A DNA stretch of 47,351 nucleotides from a virus, in the IMG/VR virus record IMGVR_UViG_3300037261_000019, positions 1 through 47,351 of that record. One strand, written 5' to 3'. Under the pieces are notes generated by a model. That model worked only from the letters and a program-made list of their open reading frames with translations, did not search any database and had not been told where the DNA came from. The first letter of the stretch is position 1. Each line of letters begins with the position of its first letter. This document shows positions 1-47,351 of this stretch, in pieces. The position numbers were made by a program, and so were the translations under genes.

Positions 1-127
1 GTAATTCAATCTTTTCTTTGCGCAGGTCGTCGTTGATTTCAGCGTCGGCCGCAACATTCCACGCCCTTGCGTCGGCACCTGATGGCATGCGCTGCAGGTG
101 ATTTCGGATGACGTGGTGACACTCGTG
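1..127. repeat. Terminal direct repeat, left copy (circular overlap)
   Basis: These 127 bases are identical to 47225-47351. An exact odd-length 127-bp overlap is what a de Bruijn assembler with k=127 leaves when it circularises a contig. The likely reading is a 47224-bp circular map rather than a biological terminal repeat. A minus-strand gene reads through the overlap in frame, which supports the join. Confidence 0.95.
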
Positions 128-346
128 GATGATAACGGCCTCAGTTTCTTTGACGCCCCATGCTTGAACAGCGGCAGGGTCGTAGTAAACGTTCAGCCTT
201 TCATCCGTACCCATCGTACCTATACCTTCCTTCTCAATGAAGTTCAGGCTCCAGGCGATGGAACTAAGGTATGGCGCGTGTCCACTGCGGGCCATGTTGT
301 ACCTGGCCGCAGCGATAATGGTACGCGCCGGGATGGTCTCAGTCAC
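1..346 (-). CDS. VWA-domain metallopeptidase, N-terminal part (continues at 47224)
   Basis: This is the 5' part of a 399-aa gene that crosses the contig junction and ends at 46371. It starts at GTG 346, with GGGAG about 8 nt upstream; an in-frame GTG 12 nt further upstream and an internal ATG at 295 are alternatives. The segment holds the zincin motif HECHH at residues 74-78, followed past residue 87 by an A-D-A-E-I-N-D stretch typical of DUF2201/COG3864-like predicted metallopeptidases. The C-terminal part carries a von Willebrand A domain. The MoxR-like ATPase gene lies just upstream in the same operon, the usual partner of such proteins. Its target is unknown. The family assignment comes from motifs only. 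Confidence 0.85.
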   Translation of the reverse strand, partial: MTETIPARTIIAAARYNMARSGHAPYLSSIAWSLNFIEKEGIGTMGTDERLNVYYDPAAVQAWGVKETEAVIIHECHHVIRNHLQRMPSGADARAWNVAADAEINDDLRKEKIEL

Positions 347-443
347 TTGTCTCACTCCCTTCAATGGTTGTCTAAGGGCCAGGTAGGCCGGTAGGACACA
401 CGATGTATGGTTGCCGACATCATCGTGCATCCTACCCGCCCAC

Positions 444-461
444 GGGGCCCTTACGGGCCCC
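444..461 (-). terminator. Hairpin between MoxR and metallopeptidase genes
   Basis: A 7-bp GGGGCCC/GGGCCCC stem closes a TTAC loop. It lies in the 146-bp gap between the MoxR gene (ends 493) and the metallopeptidase start (346). No U-tract follows on either strand, so it may be a processing or attenuation hairpin rather than a true terminator. Confidence 0.5.
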
Positions 462-492
462 TGAGGAACGACCGGACGGGTGTTATCGGCCA

Positions 493-1617
493 CTATCCAG
501 CGGCCTTATAGATGTCAATGAACGGTTTGAGCAGCTTAGCGTCGGGACGCGGGAGCTTCTCAAGCTTGCGCTTCTCCACTGCCATCTTGGTGGTGTACTC
601 GGCATGGATAGTAGCAACGTCCACGCCGACTTCATCGGCAGCGCGGAACATGTACTTCCAGTAGGGCTCCCAAGTCTTGTCATTCATGTTGTCAACGACA
701 TACTTGCTGAGCGTTGCGAGTACGGTGAACAGCTGGTCTGTTCTGTCGGGCATATTGGCGTGCATCGGGTCTGCCAAGATGTCCTTAGGGTCTGGCAAGT
801 CGAGGTCACGCGCAAACGTGAGGTACTCACTGCCAGCACCGGTACCGATTGCAGCCAGGAAACACTCGCCCTCAACCTCGTAGCCCATGCCAGCACTGCG
901 AGCAAACGCTGCGGTTCGGATGGCCATATCCCAGGAACGGGGTGACGGCCACGCTTTACCAGCCTGCGTTTCCTTGTCAGGCATGTTCATAAGCATGTGA
1001 GGCTTGGCACTCAAGAACCCTGCGACAACCATCTGGATGTCGCCCAGGTTCTTCTGTACATTGTCGGGGCGTACTTCAGGCATCACCATCGGCTGCCAAC
1101 CGTGCAGCAATGCCTGCACGTATTCAGCAGCGTCGGCCTCCCAGGGGAGATGCAGCATCCTGTTGGCGGCAGGAGCGGGAAGCTCGCGGCCACCTGCGGA
1201 TGCCTCGGGAGGGTTCGATGCCATTACGAAGCGGATGTCCGGGTGAAGCTGGAATCCGCCCATCTTGCGGTCCTGGATAAGCGTGAGCGCAGCAGCGATG
1301 TTCAACACCGGTGCCGTGTTCATCTCATCTAGGAACACCACGACAAGCTTGCCAGCTTCGGCAGCCTCGTTGCATTCCTGCGCCCACTCGTGCGGCGCAT
1401 ACTTCACAACGTCGTTCGACACCCAAGGGATACCGCCAATGTCTGACGGGTCCGAAGTGGCGAGGACGAGGGTGTACAGGTGCCCACCAACTGACTTGAC
1501 AAGCTGGTCAATGGTTTGCGTCTTGCCGATGCCAGGCAGTCCCCAGAGCATCGTCGGCGTGTTAGCTACCAACGCTGCCCGTAGCGTTTGCCGCATACGG
1601 GTATTTGTCTCGTTCAA
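493..1617 (-). CDS. MoxR-like AAA+ ATPase
   Basis: This 374-aa AAA+ ATPase has a Walker A motif GLPGIGKT at residues 26-33 and a Walker B motif VVVFLDEMN at about 92-100, followed by sensor-like Asn/Arg stretches. MoxR ATPases act as chaperones that remodel or activate targets together with VWA-domain partners, as in RavA/ViaA. The next gene downstream encodes a VWA/HEXXH metallopeptidase, so the two probably work as a pair. The ATG at 1617 overlaps the stop of the 74-aa gene upstream (ATGA), which suggests translational coupling. The biological target in the infected cell is unknown. Family assignment is firm, role is inferred. Confidence 0.9.
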   Translation of the reverse strand: MNETNTRMRQTLRAALVANTPTMLWGLPGIGKTQTIDQLVKSVGGHLYTLVLATSDPSDIGGIPWVSNDVVKYAPHEWAQECNEAAEAGKLVVVFLDEMNTAPVLNIAAALTLIQDRKMGGFQLHPDIRFVMASNPPEASAGGRELPAPAANRMLHLPWEADAAEYVQALLHGWQPMVMPEVRPDNVQKNLGDIQMVVAGFLSAKPHMLMNMPDKETQAGKAWPSPRSWDMAIRTAAFARSAGMGYEVEGECFLAAIGTGAGSEYLTFARDLDLPDPKDILADPMHANMPDRTDQLFTVLATLSKYVVDNMNDKTWEPYWKYMFRAADEVGVDVATIHAEYTTKMAVEKRKLEKLPRPDAKLLKPFIDIYKAAG

Positions 1618-1838
1618 GGAAGCGCTCCCTTCTTCTTGTAGAAAACAATGAACGGTCGGAGCAATTCGACGTACTCCTGGACGGTCATCCCCTCGAATTC
1701 AGCGGGCGACTCTAGTGCCCAGTCAGAGGTGAGTTGCTCCATGTTGTGGACGATACGTTCTTGCTCGTCCTCAGATTGAGCAACGGCTAGCGCAGCCGAT
1801 GCTTCCTTAAGAACTTTTTTCCAGAGGGATTTATGCAC
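1614..1838 (-). CDS. Small helical protein upstream of MoxR, unknown function
   Basis: A 74-aa acidic, mostly helical protein that I do not recognise. It starts at GTG 1838 with an excellent AGGAG site 6-8 nt upstream. It ends in an ATGA overlap with the MoxR gene, and lies 12 bp after the stop of the 48-aa gene upstream. It has no cysteine motif, signal peptide or membrane segment. Tight coupling to MoxR suggests it could be an accessory or regulator of that ATPase, but nothing in the sequence proves this. Confidence 0.75.
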   Translation of the reverse strand: MHKSLWKKVLKEASAALAVAQSEDEQERIVHNMEQLTSDWALESPAEFEGMTVQEYVELLRPFIVFYKKKGALP

Positions 1839-1850
1839 CTGCTCTCCTTT

Positions 1851-1997
1851 CTACAAAGGACGCTTCGCGTCCGTCCACTCACGAATCGTGTCGTGCGCTT
1901 CCGCGACGTTGCGGTCACGCCATACGTACAACCAGAGAAACGGTCTGGCCCACCAAGTGTAGGGCTTTTTAGGCCCGAAGGGACATGGTCGGCTCAT
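1851..1997 (-). CDS. 48-aa basic Trp-rich protein, unknown
   Basis: A short gene beginning MSRPCPFGPKK and ending AKRPL. The ATG at 1997 overlaps the upstream stop (ATGA) and has GAAAGGA about 8 nt upstream. The product is basic and rich in Trp, with a central FLWLYVW hydrophobic patch that is too short to call a membrane helix. Its stop is followed within 13 nt by the next gene. The coupled start, good ribosome site and gap-free packing support a real gene despite the small size. Confidence 0.65.
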   Translation of the reverse strand: MSRPCPFGPKKPYTWWARPFLWLYVWRDRNVAEAHDTIREWTDAKRPL

Positions 1998-2233
1998 GTG
2001 GCATTCCTTTCTGTAGGCTGGGACATGAGAGGATACATAAGCTTTAGCTCTATCATCCAGTCTATTACACTCTTAAGAGTCCAATCGGCAAAGTTCCTTG
2101 CAACGATGCCATTGACATATCTGCCACAGCCGCTTATATAGGCATCAGTGCCATAACGCTGTGCACGCTGATAGCACCACGAGACGCCTTCCAAGGACCA
2201 GCCGGTAGGCATCCCCTCGAATGATTCGTTCAT
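1994..2233 (-). CDS. 79-aa protein, unknown function
   Basis: The protein contains W-x-L-E-G-V-S-W near the N-terminus and a C-terminal amphipathic stretch with DWMIELKLMYP. The ATG at 2233 overlaps the stop of the 280-aa gene (ATGA), with AGGGAG about 13 nt upstream. An internal ATG at 2212 directly follows AGGGG and is less likely. No family is recognised and no metal or membrane motif is seen. Confidence 0.7.
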   Translation of the reverse strand: MNESFEGMPTGWSLEGVSWCYQRAQRYGTDAYISGCGRYVNGIVARNFADWTLKSVIDWMIELKLMYPLMSQPTERNAT

Positions 2234-3072
2234 GGCAATGTGAACACTCCCTTCTCGTCAACAAACTCGTTGACTAGTTCGGGCGTAGCAGGTTCTGGCA
2301 TCCCGGGCATAAGATACGTGCCATCGGGTTGCAGGATACAACGCTCGCCACTAAGAAACGGCAGGTAAGTAGTACCTCCCTTCCGCATGACCATGCCGGT
2401 GTTCATGTAAGGATTATCTGGCGTCCAGCCTTCAGGCATCCCTTTCTCAACGAGGCTGGCATTCCTCTCCAGGTGGCTCTGGTTCGTTTCGTCTGTAGCG
2501 TACTGCGATGGTATCAGGTACCCCGCAGGGCGCCATCCCTGCCACTCGTCCCCCGGGTGTTGCGCTAGGGTTTCCTCACGAGATTTCAACTCTCTGTCCC
2601 CCGAGCCCTCTCTAATGGGAGCCAACTCACGGTAAGCGCCAGGACGGTACGTGCTGCATTCACAGCTAGTGGGTTGGACACCTGAGAACATGCGATATAT
2701 CTCACGCTCAGGCTTCCACGCACCGTGACATTTACTACATTGCTGCATCCTATCCTCACGCTTGGACAGCGCGATTTCCCAAAAATCTTTCTTGGAGCGT
2801 CGGATAAGCTGTGGAATTCCACGCGGGCGATGCTGGTTGATTACCCACTTCAGCCGCGTGTCAAACGAAGTCATGGTAAAGGTGACATCTCCGTTAGCAT
2901 GAAATGTGACGCAGTCCTTGAAATCGCTATCGCCCAAGTAGCAATCGCTACGCCTGGAGCGGCGAACAATGTCCAGGTCTGCATTCACAATCTCAATCTC
3001 ACCGAGATAGCCGTGATATGCCTTGCCTTTGCGCGCGACAAGGTAGTCTTTGTAGGTTTCCCAGTCAGGCAT
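2230..3072 (-). CDS. 280-aa zinc-site protein, unknown function
   Basis: The start is set at ATG 3072, preceded by AGGAGG; the reading frame extends upstream to 3165, but that part lies in the hairpin-rich leader and lacks a ribosome site. A central C-S-K-C pair followed some 25 residues later by C-E-C could bind one zinc. The C-terminal third is rich in Pro, Gly and Met, with several GMPEGW-like phrases. A similar M-P-x-G-W-x phrase occurs in the next gene (79 aa), hinting at shared ancestry of those ends. No enzyme family is recognised. Confidence 0.75.
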   Translation of the reverse strand: MPDWETYKDYLVARKGKAYHGYLGEIEIVNADLDIVRRSRRSDCYLGDSDFKDCVTFHANGDVTFTMTSFDTRLKWVINQHRPRGIPQLIRRSKKDFWEIALSKREDRMQQCSKCHGAWKPEREIYRMFSGVQPTSCECSTYRPGAYRELAPIREGSGDRELKSREETLAQHPGDEWQGWRPAGYLIPSQYATDETNQSHLERNASLVEKGMPEGWTPDNPYMNTGMVMRKGGTTYLPFLSGERCILQPDGTYLMPGMPEPATPELVNEFVDEKGVFTLP

Positions 3073-3120
3073 ATTTTCCTCCTTTCGTGTGCTAAAGCAC
3101 GAAGTGCGTCCGTAGGTCAG

Positions 3121-3180
3121 TGATACACGTTGGCCCGTCCTCCAGCCGAGCGCAGCGTGTATCACTCGCCTACGGGCGAG
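3121..3180 (-). terminator. Nested inverted repeats in a 113-bp gap
   Basis: TGATACACG at 3121-3129 pairs with CGTGTATCA at 3156-3164. Directly next to it, CTCGCC (3165-3170) pairs with GGCGAG (3175-3180) around a TACG loop. They lie between the stop of the 47-aa gene (3186) and the start of the 280-aa gene (3072). They may be a terminator or attenuator; the outer inverted repeat could also be a protein-binding site. Confidence 0.5.
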
Positions 3181-3185
3181 TTGGG

Positions 3186-3329
3186 TTAGTACCTGCTTCC
3201 GAACCAGTCCTGCCTGATATGGACAAGCTCACGGCCAAAATCTTCGATAGCCTGAGCAAGGTCAAGGTCTGTCGTGAGGCAATCTTCACAATCTAGCCAA
3301 ACTGTATCGTGCTCGCAGATGACTGGCAT
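3186..3329 (-). CDS. 47-aa Cys-containing small protein, unknown
   Basis: A tiny gene starting MPVICEHDTVW. Three cysteines and a histidine are arranged as C-x-H then C-x-x-C, a plausible small zinc site, followed by an acidic amphipathic helix. The ATG shares its A with the upstream TAA stop (TAATG), so translation is probably coupled to the membrane protein before it. No family is recognised. Confidence 0.65.
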   Translation of the reverse strand: MPVICEHDTVWLDCEDCLTTDLDLAQAIEDFGRELVHIRQDWFGSRY

Positions 3330-3502
3330 TATTTACACCCTGAGAACGTATCACTGATACGGATGTAGCTCCCAGAGTGTGTGTATGTGTGCCAGTGGTT
3401 AGCACAATGCGCTACGGCTCCGGTATGTAGTGCCAACACTCCAATCAGAACAACAGCGATGAGCGCGATTGCGACGGCGAGTAAATACTCCCACCATCTC
3501 AT
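3329..3502 (-). CDS. 57-aa single-pass membrane protein, unknown
   Basis: It starts MRWWEYLLAVAIALIAVVLI, one clear transmembrane helix, followed by a Cys- and Thr-rich tail that could lie outside the membrane. ATG 3502 overlaps the upstream TGA (TGATG); a start at 3544 would overlap the previous gene without reason. Small membrane proteins in early phage operons often alter host physiology or block superinfection; that role here is only a guess. Confidence 0.65.
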   Translation of the reverse strand: MRWWEYLLAVAIALIAVVLIGVLALHTGAVAHCANHWHTYTHSGSYIRISDTFSGCK

Positions 3503-3672
3503 CACGGTACCAAGTCGAACGCATGGCCGAGGGCACGGTCCCACATATCAACTAATGGGCCAGCCATCGCAAGATGCGAGAGGTTGGCGTAGACTTCGAT
3601 AGCCGTAGTCCAGCCAAACAATGCCTCTTGCTGCAAGGTGTAGATTTCTGCGGCTCTGTCGATATCCTTCAT
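3502..3672 (-). CDS. 56-aa helical protein, unknown
   Basis: It starts MKDIDRAAEIYTLQQEALFG and is predicted helical throughout, without cysteines or membrane segments. The ATG overlaps the upstream TAA (TAATG) and the stop overlaps the downstream ATG (TGATG). Both ends therefore follow the coupling pattern of this operon, the main support for it being a gene. Confidence 0.65.
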   Translation of the reverse strand: MKDIDRAAEIYTLQQEALFGWTTAIEVYANLSHLAMAGPLVDMWDRALGHAFDLVP

Positions 3673-3830
3673 TACCACTCACCCTCCTCGTGGTCGTCGA
3701 CTGCGATACGGTGGTCATCATCCTGGCACGTGCATGAACCTACTGCGCTGGCATGTGTGCATCCTACGATGATGCACCACCCGTATTTACTGCGCTCCTC
3801 GGGTGTCATCTGGCTCAGCAACTTCGCCAT
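3672..3830 (-). CDS. 52-aa Cys-rich protein, unknown
   Basis: Start chosen at ATG 3830, with GAGAGG about 9 nt upstream. The sequence MAKLLSQMTPEERSKYGW is followed by C-x4-C and then C-x-C, a possible metal site, and an acidic His-containing tail. The frame continues upstream to a TTG at 3902, but that part is opposed by another small frame and is probably not translated in this frame. Function unknown. Confidence 0.6.
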   Translation of the reverse strand: MAKLLSQMTPEERSKYGWCIIVGCTHASAVGSCTCQDDDHRIAVDDHEEGEW

Positions 3831-3900
3831 GGGTAGTAACCTCTCTAGGCGTAGGTTCATACGTGACAGGCGGTTGTCCTGGCACGGTGATGCTAGCCAC
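3787..3900 (-). CDS. Possible 37-aa protein overlapping its neighbours
   Basis: A GTG at 3900 lies 6 nt after a perfect AGGAGG and opens a 37-aa Pro/Thr/Glu-rich frame. It overlaps the 47-aa gene by 8 nt and the 52-aa gene by 44 nt. The ribosome site is the best in the area, but the long overlap and low-complexity product make this a weak call. The AGGAGG may only be coding sequence for Glu-Glu-Val of the upstream gene. Confidence 0.35.
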   Translation of the reverse strand: MASITVPGQPPVTYEPTPREVTTHGEVAEPDDTRGAQ

Positions 3901-4036
3901 AAGTAACCTCCTCACTGGAATACTGCCACTGATACAAGATACGGCCAACCTTGAGGCATCCGCATTGGAACGCTTCACAACCTATTTCGTTGTGGCGTTG
4001 ATTCAGATGTCCACACTCGCAGAAACCGCGTTCCAT
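3893..4036 (-). CDS. 47-aa small zinc-finger-like protein
   Basis: It starts MERGFCECGHLNQRH. Cysteines are placed as C-x-C near the N-terminus, then a single C and C-x-C, with histidines between, so it could form one compact zinc site. AGGAGGA lies 4 nt before the ATG. It is the first small gene after the tRNA-like element in this leftward chain. No family is recognised. Confidence 0.65.
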   Translation of the reverse strand: MERGFCECGHLNQRHNEIGCEAFQCGCLKVGRILYQWQYSSEEVTCG

Positions 4037-4156
4037 GATTCCTCCTGACTTAGTCCTGGTACGTTGTGGCAGGCAAGCCGGGGATACTGCGGTATCTCAT
4101 ACCGACATGCTTACGTATCGCCGCCCAGCTTCCTGCCCGAGGCCGTGTTGGCCTCT

Positions 4157-4223
4157 TGGCGCCATAGTGCGGAATCGAACCGCTAGGCCGTTTCACGGCC
4201 ATGCTCCCAAGTGCATCTATGGC
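4157..4223 (-). tRNA. Compact tRNA-Phe(GAA)-like gene
   Basis: Read leftward, GCCATAG at 4223-4217 pairs perfectly with CTATGGC at 4167-4161, followed by G and an encoded CCA (4159-4157). A D-like arm (ATGC, 8-nt loop with GGG, GCAT), an anticodon arm GGCC/GGCC with loop GTGAAAC, and a T-arm with loop TTCGATT between GCGG and CCGC follow in order. The loop puts GAA after U and before A, so a Phe anticodon. The gene is only 64 nt without CCA: linker bases 8-9 and 26 and most of the variable loop are missing. It may be a degenerate tRNA or a tRNA mimic. Confidence 0.5.
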
Positions 4224-4262
4224 TGAACTACACCCTACCACTAGCCGATGGCTAGTTGGTTG

Positions 4263-4565
4263 TTACTTGCTGGAAACCGAGGGCGTAGGCTCCAGAACCT
4301 CGCGCACGGGCGAGAGGCTAAATCCATTGGCCAGCGGCTTGCCGTTGACGAACATCGACTCGATACGGTCACACTCGGCACGAATCGCGTCAAGAGCGGC
4401 CGTGTACTCCGAACCCACGAGACCGTACGTCTTCGCGCTCAGGTTGCCGATAGTGCGCAGCTTGTCGAGCGTCGTGTTCGTGCGGTTCTCCAAAAGCTCA
4501 CGGCCGCGCGCGTGCTTCTCGGCGGGCGTGGTTCCGTTCGTGTTCGGTGCAGCGTTGTCTGCCAT
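4263..4565 (-). CDS. 100-aa helical protein, unknown function
   Basis: Begins MADNAAPNTNGTTPAEKHAR, a disordered N-terminus, followed by about 60 residues of amphipathic helices with regularly spaced Leu, Arg and Glu, then a Pro-rich tail. AAGGGA lies upstream of the ATG at a long spacing. It is set apart by about 190 bp of non-coding DNA with a terminator upstream and by the tRNA-like gene downstream, so it may have its own promoter. No family recognised. Confidence 0.7.
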   Translation of the reverse strand: MADNAAPNTNGTTPAEKHARGRELLENRTNTTLDKLRTIGNLSAKTYGLVGSEYTAALDAIRAECDRIESMFVNGKPLANGFSLSPVREVLEPTPSVSSK

Positions 4566-4699
4566 GGGGCATCATCCCTTTCTAGGGTAGACGCCATCGG
4601 CTAGTGCTAGGGTGCTACTGTGTTGCGTTACGTGCTGATATCTGAACAATAGCACGCCCTCCCACGTGGCGCATAGACTAAAGGCTACAAAGAACAGCA

Positions 4700-4728
4700 A
4701 AAGACCTAAGCCTTTCGACTTAGGTCTA
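4700..4728 (-). terminator. Rho-independent terminator, leftward
   Basis: AGACCTAAG (4703-4711) and CTTAGGTCT (4720-4728) form a 9-bp stem with an 8-nt loop. On the minus strand four T residues follow. It lies downstream of the 130-aa gene. The stem is built from the same CCTAAG motif that recurs in 5400-5720, and 17 bases (4704-4720) are identical to 5457-5473. Confidence 0.75.
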
Positions 4729-4757
4729 ATGCTGAACTCTGAGGCTATCAGGCTAGG

Positions 4758-5150
4758 CTATTCGCTGGCCAGCCAAGCCATCGGACCTAGGAGGCCCGCA
4801 GGCTCCTCCACTGGTAGGACGAAGCGCTCGAGCGCCTCCTGCGGCTGTCCTTCCAGGACTGAAAGTCCGTCGCGCACCTTGTACGGCTCAAGGTTGGGGC
4901 GCACGGTCCGCGACGTGTACCGCAGCTCGCCGCGCTCGCCAACCGTGGGCGAGTAGATGGTGACGGGGCCGCCGATGCTCGACGTACGCCAGTCGGGGCG
5001 CATGATGGTCCGCGCGTGCGTGACGTCCTCGCGGCCCATGAGCCGCTTGATGCTCTTGCCTGAGATGGCATCGAGCAGGGCCAGCTCCAAGAGGTAGTCG
5101 TCCTGCCGGTCCATCTCGGCGTCCGAGTGGCGCCGCGTGTCAGCGTCCAC
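4758..5150 (-). CDS. 130-aa protein, unknown function
   Basis: Start chosen at GTG 5150, preceded by GGGGGTGG; the frame extends to a TTG at 5177 with poorer context. The start overlaps the end of the 41-aa gene by 11 nt. The product has an acidic helical N-terminal third and a beta-rich, Arg/Pro-containing remainder with I-Y-S-P-T-V-G-E-R. It ends at a terminator, so the 41-aa and 130-aa genes probably form the first transcription unit left of the control region. No family is recognised. Confidence 0.7.
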   Translation of the reverse strand: MDADTRRHSDAEMDRQDDYLLELALLDAISGKSIKRLMGREDVTHARTIMRPDWRTSSIGGPVTIYSPTVGERGELRYTSRTVRPNLEPYKVRDGLSVLEGQPQEALERFVLPVEEPAGLLGPMAWLASE

Positions 5151-5265
5151 TGGTCCACCCCCACTGAGGCGGTGCAAGGATGACTCCGGCGTGTACTAGG
5201 GCGATGATGCCCTTTTGGCCGTACTCTTCGGCGGCCAGGGTCACGGCCAGCTCTTCGGCGGTCAT
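5140..5265 (-). CDS. 41-aa small protein, first gene left of the control region
   Basis: It starts MTAEELAVTLAAEEYGQKG and is predicted as one helix and a Trp/Pro-containing tail. AAAGGGGA lies about 5 nt before the ATG at 5265. The frame is open up to 5334 but that extension lacks a ribosome site. Being the first gene of the leftward operon, it could be made very early; function unknown. Confidence 0.6.
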   Translation of the reverse strand: MTAEELAVTLAAEEYGQKGIIALVHAGVILAPPQWGWTSGR

Positions 5266-5398
5266 GATGTCCCCTTTCGGGTCGAGGGCCGCGGCTTGCG
5301 GCCCGATAGTCTTCCATCGGCACGATTGTCTCACGGCTTGAGCGTTTTGGACATAGACTTTAGTCTCGTTCTCAGGTAGGTCTTTAGGCCTAGGGGAC

Positions 5399-5434
5399 TT
5401 GACAAAGGACCTAAGTCATGGTAAGGTTATAGTG
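5399..5434 (+). promoter_or_regulatory. Late promoter 1: TTGACA-N17-TAAGGT
   Basis: TTGACA at 5399-5404, a 17-bp spacer and TAAGGT at 5422-5427, followed by TATAGTGTA. The same arrangement and the same 15 bases TAAGGTTATAGTGTA occur at 19255-19292 ahead of the scaffold and capsid genes. The spacer contains CCTAAG (5410-5415), one of the motifs repeated in this region, so a protein binding that motif would directly affect this promoter. The resulting leader before terL would be about 640 nt. Confidence 0.8.
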
Positions 5435-5719
5435 TAGTCCTTACGGACGAGAGTCCGACCTAAGCCTTTCGACCTAAGCCGTTCGTAAGCCGTCTGAAAC
5501 CGTTCGCTTGGCGCACAGGCTGGCTTGAGTAAGCGCTTCTTCAGCACAAGTGTTCGAGTGGATAAGCGCTTATCTTACCTTATGTGCTTAGTCCTTCGTA
5601 CCTAGTGTGATGTGCTTAGGTCAATAGAACTACCATGGTCTGTGCCTACGCCTTATGTACTAGATGGTTAGGTCAAAGGATGTAGTACCTAGCGTTAGTC
5701 TCAAGCCCAAATGCCTAAG
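5410..5719. repeat. Dispersed CCTAAG/CTTAGG motifs
   Basis: CCTAAG occurs at 5410, 5459, 5473 and 5714, and CTTAGG at 5615; two more form the terminator stem at 4706 and 4720. Longer copies read GACCTAAGCCTTTCGAC. Near matches (CCTAGG, GTTAGG, CTTAGT) lie between them. The spacing is irregular. A regulator-binding or origin iteron role is possible. Confidence 0.55.
5561..5574. promoter_or_regulatory. 14-bp perfect palindrome GATAAGCGCTTATC
   Basis: The palindrome is perfect over 14 bp. Its core TAAGCGCTT also occurs 33 bp upstream at 5530-5538. A dimeric DNA-binding protein is the usual reader of such a site. No repressor gene is recognised in the phage, so the reader could be a host protein. 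Confidence 0.5.
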
Positions 5720-6076
5720 TCCTTTGCCAAAGACTTAAGCCTTTAGACCTAGGCCGATAAATATAGTGCATAAACGCTTTTGCTTAGTCTATACAGTTGC
5801 AGCTGTCGGTATGCAGTGGAAGGGATATCAGTGGATAGGACCTATACTCCCATCGAAGGAAACTACCGTAGAAGTAACAATAACGTACCGACAAAAGCCA
5901 GACACCTTTCCCGGCGCCAACCGACAAAAATCCCTGTCCAGTGGCGAAAGTCCGCCCAGCGTCGGCTCCAGAAATCCGGCCTTAACCGTTACGACGCAAG
6001 GCGTCAGGTTTTTGGACCTTCCTTCGTCTCTCCTGTTGTCTCCAAGCACAAATCCTAGCCCCAAACCAGGAGTCCC

Positions 6077-7795
6077 ATGCCCGCAAAGACTTCCTCCGTT
6101 AAGACTTGGCTCGATGCCGAGAAACTGACAAACCAGGGTTTCACCCAGGCCCAAGTAGCCGCCAAGATGCACAAAACCACCCGTACGGTGGAGCGCTACC
6201 TCCAGAACCTGGAGAAGTACCGTCTCGAAGAGGCTGGAGAGAACATCCCTAAGTGGGACGAACTCTCTCCTGAGGTACAGTTGTGCAGAGGAGTAACTGC
6301 AGACTCCTTCGAGTTGTTCTTCAATCGTTACTCAGGGATGACCCTGCAGCCCATCCATAAGGAATGGGTAGAAATGGCCCTGGCTACCCGCAGGACCCTC
6401 ATCAACTGCCCGCCCCGCCACGCCAAGTCCGAAATCTTCTCTGTATGGTTCCCTATCTGGCTGATGGCCAGGGACAGGAACATCCAGATTATCCTCATCT
6501 CCCAGACGCGTTCCATCGCCCTGAAGATGTCTAACCGTATCGCCGCAATCTTGGCCAGCAACAAGAAACTCATCACCGAGAATGGCCCGTTCGTACCCCA
6601 AGTCGAGAGTACTCCTTGGCGCCCCCTCCAGGGCGAGCTTATGGTAGCCGGTAGGGACCGCCAAGAGGGTTCTGGAGACCTGACGCTGATGGTTCGTGGT
6701 GCTGGCCAGGGCATCCTGGGCCTTGAGGCAGACTGGGTTATCCTGGACGACCCAACAACGAAGTCCATTAGTGCCTCCGAGACTGAGCGCGAAAACCTCT
6801 CAGAGTGGTTCCACGGCGAAGTCCTATCCCGTCTGGAGCCCCAAACCCCCTGTTTCGTCATCGGCCAGAGGGTACACATGAACGATTTGTACGGGGAGCT
6901 GGCTGGTATCAAGTCTACAATCAACCCCTCCGGCTACGCCTGGAAGCAGATTAACTACCCGGCCATCCTGGACTGGGATAAACATCTCACCCTATGGCCC
7001 CAAAAATGGGGCTGGGACGAGCTGCAACAGACTATGGAGGACACTGGGCGGGACCTCTTCGAGAGTATGTACCAGCAAAACCCCCTGCCGAACGACAGGC
7101 GGCTAGTTCTGAGGGAGTGGATTTATGGAGACGAGGAAGAAGGCGGTGACCATCCGGGCTGTCTTGACTACGACAGGAAAGCTGGAGTACCGGGCCCAGA
7201 TACAGTCGATAAGGTCCGAGTCATGTCCCTGGACCCCTCCCCGACTAAATTTGCAGCCCTTGTCGTGGCGGATATCGACCGCTCCAAGCCCTACCTCCAC
7301 GCCGAAATCATCAAAATCACCCGCGACAGGATGTCAGTCAGGGACATGATTCAGAACATCCAGGACACAATCACGCTCTACGCACCCCAGTACTTTATCT
7401 TCGAGCAGAACGCCGCCCAGCGGTGGCTTCTGCAGGACTCCGATATGGACGAAATCAAGCGACACGTCCAAGTGCTCCCTCACACGACCAGCCAGAACAA
7501 GGCTGACCCAGTGTTAGGGGTTGAGACCCTGGCCCGGGACTTTGAAAAGGGCCACATCCGTCTCCCCTGGGGCAGCCCGGAGTCCCAAACGATGTCTCAT
7601 TTCCTCCTAGACGAGGCCGAGGTGTACCCTCAGGGCCTCACGAACGACGTGCTGATGGCCTTGTGGTTCATCAAATGGAACACAGCCAGGCTCTCACCAC
7701 GCTACATCCCCACGAACAACTCCCGTAATGTCGTCAAAACCCCCGACCACCTGAAGGGTGGCTTCTGGTGGAGCAAAGGAAACAGGGGTAGGTAA
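6077..7795 (+). CDS. terL: Terminase large subunit with N-terminal HTH
   Basis: The 572-aa packaging motor pumps DNA into proheads and cuts it. The ATPase domain has an atypical Walker A, CPPRHAKSE (about residues 110-118), and a Walker B ending WVILDDP (about 218-224). The nuclease domain shows VMSLDPSP (acidic residue near 386), E-Q-N-A-A and T-N-D-V-L-M-A-L-W motifs. The first 50 residues contain a helix-turn-helix (AQVAAKMHKTTRTVERYL) that resembles the DNA-binding part of small terminase subunits; no separate small-subunit gene is recognised nearby. AGGAG lies 4 nt before the ATG. The stop overlaps the portal start (TAATG). Confidence 0.95.
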   Translation: MPAKTSSVKTWLDAEKLTNQGFTQAQVAAKMHKTTRTVERYLQNLEKYRLEEAGENIPKWDELSPEVQLCRGVTADSFELFFNRYSGMTLQPIHKEWVEMALATRRTLINCPPRHAKSEIFSVWFPIWLMARDRNIQIILISQTRSIALKMSNRIAAILASNKKLITENGPFVPQVESTPWRPLQGELMVAGRDRQEGSGDLTLMVRGAGQGILGLEADWVILDDPTTKSISASETERENLSEWFHGEVLSRLEPQTPCFVIGQRVHMNDLYGELAGIKSTINPSGYAWKQINYPAILDWDKHLTLWPQKWGWDELQQTMEDTGRDLFESMYQQNPLPNDRRLVLREWIYGDEEEGGDHPGCLDYDRKAGVPGPDTVDKVRVMSLDPSPTKFAALVVADIDRSKPYLHAEIIKITRDRMSVRDMIQNIQDTITLYAPQYFIFEQNAAQRWLLQDSDMDEIKRHVQVLPHTTSQNKADPVLGVETLARDFEKGHIRLPWGSPESQTMSHFLLDEAEVYPQGLTNDVLMALWFIKWNTARLSPRYIPTNNSRNVVKTPDHLKGGFWWSKGNRGR

Positions 7796-9648
7796 TGGCA
7801 CTTAGCCCAGAGAAACTCTATTCACGCGTTACCGAGGGTGACCTCATCGCCTGGCGTGGCTTCCGTATCCAGACTGGCCAGGAGTGGAAGGCACGCCTCC
7901 GACAAGTAGACCAGATGTATCGTGGTGACTGGCAAGAGATGTTCTCTGACCAATCCATGGTTATCGAGAACCCCATGGTGATGAATATGGTCCAGGTTGG
8001 GATGAACGACATCGCCAAACTGGTGTCTGAATCCGAGGGTTCTGTCCGATGCCTCCCCGATAAGGATACCAAGCAAGCCGAAGAGAATGCCCTCATTCGC
8101 CAGAACATCGGCCATACCTACTGGAACATGAACCGTGGAGAGGACCTCATCCCCCGCATCGCCATGGACCTCGCTGGAGGTGGCATGGCGGCTATCGGTG
8201 TCTGGGTAGACCCCAACGACTCCGATGATGATGACACTCCAGGAAAGCAGTACGGCGACTTCCCTTGCTACTCCCGTATCGACCCTCGTTTCGCCTATCC
8301 AGACGTCCGTAATGGCATACTCCAGGACATGCTGGTAGTCGAGGAGATGAACCTCCGCGTCGCAGCCCGTGAATTCCCTATGCTACACCTGGACTCAGAC
8401 CCCACCATCATTTCTAACAAGGTCGAGATTATGACCTACTACTCCAAGAAGGAGTGCCTCCAGGCAGTCCTTTGGCGCAACACCCAGGCCAAGGGCAACG
8501 TCATAGTGAACGTTGAGATTGTCTCCCGCTGGGACCCACAGGGTGTGCTACCAGTGGCCTTCGTTCAGTACGACAGCTGGGATGGTGCCATGCGCGGCAT
8601 CTTCGACCAGATGGGTGGCTCCCTGTTCACTAAGAACCGCATCGTGCGCCAGGTTATGGACTACATGGACGAGGTTGTGTACGCCCCACGTATGTCCAAG
8701 GGCGTCCTGAACCCTGACGAGCCCTTCTCACCGGACACGCATTACCGTCTAGACCCGAACGTGCCCCAGTCTATGATTGGCCGGGTGCCGCCTGCGAGCA
8801 CTATCCCCCAGGTTCTGGACATGCTGGAGTTCCTGGACAAGGAGCAGCGAGGCAGTGCCGCCTTCCCGGCCTCACGTCAGGGGGAAGTTTCCCAGGCTAT
8901 CGCTTCAGCCTCCTTCGTTGCTTCTACACAGGGCCAGCTGACGTCTGAAGTCAAGAACATCCAGCGCCTCATCGCCTCCCTTCGTCAACAGTTGAACAGT
9001 ATCTCCTACAGGTATGATGAGAAGTTCCTGGACTGGGAGAAGCCCCTTTCGCGGCCCATCGGCCGTAAGACGACTTACCTACCTAGCCGTGACATCGCCG
9101 GTAACTACCGAAACGACGTCACCTACGGCGCTGGCTCGGGCCTGGACCAGCAGTCCGCTGACGTCCGTACTCTCCAGCTCCTAGGTTCCCACGTCATCTC
9201 GCTGGACACAGCCCGCGAGCAGATTAACTTCATCACGGACCCGGACGGTGAGGGTGACAAGGTAGATATCGAGCAGACGATGAACGCAGTCATGCAGAAA
9301 TTCATGTCGGATGCAGACCTACCCTCACTACTCAAAGTCTTGGACTACCAGGCCAACCAAGGAGACGACCTCTCTACGGCTCTCACACGCCTCGCAGCTG
9401 ACCAGCAAGCCCAACAGGCCGCCCCCGGTGCTGCGGGTGCTCCTGGTGCTCCTGGTGCCCCGCAGGGTGGCCCTCAGGGTGCTCCTCCTGCGCCTCCTGG
9501 CCCGATGCAGGCCCAGACAGACCAACAGGCCATGGCCGCTGGTGGAACCACGCCTCCGCAGCCCACTCCCGGACAGTTCGCACCGCCTCCTGCAGAGGCC
9601 GTCCAGGTAGCCCCGGTTCAGGCGAACCGCACAGTCCAGCTACGTTAG
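7795..9648 (+). CDS. Portal protein
   Basis: The 617-aa product follows terL with a TAATG overlap, the standard place for the portal. It has the mixed helical and beta composition of portals: an N-terminal Trp-rich segment, a central region with Y-P-D-V-R-N and DPRFAYPD, and a long helical part near residues 350-420 rich in Gln and Ser. The last 90 residues are Ala/Pro/Gly/Gln-rich and probably disordered. The portal forms the dodecameric ring at one capsid vertex that docks the terminase and later the tail. The assignment rests on position, size and composition. Confidence 0.85.
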   Translation: MALSPEKLYSRVTEGDLIAWRGFRIQTGQEWKARLRQVDQMYRGDWQEMFSDQSMVIENPMVMNMVQVGMNDIAKLVSESEGSVRCLPDKDTKQAEENALIRQNIGHTYWNMNRGEDLIPRIAMDLAGGGMAAIGVWVDPNDSDDDDTPGKQYGDFPCYSRIDPRFAYPDVRNGILQDMLVVEEMNLRVAAREFPMLHLDSDPTIISNKVEIMTYYSKKECLQAVLWRNTQAKGNVIVNVEIVSRWDPQGVLPVAFVQYDSWDGAMRGIFDQMGGSLFTKNRIVRQVMDYMDEVVYAPRMSKGVLNPDEPFSPDTHYRLDPNVPQSMIGRVPPASTIPQVLDMLEFLDKEQRGSAAFPASRQGEVSQAIASASFVASTQGQLTSEVKNIQRLIASLRQQLNSISYRYDEKFLDWEKPLSRPIGRKTTYLPSRDIAGNYRNDVTYGAGSGLDQQSADVRTLQLLGSHVISLDTAREQINFITDPDGEGDKVDIEQTMNAVMQKFMSDADLPSLLKVLDYQANQGDDLSTALTRLAADQQAQQAAPGAAGAPGAPGAPQGGPQGAPPAPPGPMQAQTDQQAMAAGGTTPPQPTPGQFAPPPAEAVQVAPVQANRTVQLR

Positions 9649-9656
9649 GAGCCTAA

Positions 9657-10121
9657 ATGGCAGCACCACCGATTGAACGAGGACCGGCTGAGCCTGGACA
9701 GTTGCCTGAGGGCGCAGCCAAGACCATGAATGATAACCTACAGGCTGCGGGACAGGCCGCAGCCCAGGGTGCTCAGGGACAAGCAGGGCCGAATGCCGAA
9801 GGGGTTGCGGCAGCAGCCCCTAACCAGGCCATGGATGAGAACCTTCAGGCCCAGATGGCTGCCATGCAGTCTGGGGTGACGCTCGGTGCGCAGCCCGCAC
9901 CACCTATTCCGCAGGGTGCGATGGACGAGGTGACTCAGTTCCACACCGCTCCCGACCCTAACGCAGGCGGGTTCGTACCCAATAGAACCCAGCAAGCGCC
10001 TCCGCCTAACGTGGCAGCCTCACTGCCATACCTTCAGGCGGCAGCAGCTCAGCCTGATGCCCCGCCCGCGCTGAAGCTCTTGCTCCAGCATATCCTGTAC
10101 CATCAAGGGACTCCTGCTTAA
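9657..10121 (+). CDS. Pro/Ala/Gln-rich structural protein, unknown
   Basis: The 154-aa protein is mostly low-complexity Ala, Pro, Gln and Gly, with two N-L-Q-A repeats (DNLQA, ENLQA) and a more ordered C-terminus ending in a leucine-rich helix. AGGAG precedes the ATG. It lies between the portal and the 2515-aa gene, which it overlaps by TAATG. The composition resembles the tail of the portal protein, so the two may interact or share origin. A role in prohead assembly or as a small internal protein is possible. Confidence 0.75.
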   Translation: MAAPPIERGPAEPGQLPEGAAKTMNDNLQAAGQAAAQGAQGQAGPNAEGVAAAAPNQAMDENLQAQMAAMQSGVTLGAQPAPPIPQGAMDEVTQFHTAPDPNAGGFVPNRTQQAPPPNVAASLPYLQAAAAQPDAPPALKLLLQHILYHQGTPA

Positions 10122-13100
10122 TGCCAGTTATCCACGCCCCCGAGGGTGACGGACTCGACCAAACAGAGGCTCAGGCACAGGCCACCGCGCCTGTAGACCC
10201 TAACCTGGGAGAAGGTCTAGCCCAGAACCACACCGTGGCCCCTACCACGGCTATGCCTACTACCCCAGTCCAGCCCATCGAGGGCGAAGCCGGGGCTAAA
10301 CTGCCGAACCAGGTAGGGCTTGAACCTCCTGCGGACTCGCCCTCAAGCATGGGCATCGGTTCATCTCTGGCAGCCCCTGCCGCTGGCCTGGCTGGTACCC
10401 TGCCACGGCTTGAGAAGACTGACGCCATGCAGGGGAACAACGCCCCCTTCGACCAGTCCCTCTACAACAACTCAGAGGCCTTCAGGACCGCATACGCTAC
10501 GGACCCTCAGACCCTGAAGGATAGGGCTGCGCTGTTCACGCCAGAGGCCATCGCCCGCTTCGGCACGTCTATCGTTCACCTGATGATTTCCCAGCAGCCT
10601 GGACAGAACGTTCAGCACGTTGCCAACATCGTTAACTCCCAGGCCGACTGGCTGGAGAACAAGGACAGCTTCGCTGGTGTCAAGGGTGCTGTCACGGCAG
10701 CCCGAAGCGTGGCCATCTCCACGGGTAACAAGGACTGGCTAAACTTCATCAACAACGTCCAGGGTATGCCTGTGGATGAACAACAGATAGTCTGGGCTTA
10801 TATTTCTAACCCGAATATGAGCACAGCTCAACTACAGGCTCTGCATCTTCATACCTTCGGTGGCTTTAACGGAAACAACTCCGATACGAATACCCGTGGA
10901 CAACATGACCGAGGGGCTGGGCAGACCTCTCCAGGAGCAGAGGTTCTAACTTCGAATCCTCAAGGCACCGAGGCACCACAAGACCAGGCTTCTATCACCA
11001 GCGCTAGTATGCTTCAAGATTATGCCATTCGCTATCTGCAGACCTACTACCCTGGCCTTTTTCAACAACACGATGCAGGTTCCTATGGTGGCGGCCAGAC
11101 CTATACCTTGAACGGAGAAGCGCCTGATGCTCTATCGGTAGCTACAGCGCTCCGTGAGATGTCTCCTGATAGCGGACTTCAGTTCGGCCTGTCCTGGATG
11201 GACAACATGCGGACGCACAACGTGCTGCGCGGTGACCCAAACGCCATCCCTTACCTGGCCCGAGGGACCATGAATGTAGTCACAGCTGCAGCCCCTATCG
11301 CAATGGGCGCCATCTTCGGGCCAGCAGGCCTTGCAGTCTCCCTAGCTATCCCAGGAGCCTCTCACGCCCTTCGTTCCCTTGGTGGATGGCTGGCTACTCA
11401 GCACGCAAACGACCCGACCGGAGCCTTCTCTAAGACAGAGCAGGCTGCAGGCTTCGGTGTTACCCAATTAGGAGAGGCATTCAACCACGCGTCCCAGGCC
11501 GTTAGCTGGGGTATCAACGCCACCGTGATGAATGGTGTTCGTCACCTAGGAGTGGACACTTCTACCAAGGGATGGCAAGAGTTCCAGGGCCTCCTCACAC
11601 AGATTACTCTTATCGAGGCCTTCAACACGGTAGGTTCTGGTATAGAGGGTGCTAACGCGGGCGCCGACTACATGACGCCTGAGGCTGGAAGGGCAGCTAT
11701 CGGCATCGACCAGCCACTGACTGACACCAACTACAATGCTGGGCGCAACATCATCGGGCGATACGGAGAGTCCGTCGACCCTACTACCGGTGAGACTGTC
11801 CCCGCAACCCGACTAGACATCCTGAACCGCTGGTACACCAACCCCATCAGCTTCCTACAGAACGTAGCGATGCGTGCTGGTTTTGCCATGACCCAGATGA
11901 CTCCTGAGGAGTACTGGTCCAACGGTGATGGTGCTAAGTTCATCACGGTGATGGAGAAGGTCAAGGCCGACTATCCTGGAGACCCAGTGGCAGCAGCTGG
12001 CGCCCTGGAACGGCTAAGTAATGGGACCATTCCTCTTAACATGGCCAAGGACATCGCTGGGATGGATGCTACTGAAGTCCCCGGTTACATGCAGGAGTAC
12101 AACCGAGGCATCTCTGACGGCCGTGCCGCCATCCGTGACATCGTGAAGCGGAACGGTGAAATCTCCACCCGTCTGACGGAAATCCAAAACGAGCGCACCA
12201 CTCTTGAGACGAAGGTCCACGACACAGCCCAGGCAGTCTCTCAGGCCTACAACCCTGATGCCAATCTGGAGACCCTGGACGAGCTGCACGCAAGGCTGGA
12301 GGACAACCCTACCTTCCAGCAGATGGACCAGGGCTCCCAGGAAGCCTTCATCCAGCGCCAGATTGACACAGGTCGTGTCGCCAATGAGGGCCCCAACCTT
12401 TCCAACGACGCCTCTCCTCACTTCGAGCTTCCTCCCAAGGAGGCCGAGCTTGACCGTTTCGGGCAGCCTAAGGTTAACCCGTCCTTGGAGCCCCGTGAGA
12501 ACTTCAGCGTCCACGAGGATACACATGGCCTAGGTGATGCTGGCAGAAATGGGATGGACTTCGAGTTCAAGCTTCCCAGCGCGCACCCGGACGCCTTCCT
12601 GGATGTCACCGACGACGGTATGGGCAACTTTGAAGTCCACGGTGCCTCTGTCCCAGATGATGCTCAGAGTGGCCGAATTGGACAGCGCCTCTATGTCGAG
12701 GCTGCACGCCGTGCTGCCGAGCGAGCGGACGGGGTTCTACGCTCCGACCCCACGGGCGAGACTAGCACATCAGCTCGCCATGTCTGGGAGTCCCTCCAAC
12801 GCCAGGGCTTCAATGTTACTCAGGATGAGAGCGGCATCTGGACACTCGACATGCGCCCTCGTCTTCCTGATGGCTCCATAACCAGCGCGGATAACCCTGA
12901 GGGTAGCATCCAGGGTGTGCCAGACACCACTCCTCCCGAAGAGCCGAAGGTCTCAGGTACTGACCTGACGGTTGAGCAGCACGCTCAGGCTGCACGTGCT
13001 AACCTGGCTGAGTTGAACCGTCAGTCTCAGGTTGCACAGGACGCCTACAATCAGCACGTCCAGGACAACGCTCAGGAAGTAGCGGCCCTGCGTTCTGAGA

Positions 13101-16100
13101 TGCTGGACGCGGAGAACAAGGCGGCTGATGCCCTGGACAAGGCCCAGCGCCCGCCCATTATCAAGCACCCTGAGGTTAAGTGGTTCAGGAGCGCCATCCT
13201 CCGACCCCTCACCGTCACCCAGGATGTCTTCAATGCCCTCTTCGTCAAGGGCCTCGGCCACGTCGGCCTGAGTGCAGCTGGCTTCATCGACTCCCTGCCC
13301 AACGTAGCGGGGATAATCAACGGCTTCCACCCCGATGCCCCTCTGGACTGGCAGGACAGGAACGCCTCGGTCCTCGGTAACTGGCTCCGGGCCTCTGGGG
13401 CTGACGAGAACTTCATCTCCAGGACCATTGGAGAGATGGGGCAGCTCCGCTCCGCTGGTGAATTCGACCAGTGGATAACCAAGCTCGCTAGCGACGTGCG
13501 AGACAACATGGAACTCAAGGGTATCCCCCAGGACATGCGCGAGAAGCTCACCCGCTGGGGGGACCAAGGCACACGCCGAGCCCTGCCTGAGGTGACAGAC
13601 GGACGCTTCGACTTCACCGACGGCACGAGTGCTGCCCAGGGCACGCTACCTCTTACCATCAACGGGGAGGGTGTCGGCTCCAACCCTGCCTCTATGAACC
13701 CCTATGTCGAGCTGCCGAACCTGGACACCTACCGTGAGGCCACGGGCTTCCGCTCTCGCTTCGTTAAGATGGCTGGCGTCCTGCCAGGTAGTCTTGGCCG
13801 AGGTGCAGCTACCTTCGTCCAGAAGATGCTGATTGACTACCCTGACGCCATCACTCAGACGATGACCAACATCTTCAAGGGACCGTCCCTGGCCACCCAC
13901 CTTCCCTCGATGATTATGAGGACGCAGATTGAGCACGCTCTGAGGGCGTCTCAGTTCAACGATTTCCAGTCCGTCACCATGCTACCCGGAGGCCTACACC
14001 TAGACCCGTCAGCCGTAGGCGACTTCCTCTCCCATATCCCTGGTGTCAGTGGACAGGGTGTGAGTGACTTCCTCTCCAACTTCGCTGACCAGGCCAAGGG
14101 GGACGGCAAGATTACCCTGGTGCGTGAGGACCCTCGCTGGAAGATATTCACGGACCCGAAGAGGATGAACGTGGGCTCCTTCACCCAGGACCTGATGGTG
14201 GGCCGCCAGCCTACAGCTGCCGTGCCCACACCCACGGACTCCGTAACGAAGGGCGAAGCACCTTTCACTCCTCAGATGGCTGGCAGTATGGGTGCTGACC
14301 TGGCCACCGCCTACCACGATACAGTCCTTCGTTCCCTTGCCACTAACAACGGGGATGTGCAAGCTACTATCGACGAAATCAACGCGGCTGGAGGCCTGGA
14401 TGCCTTCACAGGAGGCCCGCTCTGGGCTGACGTGCGGCTGCACGACGGAGTGGCCACAGGCTCTAGCGATGAGCAAATCCTAAAGGACTTCGTTGAGCGC
14501 AAGGCGGCTCAACTCCAGTCCCTTACACGCTCCAATCCTGACCTGACGCATTACGTGGCCACGGGGAACATCCGGAACTCTGATGGTGTGGTCATCGCTG
14601 GACCTGATGCCGCTGTCTACAAGACCAACCTTGGAGAAATCCAGGCCCTGAACGACAACATCCGTACCCTGGCTGACAAGATTCACTCTGGCCAGGGAGA
14701 CTATGGAGACACTCAGACGTATCGTGCCCTGCAGGCTCAGCGCCGTGCACTGCTGGATGAGCAAGGACGGATTGAGGATAGCGCGCCTCCCGGCACCATC
14801 AACGGGCTCAAGGATGAGAGTTTCCGTGGCATCGGCAGCGCTGGGCGCCTGCAGGATAGACTTTTGCAGATGTGGCAGGCTGGACACCTGGACTTGCCTG
14901 ACACCATTAACATGCGGCCTACCTACTTCGGTGAGAACTCTGCAGCCAACTTGGAAGACGTCGGGGCGAAGTTAGGTAACGCGATGAACCGGGTGTTCAA
15001 GCTTGCGGACTGGGCTGACCGCAACATGACACGAGGCAACATGTACTATGATGCCTCCAACCGTTACGCCAGTGCCCTGGAGGCCTCGGGCCTCGACCAG
15101 GCCGATGCCCGTGCGTGGGGTGGCCTGATGGGTGCGCGTGAGACACGAGACCTGATGTACAACCTGGATGCCAAGACCTCGTTCCAGCGCTCTCTGAAGA
15201 ACATTTTCTGGTTCGAGCCAGTGACGCAGGACATGATGTACAAGTGGCTCGTCAAGATTCCTGCCGAGGTTGGCTGGAGTGGTGGCATGGGTGCCCTCGG
15301 TGACTGGGCTGCCGGTGGTGGCCTCCTGGCTGCCAAGGCTGCAGCCTGGTGGCAGCTACTCAAGACCGCTGGTGTCGTCAAGCAGAACCCGGAGGGCCAG
15401 TGGGTGGTCCCGGACCCGCTCCTGTCTGCCGTCGCGTCCATTGCTCACGGCAAGCAGATTACCTACATGCCGCTCAGCTCGATGAACCCGGTCCTTGGTG
15501 GCTCGGCCGAGACCAAGATTGGACCCTTCTCGCTCCCAGGCCTGGCCCCACTTCCTGCTTGGGCCGTGATGGAGGCAGCATCCAAGGGTGTCCCAGGAAC
15601 CTCCTGGCTGGCTAGTAAGTTCACAGGGGGCCCGGAGAGCGACACTATCCTCCCTGGCTTCTCCAACATCAACTACTTTTGGGAGGCCACCTTCGGCCAC
15701 CCGGCCCCCTGGATGGACCTCAGCCCCAGCTACCAACGTATGGTGGATGACAGGGCTCACGACTTCGCCATCCAGCGAGTCATCCAGGACTGGATTTCTG
15801 CAGGCAAGATGCCGCCTCGCCCTGAAGCCTTTGCCAAGACCTGGGACCCTACCACTAAGACCTGGACCCTGAGTGCCAGCGACAGGTCACGCTACCAAGC
15901 AGCCGTCACCGCCTACACCACCAACCTGATGAACGCTGCTAACGGGCAGTACAAGGTCAACGCCCTGACCCACGCCCTGGCCTCTTCATTCTCTCCTGGC
16001 TCCATCGAAATCTCCACCTCTGCCCGTGACGCCTACTACACCCTGCTTCAGAAGGTAGGCCTGAACACACCAGCTGCCAGAGCGGTAATGGCTCAGTACG

Positions 16101-17668
16101 TCCAGGACCACCCGGACTCTCTGGCCTACTCCTTCTATATGTCCTACCACACGGGCGTTGGTGGCAAGCCGTTGCCGACGAATACCAACGCCGACTTCCA
16201 GGCCAACCTGCTCTCCGGCAAGCAGGCCTACTTCACTCCCGCCCAGTATGCCCGGGATGTTCAGACCAAGACCTCCTATAACTGGTACCGTGCCCAGCAG
16301 CAGCAGGCACTGGAGACTATCAGCCCCACCCTGAACCCGAATGAACTCATCCTTGGAGGCTACAAAACAGCCCAGGTTCGGTCCAACCTACGGACGGAGT
16401 GGGCTCGCTACCAGGCTGACACGCCGAACGTCGAGAACGACATCAAGAACCAGTACGCCATCTACGCCAAGGAGGGCTACACCACCTTGCCGTCTGACGC
16501 CACGGAGCGGAACACGGCCATCCTAGACGGCCTGAAGGCCCTAGCCCCGTTGTTCACCAATGCCGGGGGCTTGACCTCTACGGAGTACAAGACCACGGTT
16601 GCTGGTCTTGAGGCTGCCGTGGCTGGTCAGACTAAGTACCCTGCCTCCAGCGACCCGACCACGAATGCCCTTGGCCAGTACTACACGAACTACATCACCC
16701 CCTACATCAATGAGACCAATGCCCTGTTCACGGCTGCAGGTCTTGCCAAGGAGAACGGGGATAAGGCCGGGGCCGCAGCCGACTACTCCAAGATTGCTGC
16801 CGTCAACGCCCGGTATGCGGCTATGAACATTACCGTCAAGTGGGGCGGCAAGACTGTATCAATGCCCACCCCTGAGCAGGCCTTCTACGCCAACAAGCCA
16901 CCCGTCCAACAGGATTTCACTCGCCTCGGCTGGGCTACTCACCCTCTGTACTGGAACGACAGTTTCCAGAACGCCACCGCAGGCTTTCCACAGTTCACGG
17001 GACAGGACACCCTGGCAGCCCAGATTGCCAAGGACGAGGCGCAGTTCCACACCAACGTGGCTAACTACACCTACGTGAACTCCAGCGGCCAGACAGTCAC
17101 AGGCCTGTCTCCTACCTCCAAGGCCTACCAGAACTACCGGACTTCGATGACCAACTATGAGCTGCAGCAGGGTGCCAAGTACGGCCAGGACGGAACGAAC
17201 TACGTTACCTGGTCCCAGGCTGCGCCTATCGTCAGGCTGACTGCCACCAACTTCGGGAGCACTAACACCAACTGGCAACAGATGGTCAAGATGACGGCAG
17301 GGGTTACGAAGACTATCGAAGGAGCAGGGTACAGTATCCGAAGCTACTCTCCTCAGACGCTGCCGGACAAGCAGTGGCTCTACGGGTACATCAATGCTTG
17401 GCGCCAGTCAGACCCGACCTACAATGAACTGTGGGTCCAGCTATCGAACTCCGTGGGCACCAGCGCCCAGCCTCAGTTGGAGGGTGCTCCGCTCTATGAA
17501 GCCGTGCTGTTCGACAACTACTCATCCCAGTACATTGACCCTTCGCTCATTGCCCTGGCCAACAAGCTTCCCACCTCGTTCGAGGGCGCAGCCTCTGGAG
17601 CCAGCACTACTCCCACCGTCTCGCCTGGCGGTTCTACCTCTAGGCCCATCTCTATCGGAGGCTCGTAA
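10121..17668 (+). CDS. 2515-aa giant virion protein, probable internal/ejection protein
   Basis: The largest gene, taking one sixth of the genome. The N-terminal 100 residues are Pro/Ala/Gln-rich. A hydrophobic Gly/Ala stretch lies near residues 386-415 and others near 1720-1750, suited to entering a membrane. Residues of about 800-915 look like a GNAT-type acetyltransferase fold: G-R-I-G-Q-R-L-Y near 851, L-R-S-D, then S-A-R-H-V-W-E-S-L-Q-R-Q-G-F. Long helical and coiled stretches follow (945-1010). The C-terminal third is rich in Tyr, Asn and Thr. Position between portal and capsid fits giant podovirus internal proteins that are ejected with the DNA. No lysozyme or polymerase motif was seen. 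Confidence 0.8.
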   Translation: MPVIHAPEGDGLDQTEAQAQATAPVDPNLGEGLAQNHTVAPTTAMPTTPVQPIEGEAGAKLPNQVGLEPPADSPSSMGIGSSLAAPAAGLAGTLPRLEKTDAMQGNNAPFDQSLYNNSEAFRTAYATDPQTLKDRAALFTPEAIARFGTSIVHLMISQQPGQNVQHVANIVNSQADWLENKDSFAGVKGAVTAARSVAISTGNKDWLNFINNVQGMPVDEQQIVWAYISNPNMSTAQLQALHLHTFGGFNGNNSDTNTRGQHDRGAGQTSPGAEVLTSNPQGTEAPQDQASITSASMLQDYAIRYLQTYYPGLFQQHDAGSYGGGQTYTLNGEAPDALSVATALREMSPDSGLQFGLSWMDNMRTHNVLRGDPNAIPYLARGTMNVVTAAAPIAMGAIFGPAGLAVSLAIPGASHALRSLGGWLATQHANDPTGAFSKTEQAAGFGVTQLGEAFNHASQAVSWGINATVMNGVRHLGVDTSTKGWQEFQGLLTQITLIEAFNTVGSGIEGANAGADYMTPEAGRAAIGIDQPLTDTNYNAGRNIIGRYGESVDPTTGETVPATRLDILNRWYTNPISFLQNVAMRAGFAMTQMTPEEYWSNGDGAKFITVMEKVKADYPGDPVAAAGALERLSNGTIPLNMAKDIAGMDATEVPGYMQEYNRGISDGRAAIRDIVKRNGEISTRLTEIQNERTTLETKVHDTAQAVSQAYNPDANLETLDELHARLEDNPTFQQMDQGSQEAFIQRQIDTGRVANEGPNLSNDASPHFELPPKEAELDRFGQPKVNPSLEPRENFSVHEDTHGLGDAGRNGMDFEFKLPSAHPDAFLDVTDDGMGNFEVHGASVPDDAQSGRIGQRLYVEAARRAAERADGVLRSDPTGETSTSARHVWESLQRQGFNVTQDESGIWTLDMRPRLPDGSITSADNPEGSIQGVPDTTPPEEPKVSGTDLTVEQHAQAARANLAELNRQSQVAQDAYNQHVQDNAQEVAALRSEMLDAENKAADALDKAQRPPIIKHPEVKWFRSAILRPLTVTQDVFNALFVKGLGHVGLSAAGFIDSLPNVAGIINGFHPDAPLDWQDRNASVLGNWLRASGADENFISRTIGEMGQLRSAGEFDQWITKLASDVRDNMELKGIPQDMREKLTRWGDQGTRRALPEVTDGRFDFTDGTSAAQGTLPLTINGEGVGSNPASMNPYVELPNLDTYREATGFRSRFVKMAGVLPGSLGRGAATFVQKMLIDYPDAITQTMTNIFKGPSLATHLPSMIMRTQIEHALRASQFNDFQSVTMLPGGLHLDPSAVGDFLSHIPGVSGQGVSDFLSNFADQAKGDGKITLVREDPRWKIFTDPKRMNVGSFTQDLMVGRQPTAAVPTPTDSVTKGEAPFTPQMAGSMGADLATAYHDTVLRSLATNNGDVQATIDEINAAGGLDAFTGGPLWADVRLHDGVATGSSDEQILKDFVERKAAQLQSLTRSNPDLTHYVATGNIRNSDGVVIAGPDAAVYKTNLGEIQALNDNIRTLADKIHSGQGDYGDTQTYRALQAQRRALLDEQGRIEDSAPPGTINGLKDESFRGIGSAGRLQDRLLQMWQAGHLDLPDTINMRPTYFGENSAANLEDVGAKLGNAMNRVFKLADWADRNMTRGNMYYDASNRYASALEASGLDQADARAWGGLMGARETRDLMYNLDAKTSFQRSLKNIFWFEPVTQDMMYKWLVKIPAEVGWSGGMGALGDWAAGGGLLAAKAAAWWQLLKTAGVVKQNPEGQWVVPDPLLSAVASIAHGKQITYMPLSSMNPVLGGSAETKIGPFSLPGLAPLPAWAVMEAASKGVPGTSWLASKFTGGPESDTILPGFSNINYFWEATFGHPAPWMDLSPSYQRMVDDRAHDFAIQRVIQDWISAGKMPPRPEAFAKTWDPTTKTWTLSASDRSRYQAAVTAYTTNLMNAANGQYKVNALTHALASSFSPGSIEISTSARDAYYTLLQKVGLNTPAARAVMAQYVQDHPDSLAYSFYMSYHTGVGGKPLPTNTNADFQANLLSGKQAYFTPAQYARDVQTKTSYNWYRAQQQQALETISPTLNPNELILGGYKTAQVRSNLRTEWARYQADTPNVENDIKNQYAIYAKEGYTTLPSDATERNTAILDGLKALAPLFTNAGGLTSTEYKTTVAGLEAAVAGQTKYPASSDPTTNALGQYYTNYITPYINETNALFTAAGLAKENGDKAGAAADYSKIAAVNARYAAMNITVKWGGKTVSMPTPEQAFYANKPPVQQDFTRLGWATHPLYWNDSFQNATAGFPQFTGQDTLAAQIAKDEAQFHTNVANYTYVNSSGQTVTGLSPTSKAYQNYRTSMTNYELQQGAKYGQDGTNYVTWSQAAPIVRLTATNFGSTNTNWQQMVKMTAGVTKTIEGAGYSIRSYSPQTLPDKQWLYGYINAWRQSDPTYNELWVQLSNSVGTSAQPQLEGAPLYEAVLFDNYSSQYIDPSLIALANKLPTSFEGAASGASTTPTVSPGGSTSRPISIGGS

Positions 17669-19251
17669 TGACAATCACCCAGGCTGAGGCCTCTTCGTGG
17701 GAGGCATACTTTGCCCAGCAGGTTGGTGACTACATGGGATTGCCCCCTGATGAGTACACTATGGGTAAGGTCCATGTCATTCCCCAGAGTGAGTGGGGAA
17801 ACTACGAGGCCAAGTACGGGGCCGGGAACAGCTCGGCTTCGTTTACCGTTGGCTCAGACATCTACATTCCCTCTAACCTAAGCGCTCAGGAGTTCCAGGG
17901 CAGACTAGCCTACGAGCAGGTCCACGTTCAGCAGGGTACCAGTATCGGGGCTGGGGACACCACTAAGAACGGGAAACTTGTAGCTGGCCACAACGCCACC
18001 TTCGCTGAGGCCCAGGCTCAGGCCCTGAAGGTTAGGATGGGGTATGCCCTGCCAAACACCCTGGACGCCCTTGGCATGAAGTTCCTCGCACTGTCCCCTG
18101 AACAGAACGCTCAGGCCATGAAGAACCTGGCGCAGGGTGCGCCTGTGTTCAACGCCTCTGGTGGTGTCTACGGTGCCAACAACGTAATCGGAAGTGGAAA
18201 CGCAAACGCCCCGCGCCCAATAGGTGTAGGCGATATGGGGGAAACACCTCCCGGCTATGGACCTAGTGGGGCGTATCCAATCTCTCCTCTTGCTGGAGTG
18301 GGAAGTGCTGGCCCCAACGGAGCACCTAATGTTCCTGGCATTAAGCCTGTCACCACTGGACCTACTCCGCAGCAAATCCAGAACACGGAAAGCTCCTGGC
18401 TGAACCTCCTGAACTCCTGGGGTATGAAGCCCGACGCCTCACTGACCAACTGGATTGACTCCAACGCCAAGAACGGAGTGGGTTCGGCAACCTTCTTGAA
18501 CTGGGTACGGACCACGCCTGAGTACCAAAAGGCTTTCCCTGGTATCCAGGGCAGTGGCCTGTCTGAGGCTTCCTACCGCTCCAGGTTGAACGACTACAAC
18601 ACGGCTGCCGCAGCTAACGGTGTCACTATGACCCCCGCCCTCCAGCAGATGCTCTTCAACAACAACATCTCGTACTCCACAGCCAGCCAGCGCTTCCAGG
18701 CCGAGGCCTCTCTCAAGTCCAACCAGGCCCTCTTCAACGCTTTCAACAAGCAACTTGTCTCCGAGGGCCAGGCCCAGATGGGCAAGGGGGACATGCTTAA
18801 GTTCATCATGGGTGAGGGCAACGCCGCCTGGTACAAGACTTGGAACGACGCCAACTCGCGCTATGGTGGAAACCAGGCTGGTATCACCTTCAACGGTAAG
18901 GGTATGGGTGGCAACCCGGCGTCCAACGCTCAGTATACGAACCTGGGTAAGGGTGTCATCTCCACGGTGGCTGGCAAGGGCCTGTCCCCGGCCGAGGAGC
19001 AGCGGGGCTATCAACAGCTGGCGCAGCAGCTCACTACTTCCTACCCATTGTCCAAGATTCAGAAGTTCGGCCTCACTAAGGCTGACCTTGTTCAGCTTCA
19101 GTTCGGTGGACCACGCCAGGCCCATGTGGCTGGTATCGTTAAGCAGATTACTGAGAATGAAAGTAACATTGAGGACCAGAGCAACAAGGTCGGAGTTATG
19201 GGTATCGCTCCGTTTGGACAGGGTACTCAACAGGGCCAAGCACAAGTTTAG
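17668..19251 (+). CDS. 527-aa virion protein with degenerate zincin-like motif
   Basis: It starts in a TAATG overlap with the giant protein, so it is probably a second internal or ejection protein. Near residues 82-89 it reads YEQVHVQQ, which resembles the HExVHxxQ zinc motif of DUF4157-type peptidases with the first His replaced by Tyr. A following H-N-A-T-F-A-E-A-Q-A-Q-A helix supplies the usual downstream Glu. If the fold is right, the domain is probably inactive. The middle is Gly/Pro-rich (residues 170-240). The C-terminal half is helical with many Asn, Gln and Ala. Confidence 0.7.
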   Translation: MTITQAEASSWEAYFAQQVGDYMGLPPDEYTMGKVHVIPQSEWGNYEAKYGAGNSSASFTVGSDIYIPSNLSAQEFQGRLAYEQVHVQQGTSIGAGDTTKNGKLVAGHNATFAEAQAQALKVRMGYALPNTLDALGMKFLALSPEQNAQAMKNLAQGAPVFNASGGVYGANNVIGSGNANAPRPIGVGDMGETPPGYGPSGAYPISPLAGVGSAGPNGAPNVPGIKPVTTGPTPQQIQNTESSWLNLLNSWGMKPDASLTNWIDSNAKNGVGSATFLNWVRTTPEYQKAFPGIQGSGLSEASYRSRLNDYNTAAAANGVTMTPALQQMLFNNNISYSTASQRFQAEASLKSNQALFNAFNKQLVSEGQAQMGKGDMLKFIMGEGNAAWYKTWNDANSRYGGNQAGITFNGKGMGGNPASNAQYTNLGKGVISTVAGKGLSPAEEQRGYQQLAQQLTTSYPLSKIQKFGLTKADLVQLQFGGPRQAHVAGIVKQITENESNIEDQSNKVGVMGIAPFGQGTQQGQAQV

Positions 19252-19254
19252 CCC

Positions 19255-19292
19255 TTGACAATGCCATGAACATGTGGTAAGGTTATAGTGTA
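19255..19292 (+). promoter_or_regulatory. Late promoter 2: TTGACA-N17-TAAGGT
   Basis: TTGACA at 19255-19260, 17-bp spacer and TAAGGT at 19278-19283, followed by TATAGTGTA. The -10 and downstream bases match the promoter at 5399 exactly over 15 positions, while the spacer differs and lacks CCTAAG. It sits in the only sizeable gap (19252-19410) of the head genes and would boost scaffold and capsid protein synthesis. Confidence 0.8.
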
Positions 19293-19410
19293 CCGTCCAG
19301 ACCAACAGGCCCTGGATGAGTAGAAGACCTGATGCCGAGTGGAGCTACGGGGCCCTCCGGCTTTACAACACCCGCCGCCGTATTTGATACGTGAAACTAG
19401 GAGACGCACT

Positions 19411-19935
19411 ATGTCCACCTATGACCCTGATGATGGATTTGAAGACGACGAGGTTGATAATCTGACCCCGGCCCAAGTCGCAGACGCTGCTGCAAAGCGG
19501 CGGATTGCGGAGAAGAGGGCCAAGGGGAAAGAGGATAAAGCCCTTCGTGATGAGCTAGAGGAACTCCGGGCCTGGAAGGCCACCGGTGAAGCTGAGAAGC
19601 GGAACGGTGAACTTGCCACGACCTTCGAGGAACTCGGGCTGTCTGGAAAATGGACCAAGCACTATCCGTCTGATGCTCCCACGGACAAGGCTTCAATCGA
19701 GAAGTGGGCCACCGACGAGGACTACCTGGTCCCAAGCCTGGCGGAAATCGAACAGGAAAAAGAGACAGCGAAGCTAGTTCCCTTCAAGCCATTGTCGCGT
19801 TCTGATAGTTCAGAAGTACGACAAACTTACACCGTCGCGGAAATCGTGGCCTCCAGCCTCACCCCAGGTGAGAAGCAAGCTGCTTTCGAGCAGGGAAGAG
19901 TGCTGGATGCCGAGGGTAAGCCGCTGCGGCGATAG
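19411..19935 (+). CDS. Scaffolding/capsid assembly protein candidate
   Basis: The 174-aa protein starts at ATG 19411 with GGAG about 9 nt upstream; the upstream in-frame extension to 19339 is leader sequence. It is strongly acidic at the N-terminus (YDPDDGFEDDEVDN), then highly charged and helical with a coiled-coil-like stretch, and ends in basic residues. Acidic, helical proteins with basic C-termini immediately before the major capsid gene are typically scaffolds that guide prohead assembly and then leave. It lies 18 bp before the capsid gene under promoter 2. Confidence 0.75.
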   Translation: MSTYDPDDGFEDDEVDNLTPAQVADAAAKRRIAEKRAKGKEDKALRDELEELRAWKATGEAEKRNGELATTFEELGLSGKWTKHYPSDAPTDKASIEKWATDEDYLVPSLAEIEQEKETAKLVPFKPLSRSDSSEVRQTYTVAEIVASSLTPGEKQAAFEQGRVLDAEGKPLRR

Positions 19936-19953
19936 TCTTAAAGGAGAACGACT

Positions 19954-20823
19954 ATGGCAGGCACCACTGGTGCAACGATTGTCTCGGACTACGCGTCGAG
20001 CATCTATTCTGCCATCATCGAGGAAACCGCCCTTCGAGAGCTGCGTGGCGCTATGTTCATGCGGCCCCACTTCAAGGTCGGTGGAATTCAGGGGAACGCC
20101 CTGAGCTTCGACTTCCAGCTTCTCAACAAGTTCGCTGCGACCAGCATCGAGACCAACAAGACTGAGACCGAGGTTTTCACCACGGTTGAGCAGACCACCA
20201 CGTTCCGGCGTGCGACGTCTGGTCTTGCAGGTTCGATGTCCCTCGTCGGCGACGTTGTGAAGGCTGCGTCTAACCTCGACGTGATGGCTGAGGTTTCGGG
20301 ACAGCTGTCCCGTGCCTATCAGGAGGAGTGGGAGACGGTGGCTACGGCCAACCTCGCCAACTTCTCGAACACGACCACGGCTGCGGCTGGGTCCCTCGCT
20401 TACGATGACGTGCTTCTCGCCATCGCTGCCCTTGAGCAGCGTGACGTGACGGCCGGACTCTGCGGTGGGTTCCACCCCAAGGCGCTGGCTGACGTCCGTA
20501 CGGACGCCGCGACTCGTACGTCCACCCTGTGGGCACGCGACAACGGCCCCGACGCGATGCAGCGGCACTCCCGCGAGTACTGGGGCGACATCCTGGATGT
20601 CCCCTGCTACGCTTCTACCACGGTGTCCAGCTCTGCTGGTAACTACCAGAGTGCTGTCTTCGCTGACGTCGAGGCCCTCGGCCTCGTCGAGAAGTGGGGA
20701 GAGCGTACGGAGTTGTGGCGTGACGCTCGTATCATCGGCACGTACGTCGTGCTCACCGGCCACTTCGGCATGTGTGAGATTGACGACCAGCGTGGCCAGA
20801 CTGTGCTTTCGAGCACGTCGTAA
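19954..20823 (+). CDS. Major capsid protein
   Basis: A 289-aa protein with AAAGGAGAA before its ATG, the strongest ribosome site in the head region. Position after the scaffold, even composition and the W-G-D-I-L-D-V-P-C-Y segment near the C-terminus fit a HK97-fold capsid subunit. The N-terminal 40 residues include a helix and the R-x-L-R-G-A-M segment. No prohead protease gene is next to it. A terminator-like hairpin directly after the stop probably keeps downstream genes at lower expression. Assignment rests on context and size rather than on a signature motif. Confidence 0.85.
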   Translation: MAGTTGATIVSDYASSIYSAIIEETALRELRGAMFMRPHFKVGGIQGNALSFDFQLLNKFAATSIETNKTETEVFTTVEQTTTFRRATSGLAGSMSLVGDVVKAASNLDVMAEVSGQLSRAYQEEWETVATANLANFSNTTTAAAGSLAYDDVLLAIAALEQRDVTAGLCGGFHPKALADVRTDAATRTSTLWARDNGPDAMQRHSREYWGDILDVPCYASTTVSSSAGNYQSAVFADVEALGLVEKWGERTELWRDARIIGTYVVLTGHFGMCEIDDQRGQTVLSSTS

Positions 20824-20830
20824 CTTGGAT

Positions 20831-20850
20831 GGGGGCTTTGATTAGCCCCC
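20831..20850 (+). terminator. Hairpin after the capsid gene
   Basis: GGGGGCT (20831-20837) pairs with AGCCCCC (20844-20850) around TTGATT. No T-run follows, so partial termination or 3'-end protection of capsid mRNA is more likely than a full stop. Confidence 0.65.
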
Positions 20851-20872
20851 CGCTCCAATCTAGGAGAAGACT

Positions 20873-21694
20873 ATGACTACATGGACCAACTACGGTTCAA
20901 AGATTACCAGCGGAGAGCGCGCTGACAAGTACAACAACCGCTCTATCGAAGGACGCATTGGTGGGGCACACCAGTACACCCGTGCACCTCAGTTTTTCGA
21001 GCACTTCTTCAATGCAGGTCTTACAACCTTCAGCATCCCCCTGGTGAACACGACCAACGGTACCGGTACGGCTACGGTGCCCGCAACGGGTTCAACTGGT
21101 ACCTCTGCCGTTCCTGGCGGGGCACTTATCCAGGCTGCTGGTACGGGTCGTGACGCCCTGTCTGTGGGTGGCTTGTCCAACTGGTTCCTTCCTTCGATGG
21201 CTGTCCACAAGCCCATCGTGTTCGAGGCCCGTGCGAAGTTCGTGGGTACAACCACGGCTACGGACGGCACGTTCGCGCTCGGCTTCTTCGATGCTAACGC
21301 CTACACGGCTCAGGCTCCCTACATCATCGGTGCCACTGGTGCCTCCGGTCTTACGACCAAGGTTCCTACTAACGCGGCGGGGTTCTTCTACTCTTCGCTG
21401 GTCACGGTGACGGGCTCAGGCTACAAGGAGATTTACGCTGTCTCCTCGCTGGCTGCCACGGGTACTCTGATTCGTACCGGTGTTACTAAGGACTCGAACT
21501 TCCACGTGTATCGCGTGCAGATTGATGTCAACGGGAACGCGAAGTTCAGCATCGACGACAAGGTTGTGGGACGACAGGCCCTGGCGGTTTCGACCTCCGG
21601 TACGCTGACGCCGTACTTCAACGTCCAATCGGAGAACTCGCATCTCCATACGATGACCGTGGACTATTTGTTCTGCGGCGCAGAAGTTGTGTAA
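20873..21694 (+). CDS. Beta-rich structural protein, decoration candidate
   Basis: A 273-aa protein with TAGGAGAAG before the ATG. After a Tyr/Arg-rich N-terminus it is dominated by Thr, Gly, Ala and alternating hydrophobics, suggesting a beta-sandwich of jelly-roll or LamG type. V-F-E-A-R-A-K-F and Y-R-V-Q-I-D-V-N-G-N-A-K-F-S-I-D-D are typical strand patterns of lectin-like domains. Its place directly after the capsid gene suggests a capsid decoration or head fibre protein that could bind sugars. Not recognised at the family level. Confidence 0.65.
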   Translation: MTTWTNYGSKITSGERADKYNNRSIEGRIGGAHQYTRAPQFFEHFFNAGLTTFSIPLVNTTNGTGTATVPATGSTGTSAVPGGALIQAAGTGRDALSVGGLSNWFLPSMAVHKPIVFEARAKFVGTTTATDGTFALGFFDANAYTAQAPYIIGATGASGLTTKVPTNAAGFFYSSLVTVTGSGYKEIYAVSSLAATGTLIRTGVTKDSNFHVYRVQIDVNGNAKFSIDDKVVGRQALAVSTSGTLTPYFNVQSENSHLHTMTVDYLFCGAEVV

Positions 21695-21705
21695 GGGAGG
21701 TAACT

Positions 21706-21924
21706 ATGACTTGGACTGCTGCATCTGGCACGTACACCGTCAAGGCGATTGAACAGGCCTACATCGGCGGTGTGGCTGTGAACAAGGTCATTGCCGTTCA
21801 GGCATCGACTGGTTCTGGTGGAACCGGTTGGTCGCTCTGTGACGAGAATGGCAAGATGGAACTGACTTTGTTCGGGGGTACTCTCCCGGCTGTTGGTGAC
21901 ACTCTGACGTTCACCACCTCGTAA
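21706..21924 (+). CDS. 72-aa small beta protein, structural
   Basis: Preceded by AAGGGAGG 6 nt from the ATG. The sequence alternates short hydrophobic strands and Gly/Ser/Thr turns (V-I-A-V-Q-A-S, L-F-G-G-T-L-P-A-V-G-D). The closing phrase resembles small capsid cement or head-decoration proteins. Its closest spatial partners are the capsid and 273-aa genes upstream and two strong hairpins downstream. Confidence 0.6.
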   Translation: MTWTAASGTYTVKAIEQAYIGGVAVNKVIAVQASTGSGGTGWSLCDENGKMELTLFGGTLPAVGDTLTFTTS

Positions 21925-21926
21925 TC

Positions 21927-21943
21927 GGGATGCTTCGCATCCC
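21927..21943 (+). terminator. GGGATGC/GCATCCC hairpin
   Basis: A 7-bp stem with a 3-nt TTC loop lies right after the stop of the 72-aa gene. It resembles the AGGATGC/GCATCCT hairpin at 32364. A second, larger hairpin follows 17 bp later. Confidence 0.6.
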
Positions 21944-21959
21944 TTCGTAACAACCTCCG

Positions 21960-21987
21960 GGCGGGGGTACGGGTAACGGCCCCCGCC
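21960..21987 (+). terminator. GGCGGGGG/CCCCCGCC hairpin
   Basis: An 8-bp GC stem with a 12-nt loop. With the hairpin at 21927 it fills the 111-bp gap 21925-22035. Together they probably divide the capsid block from the connector block. Confidence 0.6.
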
Positions 21988-22035
21988 TGTGGGACTTTCG
22001 TAAGATTTCGTAAGCGCGAGAAAGGGAATTCGCAA

Positions 22036-22680
22036 ATGAGTACGACGATTAGCTACTCCCAGGCCGACAGAAAGCGCCTGAAGAAGTTCGAGTTTAACGG
22101 CAGCGTCTCATCCCTCGGGGTGCGGCGGGCCATCAAGATGGTCAAGCCCATCTGCATGATTTGCCAGCACAACTCCACGGACCCTAACCCCGGCTGGTGG
22201 GACGAATGTCAACACCACCCGTACGAGCGTCTGGTCCCGAAGAAGATTCGGGTTGAGACCTTCAAGGAGGACGAGGACGGGGACTTGGTGCTAGACGAAG
22301 AGAGTACCAAAGCGTCAATGAAGACGAAGATGGTTCTCATCCCTAACATCCTGGAAGTTATGAAGCACGTCCAGGCCAACGATAACAACGGACCTATGAA
22401 GTTCAAGACACTCAAGGGGTTCAAGACATTGCCCGAAGTGGGCTACAACCCCATGTGTGAGGCTTATGGCTGTGGCCGCTCGTGGCCCACGTTCGACGCT
22501 GGGACACGTGGCACGGAGGACTACTACGGTGTCTTCTGTGGGAGGGCTCACGCTGAACTCGTGGCAATGAAGGAAGCTGGACTCTTCAGCTACCTCGGTG
22601 CCTCAAGCGACGTTGACACCCAGTCCGAGAAATCTGCCCGCCGTGGCATGCGTGCGCTGCGTGCAGACCTTAACATCTAA
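22036..22680 (+). CDS. 214-aa Cys-containing protein in the head-tail block, unknown
   Basis: AAAGGGAA lies about 7 nt before the ATG. Two cysteine clusters are visible: C-M-I-C with H, then D-E-C-Q-H-H near residues 40-62, and C-E-A-Y-G-C with a later F-C-G-R near residues 138-165. These could hold zinc, and the W-D-E-C-Q-H-H-P phrase is striking. The N-terminus is basic, the middle acidic. This is unusual for a structural block; it may be a morphogenesis factor rather than a virion part. No family recognised. Confidence 0.6.
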   Translation: MSTTISYSQADRKRLKKFEFNGSVSSLGVRRAIKMVKPICMICQHNSTDPNPGWWDECQHHPYERLVPKKIRVETFKEDEDGDLVLDEESTKASMKTKMVLIPNILEVMKHVQANDNNGPMKFKTLKGFKTLPEVGYNPMCEAYGCGRSWPTFDAGTRGTEDYYGVFCGRAHAELVAMKEAGLFSYLGASSDVDTQSEKSARRGMRALRADLNI

Positions 22681-22688
22681 GGAGTACG

Positions 22689-22904
22689 ATGGGAGCATGG
22701 AACGGAAGCTCAGGCTTCGGGGGTATCATCAAGGGTACTAACCCCCTGGCCCTGAGCGATGGCACCACCTTCACGTCGGCTCAGGCCGTCACCCTGAAGG
22801 TTCACTACATCGGTGACAACGAGAGCTATGTTGTGGGAGACCTGTTGGACTTCGACGGCACGGCTACCTACGCCGCGACCAAGCCGAAGAAACACGGCCG
22901 GTAG
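22689..22904 (+). CDS. 71-aa small beta protein, unknown structural
   Basis: TAAGGAG is 5 nt before the ATG. The protein has a Gly/Ser-rich N-terminus, a central K-V-H-Y-I-G-D-N-E-S-Y-V-V-G-D segment and a basic tail. Size and composition resemble the 72-aa protein at 21706, so it may be another small virion component. Confidence 0.6.
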   Translation: MGAWNGSSGFGGIIKGTNPLALSDGTTFTSAQAVTLKVHYIGDNESYVVGDLLDFDGTATYAATKPKKHGR

Positions 22905-22915
22905 GGAGCGAAAGT

Positions 22916-23320
22916 ATGCCAGAGACCCAAGAGGAGTACACCGAACGCCTGAAGGACATGCTCAAGCATCCCAAAGCCGAGTGGTTTACGCCTCGTCCTG
23001 GCATGGTTGCCATGGCTGACAAGAGAGGCGCTGGACTAGTTAACGCCTCGGCAGTGCAGCGCGACAAGAGCGCTGTGACGCAGACAGTGGGTTTTGACGT
23101 ACCTGACCTTAAGAAGCGCAGTGACCAGGAGCGTGCTACGCACATGGCCAAGCGTCTCTACGAAGGCGTCAAAGCCCGACAGCCAGAAGCAGTCGATGCT
23201 GCCCTCCGAGAGTACCAAGTTGAGAAGTGGACATCGGGCGAGCCGCTGTCCTTTGAAGAGTGTCAAGCCTGGGCCGCGAGACTATTGCGGACAGCCTTAG
23301 CTAAATCACAGGAGCACTAA
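22916..23320 (+). CDS. 134-aa helical protein, connector candidate
   Basis: AGGGAG lies about 9 nt before the ATG. The protein is mostly helical and charged, without cysteines except one near the C-terminus, and ends in a TAATG overlap with the next gene. Small helical proteins between capsid and tail genes often form head-tail connectors. No sequence family is recognised. Confidence 0.6.
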   Translation: MPETQEEYTERLKDMLKHPKAEWFTPRPGMVAMADKRGAGLVNASAVQRDKSAVTQTVGFDVPDLKKRSDQERATHMAKRLYEGVKARQPEAVDAALREYQVEKWTSGEPLSFEECQAWAARLLRTALAKSQEH

Positions 23321-24270
23321 TGACTGTCTCCCAGCCCCTGGTCGTCCAGCGGGTTCGTGACCTTACCTGGGACACGCCCTACGCCTTTCAGTCCTCCCAG
23401 ACCATCACCGGGGACACCCTCCTCACCGTGCCTGATAACACGAAGTACTCGACAGGCACCGTGCTGGAGTGGCAAGACACTGGCGAGCTGATGTACGTCA
23501 ACGGTTTCTCGGGAGCCACTGGCTGTATCGTCATCCGGGGCTGGGAGAGCACTACAGTGACCGGGCACACCGGGACGCAGACGGTCTTTCAGGACCCTTT
23601 CTTCCGCTACCACCGTATCGCTGACGGGCTCACGCTCACCATCCAGGAGCTGTATCCGTACGCCTACAAGAAGGTTACCACCACCATCACTCCTATCACC
23701 GGCAGCCCTACCTGGATTAACCTTGCAGCGGACGCAGTAGGCCTCATCCGTGTGTCTCAGGTGGACACCACTAACCCCGCAGTGACGAACCTCTGGACCT
23801 ACGGGGACAGAGGCGCAGCGCTGCCGGTGGGCTTCAGCCGCAACATCCCTACCGGTATGTGTGCAAGCACAGTCGGTGTCATCTTTCCAAGAGGCTTCCG
23901 TGAAACTGTTGATACCGTTCAGGTGGACTATGCGGCGAGGCTTACAGACACTCTCACCGGCACCTCCTATGTGGACCTCACGGATGTTGTTCTTATTGAC
24001 GCAATTGTCTACGGAACAGCTGCACGACTTGTCGAAGCCTCTGATACTCCCCGTGTCACACAAGAGGACCTCGGAATGAGGGATGCTTCGGTCCAGCCTG
24101 GTATGAGAGCACGCCAGGGCCAGGTGTACTGGACCAAGTTCCAGACCCTGAAGAACATCTACTTCGAGCAGCTGCGTCGAGAGATGCCGCTGATGTACGG
24201 AGCCGCAGGGCCACAGGGCCGTGCCAACCTATCCGTAGGCTCTGGCTACAGCACGAACGCCCCCTACTAG
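23320..24270 (+). CDS. 316-aa head-tail adaptor/tail tube candidate
   Basis: Begins MTVSQPLVVQRVRDLTWDTP. The first 120 residues are beta-rich; the second half has a helix-forming region with A-D-A-V-G-L and a helical C-terminus ending in a Gly/Ser/Tyr tail. The start is coupled to the upstream gene (TAATG). In podovirus gene order the adaptor precedes the nozzle gene, and a large beta-rich protein follows two genes later, so an adaptor role is plausible. No motif confirms it. Confidence 0.6.
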   Translation: MTVSQPLVVQRVRDLTWDTPYAFQSSQTITGDTLLTVPDNTKYSTGTVLEWQDTGELMYVNGFSGATGCIVIRGWESTTVTGHTGTQTVFQDPFFRYHRIADGLTLTIQELYPYAYKKVTTTITPITGSPTWINLAADAVGLIRVSQVDTTNPAVTNLWTYGDRGAALPVGFSRNIPTGMCASTVGVIFPRGFRETVDTVQVDYAARLTDTLTGTSYVDLTDVVLIDAIVYGTAARLVEASDTPRVTQEDLGMRDASVQPGMRARQGQVYWTKFQTLKNIYFEQLRREMPLMYGAAGPQGRANLSVGSGYSTNAPY

Positions 24271-24275
24271 GAAAC

Positions 24276-24291
24276 GGGCTCTAGGGAGCCC
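24276..24291 (+). terminator. GGGCTC/GAGCCC hairpin
   Basis: A 6-bp stem with a TAGG loop lies in the 42-bp gap between the 316-aa and 236-aa genes. No T-run follows. It is probably a processing or attenuation site. Confidence 0.45.
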
Positions 24292-24312
24292 TCTGAAGAA
24301 CAGGAACGGATT

Positions 24313-25023
24313 ATGTTCAATACAGTTATCTCAGTCCCCTTCGCACTTGGGGCAGCCTCAGGCGTTGCCATCAACACCCTGCAGAAGTTCGTGTCAAGCA
24401 TCAACTTCTCCGTCTTCTCCACAGGTGCCACGCTCCAGCTCATCCAGGGGTTTGTGGTCCAGCCCGGTACCGGCACCCCAACCCTCGTGGCTACGGGCGC
24501 AGTCGGCATCCCGTCCCAGACCTCCTCGTACTTCCTCAGGGCCTTCGGCATGGGCACCGGGACGGTGGACTCGGCCATCTCCGCAGGTGTGGTCAACGAC
24601 GGTACCCACACCTACAACTCCATCGTCATCGTGGCTCAGGCCACGGGTGTCCGACGCCTGGACCTCTACCGCTCCGCTGGCTCAGTCACCGGTGCGCTGG
24701 TGACCTCGTTCTACCCCTCCGCGTTCAACGCTGCGGGGACCGAGGGACAGGCTGGCACGGGTGGTAACATCCCCTTCCCTGGCAAGTACACGACCATCAC
24801 GGGCGTCACCTTCATCGACACCCTGCCCACAGCCTCCCTGGGAGCCACCTCGTCCATCGTCACGGGTACCACCAACACAACAGGTATCATCTCGGGCCAG
24901 TACTTCGGGCAGGCCCTGACCTTCGCGGACATCACATTCCAACCCCCTCTGGCTGGTACGCAGTCCTGGTACCTGCAGGCAGGGAGCACGGGGACAATCT
25001 CCGGAGTCTTGAGAGGACGCTAG
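24313..25023 (+). CDS. 236-aa Thr/Gly-rich structural protein
   Basis: CAGGAAC precedes the ATG. The protein is almost wholly beta-type, rich in Thr, Gly, Ser and Ala with few charges, as in virion surface or tail proteins. The N-terminus (F-N-T-V-I-S-V-P-F) and regular V-x-V-A-Q-A-T patterns suggest repeated strands. It lies directly before the 740-aa tail protein, with 1 bp between stop and start. Function unknown beyond a likely structural role. Confidence 0.65.
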   Translation: MFNTVISVPFALGAASGVAINTLQKFVSSINFSVFSTGATLQLIQGFVVQPGTGTPTLVATGAVGIPSQTSSYFLRAFGMGTGTVDSAISAGVVNDGTHTYNSIVIVAQATGVRRLDLYRSAGSVTGALVTSFYPSAFNAAGTEGQAGTGGNIPFPGKYTTITGVTFIDTLPTASLGATSSIVTGTTNTTGIISGQYFGQALTFADITFQPPLAGTQSWYLQAGSTGTISGVLRGR

Positions 25024-25024
25024 T

Positions 25025-27247
25025 ATGCTGGCCAACGGTGCCCACGGGCAGCTGGGGCCATACTCGTTCCTCCTGGATGAGGATATTGACTCCTCTCAGC
25101 TGAACTCCGGTTTCTTCCGCCCTCACTACACACATACTGCGGAGTCTCTCTTCGCTACCGCAGACACTGCCATCATCGGGATGGCCAAGAAGGAGAACGT
25201 TCATCCCGAACGTCTCATCTGGTCTGTCTTCGATGACTGGTCTGGTGGGGAGGGTAACCGACTCTACTCCGAAGACAACCCCTTTACATACGACTACGCA
25301 GACGGCCTGAACCCTCGCATTCGTGGCGAGCTGACAGGCCGTCCTTCGCGTTCCTACGTGGGCTCCACCCTGGCTACGAACGATGTCTCGAAGAGGCCCA
25401 CTACAGCAGTCGGCTCCCAGGCATTCTGGTACGGTGGTGGCCAACGCATCGGATACATCGGGACGAACGTCTCCCCCGCCGGTGCTAACTGGCAGATTGT
25501 GGACTCCACGAACACCGGGACTACGGACCTCACGGGCCTCCAGCATCTCTCCGGGACGTACGCCATCACGGCTATGTGCGGAGACAGCGAGTACATGTAC
25601 TACTCCGCTCAGAGCGTGTCCGGAACCACGGGCTCCCGCGTCCTCCTCGCTAAGACCTCGGACAACACCAACGCGGCTGGGCCCGTCACGGGGACCAGCA
25701 CAGCCGTCAGCATCGCTCCCTTTGCCGGGATGTCGATTATGAACGGCAGGTTGTACGGCTGGACAGGCCGCAAGCTATTCGAGCACGACATCTCCAACCT
25801 GACTGGTGCCACCGTCACAGCCCTGGCCTCCACGGCTTGCCGCAAGGTCTTCGACTCAGGTGTGGACCCGGCCACTAACAACGTCTTCGGCAACCAGTAT
25901 TGGGCAGGGACAGCAGCGTCTGAGAACCAGGTGTTCATGTTCTACACCACCCACGGCCAGTCCCAGGTCTTCCAATTCCACAACTCTAAGGGTGCGGGGC
26001 CTCTCTGGACCTGCCCCCAGGGGTTCTCCGTCAAGCAGATTACCTACCAGAACGGCATCCTGTGGTGTGCTGGGCACTGGGGCGGAAGCTCCAACTCTAC
26101 GGGCTTCGGAGCCCTGTATGCCCTGCCGCTGGATACCCTGAAGCCTGTGTTCGTCAACTGGTTCCGTCGCTCTCAGGCTCACGGCCTGAACCTACAGATG
26201 CAGGAGATGTCCAGCTCTTACGGCAACCAGATTATGGTGGCCGCAGCAAGGACTGGGCGAGTCTTCATCTACGACGCGGATATGGATGCCGTATCCATGC
26301 TGGACTCAATCTCTACCGCAGGGGACGATGGCGAGGGCAGTGCGGGTTCTACGGGCTCCCCGTTCACCTCCGGCACTGGACCCAACGGCTCTTCAGGAGA
26401 CGGTGGCCTGCCAACGGATGCCCTGAGCTTCACGATGAACTCAGACCGTATCGGACAACTGGCCACCTGGGGGTTGTGGCGCTTCGTCTTCATCTTCGAC
26501 CCCAGTCAGGCCGTAGGGACAGCGGGAAACTATCGCCTCCTGTACTACTCCGATGACGAGAAATGGAACGTGCAGACGTCCACGGCTACCAACGATACAC
26601 AGGGCGGCCTGGACTCTGGAGACTGGGACTTCCGGCTCCCATTCGAGCAGAAGGCCCTGATGGGGTTCGACGTGTCCTATGAGCCTCTCACCACTGGACA
26701 GGAACTTGAGGTATGGTACAAGCTGGACCAGGGCTCCTGGGCGCTTGCCGCCATGCTTACCTCAGCCTCAGCCGATGCCGCCAAGGGCCGCACCTACATC
26801 CAGGTCTCGGCCTCCGATGGCCCCACGTTCCCGGGTGGGCAGACAGACCCGCCCACTACTACCGTGAAGTTCACCTCGATGCGAGTGAAGACTATTCTCC
26901 GTGGAAAGCGCATAGCAGGCGTGGACCACGCCCCGCCCGTGTGCCTGGCAGTCAATGCAGAGGCCCAGCTTATCACTTTCGACCACGTGTGGGAGATTGC
27001 CATTCAGCTCAAAGACGAGAAGGGTGGTACTCGGCTTAAGGACAGGGCTGTCCCTGGGGAGAAGCTACGCCAATGGGTCTGGAATATGGTTAAAGACAAG
27101 TCCATCGTCACCTTCTTGGACGGCTATCCCTATAAGCAGACGGGTAAGTACGACACCTGGTCCTGTACTATCGAGAACCCACAAGATGTTATCAAGCGTA
27201 ATGCTGAAGGCACTCTACGCCTCACTCTAAGGACCGTCCCATCGTAG
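25025..27247 (+). CDS. 740-aa tail protein, nozzle/beta-propeller candidate
   Basis: GAGAGG precedes the ATG. The sequence is rich in short beta segments with Trp, Tyr and Gly. Repeated patterns such as G-R-L-Y-G-W-T-G, N-G-I-L-W-C-A-G-H-W and G-R-V-F-I-Y-D-A-D suggest a beta-propeller of blade repeats in residues 100-430. The C-terminal 200 residues look like a separate domain with L-K-D-E-K-G-G-T-R and W-V-W-N-M-V-K. T7 gp12-type nozzle proteins are propeller proteins of similar length in the same relative position. The assignment is by pattern and place only. Confidence 0.6.
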   Translation: MLANGAHGQLGPYSFLLDEDIDSSQLNSGFFRPHYTHTAESLFATADTAIIGMAKKENVHPERLIWSVFDDWSGGEGNRLYSEDNPFTYDYADGLNPRIRGELTGRPSRSYVGSTLATNDVSKRPTTAVGSQAFWYGGGQRIGYIGTNVSPAGANWQIVDSTNTGTTDLTGLQHLSGTYAITAMCGDSEYMYYSAQSVSGTTGSRVLLAKTSDNTNAAGPVTGTSTAVSIAPFAGMSIMNGRLYGWTGRKLFEHDISNLTGATVTALASTACRKVFDSGVDPATNNVFGNQYWAGTAASENQVFMFYTTHGQSQVFQFHNSKGAGPLWTCPQGFSVKQITYQNGILWCAGHWGGSSNSTGFGALYALPLDTLKPVFVNWFRRSQAHGLNLQMQEMSSSYGNQIMVAAARTGRVFIYDADMDAVSMLDSISTAGDDGEGSAGSTGSPFTSGTGPNGSSGDGGLPTDALSFTMNSDRIGQLATWGLWRFVFIFDPSQAVGTAGNYRLLYYSDDEKWNVQTSTATNDTQGGLDSGDWDFRLPFEQKALMGFDVSYEPLTTGQELEVWYKLDQGSWALAAMLTSASADAAKGRTYIQVSASDGPTFPGGQTDPPTTTVKFTSMRVKTILRGKRIAGVDHAPPVCLAVNAEAQLITFDHVWEIAIQLKDEKGGTRLKDRAVPGEKLRQWVWNMVKDKSIVTFLDGYPYKQTGKYDTWSCTIENPQDVIKRNAEGTLRLTLRTVPS

Positions 27248-27285
27248 CCCCAATCATTCCTCACGCCCGTCAGTACGCACGCTTC

Positions 27286-27711
27286 GTGCCTCAGACACTG
27301 GTACCCATCTTCAACTCCAAACTGTACGACTGGTACCGGACTGGGATGGCCGTGAACCACCACGCCCACGAGCAGGAGCACCCGCTGGCACCCCTGGTCT
27401 ACACGTCTCTGCCCACCCTGGTGGACGGAGTGACGGGCACACCGATGCGGATGATTGACGGTGGTGAGATTGTCAAGGGCAGTGTCTCGGGGTTGAACAC
27501 GGCGCCCAGCGGTGACATGACAGTGACGCTCTACATCAACGGCATCGACGCCCTGGATATCAAGATTGGCTCTGGCACCACGTACACAGACTTCCAGCTG
27601 GCGACCATTATCCACTACTCGGCAGGGGACACCCTGTCACTCAGCGCCTCCGGAACTGCCGGTAGCGCAGGGAGCTATGTCTTCCAGACACACATCAACA
27701 GATTGGGTTAA
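27286..27711 (+). CDS. 141-aa tail-associated protein
   Basis: The frame is open from 27208 but offers no ATG; GTG 27286 is the best available start and has only a weak ribosome site, so the N-terminus is uncertain. The protein contains N-H-H-A-H-E-Q-E-H and a beta-rich C-terminal half (T-V-T-L-Y-I-N-G-I-D-A-L-D-I-K-I-G) resembling tail-fibre attachment or baseplate-like domains. It sits between the 740-aa tail protein and the collagen-like fibre. Confidence 0.6.
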   Translation: MPQTLVPIFNSKLYDWYRTGMAVNHHAHEQEHPLAPLVYTSLPTLVDGVTGTPMRMIDGGEIVKGSVSGLNTAPSGDMTVTLYINGIDALDIKIGSGTTYTDFQLATIIHYSAGDTLSLSASGTAGSAGSYVFQTHINRLG

Positions 27712-27723
27712 GGGTACTTCACT

Positions 27724-28857
27724 ATGGCTGGCTACGCGGAGAACCCTGTATCCGGCAGCACCCAGATACACGACATCGAGGCTGGTTCGGGCATCACCCT
27801 GACGGAAGTCATCGTCCAGATTGCGACAGGAAGCCTTAACAATGGCTCAGCAGGGCAGACACCGGACATCTACACGAAAGCCATCCGTGTCGACGCCACG
27901 GCAGGCGGCGTTGGGCCGACTGGCGCCACTGGACCGACCGGTGGCACTGGCTCTGCGGGTACTCCGGGTGCTCAAGGGGCGTCCGGTACACCTGGTGTTG
28001 CGGGCCCCACGGGGCCGACTGGGCCGACAGGCCCTACGGGCAGCACTGGGCCTACTGGTCCGACTGGAGTTACTGGACCTACGGGTATCACAGGGCCTAC
28101 GGGCATTACGGGACCGACTGGCCCGACTGGGCCCACCGGGCCAACGGGTCCGACGGGTGTCACCGGGCCACAGGGTACTACTGGGGCTACCGGCCCTACT
28201 GGCCCGACTGGCCCTACTGGGGCACAAGGGTTAGACGGTCTTGATGGGAACGCTGGTGCTACGGGCGTCACGGGGCCACAGGGTACTACTGGGGCTACCG
28301 GCCCTACTGGCCCGACTGGGCCCACCGGGCCAACAGGGGTCACCGGTGCTACGGGCGTTACTGGGCCGCTGCAGTCAGGAGCAGGTGGTCTTGCAAGCAT
28401 CGTCACGATTACAGGTTCTACAACGGATGTCACAGCAGGTATCACTCTGGCCAGTCAGACAGCGGCCTCGGGAAGTGTATGGGAAATCACGGCCCACGGC
28501 CAGTTCGTCCCGGCCTCGTCGGCTACGGCAAGGAATATGCAGGTCAGGGCCTACTGGGGAAGCACAGCCCTTACTATCACCCAGGTTGTGGTGAAGATTA
28601 GCTCAGCTACTACCACCAGCTGGTTCCTCAGACTGATGCTTACCGGAGTAGATACGACACATATCTGGAGCGCTGGTTCGTTTATCAACGATGCCTCCCT
28701 GGATGTGCTAACGGGAACACAGATTGACAGACCGGCTCCTGGCAGTGTTGCCGTGACGTCAGGTGCTCAGACCTTGGACCTCAGGTTCTCTGAGAGCGTG
28801 GCAGTCGTGGGAGACGGCTGGCGCGTCGAAGGTGTCACGATGCAGAGGATTATCTAG
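27724..28857 (+). CDS. Collagen-like tail fibre protein
   Basis: After an N-terminal attachment domain of about 60 residues, residues 62-217 are Gly-X-Y repeats, mostly G-P-T and G-V-T, which form a collagen triple helix in phage fibres. The C-terminal 160 residues form a separate beta-rich tip domain, probably the receptor-binding knob ([17 protein letters not shown]). The repeat contains a 47-bp exact direct duplication (28165-28211 and 28273-28319), so its length can change by recombination. Thr in the third position offers many O-glycosylation sites, and a glycosyltransferase gene lies two genes downstream. The stop overlaps the next start (TAGTG). Confidence 0.9.
28165..28319 (+). repeat. 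47-bp direct repeat inside the collagen-like region
   Basis: 28165-28211 and 28273-28319 are identical; the offset is 108 bp, or 36 residues, so recombination between copies keeps the frame and the Gly-X-Y register. A further shared stretch flanks them. Confidence 0.85.
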
Positions 28858-29069
28858 TGGAACCCGAATGGCAGCGAGAGCAGATGATTGGAAAGCGTGC
28901 TGAGCCAGGCGCTATCCAGGTTATCGAGACTGTTGCCTACAAGGTTACACACATACGCCTAGCGAAAGGATGGTGGTTGTCTAAGACAGTCCACTATGAC
29001 CACCCTTCAGAGTATGCTGAGCACGTGTACCATCCTGGAACAGAGACCCATTATCCGGAGGAGAATTAA
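28857..29069 (+). CDS. 70-aa protein, unknown
   Basis: GTG start coupled to the fibre stop (TAGTG). The protein is charged, with a W-W-L-S-K-T-V-H-Y-D-H segment and a His/Glu-rich C-terminus. It could help fold the fibre or link it to the tail, as small proteins after fibre genes often do, but no family is recognised. The next gene begins directly after its stop. Confidence 0.65.
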   Translation: MEPEWQREQMIGKRAEPGAIQVIETVAYKVTHIRLAKGWWLSKTVHYDHPSEYAEHVYHPGTETHYPEEN

Positions 29070-30158
29070 ATGAGATTGCATGTAGTGAACCTCCCCCATA
29101 CGAACACCACTGACGAGTTCAGCTGGTGTGCCTACTCGACAAAGGTTAAGCGCTTTTGCGACATGATGACTTCCCTGGACTACGAAGTCATCCTGTACGG
29201 TGGCCCCGAGAACGATGCTGCCGTGACCGAGCACGTAGTCACCTCTACCGAGCAGTCCGATGGCGTCGTCATCCCCCCGTTCGACATGAACTTCCCGACG
29301 TGGCGCCATATGGCCGAGCGCACCATCCCCGAAATCCGTACCAGGGCATCTAAGTCCGACATGCTCTGCCTCATCGGCGGGGCGTCCCAGCTCCCCATCG
29401 CCCAGGCCATCCCCGAGCTGCCCGCCGTCGAGTACGGCATCGGCTACTCCGGGGTGTTCAGCAAGTTCCGGGTGTTCGAGTCCTACGCTTGGATGCACGC
29501 CGTCCTGGCCCAGACCATCGACGCAGCCGGAGCCGTTGGACGGTTCTACGACAGGGTGATTCCGAACTACTTCGATGTCTCTCAGTTCCCGGAAGGTGAT
29601 GGCAAAGGTGACTACCTCTTCTTCATCGGCAGGCTCATCCCGCTCAAGGGGATTCAGATTGTTCGAGACATCCAGGAGCGCACAGGCCTTCCACTCGTGG
29701 TGGCGGGCACCGGGGACACAAGCCTCCTTCCGAAGGACTGTGAATACATGGGCAATGTCCTACCAGCTGAGAGAGCGAAGCTACTGGGAGGCGCTCGATG
29801 CACGCTCGTACCCACTATGTACGTTGAGCCTTTCGGGGGTGTGGCCGTGGAGTCGATGCTCACAGGAACACCCGTTATCACCACCGACTTTGGAGCATTC
29901 ACTGAGACCGTGCCACAGGGTGTCGGCGGGTACCGGTGCCATGACCTTGGTGAGTTTGAGTGGGCAGTCCAGAATGTTGGGAACCTGGACCGGGCAGCAA
30001 CCCGAGCCCACGCCATGAAGTACGATATGAACACCATCCGGTACGAGTACGACAACTACTTCCAGGCCCTCGCTGAACTCAAGGGCGACGGCTGGTACAG
30101 CAAGAACTCTAGACCACCTGTCGGCGCGGAGCGCCTTCGGGAGAAGGGGGTGAAATAA
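29070..30158 (+). CDS. GT4-family glycosyltransferase (GT-B fold)
   Basis: The 362-aa enzyme shows the C-terminal half of a GT-B glycosyltransferase: Y-L-F-F-I-G-R-L-I-P-L-K-G at about 180-193, A-G-T-G-D, and the E-P-F-G-G-V-A-V-E nucleotide-sugar motif at about 253-261, followed by G-T-P-V-I-T-T-D. It transfers a sugar from an activated donor; the acceptor is unknown. GGAGGA precedes the ATG. Placement inside the tail genes, two genes after a Thr-rich collagen fibre, suggests it decorates the virion fibre, though a host surface target is also possible. Confidence 0.9.
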   Translation: MRLHVVNLPHTNTTDEFSWCAYSTKVKRFCDMMTSLDYEVILYGGPENDAAVTEHVVTSTEQSDGVVIPPFDMNFPTWRHMAERTIPEIRTRASKSDMLCLIGGASQLPIAQAIPELPAVEYGIGYSGVFSKFRVFESYAWMHAVLAQTIDAAGAVGRFYDRVIPNYFDVSQFPEGDGKGDYLFFIGRLIPLKGIQIVRDIQERTGLPLVVAGTGDTSLLPKDCEYMGNVLPAERAKLLGGARCTLVPTMYVEPFGGVAVESMLTGTPVITTDFGAFTETVPQGVGGYRCHDLGEFEWAVQNVGNLDRAATRAHAMKYDMNTIRYEYDNYFQALAELKGDGWYSKNSRPPVGAERLREKGVK

Positions 30159-30508
30159 TGGCTACTTACACACCAACGAACTTCTTCGGAGGCGGTGGGA
30201 CGGCGGCTGCGCTCAGCACCACCATTACCACCTACGCCCAGGCCGTGACTGGTACTGTGTCAATCCTAAGGACAGTCCACGCTATCTGCCCTGCGGGTGG
30301 CAAGACCTTCTCGCTGTCCATCGGGGCTGACGTCCTGACTGGCACCAGGCTGTTCGCCTCCATCGCACTGGCGGCAAACGTCCCGTTCCTGGAGAACGGC
30401 TGGATTGTCATGGCTGCGACGAACGCCACCCACGCCCTGGACGCTCAGTCCAACGACACCGTGACTGGCTCCGTGCTTCTCAACGCGTCAGGATACCTCT
30501 ATGCCTAA
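30158..30508 (+). CDS. 116-aa structural protein, unknown
   Basis: TAATG overlap with the glycosyltransferase. Beta-rich with many Ala and Thr (T-F-S-L-S-I-G-A-D-V-L-T-G), without charges clustered as in enzymes. Similar in style to small tail or capsid proteins that form trimers. It overlaps the next gene by 8 nt. Confidence 0.65.
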   Translation: MATYTPTNFFGGGGTAAALSTTITTYAQAVTGTVSILRTVHAICPAGGKTFSLSIGADVLTGTRLFASIALAANVPFLENGWIVMAATNATHALDAQSNDTVTGSVLLNASGYLYA

Positions 30509-30707
30509 GGAAATAAACCCATACATCTACGTCTACCGTCCTGGACAGGTTGTGTCCAAGGAAGGCGTCTACATCTTCCGGTGTCCCGTGTGCCAGAAGA
30601 TAGAGCGCACTGACGACAAATACGGCCTGGCCTGTACTGGGCCAGGCTCCCAGGACACACACGAGATGACACCCATGGACCTAGAAGGTCTGAGGATGGC
30701 TGAGTAA
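30501..30707 (+). CDS. 68-aa zinc-ribbon-like protein
   Basis: Contains C-P-V-C near residue 28-31, a single Cys at about 45, and a downstream His (D-T-H-E-M), which could make one zinc site. The start lies 8 nt inside the preceding gene and the stop overlaps the next (TAATG). Not a typical tail component; it may be a small assembly helper. Unlike the paralogous array at 43373-46355 it lacks the C-terminal ELExY signature. Confidence 0.65.
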   Translation: MPKEINPYIYVYRPGQVVSKEGVYIFRCPVCQKIERTDDKYGLACTGPGSQDTHEMTPMDLEGLRMAE

Positions 30708-31546
30708 TGTCGTACAAAAGCGTTGTGCTCGCTGACGGCCCCACCGTCTACTACGACATGGACGCCATCGGTGACCAAGCAACGGATTGCATTAAGGAAG
30801 AGGTCACGCTCCTTACAGCCAATGAGCTGCACGTAGGTCCAGCGACAGTAGGTCTTGAACAGAGCATGAGCACCTGTGTCGTCAATGCACTGAAGTTCAA
30901 TGGTAGCTACATCACAGGAAGCAGTGGCCCTAGGGGTACGAGCGGTATCCCAGGCCTTAGTCTTCCTGTCATCACTGGACCTTGTATCCAGTCTGTCGAG
31001 TTCATCATTAGGAATACAGACCTGTCAGCCAACCGTGATGTCATGTCCTTCGGTTACAACAGCAGTGTGGGTGTGTACTCATTCACTCGCCTCGGAGTTC
31101 TGACAGACGGCACTCTGTACTGGCTGTCGCCTAATTACCTGGCTGGTACTCGTGCGGACATCCGTAGTAATGCGGGTGTTATCTCTGCCAACGTCTGGTA
31201 TCACGTCGTGATGACGATTGGGTTCGATGTCGCCTCCAAGGTCACCGGGAGTACTACCAAGTTCTACGTGAACGGAGTGGGCCTTAACACTAACGTAAAC
31301 ACATCCGGTAATCAGATTGACGACGGAACCGGTGGCCAGAATGCCTTCCTTATCGGAGGAGACGTGTACTACCAGGGTGCAGACGGTGCTGGTGATACCA
31401 CAACCTTGGTCTGGAAGGGCGACATTGATGAGGTGGCCATCTACCAGAACGGTGGGCTGTCAGCTGCCCAGGTGTCGGCACACTACGCAGCAATCTCAAG
31501 TTGCATATCTACGGGCGGTTCAGACGCCTGGGGTTGGCACGGTTAA
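30707..31546 (+). CDS. LamG/concanavalin-like tail protein
   Basis: The 279-aa protein carries the hallmarks of a laminin-G/concanavalin-like domain in its second half: N-V-W-Y-H-V-V-M-T-I-G, F-Y-V-N-G-V-G and G-D-I-D-E-V-A-I-Y-Q-N-G-G-L-S-A-A-Q-V, then H-Y. Such domains bind carbohydrates, so it may be a receptor-binding or adhesion protein of the tail. A short collagen-like stretch (G-P-R-G-T-S-G-I-P-G) lies near residue 73. A Cys pair at the ends could be a disulfide. It is coupled to the gene upstream (TAATG). Confidence 0.8.
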   Translation: MSYKSVVLADGPTVYYDMDAIGDQATDCIKEEVTLLTANELHVGPATVGLEQSMSTCVVNALKFNGSYITGSSGPRGTSGIPGLSLPVITGPCIQSVEFIIRNTDLSANRDVMSFGYNSSVGVYSFTRLGVLTDGTLYWLSPNYLAGTRADIRSNAGVISANVWYHVVMTIGFDVASKVTGSTTKFYVNGVGLNTNVNTSGNQIDDGTGGQNAFLIGGDVYYQGADGAGDTTTLVWKGDIDEVAIYQNGGLSAAQVSAHYAAISSCISTGGSDAWGWHG

Positions 31547-31561
31547 GATGCGGTTAAGATG
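31536..31561 (+). repeat. 11-bp tandem duplication at a gene junction
   Basis: CGGTTAAGATG occurs twice in a row around the stop of the LamG-like gene; the second copy supplies the ATG at 31559. A recent slippage event is the simple explanation. It leaves the next gene without a good ribosome site. Confidence 0.7.
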
Positions 31562-31924
31562 ATAGAGCCGAACTCTCTGTACATTTTCATTCCAGGTATC
31601 GTCGGGAGCCTTAGTGGCCTCGTGGCTGCTTGTACTGCTCTGTACTCCGTCCTACGGAACACCCGGTTGCTCAAGAGCCAAGGCGTTGTCCTGGATGAGC
31701 ACGGTATAATGCTGCATTCAGTGGATAACGCAGTCAACGGCAAGTCCCCTGGAGAGTACACTATCGGGGAGCAGGTCGAACAAATGGCTGATACTCTAAC
31801 AGCTCAGAAGACAGCAGCGAAGCTGGTCCTGGATACAGCTGCGGCACTCGCTGAAAAAGACAAGGCTGAAATCGCACCACTCATTCCATCTATCGTACCG
31901 GACGTTGTTGAGGAGGAGAAGTAA
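31559..31924 (+). CDS. Membrane protein with coiled tail, holin candidate
   Basis: The 121-aa product has one N-terminal transmembrane helix (I-F-I-P-G-I-V-G-S-L-S-G-L-V-A-A-C-T), a basic patch R-N-T-R-L-L-K, and a long helical acidic tail. It is followed at once by a 21-residue hydrophobic peptide and a two-helix membrane protein, the last genes of the late operon. This is where a holin cassette would be, but the lysin gene lies far away at 42658. Which of the three is the holin cannot be told from sequence. Confidence 0.65.
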   Translation: MIEPNSLYIFIPGIVGSLSGLVAACTALYSVLRNTRLLKSQGVVLDEHGIMLHSVDNAVNGKSPGEYTIGEQVEQMADTLTAQKTAAKLVLDTAAALAEKDKAEIAPLIPSIVPDVVEEEK

Positions 31925-31989
31925 TGGGACTTATCGTTCTACTCGTAGTCATTATCCTTGTAATCGTTATCGTTAAGGCGGTGTTGTAA
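31924..31989 (+). CDS. 21-aa hydrophobic minigene
   Basis: ATG 31924 overlaps the preceding TAA (TAATG). The peptide is MGLIVLLVVIILVIVIVKA plus two residues: one pure transmembrane helix with a single Lys near the end. Codon-perfect hydrophobicity over the whole frame, the coupled start and the fit between two membrane genes (2 bp to the next ATG) support expression. It may be a holin partner or antiholin. Confidence 0.6.
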   Translation: MGLIVLLVVIILVIVIVKAVL

Positions 31990-31991
31990 GT

Positions 31992-32294
31992 ATGTCGTTC
32001 TATTCACCACCCGAAGCACCCGTCCCTGTAGACCCGAACGCTCCACCCAAGGTCCCCAGCAAGTTCTCCCTGAACTTCAAGGTGGGGCTTACGGCTGCGG
32101 ACCTCAGGCGTATCGTCTGGACCGCTGTGTTCGCCTTCGTGGGTGTCTTCACGCCCCTAGCGGCAGGCCTCGCAGGGTTCCACAACTTCTCAGACGCGAA
32201 AGCAGCCGCCCTGGCCCTGTTACCTGCGGGCTTGGCGGCTGCGTTGTCTGCTGTGAAGAATGGTATCCTGGCCGACACGTCTGTTGCTAAGTAG
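31992..32294 (+). CDS. 100-aa two-helix membrane protein, holin candidate
   Basis: A Pro-rich cytoplasmic N-terminus (residues 1-30) is followed by two hydrophobic helices near residues 40-60 and 71-88 separated by a short loop, and a short charged tail. This is the layout of small phage holins, which form membrane lesions at the end of infection. It is the last gene of the late operon. The ribosome site is weak, so translation may be coupled to the 21-aa minigene. Confidence 0.65.
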   Translation: MSFYSPPEAPVPVDPNAPPKVPSKFSLNFKVGLTAADLRRIVWTAVFAFVGVFTPLAAGLAGFHNFSDAKAAALALLPAGLAAALSAVKNGILADTSVAK

Positions 32295-32302
32295 TAATCC
32301 GT

Positions 32303-32342
32303 GTCCCTTCAGGACTGAAAATCCGTTCGGGACGCAAGTCCC
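32303..32342. terminator. Alternative hairpins ending the late operon
   Basis: GGGAC (32329-32333) and GTCCC (32338-32342) close a GCAA (GNRA) tetraloop. An earlier GTCCC at 32303-32307 can compete for the same GGGAC. This fills the 48-bp gap between converging genes. Confidence 0.6.
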
Positions 32343-32792
32343 CTAACAATCGAAGCAGCACTCAGGATGCGAAGCATCCTTTAGGGCCTCCGGCCCGTCC
32401 GGGTGCGTAGCACCTGGTTCGCTGCGATGGCTCTCGACAAGCTCCGATGCCCACTGGGCTCGGAGCTTTACGAGTAGGCTCTCGGCTCCGGCGAGGTTGA
32501 ACGCTACCGCCGCAGCGTGGTCTTCTGAACGGTCACCTTCCAGCCATTGAAACATATGGCGAAGCGCGCTTGCCTGAAAGCGGTTGAACTCGACCTCCGA
32601 ATCTGCCAGCCTCCAGTTATTCTCACCGTACTTGGACGCACCTCGCGCCATAAGCTCAGCCCAACGACGGAGAAACGGCCTGTCGATAAGGTCATATCGA
32701 GGCTTCCCGGCCTGTACGTCACGTCGCATGCCCGAATCAAACTCCTCACGCTCCCCGCTATCCTTAGTCTCAAAGTCCGTCTCAAAGTCCAT
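32343..32792 (-). CDS. MazZ-like dATP/dGTP diphosphohydrolase
   Basis: The 149-aa protein matches the DUF5664 / dATP-dGTP diphosphohydrolase (MazZ) pattern: G-K-P-R-Y-D-L near residues 29-35, K-Y-G-E-N-N-W at 54-60, then A-L-R-H-M-F-Q-W-L-E-G-D and E-D-H-A-A-A-V-A-F-N-L. Family members remove pyrophosphate from purine dNTPs. Start chosen at ATG 32792, which overlaps the upstream gene by 11 nt. In Z-genome phages MazZ works with PurZ; no PurZ is visible here, so it may only shape dNTP pools. The C-terminal 30 residues are encoded by a hairpin-rich segment that doubles as the operon end. Confidence 0.75.
   Translation of the reverse strand: MDFETDFETKDSGEREEFDSGMRRDVQAGKPRYDLIDRPFLRRWAELMARGASKYGENNWRLADSEVEFNRFQASALRHMFQWLEGDRSEDHAAAVAFNLAGAESLLVKLRAQWASELVESHRSEPGATHPDGPEALKDASHPECCFDC
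32364..32414. terminator. Three tandem 3-nt-loop hairpins at the convergent operon ends
   Basis: AGGATGC-GAA-GCATCCT (32364-32380), GGGCC-TCC-GGCCC (32384-32396) and GGTGC-GTA-GCACC (32402-32414) follow each other within 51 bp, all inside the 3' end of the MazZ-like gene. The first has T residues after it on the plus strand, fitting termination of the late operon. Confidence 0.65.
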
Positions 32793-33348
32793 TGAAGTAA
32801 CCCACCACCTCAGGCCAGTCGTGGGCACGGAAGAACTTACCACTCGCTAGCGATATGCCGGATTGCTCTTGGTTCCACGGCTGGTTGAAGAGTACCCCTA
32901 CACGCCCCCTCGCAAGAGCATGTCGGATGTTCTCCACCTTGTCGTCTACAAGAGCATCGAACCCTACCGTCGTCTTGGGCTCCCCGTTGGAGAGAATATG
33001 GACTCCCGAAATAGGAAGCCTTACATACGAGAGCCAGTCCAGCGTGTCCTGCACAGCGTTCTCCGGCCGATGCGTCACCACAGATAGCTGGTGTCCCATT
33101 GCGGCAAGCCTCTGGACCGATGCAATCACACCAGTTGTGACGTGTCCGTACCGAAACAGGCCCATCTTCACGCCCTCGCTCCACATCCATTTCCTATCCT
33201 CCGATGTCCCGTAGTCCAGGTTGGAATCCCAGCTGAACCAGAAGTCCTTTACGGGCGGCATATCCACCCCTCGGTATTCTTTCATCATGTATCTGTAGGT
33301 CCGCTGGAATTCGTAGCACACGCCGTCAAGGTCAAGAGCTATCTTCAT
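32782..33348 (-). CDS. HAD-family 5'-nucleotidase-like protein
   Basis: Start at ATG 33348 (MKIALDLDGVCYEF), in ATGA overlap with the methyltransferase stop; the longer frame to 33453 overlaps that gene without a ribosome site. D6-L-D8-G-V is the HAD nucleophile and acid/base motif. S-V-V-T-H-R-P is motif II and F-D-A-L-V-D-D-K-V-E-N the motif IV region. Length (188 aa) and layout fit 5'(3')-deoxyribonucleotidases (NT5C type), which hydrolyse dNMPs. Together with the MazZ-like gene downstream it forms a nucleotide-cleaning pair. Confidence 0.8.
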   Translation of the reverse strand: MKIALDLDGVCYEFQRTYRYMMKEYRGVDMPPVKDFWFSWDSNLDYGTSEDRKWMWSEGVKMGLFRYGHVTTGVIASVQRLAAMGHQLSVVTHRPENAVQDTLDWLSYVRLPISGVHILSNGEPKTTVGFDALVDDKVENIRHALARGRVGVLFNQPWNQEQSGISLASGKFFRAHDWPEVVGYFNGL

Positions 33349-33968
33349 CTCGTCCACACCCCCGCAACTCCAGTCGTCGGGACCTCGGCTGAGGAGTACC
33401 AGTTGTTCAGGCCAGGGTAGACCCGTAGGTCTAGCTCGCCCCCTCCCAGCCACCCCCTCAGGGCCTCTATCGTGAGCACGTGGGGGTGCATCTTATCACC
33501 CGGCACATTTACCCACTCGAAGATTCTGAGGGTGTCTGAGGCCTCCTGAGCCGTCGCAATGACCTGCCCAGGGCTGTCCACGTGCTGCAAGACGTTGTAA
33601 ATCCAGCATTCATCGTACTTGAACTTGGGCTCGAAGTCTTCAGCACGCATCTGGAAGAGGTTCACTCCGTGGGCCTTGTATCGCTGCCAGACCCAGGTCG
33701 GGTAGGGAGCGGGGTCGATGACGTCCATCCGTCCCCCGTTCTCCGATTTGAGTAGAAGCGAGACCGGCCCGCCTCCAATGTCAAGTACCGACTTGCCTTC
33801 AAGGTCGTGCCTCCACCAATACCCAACCGTCTTGCCAGGGCCCGGAGCTTTCGTGATGCCCATGACAGAGGCATACGCCATCTGCTTTGTCTCCTCAGAG
33901 TAGGTGTTGGCGCAGTCCGCCCAGTATGCGGTTTCATGCTCCAGTTTGTCATGCTCTTCGTCACTCAT
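33345..33968 (-). CDS. Class I SAM-dependent methyltransferase
   Basis: The 207-aa protein has the SAM-binding motif V-L-D-I-G-G-G at residues 61-67 and an acidic residue after the second strand (M-D-V-I-D-P). A later Y-D-E-C-W-I-Y-N-V-L-Q-H-V-D is the motif IV region of small-molecule methyltransferases; it is not a DNA methylase DPPY or NPPY motif. The substrate is therefore probably not DNA. Start is taken at ATG 33968, which overlaps the end of the 39-aa zinc gene by 8 nt; ATG 33974 is possible too. It sits between the nuclease genes and the nucleotide enzymes. Confidence 0.8.
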   Translation of the reverse strand: MSDEEHDKLEHETAYWADCANTYSEETKQMAYASVMGITKAPGPGKTVGYWWRHDLEGKSVLDIGGGPVSLLLKSENGGRMDVIDPAPYPTWVWQRYKAHGVNLFQMRAEDFEPKFKYDECWIYNVLQHVDSPGQVIATAQEASDTLRIFEWVNVPGDKMHPHVLTIEALRGWLGGGELDLRVYPGLNNWYSSAEVPTTGVAGVWTR

Positions 33969-34080
33969 CCTCATCCTCTTCGAAGTCGAAGTAGTAGATA
34001 ATCTCCTGACACCCATCGCACAAGCTGACTTCTGGAAACCAAATAGTTAACTCGTGACAGAAGGGACACTCACGTAGCAT
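33961..34080 (-). CDS. 39-aa zinc-ribbon protein
   Basis: It starts MLRECPFCHELTIW; C-P-F-C and, 13 residues later, C-D-G-C make a complete four-Cys zinc ribbon. The tail is strongly acidic (FDFEEDEDE). The start lies 11 nt inside the endonuclease VII-like gene and the stop 8 nt inside the methyltransferase gene. Full C4 ribbon in so short a frame is strong support for a real gene. Role unknown. Confidence 0.7.
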   Translation of the reverse strand: MLRECPFCHELTIWFPEVSLCDGCQEIIYYFDFEEDEDE

Positions 34081-34372
34081 TGCGTGCTTCAAACCTATCT
34101 AGGTAGTCAGCGATGTTCCGAGCTATCCTAGCGTTAATGCCCCGAGGAAGATAACGCATGTTACACCTAGCACAAACGATTCCCCTGACAAAAAGAACTC
34201 GCTGCTGGGGAGCCATCTGCCCCCAGCCCCTTTCATGGTGATGGTCAATGTGCCACTTCTCCTTTACCTGGGTGCAGATAGGGCACACGTCATCCTTTGG
34301 AGCAAGCCTCTTCCAGGCTGCGAGTGTCAGACCGTACCGGTCCAGCGTGGCTTTAGTCGGTGGCTTGGGCAT
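34070..34372 (-). CDS. Endonuclease VII-like HNH nuclease
   Basis: The 100-aa product shows C-P-I-C, then W-H-I-D-H-H-H and R-G-I-V-C-A-R-C-N, the order found in recombination endonuclease VII (T4 gp49) and relatives. Two Cys pairs hold a zinc and the D-H-x-H segment is the catalytic beta-beta-alpha-metal site. Such enzymes resolve branched DNA before packaging. Start at ATG 34372 with AGGAG 4 nt upstream; the longer frame has no ribosome site. Confidence 0.88.
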   Translation of the reverse strand: MPKPPTKATLDRYGLTLAAWKRLAPKDDVCPICTQVKEKWHIDHHHERGWGQMAPQQRVLFVRGIVCARCNMRYLPRGINARIARNIADYLDRFEARNAT

Positions 34373-34517
34373 CTCGCTCCTGCGCTTCCAGCACGGCAAG
34401 GCGAGCGCGGAGCACCTTCACCTGGGCACGCCTGCGCCACGCCATGATGGCAGACGCAATCAACGACTGCACGATGGAGGCCAGGAGGATGCCGAGAGCA
34501 ATCTCGTACACCAGCAT
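34353..34517 (-). CDS. 54-aa membrane protein with coiled tail
   Basis: Begins MLVYEIALGILLASIVQSLI, an N-terminal membrane helix, followed by a basic W-R-R-R and a helical heptad-like tail (V-K-V-L-R-A-R-L-A-V-L-E-A-Q-E). ATG overlaps the upstream TAA (TAATG) and the end overlaps the nuclease start by 20 nt. Shape resembles a small inner-membrane lysis or anchoring protein, but it lies in the DNA-metabolism operon. Unrecognised. Confidence 0.65.
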   Translation of the reverse strand: MLVYEIALGILLASIVQSLIASAIMAWRRRAQVKVLRARLAVLEAQERDAQATD

Positions 34518-34789
34518 TAGTTCTGCCCCTCTCTCGCGTGGTTGTTGTCGATACGCTTCGCCTGGACGATGGCTTTCTTCTGAGAAGCGATGACCGCCTT
34601 CTTGTCCTTGACCTCAGCCGGGAAGCGCATCCCCTTAGTGTGCTTGTACAGGCTTCCCTCCCACCTCGGTGGGGTTACGTCGTGGTTGTGGACCACCTGG
34701 AAGAACAGACCTTCCGGCAGGCCAACGTCTTCGCGCTGGAAGATGAAGCGGTCTTCGCATTGAACACACGAATAGTATCCAGTCCACAC
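34517..34789 (-). CDS. 90-aa CxxC protein, unknown
   Basis: Start set at GTG 34789, which shares a base with the metallopeptidase stop (TAGTG) and has GGTGGGGAAG upstream. The frame is open to an ATG at 34960 with AGGAAGAG before it, but that start would overlap the metallopeptidase gene by 172 nt. The protein has one C-V-Q-C pair with a later H-N-H, a W-E-G-S-L-Y segment and a basic Lys/Gln-rich C-terminus. No family recognised. Confidence 0.6.
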   Translation of the reverse strand: MWTGYYSCVQCEDRFIFQREDVGLPEGLFFQVVHNHDVTPPRWEGSLYKHTKGMRFPAEVKDKKAVIASQKKAIVQAKRIDNNHAREGQN

Positions 34790-35226
34790 TACTTCCCCAC
34801 CTTCTTCTTCGAGACGTGTGGTATCCGCTGAACTGGAGACGGGCTCGATGACGGGCTCGATGTCGGGGTACTGCTCGATGACAACCGTTCCTCCAGCAGC
34901 CACGTCACGAGGCCAGGGTTGTCTCGGAGCATCGAAAGTACAAGGGGTGACATCGTCCATACTATCTCTTCCTCTTGCTCGGTGGTGAACCTCTTAGATT
35001 CTCCATTACCCGCTCCCAATCCGGAAGCGGAGAAGACGCAGTGTAGGAGTTCATGTAGAAGAGTCTCCCTTGCAACTCCGAATCCGACGCCGGGGTCCAC
35101 GAGGATTGTCTCGGTATCGACCATAGCTGCACCAGAGACGCCAGCCACTTCAGACAGCTTCTCGTCCTCGATGACTTCGTACTCTCTGGAACCAATCCGA
35201 ATCGGACTCGGGTAGGTCTTGTCCAT
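34789..35226 (-). CDS. ImmA/IrrE-like zinc metallopeptidase
   Basis: The 145-aa product has the zincin motif H58-E-L-L-H62 preceded by R-E-T-L-L and followed about 22 residues later by a Glu-rich helix (T-E-Q-E-E-E-I-V) that can supply the third ligand. Size and spacing match the small ImmA/IrrE-type peptidases common in phages, some of which cleave repressors. The last 35 residues are Ser/Pro-rich and end in basic K-K-K. GAGG precedes the ATG. Target unknown; a host regulator is a fair guess. Confidence 0.75.
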   Translation of the reverse strand: MDKTYPSPIRIGSREYEVIEDEKLSEVAGVSGAAMVDTETILVDPGVGFGVARETLLHELLHCVFSASGLGAGNGESKRFTTEQEEEIVWTMSPLVLSMLRDNPGLVTWLLEERLSSSSTPTSSPSSSPSPVQRIPHVSKKKVGK

Positions 35227-35256
35227 TGTTGTGGCCTCAATTCCTTAAGGAATGCA

Positions 35257-35643
35257 TCAGACACCAAGTTTGAAGGTATTGTTCCATCCCGTTTGGCCGC
35301 TTGCCTGGCCGTAAGATGAGGTACGGTGGGCTCGTTCATCGTTCTCTGCTCTCCTCGCCATCTCGTTGAGGGTGTACTGGGACTCGTAACGACGCTTCTC
35401 GATACGAAGGATGACCTGCTTCACCCCAGCCACAAACCCAACGAAGGGAAGGATGAGTGGCCACAGCACAGCACCGACGTACACAGTAGGCTCGTGGACT
35501 GCCCCGTTGTAGACATGCCCGCCTCGGCCCCAGGCGTCAGCCACGGCGTTGCGGCCGTTCTCGGACTCGGCCCAGCTGAACGCTAGGTACACCCACACGC
35601 ACAGAGCTACGGCTAAATAGGCGATACCAAGCGCCCACCACAT
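35257..35643 (-). CDS. 128-aa membrane protein, two helices
   Basis: Starts MWWALGIAYLAVALCVWVYL at ATG 35643 with GGAGGG upstream, giving a first transmembrane helix; a second lies near residues 55-75 (V-G-A-V-L-W-P-L-I-L-P-F-V-G-F-V-A-G-V). The C-terminus is basic and polar, probably cytoplasmic. It lies between the ClpP-like and metallopeptidase genes. Function unknown. Confidence 0.7.
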   Translation of the reverse strand: MWWALGIAYLAVALCVWVYLAFSWAESENGRNAVADAWGRGGHVYNGAVHEPTVYVGAVLWPLILPFVGFVAGVKQVILRIEKRRYESQYTLNEMARRAENDERAHRTSSYGQASGQTGWNNTFKLGV

Positions 35644-35671
35644 TATCTCACCCTCCCCATGTTTGTTCCAC

Positions 35672-36382
35672 CTACCTGACTTCATCCACAAGACCAAGCT
35701 TCAGTGCCTCGGTTGAATCAATCCACCAGTCCGTCCGTTCCCACCGCTTGGTGATAGCAGCCTTCGTGAGCTTGGAGCGGGAGATAAAGATGTTCAGGAT
35801 ACGCTCCTGCACCTTCTCCAACCACTTCATCCTGTCAGTCAGGTCACCCCATGAACCCATCGCAGACGCCTGGACCTGGTGGATGAGAAGGTAGGACTCC
35901 GCACCGATGACGCGCACGTCTCCTGCCTGGAGTAGGATGCCCGCCATGCTGGCAGCCATGCCCTGAGACACGGTGGTCAGGTGGTGTCCCTTGGACTTGA
36001 ACTCCACAAGGAAATCCCAGAATGCCATACCGGCCACGACTTCGCCGCCAGGAGAGGTGAAGTAAATGGTCACAGCACAGCCAGGGAAGCGCCGGTCCCA
36101 CTGGTTCAGGGTGTACTCGCATTCTTTGACACTCTTCTCGGTGACAGGCATGTCAAAGCGGTAGACATACTTGAAGAAGTCCCGCGCCTTAAGTTCATCA
36201 TTGGCACGTTCCTTGCCCTCGTGCTCAAGCACATACATGTCAGCCCGTGCAGTGTCAGCCCGCAGTAGTTCCTCCAAGGATTTACGCTCAGTGTCCACAA
36301 GCCGTGTCTTAGCCTTGAGGTAGTCCTTCTCTTCCTGCGCAAGCTCGTGCTTGCTCAGCTCGAAGTCGTCATCGTCATCCAC
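35672..36382 (-). CDS. ClpP-like serine protease
   Basis: The Clp-protease fold is indicated by I-Y-F-T-S-P-G-G-E-V, then the nucleophile in G-M-A-A-S-M-A (Ser near 145) and the catalytic His in L-L-I-H-Q (about 168). A 75-residue charged helical N-terminus precedes the catalytic domain. GTG 36382, 8 nt after AAGGGA, is preferred; ATG 36397 in the same frame lacks a ribosome site. In phages ClpP-like enzymes usually mature the prohead and lie next to the capsid gene; this one lies in the replication operon right after the primase-helicase, which suggests an early role such as cutting a host or phage protein. Confidence 0.85.
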   Translation of the reverse strand: MDDDDDFELSKHELAQEEKDYLKAKTRLVDTERKSLEELLRADTARADMYVLEHEGKERANDELKARDFFKYVYRFDMPVTEKSVKECEYTLNQWDRRFPGCAVTIYFTSPGGEVVAGMAFWDFLVEFKSKGHHLTTVSQGMAASMAGILLQAGDVRVIGAESYLLIHQVQASAMGSWGDLTDRMKWLEKVQERILNIFISRSKLTKAAITKRWERTDWWIDSTEALKLGLVDEVR

Positions 36383-38060
36383 TAGCGTTCCCTTCATCCA
36401 GGGGCGTGGCGCCCAATTTGTCCATCACTCTCGCCAGAGCGAGTTGCTCGCTCAGCGACATTTCAACAACGTTCTCGGGCGGGGCCTGAGGAGCTTCGTC
36501 AAGCCCAGGCAACGCTAACTGCTCGGGGGCGTCCCCAGCGGCGTCCGCTGTTGTCTCCCCGCCCAAGTCCCATACGGGTGTCCAGGAACGTATCTTCCCG
36601 GCCATCTCGTAGAACTCAATCTTGTCTGGCTCAGTCCATATGTCATCCGTTGGTGGAATGGCGTGGTCGAGCCGCATCTTCTTCACTGTCATCTGCGTCC
36701 GGTAGTTATCGTTATCGTCGGGCCTTTGGAAGAAGAGAGTGACTTCCATCTTATCACCTTTAGCCGAAGCACCTCGGGCCCAGTCAGGCTGACTACGAGT
36801 ACCATCTTTCCCCATCGAGGGGTGGCCCACGTTGTCCAAAATGAGCAGGGCTGCTCCGGTGGCTGTGATGATGGGTTGGAATACTTCATTGTCCAGCCTA
36901 GCCACGGCATCGTTGCTGTTCGTGTCGTCATGTGCAGAACTCCAACTGTCGACTACGATAAGGTCAGTCCCTTTGAGCGCTTTACAAATGGTGACGAGTT
37001 GCTCTGCGTTGTTGAAGTTGAACTTGGTGTAGAGCGAGAGGTTATCTTTACGTGGACCGGCTTGCTTAAGCCGTCTTGCCGATTCACTAGGACGCATCTC
37101 CAGCGAGAAGTACGCAACCTTGTGTCCCTGGTGTGTGAGTTTAGCGGCCACCCACATCGCCCACAAAGACTTGAGGGAGCCCGGGGGGCCGAAAGCCAAG
37201 GTCCGGCCACGCCGGGGGATGTACGGTTCGTAAAGCCACTCAGTTTCTGCAGCTTTGTAAGTCTCCCAATCAATCGGAGCAAGAACATCCACGTCAATAT
37301 CAACATTGCGCAGCTCACCGACAGTAAGGCCTGCATCAAGATGGTCAGAGACATCCTTACCCTCTCTCGCTACGACGACTTGGATTGACGAAGCCACTCC
37401 TTGAAGAGCCGCCTCGATAGAGCGCGCACTTTTGATTCCGACTTCATCGTTGTCGGCAATGATGACGCAGTCACAACCACGAAGTTCACTGGTGTACTCT
37501 TCTCTCCACTTGTTAGCACCGCCAAGGCAGCAAGTAGCTGTGTATCCCAGCGCTGCCAGTCTGTCTGCATCCTTCTCACCTTCTGTTACGTAGACGATTG
37601 GGGTGCTTCCGGAGCCTGAGCTGCGTCGAACTGACAAGTCGGCGCGTAGCTCAGGGAGTCGATAGAGAACCCGACGTACTCCTCCGGTCCCTGTAACCCA
37701 AGTGCCATCAGCTTCTCGGTGCTGCTGACTGAATCCTTTAGGAGCGAATCGTAGCACGCGAAGCAAACTACGACCGTCTTCATCTCGGTATTCGTAGGTA
37801 GCAGCAACCGGACCTCGTGAGTCGGCTGCGAACAAGTCTCGCATGTCCAGCCCCAACGCTCCTGCGACTTCTTCTGTTGAGCATCCGGCGTGGCAGTAGA
37901 GCAGTGCCTTTCCATCGTCGCCTTCCTTTACAGTCAGAGATGCCCTGGTGTCGTCATGGGCGGGGCAGCGACACTCGATGCCCCCGCCCCACCCATGTGA
38001 CACCACAAGGTCACGGGCTTCAAGCTCTTCCTTTACGCGTTCGTAACCTTGGGTTGACAC
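36375..38060 (-). CDS. Bifunctional primase-helicase
   Basis: The 561-aa protein begins with a zinc-binding domain (C-R-C-P-A-H-D at 30-36 and C-H-A-G-C at 56-60). A TOPRIM primase core follows (V-T-E-G-E-K-D at about 158-164 and I-A-D-N-D at 201-205). The C-terminal part is a RecA-like ATPase with Walker A G-P-P-G-S-L-K-S at 291-298 and a Walker B in D-L-I-V-V-D-S near 366. It makes RNA primers and unwinds DNA at the fork. GTG start, 3 bp after the previous stop. A Pro/Glu-rich tail follows. No phage DNA polymerase was found, so it presumably feeds the host enzyme. Confidence 0.9.
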   Translation of the reverse strand: MSTQGYERVKEELEARDLVVSHGWGGGIECRCPAHDDTRASLTVKEGDDGKALLYCHAGCSTEEVAGALGLDMRDLFAADSRGPVAATYEYRDEDGRSLLRVLRFAPKGFSQQHREADGTWVTGTGGVRRVLYRLPELRADLSVRRSSGSGSTPIVYVTEGEKDADRLAALGYTATCCLGGANKWREEYTSELRGCDCVIIADNDEVGIKSARSIEAALQGVASSIQVVVAREGKDVSDHLDAGLTVGELRNVDIDVDVLAPIDWETYKAAETEWLYEPYIPRRGRTLAFGPPGSLKSLWAMWVAAKLTHQGHKVAYFSLEMRPSESARRLKQAGPRKDNLSLYTKFNFNNAEQLVTICKALKGTDLIVVDSWSSAHDDTNSNDAVARLDNEVFQPIITATGAALLILDNVGHPSMGKDGTRSQPDWARGASAKGDKMEVTLFFQRPDDNDNYRTQMTVKKMRLDHAIPPTDDIWTEPDKIEFYEMAGKIRSWTPVWDLGGETTADAAGDAPEQLALPGLDEAPQAPPENVVEMSLSEQLALARVMDKLGATPLDEGNASG

Positions 38061-38063
38061 CTA

Positions 38064-38399
38064 CTACTCAGCCTCCTCGATTAGAATGGCTCGTCCTGCC
38101 TGAACCAGCTTCACCGTCACGGGCTCAGCCGTTTCTCCAGTCAGGTACTCTGCCATGCTCTCCAGCAAAGCGTCACGGCTGAACACGGTACCGGCCCCAA
38201 AGGCCATCCCGCGCTGCTCACCGTCAAGCTCCACCGTGAGGACATAACGGTCCTTGCCGGGGTTGAACTGGTCAGGCTGCTTGCTGATTGAGTGAATCGT
38301 CAGCGGCGCACCCTCGCGGATGAGCACTGCCTTCTCGTCCTTGCCGACATACGACAGACCCGACGGGACTGTGGTGTATTGGTCAAAGAACTTGGGCAT
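38064..38399 (-). CDS. 111-aa protein beside primase, possible DNA-binding accessory
   Basis: Beta-rich protein with F-F-D-Q-Y-T-T-V-P-S-G-L at the start and D-R-Y-V-L-T-V-E-L-D-G-E-Q-R-G in the middle, ending acidic. It is coupled on both sides (TAATG with the nuclease gene, 3 bp from the primase start). The strand-rich composition and place between nuclease and primase would suit a single-strand DNA-binding or recombination accessory protein, but no motif proves this. Confidence 0.65.
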   Translation of the reverse strand: MPKFFDQYTTVPSGLSYVGKDEKAVLIREGAPLTIHSISKQPDQFNPGKDRYVLTVELDGEQRGMAFGAGTVFSRDALLESMAEYLTGETAEPVTVKLVQAGRAILIEEAE

Positions 38400-38830
38400 T
38401 ATTTCACCTCCTCTTCTCGATTATCGGCCTCGGCATACCAGTCTGATATGCGTTGCCGAAACTGTTCAATGGTTATCCGCTCCGCGTCCTTCTTGGCGAA
38501 GCGGAACACAGTACGGTACTCCAGCATCGGAGTAAGGATGAGCTTGTCACTAGTCTTACCCATCGGCTCTTGGACGTACCAAACATTCATGCCGAGCTTG
38601 GCCAGCTCGCGCAGCATAATCTCCTGCCCGATGCTTACCGGCTTGCCCCACGACTTGTACTCGATGACGAGGAACCTGCCATGCCGTTCCAGAATCGAGT
38701 CTACGTCCGTCGGCCCAATCTTGCCGGGCAGGGTGTCGCCCAGCCACTTGGCCCAGTCGCGGAACCCGATATCTAGATGCGAGATGGACTGCTCACACGT
38801 GGGGCAGCGGCGGAGGGGGGGCGTAGTCAT
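38399..38830 (-). CDS. PD-(D/E)XK nuclease-like protein with zinc motif
   Basis: The 143-aa protein has an N-terminal C-P-T-C pair. The core P-T-D-V-D-S-I-L-E followed by F-L-V-I-E-Y-K-S (D44, E57-x-K59) is the PD-(D/E)XK signature, then Q-E-I-M-L-R-E-L-A helix and N-V-W-Y-V strand. Relatives include Holliday-junction resolvases and VRR-Nuc-type enzymes. The start codon overlaps copy C of the conserved 30-nt element, so the element forms its untranslated leader. It lacks a normal ribosome site, so the element may affect its translation. Confidence 0.75.
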   Translation of the reverse strand: MTTPPLRRCPTCEQSISHLDIGFRDWAKWLGDTLPGKIGPTDVDSILERHGRFLVIEYKSWGKPVSIGQEIMLRELAKLGMNVWYVQEPMGKTSDKLILTPMLEYRTVFRFAKKDAERITIEQFRQRISDWYAEADNREEEVK

Positions 38831-38865
38831 GGCTGACTACGGGGCCCGAAGGCTGAGATAGGGGC
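38831..38865 (-). repeat. Conserved 30-nt element, copy C
   Basis: 38834-38863 matches the cores of copies A and B at all but a few positions (TGACTAC for TAACTAT, and ATA at the variable triplet). The flanks do not form the long outer stem, only a GC/GC pair. It abuts the ATG of the nuclease gene at 38830. Confidence 0.75.
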
Positions 38866-38878
38866 AGGCCTAAAAGGA

Positions 38879-38928
38879 TTGGTGATGCTAACTATGGGGC
38901 CCGAAGGCTGAGTCAGGGGCATCACCAA
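38879..38928 (-). ncRNA. Conserved 30-nt element, copy B, in a 10-bp stem
   Basis: The core at 38889-38918 is the same as copy A except for the triplet TCA in place of ACC. It is closed by a perfect 10-bp stem TTGGTGATGC (38879-38888) / GCATCACCAA (38919-38928), different in sequence from copy A. The minus-strand 5' arm includes the last codons and stop of the 272-aa gene. Read leftward, the core contains a C(UUCG)G tetraloop hairpin. Confidence 0.7.
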
Positions 38929-39740
38929 AGCTCTCTGAAAAGCTTATCGTAGTTCGCCCAGCGCTGTTTGACATTAAGGGTAACGGGACTCCCATTGCCA
39001 CCCTGCGCACGAGTGTAGGCGTGAGGAGAGCCAGTCTCATGGTAAAAAGCCCACGCCTGCTCCCTGGTTAGCCCTAACTGCTTAGCAGCAATAACGGTGT
39101 GAAGCACAGACATCGAGCCCAGTGTTGTAGTCAGCGGCTTGCCCACTTTAGGAGTGCCGTTCTTGCAAAGGCCGGGGCTTGGCCCACGTGTGGCCCCACG
39201 GAACATCATGGTCGCAAACTGTGAGAGATTCGTGGGTAGAACTAGTGGCTGAAGCTTGTTCATCACAGGCTGATGTATCGAAAGGTACAAGGTCTTGAGG
39301 GCAATCCTCCATTGAGGAGTGGACCATCCTGGCTGGACAACCTTTAGCTCATGCCACACGTCCTGATTGAACGAACCGTAGCGAGCATGAATGGCCGTCG
39401 TGGTGTCGTCGCAGGACGCCTTGGGCGGCAAACCCAGAGACAGGCACAGCCTGTTCCTGAAGAACACCTTAGTCCATCCAGGCGTTGCAGCATCCATGAC
39501 CGCAAGGTCGCCAAACTTCCACGGCGACGAGAGGTTATTAGTGCCACCACTGCCCGGAGCGGGTTGCTCACTCCAGCTGCCATGGTCACCTATGACCATG
39601 GCGACGGGGTACTGGATATAAAGCACGGGGTAGTCCTGACGGAAATCCTGTCCCGTTGTTGGGACGCCGTTAACGGCGTATCCAAGGATTGGTTGTCCCT
39701 GGTCAATCTCGATGAGCGTCCGAGCGCTTGGTGCTTTCAC
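38922..39740 (-). CDS. 272-aa protein, unknown, flanked by repeat elements
   Basis: GTG start at 39740 with GGAGG about 9 nt upstream. I do not recognise the family. The protein has a beta-rich N-terminal third with Y-P-V-L-Y-I-Q-Y-P-V-A, a W-H-E-L-K-V-V-Q segment, then a helical C-terminal part with T-V-I-A-A-K-Q-L-G-L-T-R-E-Q-A and a His/Tyr-rich H-E-T-G-S-P-H-A-Y-T. It has three cysteines but no pair. Copy A of the element precedes the gene and copy B covers its stop, so it looks like an inserted cassette within the replication operon. Confidence 0.75.
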   Translation of the reverse strand: MKAPSARTLIEIDQGQPILGYAVNGVPTTGQDFRQDYPVLYIQYPVAMVIGDHGSWSEQPAPGSGGTNNLSSPWKFGDLAVMDAATPGWTKVFFRNRLCLSLGLPPKASCDDTTTAIHARYGSFNQDVWHELKVVQPGWSTPQWRIALKTLYLSIHQPVMNKLQPLVLPTNLSQFATMMFRGATRGPSPGLCKNGTPKVGKPLTTTLGSMSVLHTVIAAKQLGLTREQAWAFYHETGSPHAYTRAQGGNGSPVTLNVKQRWANYDKLFRELW

Positions 39741-39761
39741 TAGTTCGTTCCTCCATTCGGC

Positions 39762-39815
39762 GTAGATGATGGCTAACTATGGGGCCCGAAGGCTGAGACC
39801 GGGGCCATCATCTAC
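39762..39815 (-). ncRNA. Conserved 30-nt element, copy A, in a 12-bp stem
   Basis: GTAGATGATGGC (39762-39773) and GCCATCATCTAC (39804-39815) form a perfect 12-bp stem around the 30-nt core (39774-39803). The core includes GGGGCCCGAAGGCTGAG (39781-39797); read leftward it gives GCC-UUCG-GGC. The 5' arm on the minus strand includes the stop codon of the 67-aa gene. The element lies in the leader of the 272-aa gene. Confidence 0.7.
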
Positions 39816-40011
39816 ACGTCTCGCTTTCCGGTCGGGGGTAGTTGTACGTCACCACGCCGGTCGCCGGGTCGAGCGTAGCGGAACGCACCACAACCGCACT
39901 GATTGTGATAGTGCGCTCGCTGGTGCTGGCGCAGGCTGGCGTCGCTGCCGCCGTCAGGGTTGACCCAACGGTCACAGCGACAACGCCTGCCATAATTGCC
40001 GCTCGCCACAC
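39808..40011 (-). CDS. 67-aa small secreted protein
   Basis: A Sec-type signal peptide is clear: basic M-W-R, hydrophobic I-M-A-G-V-V-A-V-T-V-G-S-T-L-T-A-A-A and an A-x-A-like cut region near T-P-A-C-A-S. The mature part is about 37 residues, beta-rich, with one Cys near the start and one at the end that could pair. GTG start in TAGTG overlap with the gene before it and AGGAGG upstream. Likely exported by the host; role unknown, possibly wall modification or superinfection exclusion. Confidence 0.65.
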   Translation of the reverse strand: MWRAAIMAGVVAVTVGSTLTAAATPACASTSERTITISAVVVRSATLDPATGVVTYNYPRPESETCR

Positions 40012-40304
40012 TAAACCTCCTCATCCTCGGCGTGCTTGAGGACGAAGTCAGCGAGGCGCGCAGTCAGCGTCTCGACTTGCTTCTCGGTCGGGTCCCTGAA
40101 CTTGACGTTCCGCAACACGTTCGCTGCGTTGGTCGCAAGCTGGAGTGCCTGACTGAGCATCCCGAACTTGTCGCCCAGCGTCAGACGTTGGGTTGCCAGA
40201 CCCGCCGTCGGAGCCACTGGTCCCAGCCTCTCTTCAGCTGCCTCACGAGTTGCTGCCAACTGTGCAAGGTCAATTGCATCCTCCTCCTTAAACCGTTCAG
40301 GCAT
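40011..40304 (-). CDS. 97-aa helical protein, unknown
   Basis: Start at ATG 40304 with GAGGAGG upstream, overlapping the previous gene by 8 nt. It is helical and charged, with an A-x-x-x-A-T pattern in the middle and an acidic C-terminus (E-D-E-E-V). No cysteines or membrane segment. May be a small DNA-binding or regulator protein; no family recognised. Confidence 0.7.
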   Translation of the reverse strand: MPERFKEEDAIDLAQLAATREAAEERLGPVAPTAGLATQRLTLGDKFGMLSQALQLATNAANVLRNVKFRDPTEKQVETLTARLADFVLKHAEDEEV

Positions 40305-40518
40305 CTTCTTCCTCCTCTGTGTCGTTGATGTACGTCTCAAGCTCTGTCTGCGGTACGTGGTACCGTCGGTTCATTAATCCGCCCCGACCTTCCTCTGTGG
40401 TAGCAGGGCACCTTCCACCAAACACTGGGTCCCACCATCCCGCTCCATAAACCTGCCAGACATGTGTCAGGCATTTCCTACACACCATTGGCTCATCGCT
40501 ACCCTCAGTTGAGTTCAT
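40297..40518 (-). CDS. Small C2CH zinc protein, ELExY family (member 1)
   Basis: A 73-aa protein with M-V-C-R-K-C near residue 13-16, a third Cys in G-R-C-P and the C-terminal phrase H-V-P-Q-T-E-L-E-T-Y. The same C-x-x-C ... C ... H-x-P-x-x-E-L-E-x-Y layout is found in nine other small proteins at 43373-46355, but this one sits alone in the replication operon. Its N-terminus overlaps the nuclease gene by 14 nt. The tail is strongly acidic. Probably one zinc ion held by three Cys and the conserved His. Confidence 0.7.
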   Translation of the reverse strand: MNSTEGSDEPMVCRKCLTHVWQVYGAGWWDPVFGGRCPATTEEGRGGLMNRRYHVPQTELETYINDTEEEEDA

Positions 40519-41269
40519 TGTACAGCGACAGGATAGAAAGGAAAACTTCCGGTGGTGCCTTGGCAATATGGTAAGCAAACGAACCGTCATCCATGGCGAT
40601 GATGATGCTTCGCTGACGTGCAGCGTTATCTGGGAACATCTCATTCCAAGCCAGGAGATACGCCCCTGTTTGAGCTTCGTCATCTCGGTACATTCGAGAG
40701 TTTGCTTTACGGGTTTTGAGGTCAGAGATGATTGGAGCGCCTCGTCGGATAGGTGACCACGCCAGGTCCACCGTTCCGGCATATCCGTGCTCCAAACTCC
40801 TGAGTAGTTCCTCAGATGCGTGCACGTAAGGCCTGAAGGTCGCCCACCAATCAGCGACTGCGTGACGGAAAGGGTCGGACGTGTGACGACAGACATCAAT
40901 CGCTGTCTCAATCCCTTCATCGTGCGTCATACCTCCTAGCGTCTCCAGGAAAGAGTGTGCATCCTGGCCGCGCCCTGACGCATCGTCTCGGATATCGTTT
41001 GGGTGTAGACGTGATGCTAACAGGGCTGCGTCCAAGTCGTCGTTCAAGAGTGAGTCGATTGTCATTCCGGGGGGGAGAGAGTCGAGCAGCATCTCGACTC
41101 CCTCCACGGTCTTATCGTAGGTCCACTTGAGGAGCGCTGGCGCTGCCAGCGTGGCCTTGATAACTGTCGTCACCGACGGAAGCTGGATAGTGTTGTCCTC
41201 GTGGAGCGTGCCGTCAGCCCCACGTAGGACCCACTCGTAGTACGGTTTGTCACCCGCGATGCGTGCCAT
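40505..41269 (-). CDS. RecB-like PD-(D/E)XK exonuclease
   Basis: The 254-aa protein shows the RecB/Cas4-type nuclease order: G-R-G-Q-D-A-H (His near 105), E-L-L-R-S-L-E, G-Y-A-G-T-V-D (Asp near 168) and I-I-S-D-L-K-T (D183-x-K185), followed by Q-T-G-A-Y-L-L-A. Such phage enzymes degrade or process DNA ends for recombination and replication. It overlaps the gene before it by 20 nt and has a poor ribosome site, so translation is probably coupled. No Cys cluster for an Fe-S centre is seen. Confidence 0.85.
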   Translation of the reverse strand: MARIAGDKPYYEWVLRGADGTLHEDNTIQLPSVTTVIKATLAAPALLKWTYDKTVEGVEMLLDSLPPGMTIDSLLNDDLDAALLASRLHPNDIRDDASGRGQDAHSFLETLGGMTHDEGIETAIDVCRHTSDPFRHAVADWWATFRPYVHASEELLRSLEHGYAGTVDLAWSPIRRGAPIISDLKTRKANSRMYRDDEAQTGAYLLAWNEMFPDNAARQRSIIIAMDDGSFAYHIAKAPPEVFLSILSLYNELN

Positions 41270-41402
41270 CTACCATCCGTTCAAGTCGGCGGATGACTGG
41301 CGCCAGCCGCAGGATTTCCTCGTCTTCGTCTTCAGTTCGGAGCACTAACAGCAAGTCCTCGGCCTCACTGTCCATGAGTGCGAGGAACCGAACATCGTTC
41401 AT
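41250..41402 (-). CDS. 50-aa acidic protein, unknown
   Basis: Start at ATG 41402, in ATGA overlap with the upstream stop. Begins MNDVRFLALMDSEAEDLLLV; acidic helical with a basic C-terminal R-R-L-E-R-M. Both ends are coupled with neighbours. No family recognised. Confidence 0.6.
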   Translation of the reverse strand: MNDVRFLALMDSEAEDLLLVLRTEDEDEEILRLAPVIRRLERMVDGTHRG

Positions 41403-41611
41403 AGCTGCTGCCCCGGCACCGACTTGCAACCTGCTCGGTACCACCGGTCCCACAACTTCAGCTCTTCGTCAGCCCTGAGCCTGCCGTACCAAATCTGGGA
41501 CACCTGCTCGGGTGTTGCGTTAGCCTCAAGGGAATCAAAGTCCTCCCCTGTGCCACGCTGTCGGGGGTTAGCCTTGCCTTCCCGCGTGTTAGTCACCATC
41601 TTCGTCACCAT
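41399..41611 (-). CDS. 70-aa protein, unknown
   Basis: Polar N-terminus, then a helix with P-E-Q-V-S-Q-I-W-Y-G-R-L-R and W-D-R-W-Y-R-A-G-C. ATG overlaps the upstream stop by 7 nt and its own stop overlaps the next ATG. No recognised family; helix and Trp pattern suggest a small folding unit. Confidence 0.65.
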   Translation of the reverse strand: MVTKMVTNTREGKANPRQRGTGEDFDSLEANATPEQVSQIWYGRLRADEELKLWDRWYRAGCKSVPGQQL

Positions 41612-41808
41612 CCCGCCGCCTTCATTTCCCTAAGGGTTCGAGCAATGTCTTCTTCCTCGTCCTCGACTTGCCACACGGCCTCCATCATGCTCTTGATACC
41701 CCAACGGTGAGGGGTCATAGCTCTGTCGGTGCGCTCTGCCATATCGTCGAACCACTCATCGGCAGACACCCATTCACCGCGAGCGTAGGCGTTCCCCACC
41801 GCGCTCAT
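41605..41808 (-). CDS. 67-aa acidic protein, unknown
   Basis: Contains W-V-S-A-D-E-W-F-D-D-M and an acidic helix Q-V-E-D-E-E-E-D-I. ATG overlaps the stop of the zinc gene upstream (ATGA). No cysteines or membrane helix. Part of a chain of four coupled small genes before the RecB-like nuclease. Confidence 0.65.
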   Translation of the reverse strand: MSAVGNAYARGEWVSADEWFDDMAERTDRAMTPHRWGIKSMMEAVWQVEDEEEDIARTLREMKAAGW

Positions 41809-42413
41809 CGTCGGCTCCGTTCGATACCTAGGAAGTCGAGGTCTTCGTCAGACATTTCTTCCAATTCTCCGTGCTCGCGCATGTAATCCTCGTCGTAGAA
41901 CGAGGAGCTGTGCGGGTCGTTGATTGACAAGTGGGCAGATACATAATCCCAGGGCGAGTCGATGCTGCTCCCCTCGTCGTCAGACCAACCGTCGGGCGAC
42001 AACCCGTCGTGCGAAACGAAGTTCGGATGCTCCATCTCCCGCTCCTGCTCCTCAATGAGCCTGGCAAGTTCGTCGGCTTCGGTCTCTTCTGATGGCTCAA
42101 CCTTGGAATCCTGAACCGTGTAGTACTTACTCCCGTTCAGAACCACTCGCTTGTCCTTGAACCGGTTTTCCCAATAGCGAGTCCCGTCATACAAACTTTG
42201 GCACTGACGACAAGACCGCTCGCCGCTCGGGCGTACATACCAATCGCTGTGCCCTCTTCGACACTTGGTCTCACTCCCATGCGCTTCGATTCCAGCCGCC
42301 CTGCGCTTCTCCATCTGATGAGCATTGTCACAAGTTCGGCAATTCCGCTTCCCGTTGCTAGGACGCCTCGGCGTCCAGTCGTCATGGCCTTTGCTGCACA
42401 AATCCTCGGACAT
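41805..42413 (-). CDS. Protein with duplicated C-x3-H...C-x2-C zinc unit
   Basis: First gene of the leftward replication operon, 202 aa, ATG 42413 with GAGGAG upstream. Residues 6-28 and 51-71 repeat a unit C-x3-H-x-D-W ... R-x-C-R-x-C; such units are known as zinc modules next to HNH endonuclease domains in actinophages, but no HNH domain follows here. The C-terminal 120 residues are highly acidic (many Asp/Glu/Ser) and probably disordered. It may be a DNA-binding regulator of the operon or a remnant of an HNH gene. Confidence 0.7.
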   Translation of the reverse strand: MSEDLCSKGHDDWTPRRPSNGKRNCRTCDNAHQMEKRRAAGIEAHGSETKCRRGHSDWYVRPSGERSCRQCQSLYDGTRYWENRFKDKRVVLNGSKYYTVQDSKVEPSEETEADELARLIEEQEREMEHPNFVSHDGLSPDGWSDDEGSSIDSPWDYVSAHLSINDPHSSSFYDEDYMREHGELEEMSDEDLDFLGIERSRR

Positions 42414-42422
42414 CGGAACTCC

Positions 42423-42455
42423 TCGATGGCAACTCGATGGCAACTCGATGGCAAC
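42423..42455. repeat. Three tandem copies of TCGATGGCAAC
   Basis: Three exact 11-bp units lie 10 bp upstream of the first gene of the leftward replication operon. The 11-bp period is close to one helical turn, so a protein could bind all copies on one face. Confidence 0.9.
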
Positions 42456-42460
42456 TTCGG

Positions 42461-42531
42461 GCCTACCCTAGTAGGCATCGTCCCGATGGGCATACCCGGT
42501 CCAGTTTGCTCGGGCTTCCGCATCGGGACGA
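42461..42531 (-). promoter_or_regulatory. Structured leader of the replication operon
   Basis: GCCTAC-CCTA-GTAGGC (42461-42476) is a hairpin. An 11-bp inverted repeat, TCGTCCCGATG (42478-42488) and CATCGGGACGA (42521-42531), flanks it on the right. Both would be in the 5' leader of the leftward mRNA if transcription starts near 42530. Confidence 0.6.
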
Positions 42532-42535
42532 CCTT

Positions 42536-42541
42536 AGTATA
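42536..42541 (-). promoter_or_regulatory. Candidate leftward -10 TATACT
   Basis: Read leftward, TATACT fits the actinobacterial TANNNT -10 element and lies about 120 bp before the first gene of the replication operon. No good -35 is seen 16-18 bp upstream, so an activator may be needed or the call is wrong. Confidence 0.35.
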
Positions 42542-42569
42542 GGTAAGGGCAAGGGTCTACGTCCCTAGC

Positions 42570-42597
42570 TTGACCTACTTATTCTCTTTGCTAACTT
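42570..42597 (+). promoter_or_regulatory. Candidate promoter of the lysin gene: TTGACC-N16-TAACTT
   Basis: TTGACC at 42570-42575 and TAACTT at 42592-42597 are spaced by 16 bp. The lysin ATG follows at 42658. The sequence differs from the two strong late promoters, which suggests separate timing or strength. Confidence 0.45.
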
Positions 42598-42657
42598 CTT
42601 CCCTGTAGGTTCTTGGCATCATTCGTAAGGGCACGAAGGAAAGGATGGGTAAGCACT

Positions 42658-43389
42658 ATGGCTACAGACTTAGCATACATCTGCAAGGGTAACCAGGACA
42701 CTGGTCCCGGTTCAACGCTCCACTCCACCGGTCTCCCCGGTGACATCGCTATGCGCATCGACGCTCACGACGGCCCCTGGAAGTTAGAGGGCCCTGGCGC
42801 AGGTAACGCCTGGCGCTCACACCGCTTCGCTAAGCGGCACTTCGCAGAGGTCATCGTCAGTAACGGTGCTCTTGGTGACGTGTATCATATGGTGAATCAA
42901 GCGGTTACAATCAACTACCGTGTGGTCAGTGGTCTGACGACAGGTGAGAAGATGCTTGCCGATGAGAAACTCCACTTTGGTGATGATTACCTCCTAGGTG
43001 GCAACGCTCCCGGCCCGAGCGACTGCTCGGGTTGGACCTTGTATGAGGTCAAGAAGTACGCTGGCATCACGCTGCCACACTACACAGTCACGCAGTTCCA
43101 GGCCCTCGGTGGCAATGTCGGAGCATACCCGGAGCTTCATCAGGGTTCGAGCAGCCTCGGAAGTATCTTCGCCGACGAGTCCAAGTGCAAGCCTTCGGAT
43201 TTCGTGTTCAAGAGTTATCCGGACTTCGCCACTGCCTCTGATAACCCGGACCACGTAGGTCTTTGGGTTGCCCCCGGTATCATGCGTGACACTCGGTCGG
43301 TGTCCGAGAGGCTGGCAGATAGGACGATTGATGTCGGGCTGGGCCAGACGTTCTACGGTCGCATCTTTGCCATCAACGGCCAACTGTAA
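42658..43389 (+). CDS. NlpC/P60-type lysin
   Basis: The 243-aa protein carries an NlpC/P60 cysteine peptidase domain in its C-terminal half: catalytic Cys in S-D-C-S-G-W (C123), then L-P-H-Y-T-V-T-Q, and the His in N-P-D-H-V-G-L-W (H199). These enzymes cut D-Glu-diamino-acid bonds in peptidoglycan stems. The N-terminal half may bind the wall or be a small second domain. No signal peptide is seen, so a holin is needed for release. A start at 42613 is possible but the ATG at 42658 is better placed. It is the only plus-strand gene between two leftward operons. Confidence 0.85.
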   Translation: MATDLAYICKGNQDTGPGSTLHSTGLPGDIAMRIDAHDGPWKLEGPGAGNAWRSHRFAKRHFAEVIVSNGALGDVYHMVNQAVTINYRVVSGLTTGEKMLADEKLHFGDDYLLGGNAPGPSDCSGWTLYEVKKYAGITLPHYTVTQFQALGGNVGAYPELHQGSSSLGSIFADESKCKPSDFVFKSYPDFATASDNPDHVGLWVAPGIMRDTRSVSERLADRTIDVGLGQTFYGRIFAINGQL

Positions 43390-43660
43390 CCTCCTTCACA
43401 TAGGTGCGCAAGGCTTCTTCTGGCTCGTGTTCTGAGGTCCAGGTGTAGTCATTGCTAGTTGAAGCCTTGCCGTGTGGGCCACACCAATCTGATTCTACGT
43501 CCACTCCCGTTCTGAATTTCCTTATCTCCCACAACGAATGACTGGCTCCACCCTCTACGCCTCTGATTAAGGCTACCCACTGGCCCTTCCAGCAGTCATC
43601 TCTATCCTTCCTTCCTTTACGTAAGGCGTATCCGCACCATCTACATCTTGGGTGTCTCAT
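43373..43660 (-). CDS. Small C2CH zinc protein, ELExY family (member 2)
   Basis: The 95-aa protein has R-C-R-W-C at residues 5-9, a third Cys in D-W-C-G-P-H-G and the C-terminal H-E-P-E-E-A-L-R-T-Y signature, with E-L-E replaced by A-L-R. It is the last gene of the leftward accessory operon and its 3' end overlaps the converging lysin gene by 17 nt. ATGA overlap with member 3. Probably holds one zinc. Confidence 0.75.
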   Translation of the reverse strand: MRHPRCRWCGYALRKGRKDRDDCWKGQWVALIRGVEGGASHSLWEIRKFRTGVDVESDWCGPHGKASTSNDYTWTSEHEPEEALRTYVKEVTVGR

Positions 43661-43929
43661 TTCGCACCTGACTCTCTAGCGTAGGTAGCGAGGGCTGTCT
43701 CTGGGACGTGCTTAGTCTTGAGACCGGTGGTGTGCTTATCACCACACGTACAAGTGTGAGTCTCGGCACAAATTGCTTTGTGAGAGTAACTACGCCATCT
43801 TGCCTGCCATGTCTCTGGCTTCCAGGTTCTATACCCTCCCCACAAGCTCTCGTCCTCGTGCCTGGTACGTCCAGCCCTGTCCACTTGGACGAGGGCTGCA
43901 TGGCACTTAGCGCACCTTGGGAACTTCAT
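43657..43929 (-). CDS. Small C2CH zinc protein, ELExY family (member 3)
   Basis: 90 aa: P-R-C-A-K-C at residues 5-9, later C-T-C-G-D-K-H, and C-terminal H-V-P-E-T-A-L-A-T-Y. AAGGAGG before the ATG. Overlaps member 4 by 23 nt and member 2 by 4 nt. The middle is Trp- and Arg-rich, unlike its neighbours. Confidence 0.75.
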   Translation of the reverse strand: MKFPRCAKCHAALVQVDRAGRTRHEDESLWGGYRTWKPETWQARWRSYSHKAICAETHTCTCGDKHTTGLKTKHVPETALATYARESGAK

Positions 43930-44113
43930 CGCTTACCTCCTTTGCATACCTTTCTAGTTCAGGCATGGGCTCATGGTCATGCCAGTCTTCGGTTGTCTGA
44001 CAAGTCCACAGGTCACCGGTCGACCAGGCTGCATACCATTCATCCGGTTGCCCAAAGCCCCATTCAAACTTAGCCAGGGCCAGCTTGCAGAACCTACACC
44101 TAGGGGGTCTCAT
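43907..44113 (-). CDS. Small C2CH zinc protein, ELExY family (member 4)
   Basis: 68 aa: P-R-C-R-F-C at residues 5-9, one Cys in W-T-C-Q-T, and D-H-E-P-M-P-E-L-E-R-Y at the C-terminus. Its N-terminus (M-R-P-P-R-C-R-F-C) is close to that of member 2 (M-R-H-P-R-C-R-W-C), the clearest sign of common origin. AGAGAGG precedes the ATG; the start overlaps member 5 by 14 nt. Confidence 0.75.
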   Translation of the reverse strand: MRPPRCRFCKLALAKFEWGFGQPDEWYAAWSTGDLWTCQTTEDWHDHEPMPELERYAKEVSDEVPKVR

Positions 44114-44357
44114 TAACGTACCTCTCTAAAGCGCTGGCAACCTGATGGTCTCCCGGGTAGCTTTCCGCAGTGACGGCAGGGGCCGTACTTGAGCACACTG
44201 GGCACGGTATCCATTCTCCATCCTCCCTCACTCTAGCGTCGTCCACCGGGTGACAATAGGCACCCTTTTGTGGACGGATGGCATCAGAGGAGTACCTGTG
44301 AAACTTGTTGACGGGTACGCCTTCTTTGTTCACTTCAATTTTCGTTGACCAAACCAT
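44100..44357 (-). CDS. Divergent ELExY-family zinc protein (member 5)
   Basis: Start at ATG 44357 with AAGGAG upstream, 85 aa. It lacks the N-terminal C-x-x-C; instead Y-C-H-P occurs mid-way and W-I-P-C-P-V-C near residue 55, so the metal site is arranged differently. The C-terminus keeps A-L-E-R-Y-V-N-E-T, preceded by G-D-H. It sits within the array and is probably a rearranged relative, though convergence cannot be excluded. Confidence 0.65.
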   Translation of the reverse strand: MVWSTKIEVNKEGVPVNKFHRYSSDAIRPQKGAYCHPVDDARVREDGEWIPCPVCSSTAPAVTAESYPGDHQVASALERYVNETP

Positions 44358-44389
44358 CGCCTTGCTCCTTATTGACATACACCTGTGTG

Positions 44390-44629
44390 TCATTCGTCCT
44401 TCTTCAGGTATCGTTCAAACTCTGTCTCAAGTACGTGTGGAAAACCTTCCAAGGTACTCGCGTCCGCTCCCGCGTCGTGGCGAAGCCGGATACAGTTGAA
44501 GCTCCAACGGTAGCTAGGAATATCTAGGTCAGGAGCAGGATGGACAGTCATCCACTCACTTCCGTTACCACCGAGCATGATAGCACGCTTACAGTATTTG
44601 CACCGCGGGTACCTAAACCCCTTCTGCAT
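44390..44629 (-). CDS. Small C2CH zinc protein, ELExY family (member 6)
   Basis: 79 aa from ATG 44629 (AAGGAGG upstream). Y-P-R-C-K-Y-C at residues 7-13, a Cys in F-N-C-I-R-L-R-H, and F-P-H-V-L-E-T-E-F-E-R-Y at the C-terminus. The His of the H-x-P motif is present but its Pro precedes it. It follows a long hairpin and is separated by 32 bp from member 5. Confidence 0.75.
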   Translation of the reverse strand: MQKGFRYPRCKYCKRAIMLGGNGSEWMTVHPAPDLDIPSYRWSFNCIRLRHDAGADASTLEGFPHVLETEFERYLKKDE

Positions 44630-44658
44630 CCCGTGCCTCCTTATCAAGCCCTTCGAGT

Positions 44659-44689
44659 GCCCTGGCTAGGTATCGAGCCTAACCAGGGC
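44659..44689 (-). terminator. 11-bp interrupted hairpin after the secreted-protein gene
   Basis: GCCCTGG (44659-44665) pairs with CCAGGGC (44683-44689); after one mismatch TAGG (44667-44670) pairs with CCTA (44678-44681), loop 7 nt. It lies 8 bp after the stop of the secreted protein and 30 bp before member 6. No T-run follows, so partial termination is likely. Confidence 0.6.
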
Positions 44690-44696
44690 TGTGATG

Positions 44697-45308
44697 CTAG
44701 TTACACGTGTCCTTAGCAACGACCGAAACGAATGCCAGTCGGTGACCAAGCGCACGCACAGAGATGCTGGAACCCTTGTGCAAGGGTGGCGTCTCAAACT
44801 TCTTGCCCCACGCACCGGCCACGCTGTATGTCTTCACCTTAACACCAAGGTCAAGGGTACGACGATACCGGACGGTGAAGGTAACCGGGGTGTTGCTCTT
44901 ACTGTTGTCCAGGGTAACCTCGTAGCGAGGGTCCGAACAACGGACGTAGCTCAGGCTCGCAACAGGCATCCGCACACACGCAGTAGGGGCGAGCGTGACG
45001 GTGGCCGTGTTCTCGGAGCGGTTCTCGCCCAACGTCGCGTAAGCAGACACGGTAACACTCGCCGTACCATTAGGAACCACGAAGGTCCAGGTGGTGTCGG
45101 TAGAGTGCTGCGTGTCGCCGGTGACGTTGTTACTGAACGCTACTGAGTCGCCGTTTCCAACGCCGTGTGCAACGGCGGTGACCACGGACTGCCCAGAGGT
45201 GCAGGCAGAGCTAGCCGTGACACTGGTAATCGTGCAGGCTAGTGCGGCGGTAGCGGTGGCAAGAACTACAGCGATAGCGAGTGCTGTCGCCTTTACTACT
45301 CTCTTCAT
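44697..45308 (-). CDS. 203-aa secreted protein with Ig-like composition
   Basis: Start at ATG 45308, GAAGGGA upstream, in ATGA overlap with member 7. It opens with a textbook Sec signal (K-R-V-V-K, then A-T-A-L-A-I-A-V-V-L-A-T-A-T-A-A-L-A, cut before C-T-I). The mature part is Thr/Ser/Val-rich with strand patterns such as T-W-T-F-V-V-P-N-G-T-A-S-V-T-V-S-A-Y, like an Ig or Big domain, and has six cysteines that may form disulfides. A phage-made exported protein may coat the host, bind wall polymers or block other phages. It interrupts the zinc-protein array. Confidence 0.75.
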   Translation of the reverse strand: MKRVVKATALAIAVVLATATAALACTITSVTASSACTSGQSVVTAVAHGVGNGDSVAFSNNVTGDTQHSTDTTWTFVVPNGTASVTVSAYATLGENRSENTATVTLAPTACVRMPVASLSYVRCSDPRYEVTLDNSKSNTPVTFTVRYRRTLDLGVKVKTYSVAGAWGKKFETPPLHKGSSISVRALGHRLAFVSVVAKDTCN

Positions 45309-45517
45309 ACACTTCCCTTCGTCGTACGGACATCGAGATATCTCTCGAATTCTGTAATGGGCTCGTGCCAATGCCATCCCCATGAGACGTCGCCGAGCAA
45401 CACTGGTCTTCCAGGACATTTGTACTGATGGCATTCCCAGTAGCCTTGGGCGTCTATCCATTTCATGGACATTATGATAGGAACATGACAGTGTCTACAG
45501 GTATCCGTGGGGTACAT
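45305..45517 (-). CDS. Small C2CH zinc protein, ELExY family (member 7)
   Basis: 70 aa from ATG 45517 (AGGGAG upstream). T-C-R-H-C at residues 6-9, then E-C-H and K-C-P-G in the middle, and H-W-H-E-P-I-T-E-F-E-R-Y near the C-terminus. Overlaps the 88-aa gene by 23 nt at its start and the secreted gene by 4 nt at its end. Confidence 0.75.
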   Translation of the reverse strand: MYPTDTCRHCHVPIIMSMKWIDAQGYWECHQYKCPGRPVLLGDVSWGWHWHEPITEFERYLDVRTTKGSV

Positions 45518-45761
45518 ACCCACTCTCCCTGCGCTGTCCCATGATGGTGGCAAGTTCCTCAATCCGTTCCTCATCTAGGACGAGGGCGAACGGGACAGAG
45601 CGATACAGACACTCGCCCTTGCTTTCGATAGTCTGAGCGGCAGCGAAGATAACGGCCAGTCGCTCGGTACCGAAGGGGCCGAACACGATGTGGTTATCCT
45701 CACATGTGACAGCCCAGGGCTCGAAGCCCTTGAGCCTTTCCTGTAGCTCCTTAGCATCCAT
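45495..45761 (-). CDS. 88-aa protein inside the zinc array, unknown
   Basis: Starts MDAKELQERLKGFEPWAV with GGAGG upstream. It lacks both family signatures. It has a helical N-terminus, a N-H-I-V-F-G-P-F-G-T-E-R strand-turn and a long helix with L-D-E-E-R-I-E-E-L-A. Overlaps member 8 by 11 nt and member 7 by 23 nt. No family is recognised; it may be an unrelated insert in the array. Confidence 0.7.
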   Translation of the reverse strand: MDAKELQERLKGFEPWAVTCEDNHIVFGPFGTERLAVIFAAAQTIESKGECLYRSVPFALVLDEERIEELATIMGQRRESGYVPHGYL

Positions 45762-46005
45762 TTACATACACCTCCAATTCGGATATTGGTTCGTGCGCGA
45801 AGTCGTTGGTTGGGTTCGTCCTAAGGTGAAGGTCACCTTTGTCGCGTGTCAGGGCGTCATATGTTGGCCAACGATTCAAGTTCTCACGACTGCCGGGGCA
45901 GGCTCCCACCCAGCGGGTGTAGTCTGTGCGGCCATCTGGGTAGACAGCGCACATACTCAGCCCACCTTCACCCAATGTCAGACCGCACTTCCTGCAAAGC
46001 GCCAT
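45751..46005 (-). CDS. Small C2CH zinc protein, ELExY family (member 8)
   Basis: 84 aa from ATG 46005 with GGAGG upstream; the open frame to 46287 lies across other members and is not used. L-C-R-K-C at residues 3-7, a third Cys in G-A-C-P-G-S, and F-A-H-E-P-I-S-E-L-E-V-Y at the C-terminus, the fullest form of the motif. It overlaps member 9 by 38 nt. Confidence 0.78.
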   Translation of the reverse strand: MALCRKCGLTLGEGGLSMCAVYPDGRTDYTRWVGACPGSRENLNRWPTYDALTRDKGDLHLRTNPTNDFAHEPISELEVYVNGC

Positions 46006-46171
46006 GTAGATACACCTCCAAGTCTGTCGCCATAGAGTGAGGCTTGTCCTTGGAAACAGAACAACCCATTGCCCACCAGCTAAATACTGTGGACGAGCCG
46101 TCTGCAAGGGTGAGTTGCTGCCAGCATATCTTGCACCATTTGATAGGCGGTGGCTCACACTGACTTGGCAT
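45968..46171 (-). CDS. Small C2CH zinc protein, ELExY family (member 9)
   Basis: 67 aa: W-C-K-I-C near residues 12-16, G-C-S-V mid-way, and P-H-S-M-A-T-D-L-E-V-Y toward the C-terminus. E-L-E appears as D-L-E. It overlaps member 10 by 17 nt at its start and member 8 by 38 nt at its end. GGAG lies 4 nt before the ATG. Confidence 0.72.
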   Translation of the reverse strand: MPSQCEPPPIKWCKICWQQLTLADGSSTVFSWWAMGCSVSKDKPHSMATDLEVYLHGALQEVRSDIG

Positions 46172-46355
46172 AGGTCTCCAGCTCCGTCTCTGGTTCGTGG
46201 TATCCGCCGCGAGGTGCCGAGCCTATGGGAGGGCATCCGTATAAATACTCTCCATCCTTGGGATTGATAAGCTCCCAGAACTTCCACTCACTTCCACCAC
46301 CAGCGGTCTTTTCTTGGATATCGCGCTTGCATTTACGACACACTGAGATACGCAT
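46155..46355 (-). CDS. Small C2CH zinc protein, ELExY family (member 10)
   Basis: 66 aa from ATG 46355 (GTG 46361 is an alternative two codons upstream). V-C-R-K-C at residues 5-9, Y-G-C-P-P in the middle and Y-H-E-P-E-T-E-L-E-T-Y near the end. First gene of the array, 15 bp after the metallopeptidase stop, so it is probably cotranscribed with MoxR and the metallopeptidase. Confidence 0.75.
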   Translation of the reverse strand: MRISVCRKCKRDIQEKTAGGGSEWKFWELINPKDGEYLYGCPPIGSAPRGGYHEPETELETYAKSV

Positions 46356-46370
46356 GGTCACAGTCCCGTC

Positions 46371-47351
46371 TCAGTCCCTAATCTGGATTGTCTTGGCGTA
46401 GGCAGGTCCATCCTGGTTGGTGTTCCCGATGATGCCTACGATTACCTTCATCCGCTGCGGCTCAGGGCCCCAGCCAGTGTAGCCATCTGTAAGCACGATG
46501 CAGACATCGACGTTGAGCTTATCGCAGGCATCGACGCCCTTGGACATATCGGTGCCACCACCACCGGGCAGAGTACCGATGCTCTTAGCATCCCATACCT
46601 GCTTGACGGAGTGGACATCCCAGTCGACTGCAAGGATGGTCGTGGGAACACGGCCCGCCGCAAAGTCGATGACGCCACGGACCTCGGCAAGACACTCAGC
46701 AAGTTCCTTTGTGCCCATCGAACCAGAGGTATCAATCACGATACCAGTCGTGATGACTGGCGACGTGGTAGCCGGGAAGATTAGGTCTCCTTGGCCATGA
46801 CGCCTGCGGTTCTGTCGGCGGTACGTGTAGTCGTCGGGTCCAGAGCAGGAGGCGATTGCCTGCTTGACTACGGCAGTCAATTCCTTGCGCCAATCCACTT
46901 TCGGGTGTAAGAGTTCTTCGGCCCAACGGTCCAGGCCACCCGTACCCTCACCACGTTCCTTCGATGCCAGGACGTCCTCGGCCACCTTGCGCCGAAGGAT
47001 GTCCTTCTCAAGCTCACCGATGCCAGCGGGGCCATCCTCCTTCTCCTTGTCACCGTTGCCCGCAACTGTACCGCATTGCGGGTCCGTGACTTCATTACCC
47101 TTGCCGGTGCCCGCTTGGCCCGGCTGGAGGATGGTTACCTTGTGAGTAGGCATCCCGTTGTAGTACGTCTCAGCTGTGAGCCATTCTTTCTGGCCCAAGG
47201 CTTCAGGATAAACGCCTCCCGCCGGTAATTCAATCTTTTCTTTGCGCAGGTCGTCGTTGATTTCAGCGTCGGCCGCAACATTCCACGCCCTTGCGTCGGC
47301 ACCTGATGGCATGCGCTGCAGGTGATTTCGGATGACGTGGTGACACTCGTG
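46371..47351 (-). CDS. VWA-domain metallopeptidase, C-terminal part (starts at 346 across the junction)
   Basis: This holds residues 74-399 of the gene that begins at GTG 346 on the circular map (the repeated 127 bp is shared). The von Willebrand A domain shows the metal-ion-dependent adhesion motif D-T-S-G-S (about residues 280-284) in G-I-V-I-D-T-S-G-S-M-G, then a later G-G-G-G-T-D-M and V-C-I-V-L-T-D-G. A Gly- and Lys-rich linker near residues 150-180 separates it from the HEXXH domain. It is the MoxR partner in this operon. Confidence 0.85.
   Translation of the reverse strand, partial: HECHHVIRNHLQRMPSGADARAWNVAADAEINDDLRKEKIELPAGGVYPEALGQKEWLTAETYYNGMPTHKVTILQPGQAGTGKGNEVTDPQCGTVAGNGDKEKEDGPAGIGELEKDILRRKVAEDVLASKERGEGTGGLDRWAEELLHPKVDWRKELTAVVKQAIASCSGPDDYTYRRQNRRRHGQGDLIFPATTSPVITTGIVIDTSGSMGTKELAECLAEVRGVIDFAAGRVPTTILAVDWDVHSVKQVWDAKSIGTLPGGGGTDMSKGVDACDKLNVDVCIVLTDGYTGWGPEPQRMKVIVGIIGNTNQDGPAYAKTIQIRD
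47225..47351. repeat. Terminal direct repeat, right copy (circular overlap)
   Basis: Identical to 1-127. Trimming one copy gives a 47224-bp circle in which the metallopeptidase gene reads through without a break. Confidence 0.95.

Follow-up and report, generated by a model that had tools for sequence, protein, structure and literature searches.

An array of diverged zinc-type paralogs with a constant C-terminal tail beside the MoxR and VWA genes of an uncultured tailed phage

Known zinc-protein expansions and the array family

The closest described precedent for the locus reported here is the expansion of zinc-ribbon (ZnR) proteins in Bacillus phage G, with about 35 published copies and a proposed role as transcription factors or DNA-binding structural proteins (PMC7824862). 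The same source treats MoxR-VWA pairs as chaperone and co-chaperone and proposes a role for them in virion assembly in jumbo phages. One archaeal virus genome carries multiple Acr paralogs (PMC11065993). Precedent in the literature was found only for the phage G expansion and for MoxR-VWA, and the portions of two papers that we covered describe no such zinc array alongside the MoxR and metallopeptidase-vWA pairs of jumbo and N4-like phages, the type to which the neighboring pair at our locus belongs.

In our own search, phage G gave 36 ZnR profile matches, mostly in one tandem block at ~353-371 kb (for example gp32, YP_009015343.1), and the five members examined (92-118 aa) are composed of an N-terminal zinc module, a diverged middle and a constant C-terminal helix (YWKENDRYLAKILSK). 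In the array described here, too, zinc proteins have multiplied within a single phage lineage and carry a constant C-terminal helix. The two differ in ligand pattern, the phage G proteins being C4 ribbons (CPIC...C...C) and the array C2CH (CxxC with a third Cys and a His further on), and in the tail, which reads YWKENDRYLAKxLSK in phage G, unlike the ELExY tail of the array. Alignment of the two families with hhalign gave a probability of 2.5% with only the CxxC knuckle aligned, so no homology was found; 40 of 500 column shuffles were as good as the real tail comparison (p about 0.08), and neither family's profile found a match in the other's genome. The kind of array, many diverged zinc paralogs in one phage that are absent from its relatives, is thus already known, and the sequence of this family is without a match in the databases searched.

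The window, by which we mean the whole 47,351-nucleotide stretch analyzed, is the complete genome of an uncultured tailed phage, closed by a 127-bp terminal repeat; its INPHARED relatives by TerL are too remote to support an actinophage host. The ten short minus-strand ORFs that an earlier note on this sequence had listed were all found in place. Nine lie at 43373-46355: g9 (46155..46355, 66 aa, CxxC...C...HEPETELETYA), g8 (45968..46171, 67 aa, CxxC...C...HSMATDLEVYL), g7 (45751..46005, 84 aa, CxxC...C...HEPISELEVYV), g6 (45305..45517, 70 aa, CxxC...C...HEPITEFERYL), g5 (44390..44629, 79 aa, CxxC...C...HVLETEFERYL), g4 (44100..44393, 97 aa, ...HQVASALERYV), g3 (43907..44113, 68 aa, CxxC...C...HEPMPELERYA), g2 (43657..43929, 90 aa, CxxC...C...HVPETALATYA) and g1 (43373..43660, 95 aa, CxxC...C...HEPEEALRTYV). 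The detached member g10 (40297..40518, 63-73 aa depending on the start, CxxC...C...HVPQTELETYI) lies apart. Starts judged better are 46355 for g9, 46005 for g7, 45517 for g6 and 44629 for g5.

That these ORFs form one strongly diverged paralogous family, as the earlier note had it, is borne out by leave-one-out HMM searches of the 898 ORFs in the window, in which each left-out member was ranked against all ORFs outside the training set. With full-length profiles the left-out member ranked first in 10/10 runs (E 1.5e-10 to 0.069, g8 being the weakest). A profile of the C-terminal tail alone also recovered 10/10 members, well beyond a chance match, and the body before the tail alone only 5/10, from which we describe each protein as a Cys-rich body that has diverged strongly, followed by a tail that has stayed constant. 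Cysteine makes up 4.9% of array residues versus 0.9% in the phage's other genes.

The signature originally proposed for the family had to be loosened. A CxxC near the N-terminus is present in nine members but not in the deviant g4, which has only a mid-protein CPVC; H-x-P holds in seven but not in g8, g5 and g4; and a strict E-[LF]-E is found in six but not in the other four. Invariant in all ten are the His, the Tyr, a Leu or Phe three residues N-terminal of the Tyr and a small hydrophobic residue after it, and the restated motif is H-x(3)-[STPE]-[EDA]-[LF]-[EAR]-x-Y-[AVLI]. The zinc-type C2CH ligand order is present in 9/10 members, zinc binding itself being predicted. Divergence among the members is saturated, so that selection for diversity is inseparable from age plus drift.

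Searches for relatives left the family as unrecognized as the earlier note had found it. Pfam, PHROGs, NCBIfam and PADLOC profiles gave no significant match to any member, and sequence-profile searches of PDB chains at E up to 10 gave none, including to TraR/DksA and classical zinc fingers. No relatives were found among INPHARED phages, related viral contigs and sampled genomes; tblastn of INPHARED with g9, g7, g6 and g10 and a profile search of 695 bacterial genomes (two samples, 13-18 candidates scored per genome) also gave no match. The exact HEPxxELExY pattern at the DNA level gave 6 matches in IMG/VR and 40 in GTDB, all in unrelated proteins or frames and none with an upstream CxxC.

Operon layout and constraint on the tail codons

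The array is positioned directly downstream of a MoxR-type AAA+ ATPase (493..1617, minus strand) and an HExxH metallopeptidase-VWA gene, consistent with the early-type operon next to MoxR that had been proposed. The VWA gene (minus strand, 46371..47351, continuing over the genome ends to ~430; PF13203/PF09967) lies directly upstream of g9, matches DUF2201_N (E 7e-36) and VWA and carries HECHH, and the MoxR gene is immediately upstream of it on the circular map. An NlpC/P60 lysin-type gene on the plus strand (42613..43389), which overlaps the end of g1, separates g1-g9 from g10 and the rest of the early region. The nine genes are neighbors, as claimed, but the array is not uninterrupted: one minus-strand non-member (45495..45761) lies between g7 and g6 and overlaps both, and a second (44697..45308), whose start resembles a secretion signal in sequence, lies between g6 and g5. 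The first of these is retained in a syntenic relative (G046), which also has TerL, portal, tail genes, primase and exonuclease in common with the phage; the array family has no member in G046 or in the other relatives examined, and the exonuclease used as a query found no relatives. GC3 is 0.56 in the array versus 0.69 in the core genes.

Most array junctions are gene overlaps of 4-38 nt with Shine-Dalgarno-like sites, and translation of the genes is probably coupled within one early operon. In g9, g8, g7 and g4 the GGAG/GAGAGG site that serves the downstream start falls within the motif codons, as would be expected if ELExY were kept as a ribosome-binding site for the next overlapping gene. 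We consider this origin of the motif very improbable. The four genes g10, g5, g3 and g6 retain E-[LF]-E though the next start lies elsewhere, the Tyr and His are invariant yet irrelevant to such a site, and the conserved residues use varied synonymous codons (six different codons for Leu; TAT 6 and TAC 4 for Tyr). As the sole cause of ELExY the site is largely refuted on these grounds; in four genes it may be an additional constraint. The synonymous variation points to selection on the protein and not to copied DNA, and no long DNA repeats remain among the array genes.

The same observations bear on whether the ORFs might be functionless paralogs that are decaying or, for the most part, not translated. 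Such decay would fit the weak members g4 and g8 and also g6 and g1, whose best codon score is not in their own frame, but the ligand residues and the tail are kept at the protein level through synonymous change and the ORFs are intact, tightly packed and provided with ribosome-binding sites, and we give it hardly any credence.

Predicted fold and candidate function

Two predicted models of moderate to low confidence (pLDDT 74.4 and pTM 0.59; 61.5 and 0.53) show three short strands and a C-terminal helix in the same order, and so do not suggest unrelated folds for the members. The helix begins at ELETY in g9 and at ALRTY in g1, so that in these models the ELExY signature is the start of the C-terminal helix, and an [ST]-x-x-E helix-capping pattern is found in 7/10 members. 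Fold searches with the models gave no significant match. The best BFVD hit, Mycobacterium phage Phabba gp50, has a CxxC...W.H...H.x.P order; it differs in its non-significant score (E 0.26), in being without the ELExY tail and in having related proteins in only three phages.

A purely structural tail, in which an N-capped helix packs on the zinc mini-fold and carries no docking information, has in our view close to an even chance of being correct. Both models place the tail as the C-terminal helix, and the hydrophobic Leu, Tyr and Tyr+1 positions together with the capping box account for most of the conserved residues. However, five members have a recognizable tail but not a recognizable body, which exceeds expectation for a core-only role. 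This reading is confined to the tail, and several functions of the body would be consistent with it.

For the proteins as a whole, our best explanation, held tentatively and at somewhat less than an even chance, is that a single small ancestral zinc protein multiplied within this lineage into a set of early, host-directed binding proteins with a common helix. The CxxC knuckle, third Cys and His are predicted most likely to hold one zinc ion per copy, followed by a variable middle and then a constant amphipathic helix opened by ELExY. The variable bodies would bind different host proteins in takeover or counter-defense, and the common helix would complete the mini-fold, with a possible second role in docking to a single shared partner. 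Arguing for such an expansion are the recovery of members by the full-length and tail profiles compared with the body; the matching element order of the models with the capping pattern and the hydrophobic residue after Tyr; the overlapping genes with Shine-Dalgarno-like sites and the Cys enrichment; the absence from G046 despite synteny together with the lower GC3; and the comparable phage G expansion and archaeal Acr paralogs (PMC11065993). Points against it are the missing knuckle of g4, the modest model confidence, the lack of a significant fold match and the saturated divergence. No homolog or structure assigns a target to the array proteins. The anti-defense role put forward in the earlier note is a plausible candidate; no homolog to a described system was found, PADLOC being empty.

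Alternatively, the proteins could be small nucleic-acid-binding regulators, whether transcription factors or structural proteins that bind DNA, a role suggested for the phage G expansion (PMC7824862). Binding to DNA or RNA is common among zinc modules, but the array proteins are for the most part neutral or acidic (net charge -5 to +1, the exceptions being g1 at +3 and g2 at +7), no HTH or known DNA-binding domain was matched, and the PDB sequence search was empty. We regard this role as unlikely, though worth weighing.

The MoxR-VWA neighbors and comparable arrays

The direct adjacency of the array to the MoxR and metallopeptidase-VWA genes raises the possibility that its products are adaptors or substrates of that pair, with the VWA protein as the docking site of the tail and with different clients brought in by the variable bodies, and the chaperone function ascribed to such pairs would suit this. 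A small CxxC ORF directly follows the VWA stop in 13/86 VWA viral loci versus 63/727 other long genes (p 0.046) and versus 18/331 in control contigs (p 0.004), comparisons in which the ORF lists include spurious ORFs and several control contigs themselves carry a VWA gene. Similar arrays of small zinc-type paralogs with one common helix motif lie beside VWA in three other MoxR-VWA contigs from IMG/VR, L195 (IMGVR_UViG_3300033551_000280), L028 (3300025164_000134) and L018 (3300019458_000073), and in L195 and L018, as here, the first small gene immediately follows the VWA gene. However, the tails of the different arrays are not homologous, and array frequency is 3/94 VWA loci versus 0/45 control contigs, a non-significant difference on which we rejected the proposal of such arrays as a general feature of MoxR-VWA phages. 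On balance we think an adaptor or substrate role improbable.

An extended version of the same idea, more speculative still, holds that the array proteins are interchangeable adaptors whose helix docks on the phage's MoxR/metallopeptidase-VWA machine while the bodies bring host proteins for remodeling or cleavage, unrelated phages having arrived at this arrangement with tails of their own. The combination of zinc module, diverged stretch and constant C-terminal helix occurs in no fewer than three phage groups unrelated in sequence (the array phage, Bacillus phage G and L195). If this plan is convergent, the constant helix would serve as a handle for retrieving the shared partner and the variable parts would lead to the targets, so that simple pull-downs could be used to test a set of early phage genes that carry no annotation. 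Should the tail be purely structural, what remains is a new orphan family of the ordinary kind.

None of the three IMG/VR arrays showed homology to the family described here. That of L195 is of C2H2 type with a C-terminal ...HKExxLxxRLAK, and those of L028 and L018 represent another version, in which the common motif, ALxILAGxxCxxC, is N-terminal.

A divergent family with a constant tail

The array is a single family of ten small minus-strand genes; nine, numbered in transcription order, run from g9 to g1 (46355 down to 43373), and the tenth, g10, lies at 40297-40518. All ten ORFs described in the earlier note were found with their marks, and the claimed order of these marks holds for nine, which have an N-terminal CxxC, at least one further Cys, and then the His and the C-terminal tail containing ELExY; it fails for g4, which has no N-terminal CxxC. 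The tail is better described by the consensus H-x(3)-[STPE]-[EDA]-[LF]-[EAR]-x-Y-[AVLI], of which the His, the Tyr and the hydrophobic residue C-terminal to the Tyr are kept in all ten. Of the residues in the array proteins, 4.9% are cysteine, versus 0.9% in the rest of the phage's genes. Third-codon-position GC in the genes at 43373-46355 is 0.56, compared with 0.69 in the phage's large genes.

Profiles were built from nine members and the left-out tenth was ranked among the 898 window ORFs. The left-out member was the top non-training ORF in 10/10 runs, with E values from 1.5e-10 to 0.069. Tail-only profiles also recovered it every time, so that the C-terminal match is better than chance, as the earlier note had proposed to check; profiles of the body (the Cys-rich part N-terminal to the tail) recovered it in only five cases (g1, g2, g3, g5 and g9). 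Constancy thus resides in the tail, whereas five of the ten bodies have either diverged past recognition or been swapped. Conserved residues are encoded by varied synonymous codons across members and no long DNA repeats are left among the copies, which indicates that the copies are old or very fast-evolving and points to selection acting at the protein level.

Predicted structure and possible roles

The fold and zinc site of the array proteins are predictions. AlphaFold models of g9 (pLDDT 74.4, pTM 0.59) and g1 (pLDDT 61.5, pTM 0.53) were built on the ten-row family alignment. Unrelated folds had been named as evidence against a family; the two models instead agree in the order of their elements, starting with the CxxC region, continuing through short strands and a loose segment of variable sequence, and ending in a C-terminal helix. 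The helix opens with ELExY, which accounts for its first one and a half turns. An S/T-x-x-E capping pattern is present in seven members, and the Leu/Phe, the Tyr and the following residue line up as a single hydrophobic face, so that the signature may be a structural one. A fold search against solved structures and viral models gave no significant match, the best viral model being Mycobacterium phage Phabba gp50, with a similar Cys/His order (E 0.26, non-significant).

The same plan occurs in Bacillus phage G, for which a comparative jumbo-phage study gives ~35 zinc-ribbon copies (PMC7824862). In the five copies examined, a zinc module is likewise followed by a middle part that has diverged and by a constant C-terminal helix, here YWKENDRYLAKxLSK. 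A profile built from these five matched 36 copies in NC_023719 (352.9-371.0 kb of the record; also L301 12154-19107), mostly in one tandem block. Profile comparison of the two families found no relationship, and comparison of the tails no clear one.

We tentatively favor host-directed binding, in takeover or counter-defence, as the likeliest role of these diverged proteins with a predicted zinc site; a role as nucleic-acid-binding regulators ranks second and is rather doubtful.

Gene layout and distribution

The window, an IMG/VR virus record of 47,351 bases, has an exact 127-bp direct repeat at its two ends (1-127 and 47225-47351), which indicates a complete genome of ~47.2 kb, terminally redundant or circularly permuted, which also codes for a terminase (phrog_38), a collagen-like tail fibre, a primase/helicase and an exonuclease. 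The circular map reads MoxR ATPase, HExxH metallopeptidase-VWA gene (PF13203, E 7e-36; PF09967, E 9e-17), g9, g8, g7, an unrelated gene (45495-45761), g6, a secreted-type gene and g5-g1. The VWA gene runs across the genome ends, with its HECHH motif close to the junction. The secreted-type protein (44697-45308, minus strand, ~200 aa) had no significant match in a family search, and an NlpC/P60 lysin-type gene (42613-43389, plus strand) follows g1 within the early minus-strand region. g9 begins ~15 nt past the VWA gene, and most junctions in the array show overlaps of 4 to 38 nt together with Shine-Dalgarno-like sequences. At four junctions the site falls within tail codons; the tail is also retained in genes whose codons carry no such site. 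The jumbo-phage study also describes MoxR with a metallopeptidase-vWA co-chaperone in jumbo phages and proposes a part in virion assembly (PMC7824862). That the array proteins are adaptors of the neighboring MoxR-VWA machine is possible but improbable.

No array relative was found in Pfam, PHROGs, NCBIfam, PADLOC or PDB sequences, in INPHARED by tblastn, in IMG/VR and GTDB genomes by DNA pattern, in viral contigs selected via TerL, VWA or primase by profile, or in 695 sampled genomes by shallow profile search; the family profile re-finds all ten members in the window. The INPHARED phages searched include no close relative of the phage itself. The viral relative G046 is syntenic (TerL 39%, primase 45%, exonuclease 30%) and has a homolog of 45495-45761, the unrelated gene between g7 and g6, with ordinary small genes and no member at the array position. 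Given this absence from the relatives searched, the expansion is either peculiar to this lineage or came from phages that have not been sampled.

Small-protein arrays at other MoxR-VWA loci

Among contigs selected by the VWA gene alone, IMGVR_UViG_3300033551_000280 has seven C2H2-type paralogs around that gene (3529-3750, 3747-4025, 8949-9179, 11989-12237, 12231-12503, 12503-12796 and 12999-13286), one beginning directly past the VWA stop. They share a constant C-terminal end, ...HKExxLxxRLAK, and gave one weak PHROG match. Downstream of MoxR-VWA, 3300025164_000134 (11152-13643 and 17895-18343) and 3300019458_000073 (10881-12649) have small CxxC protein arrays whose shared motif, ALxILAGxxCxxC, is N-terminal instead. 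Across viral VWA loci (L016-L029 and L181-L259), a small CxxC ORF lies directly past the VWA stop at 13/86; the figures are 63/727 (p 0.046) for other long genes and 18/331 (p 0.004) for control contigs, and whole arrays occur at 3/94 loci versus 0/45 controls (non-significant); because the ORF lists contain spurious frames and some controls also hold VWA, recurrence of such arrays beside MoxR-VWA is a lead rather than a result. In L183 and L218, for example, the small CxxC ORF has a 4-nt overlap at the VWA stop.
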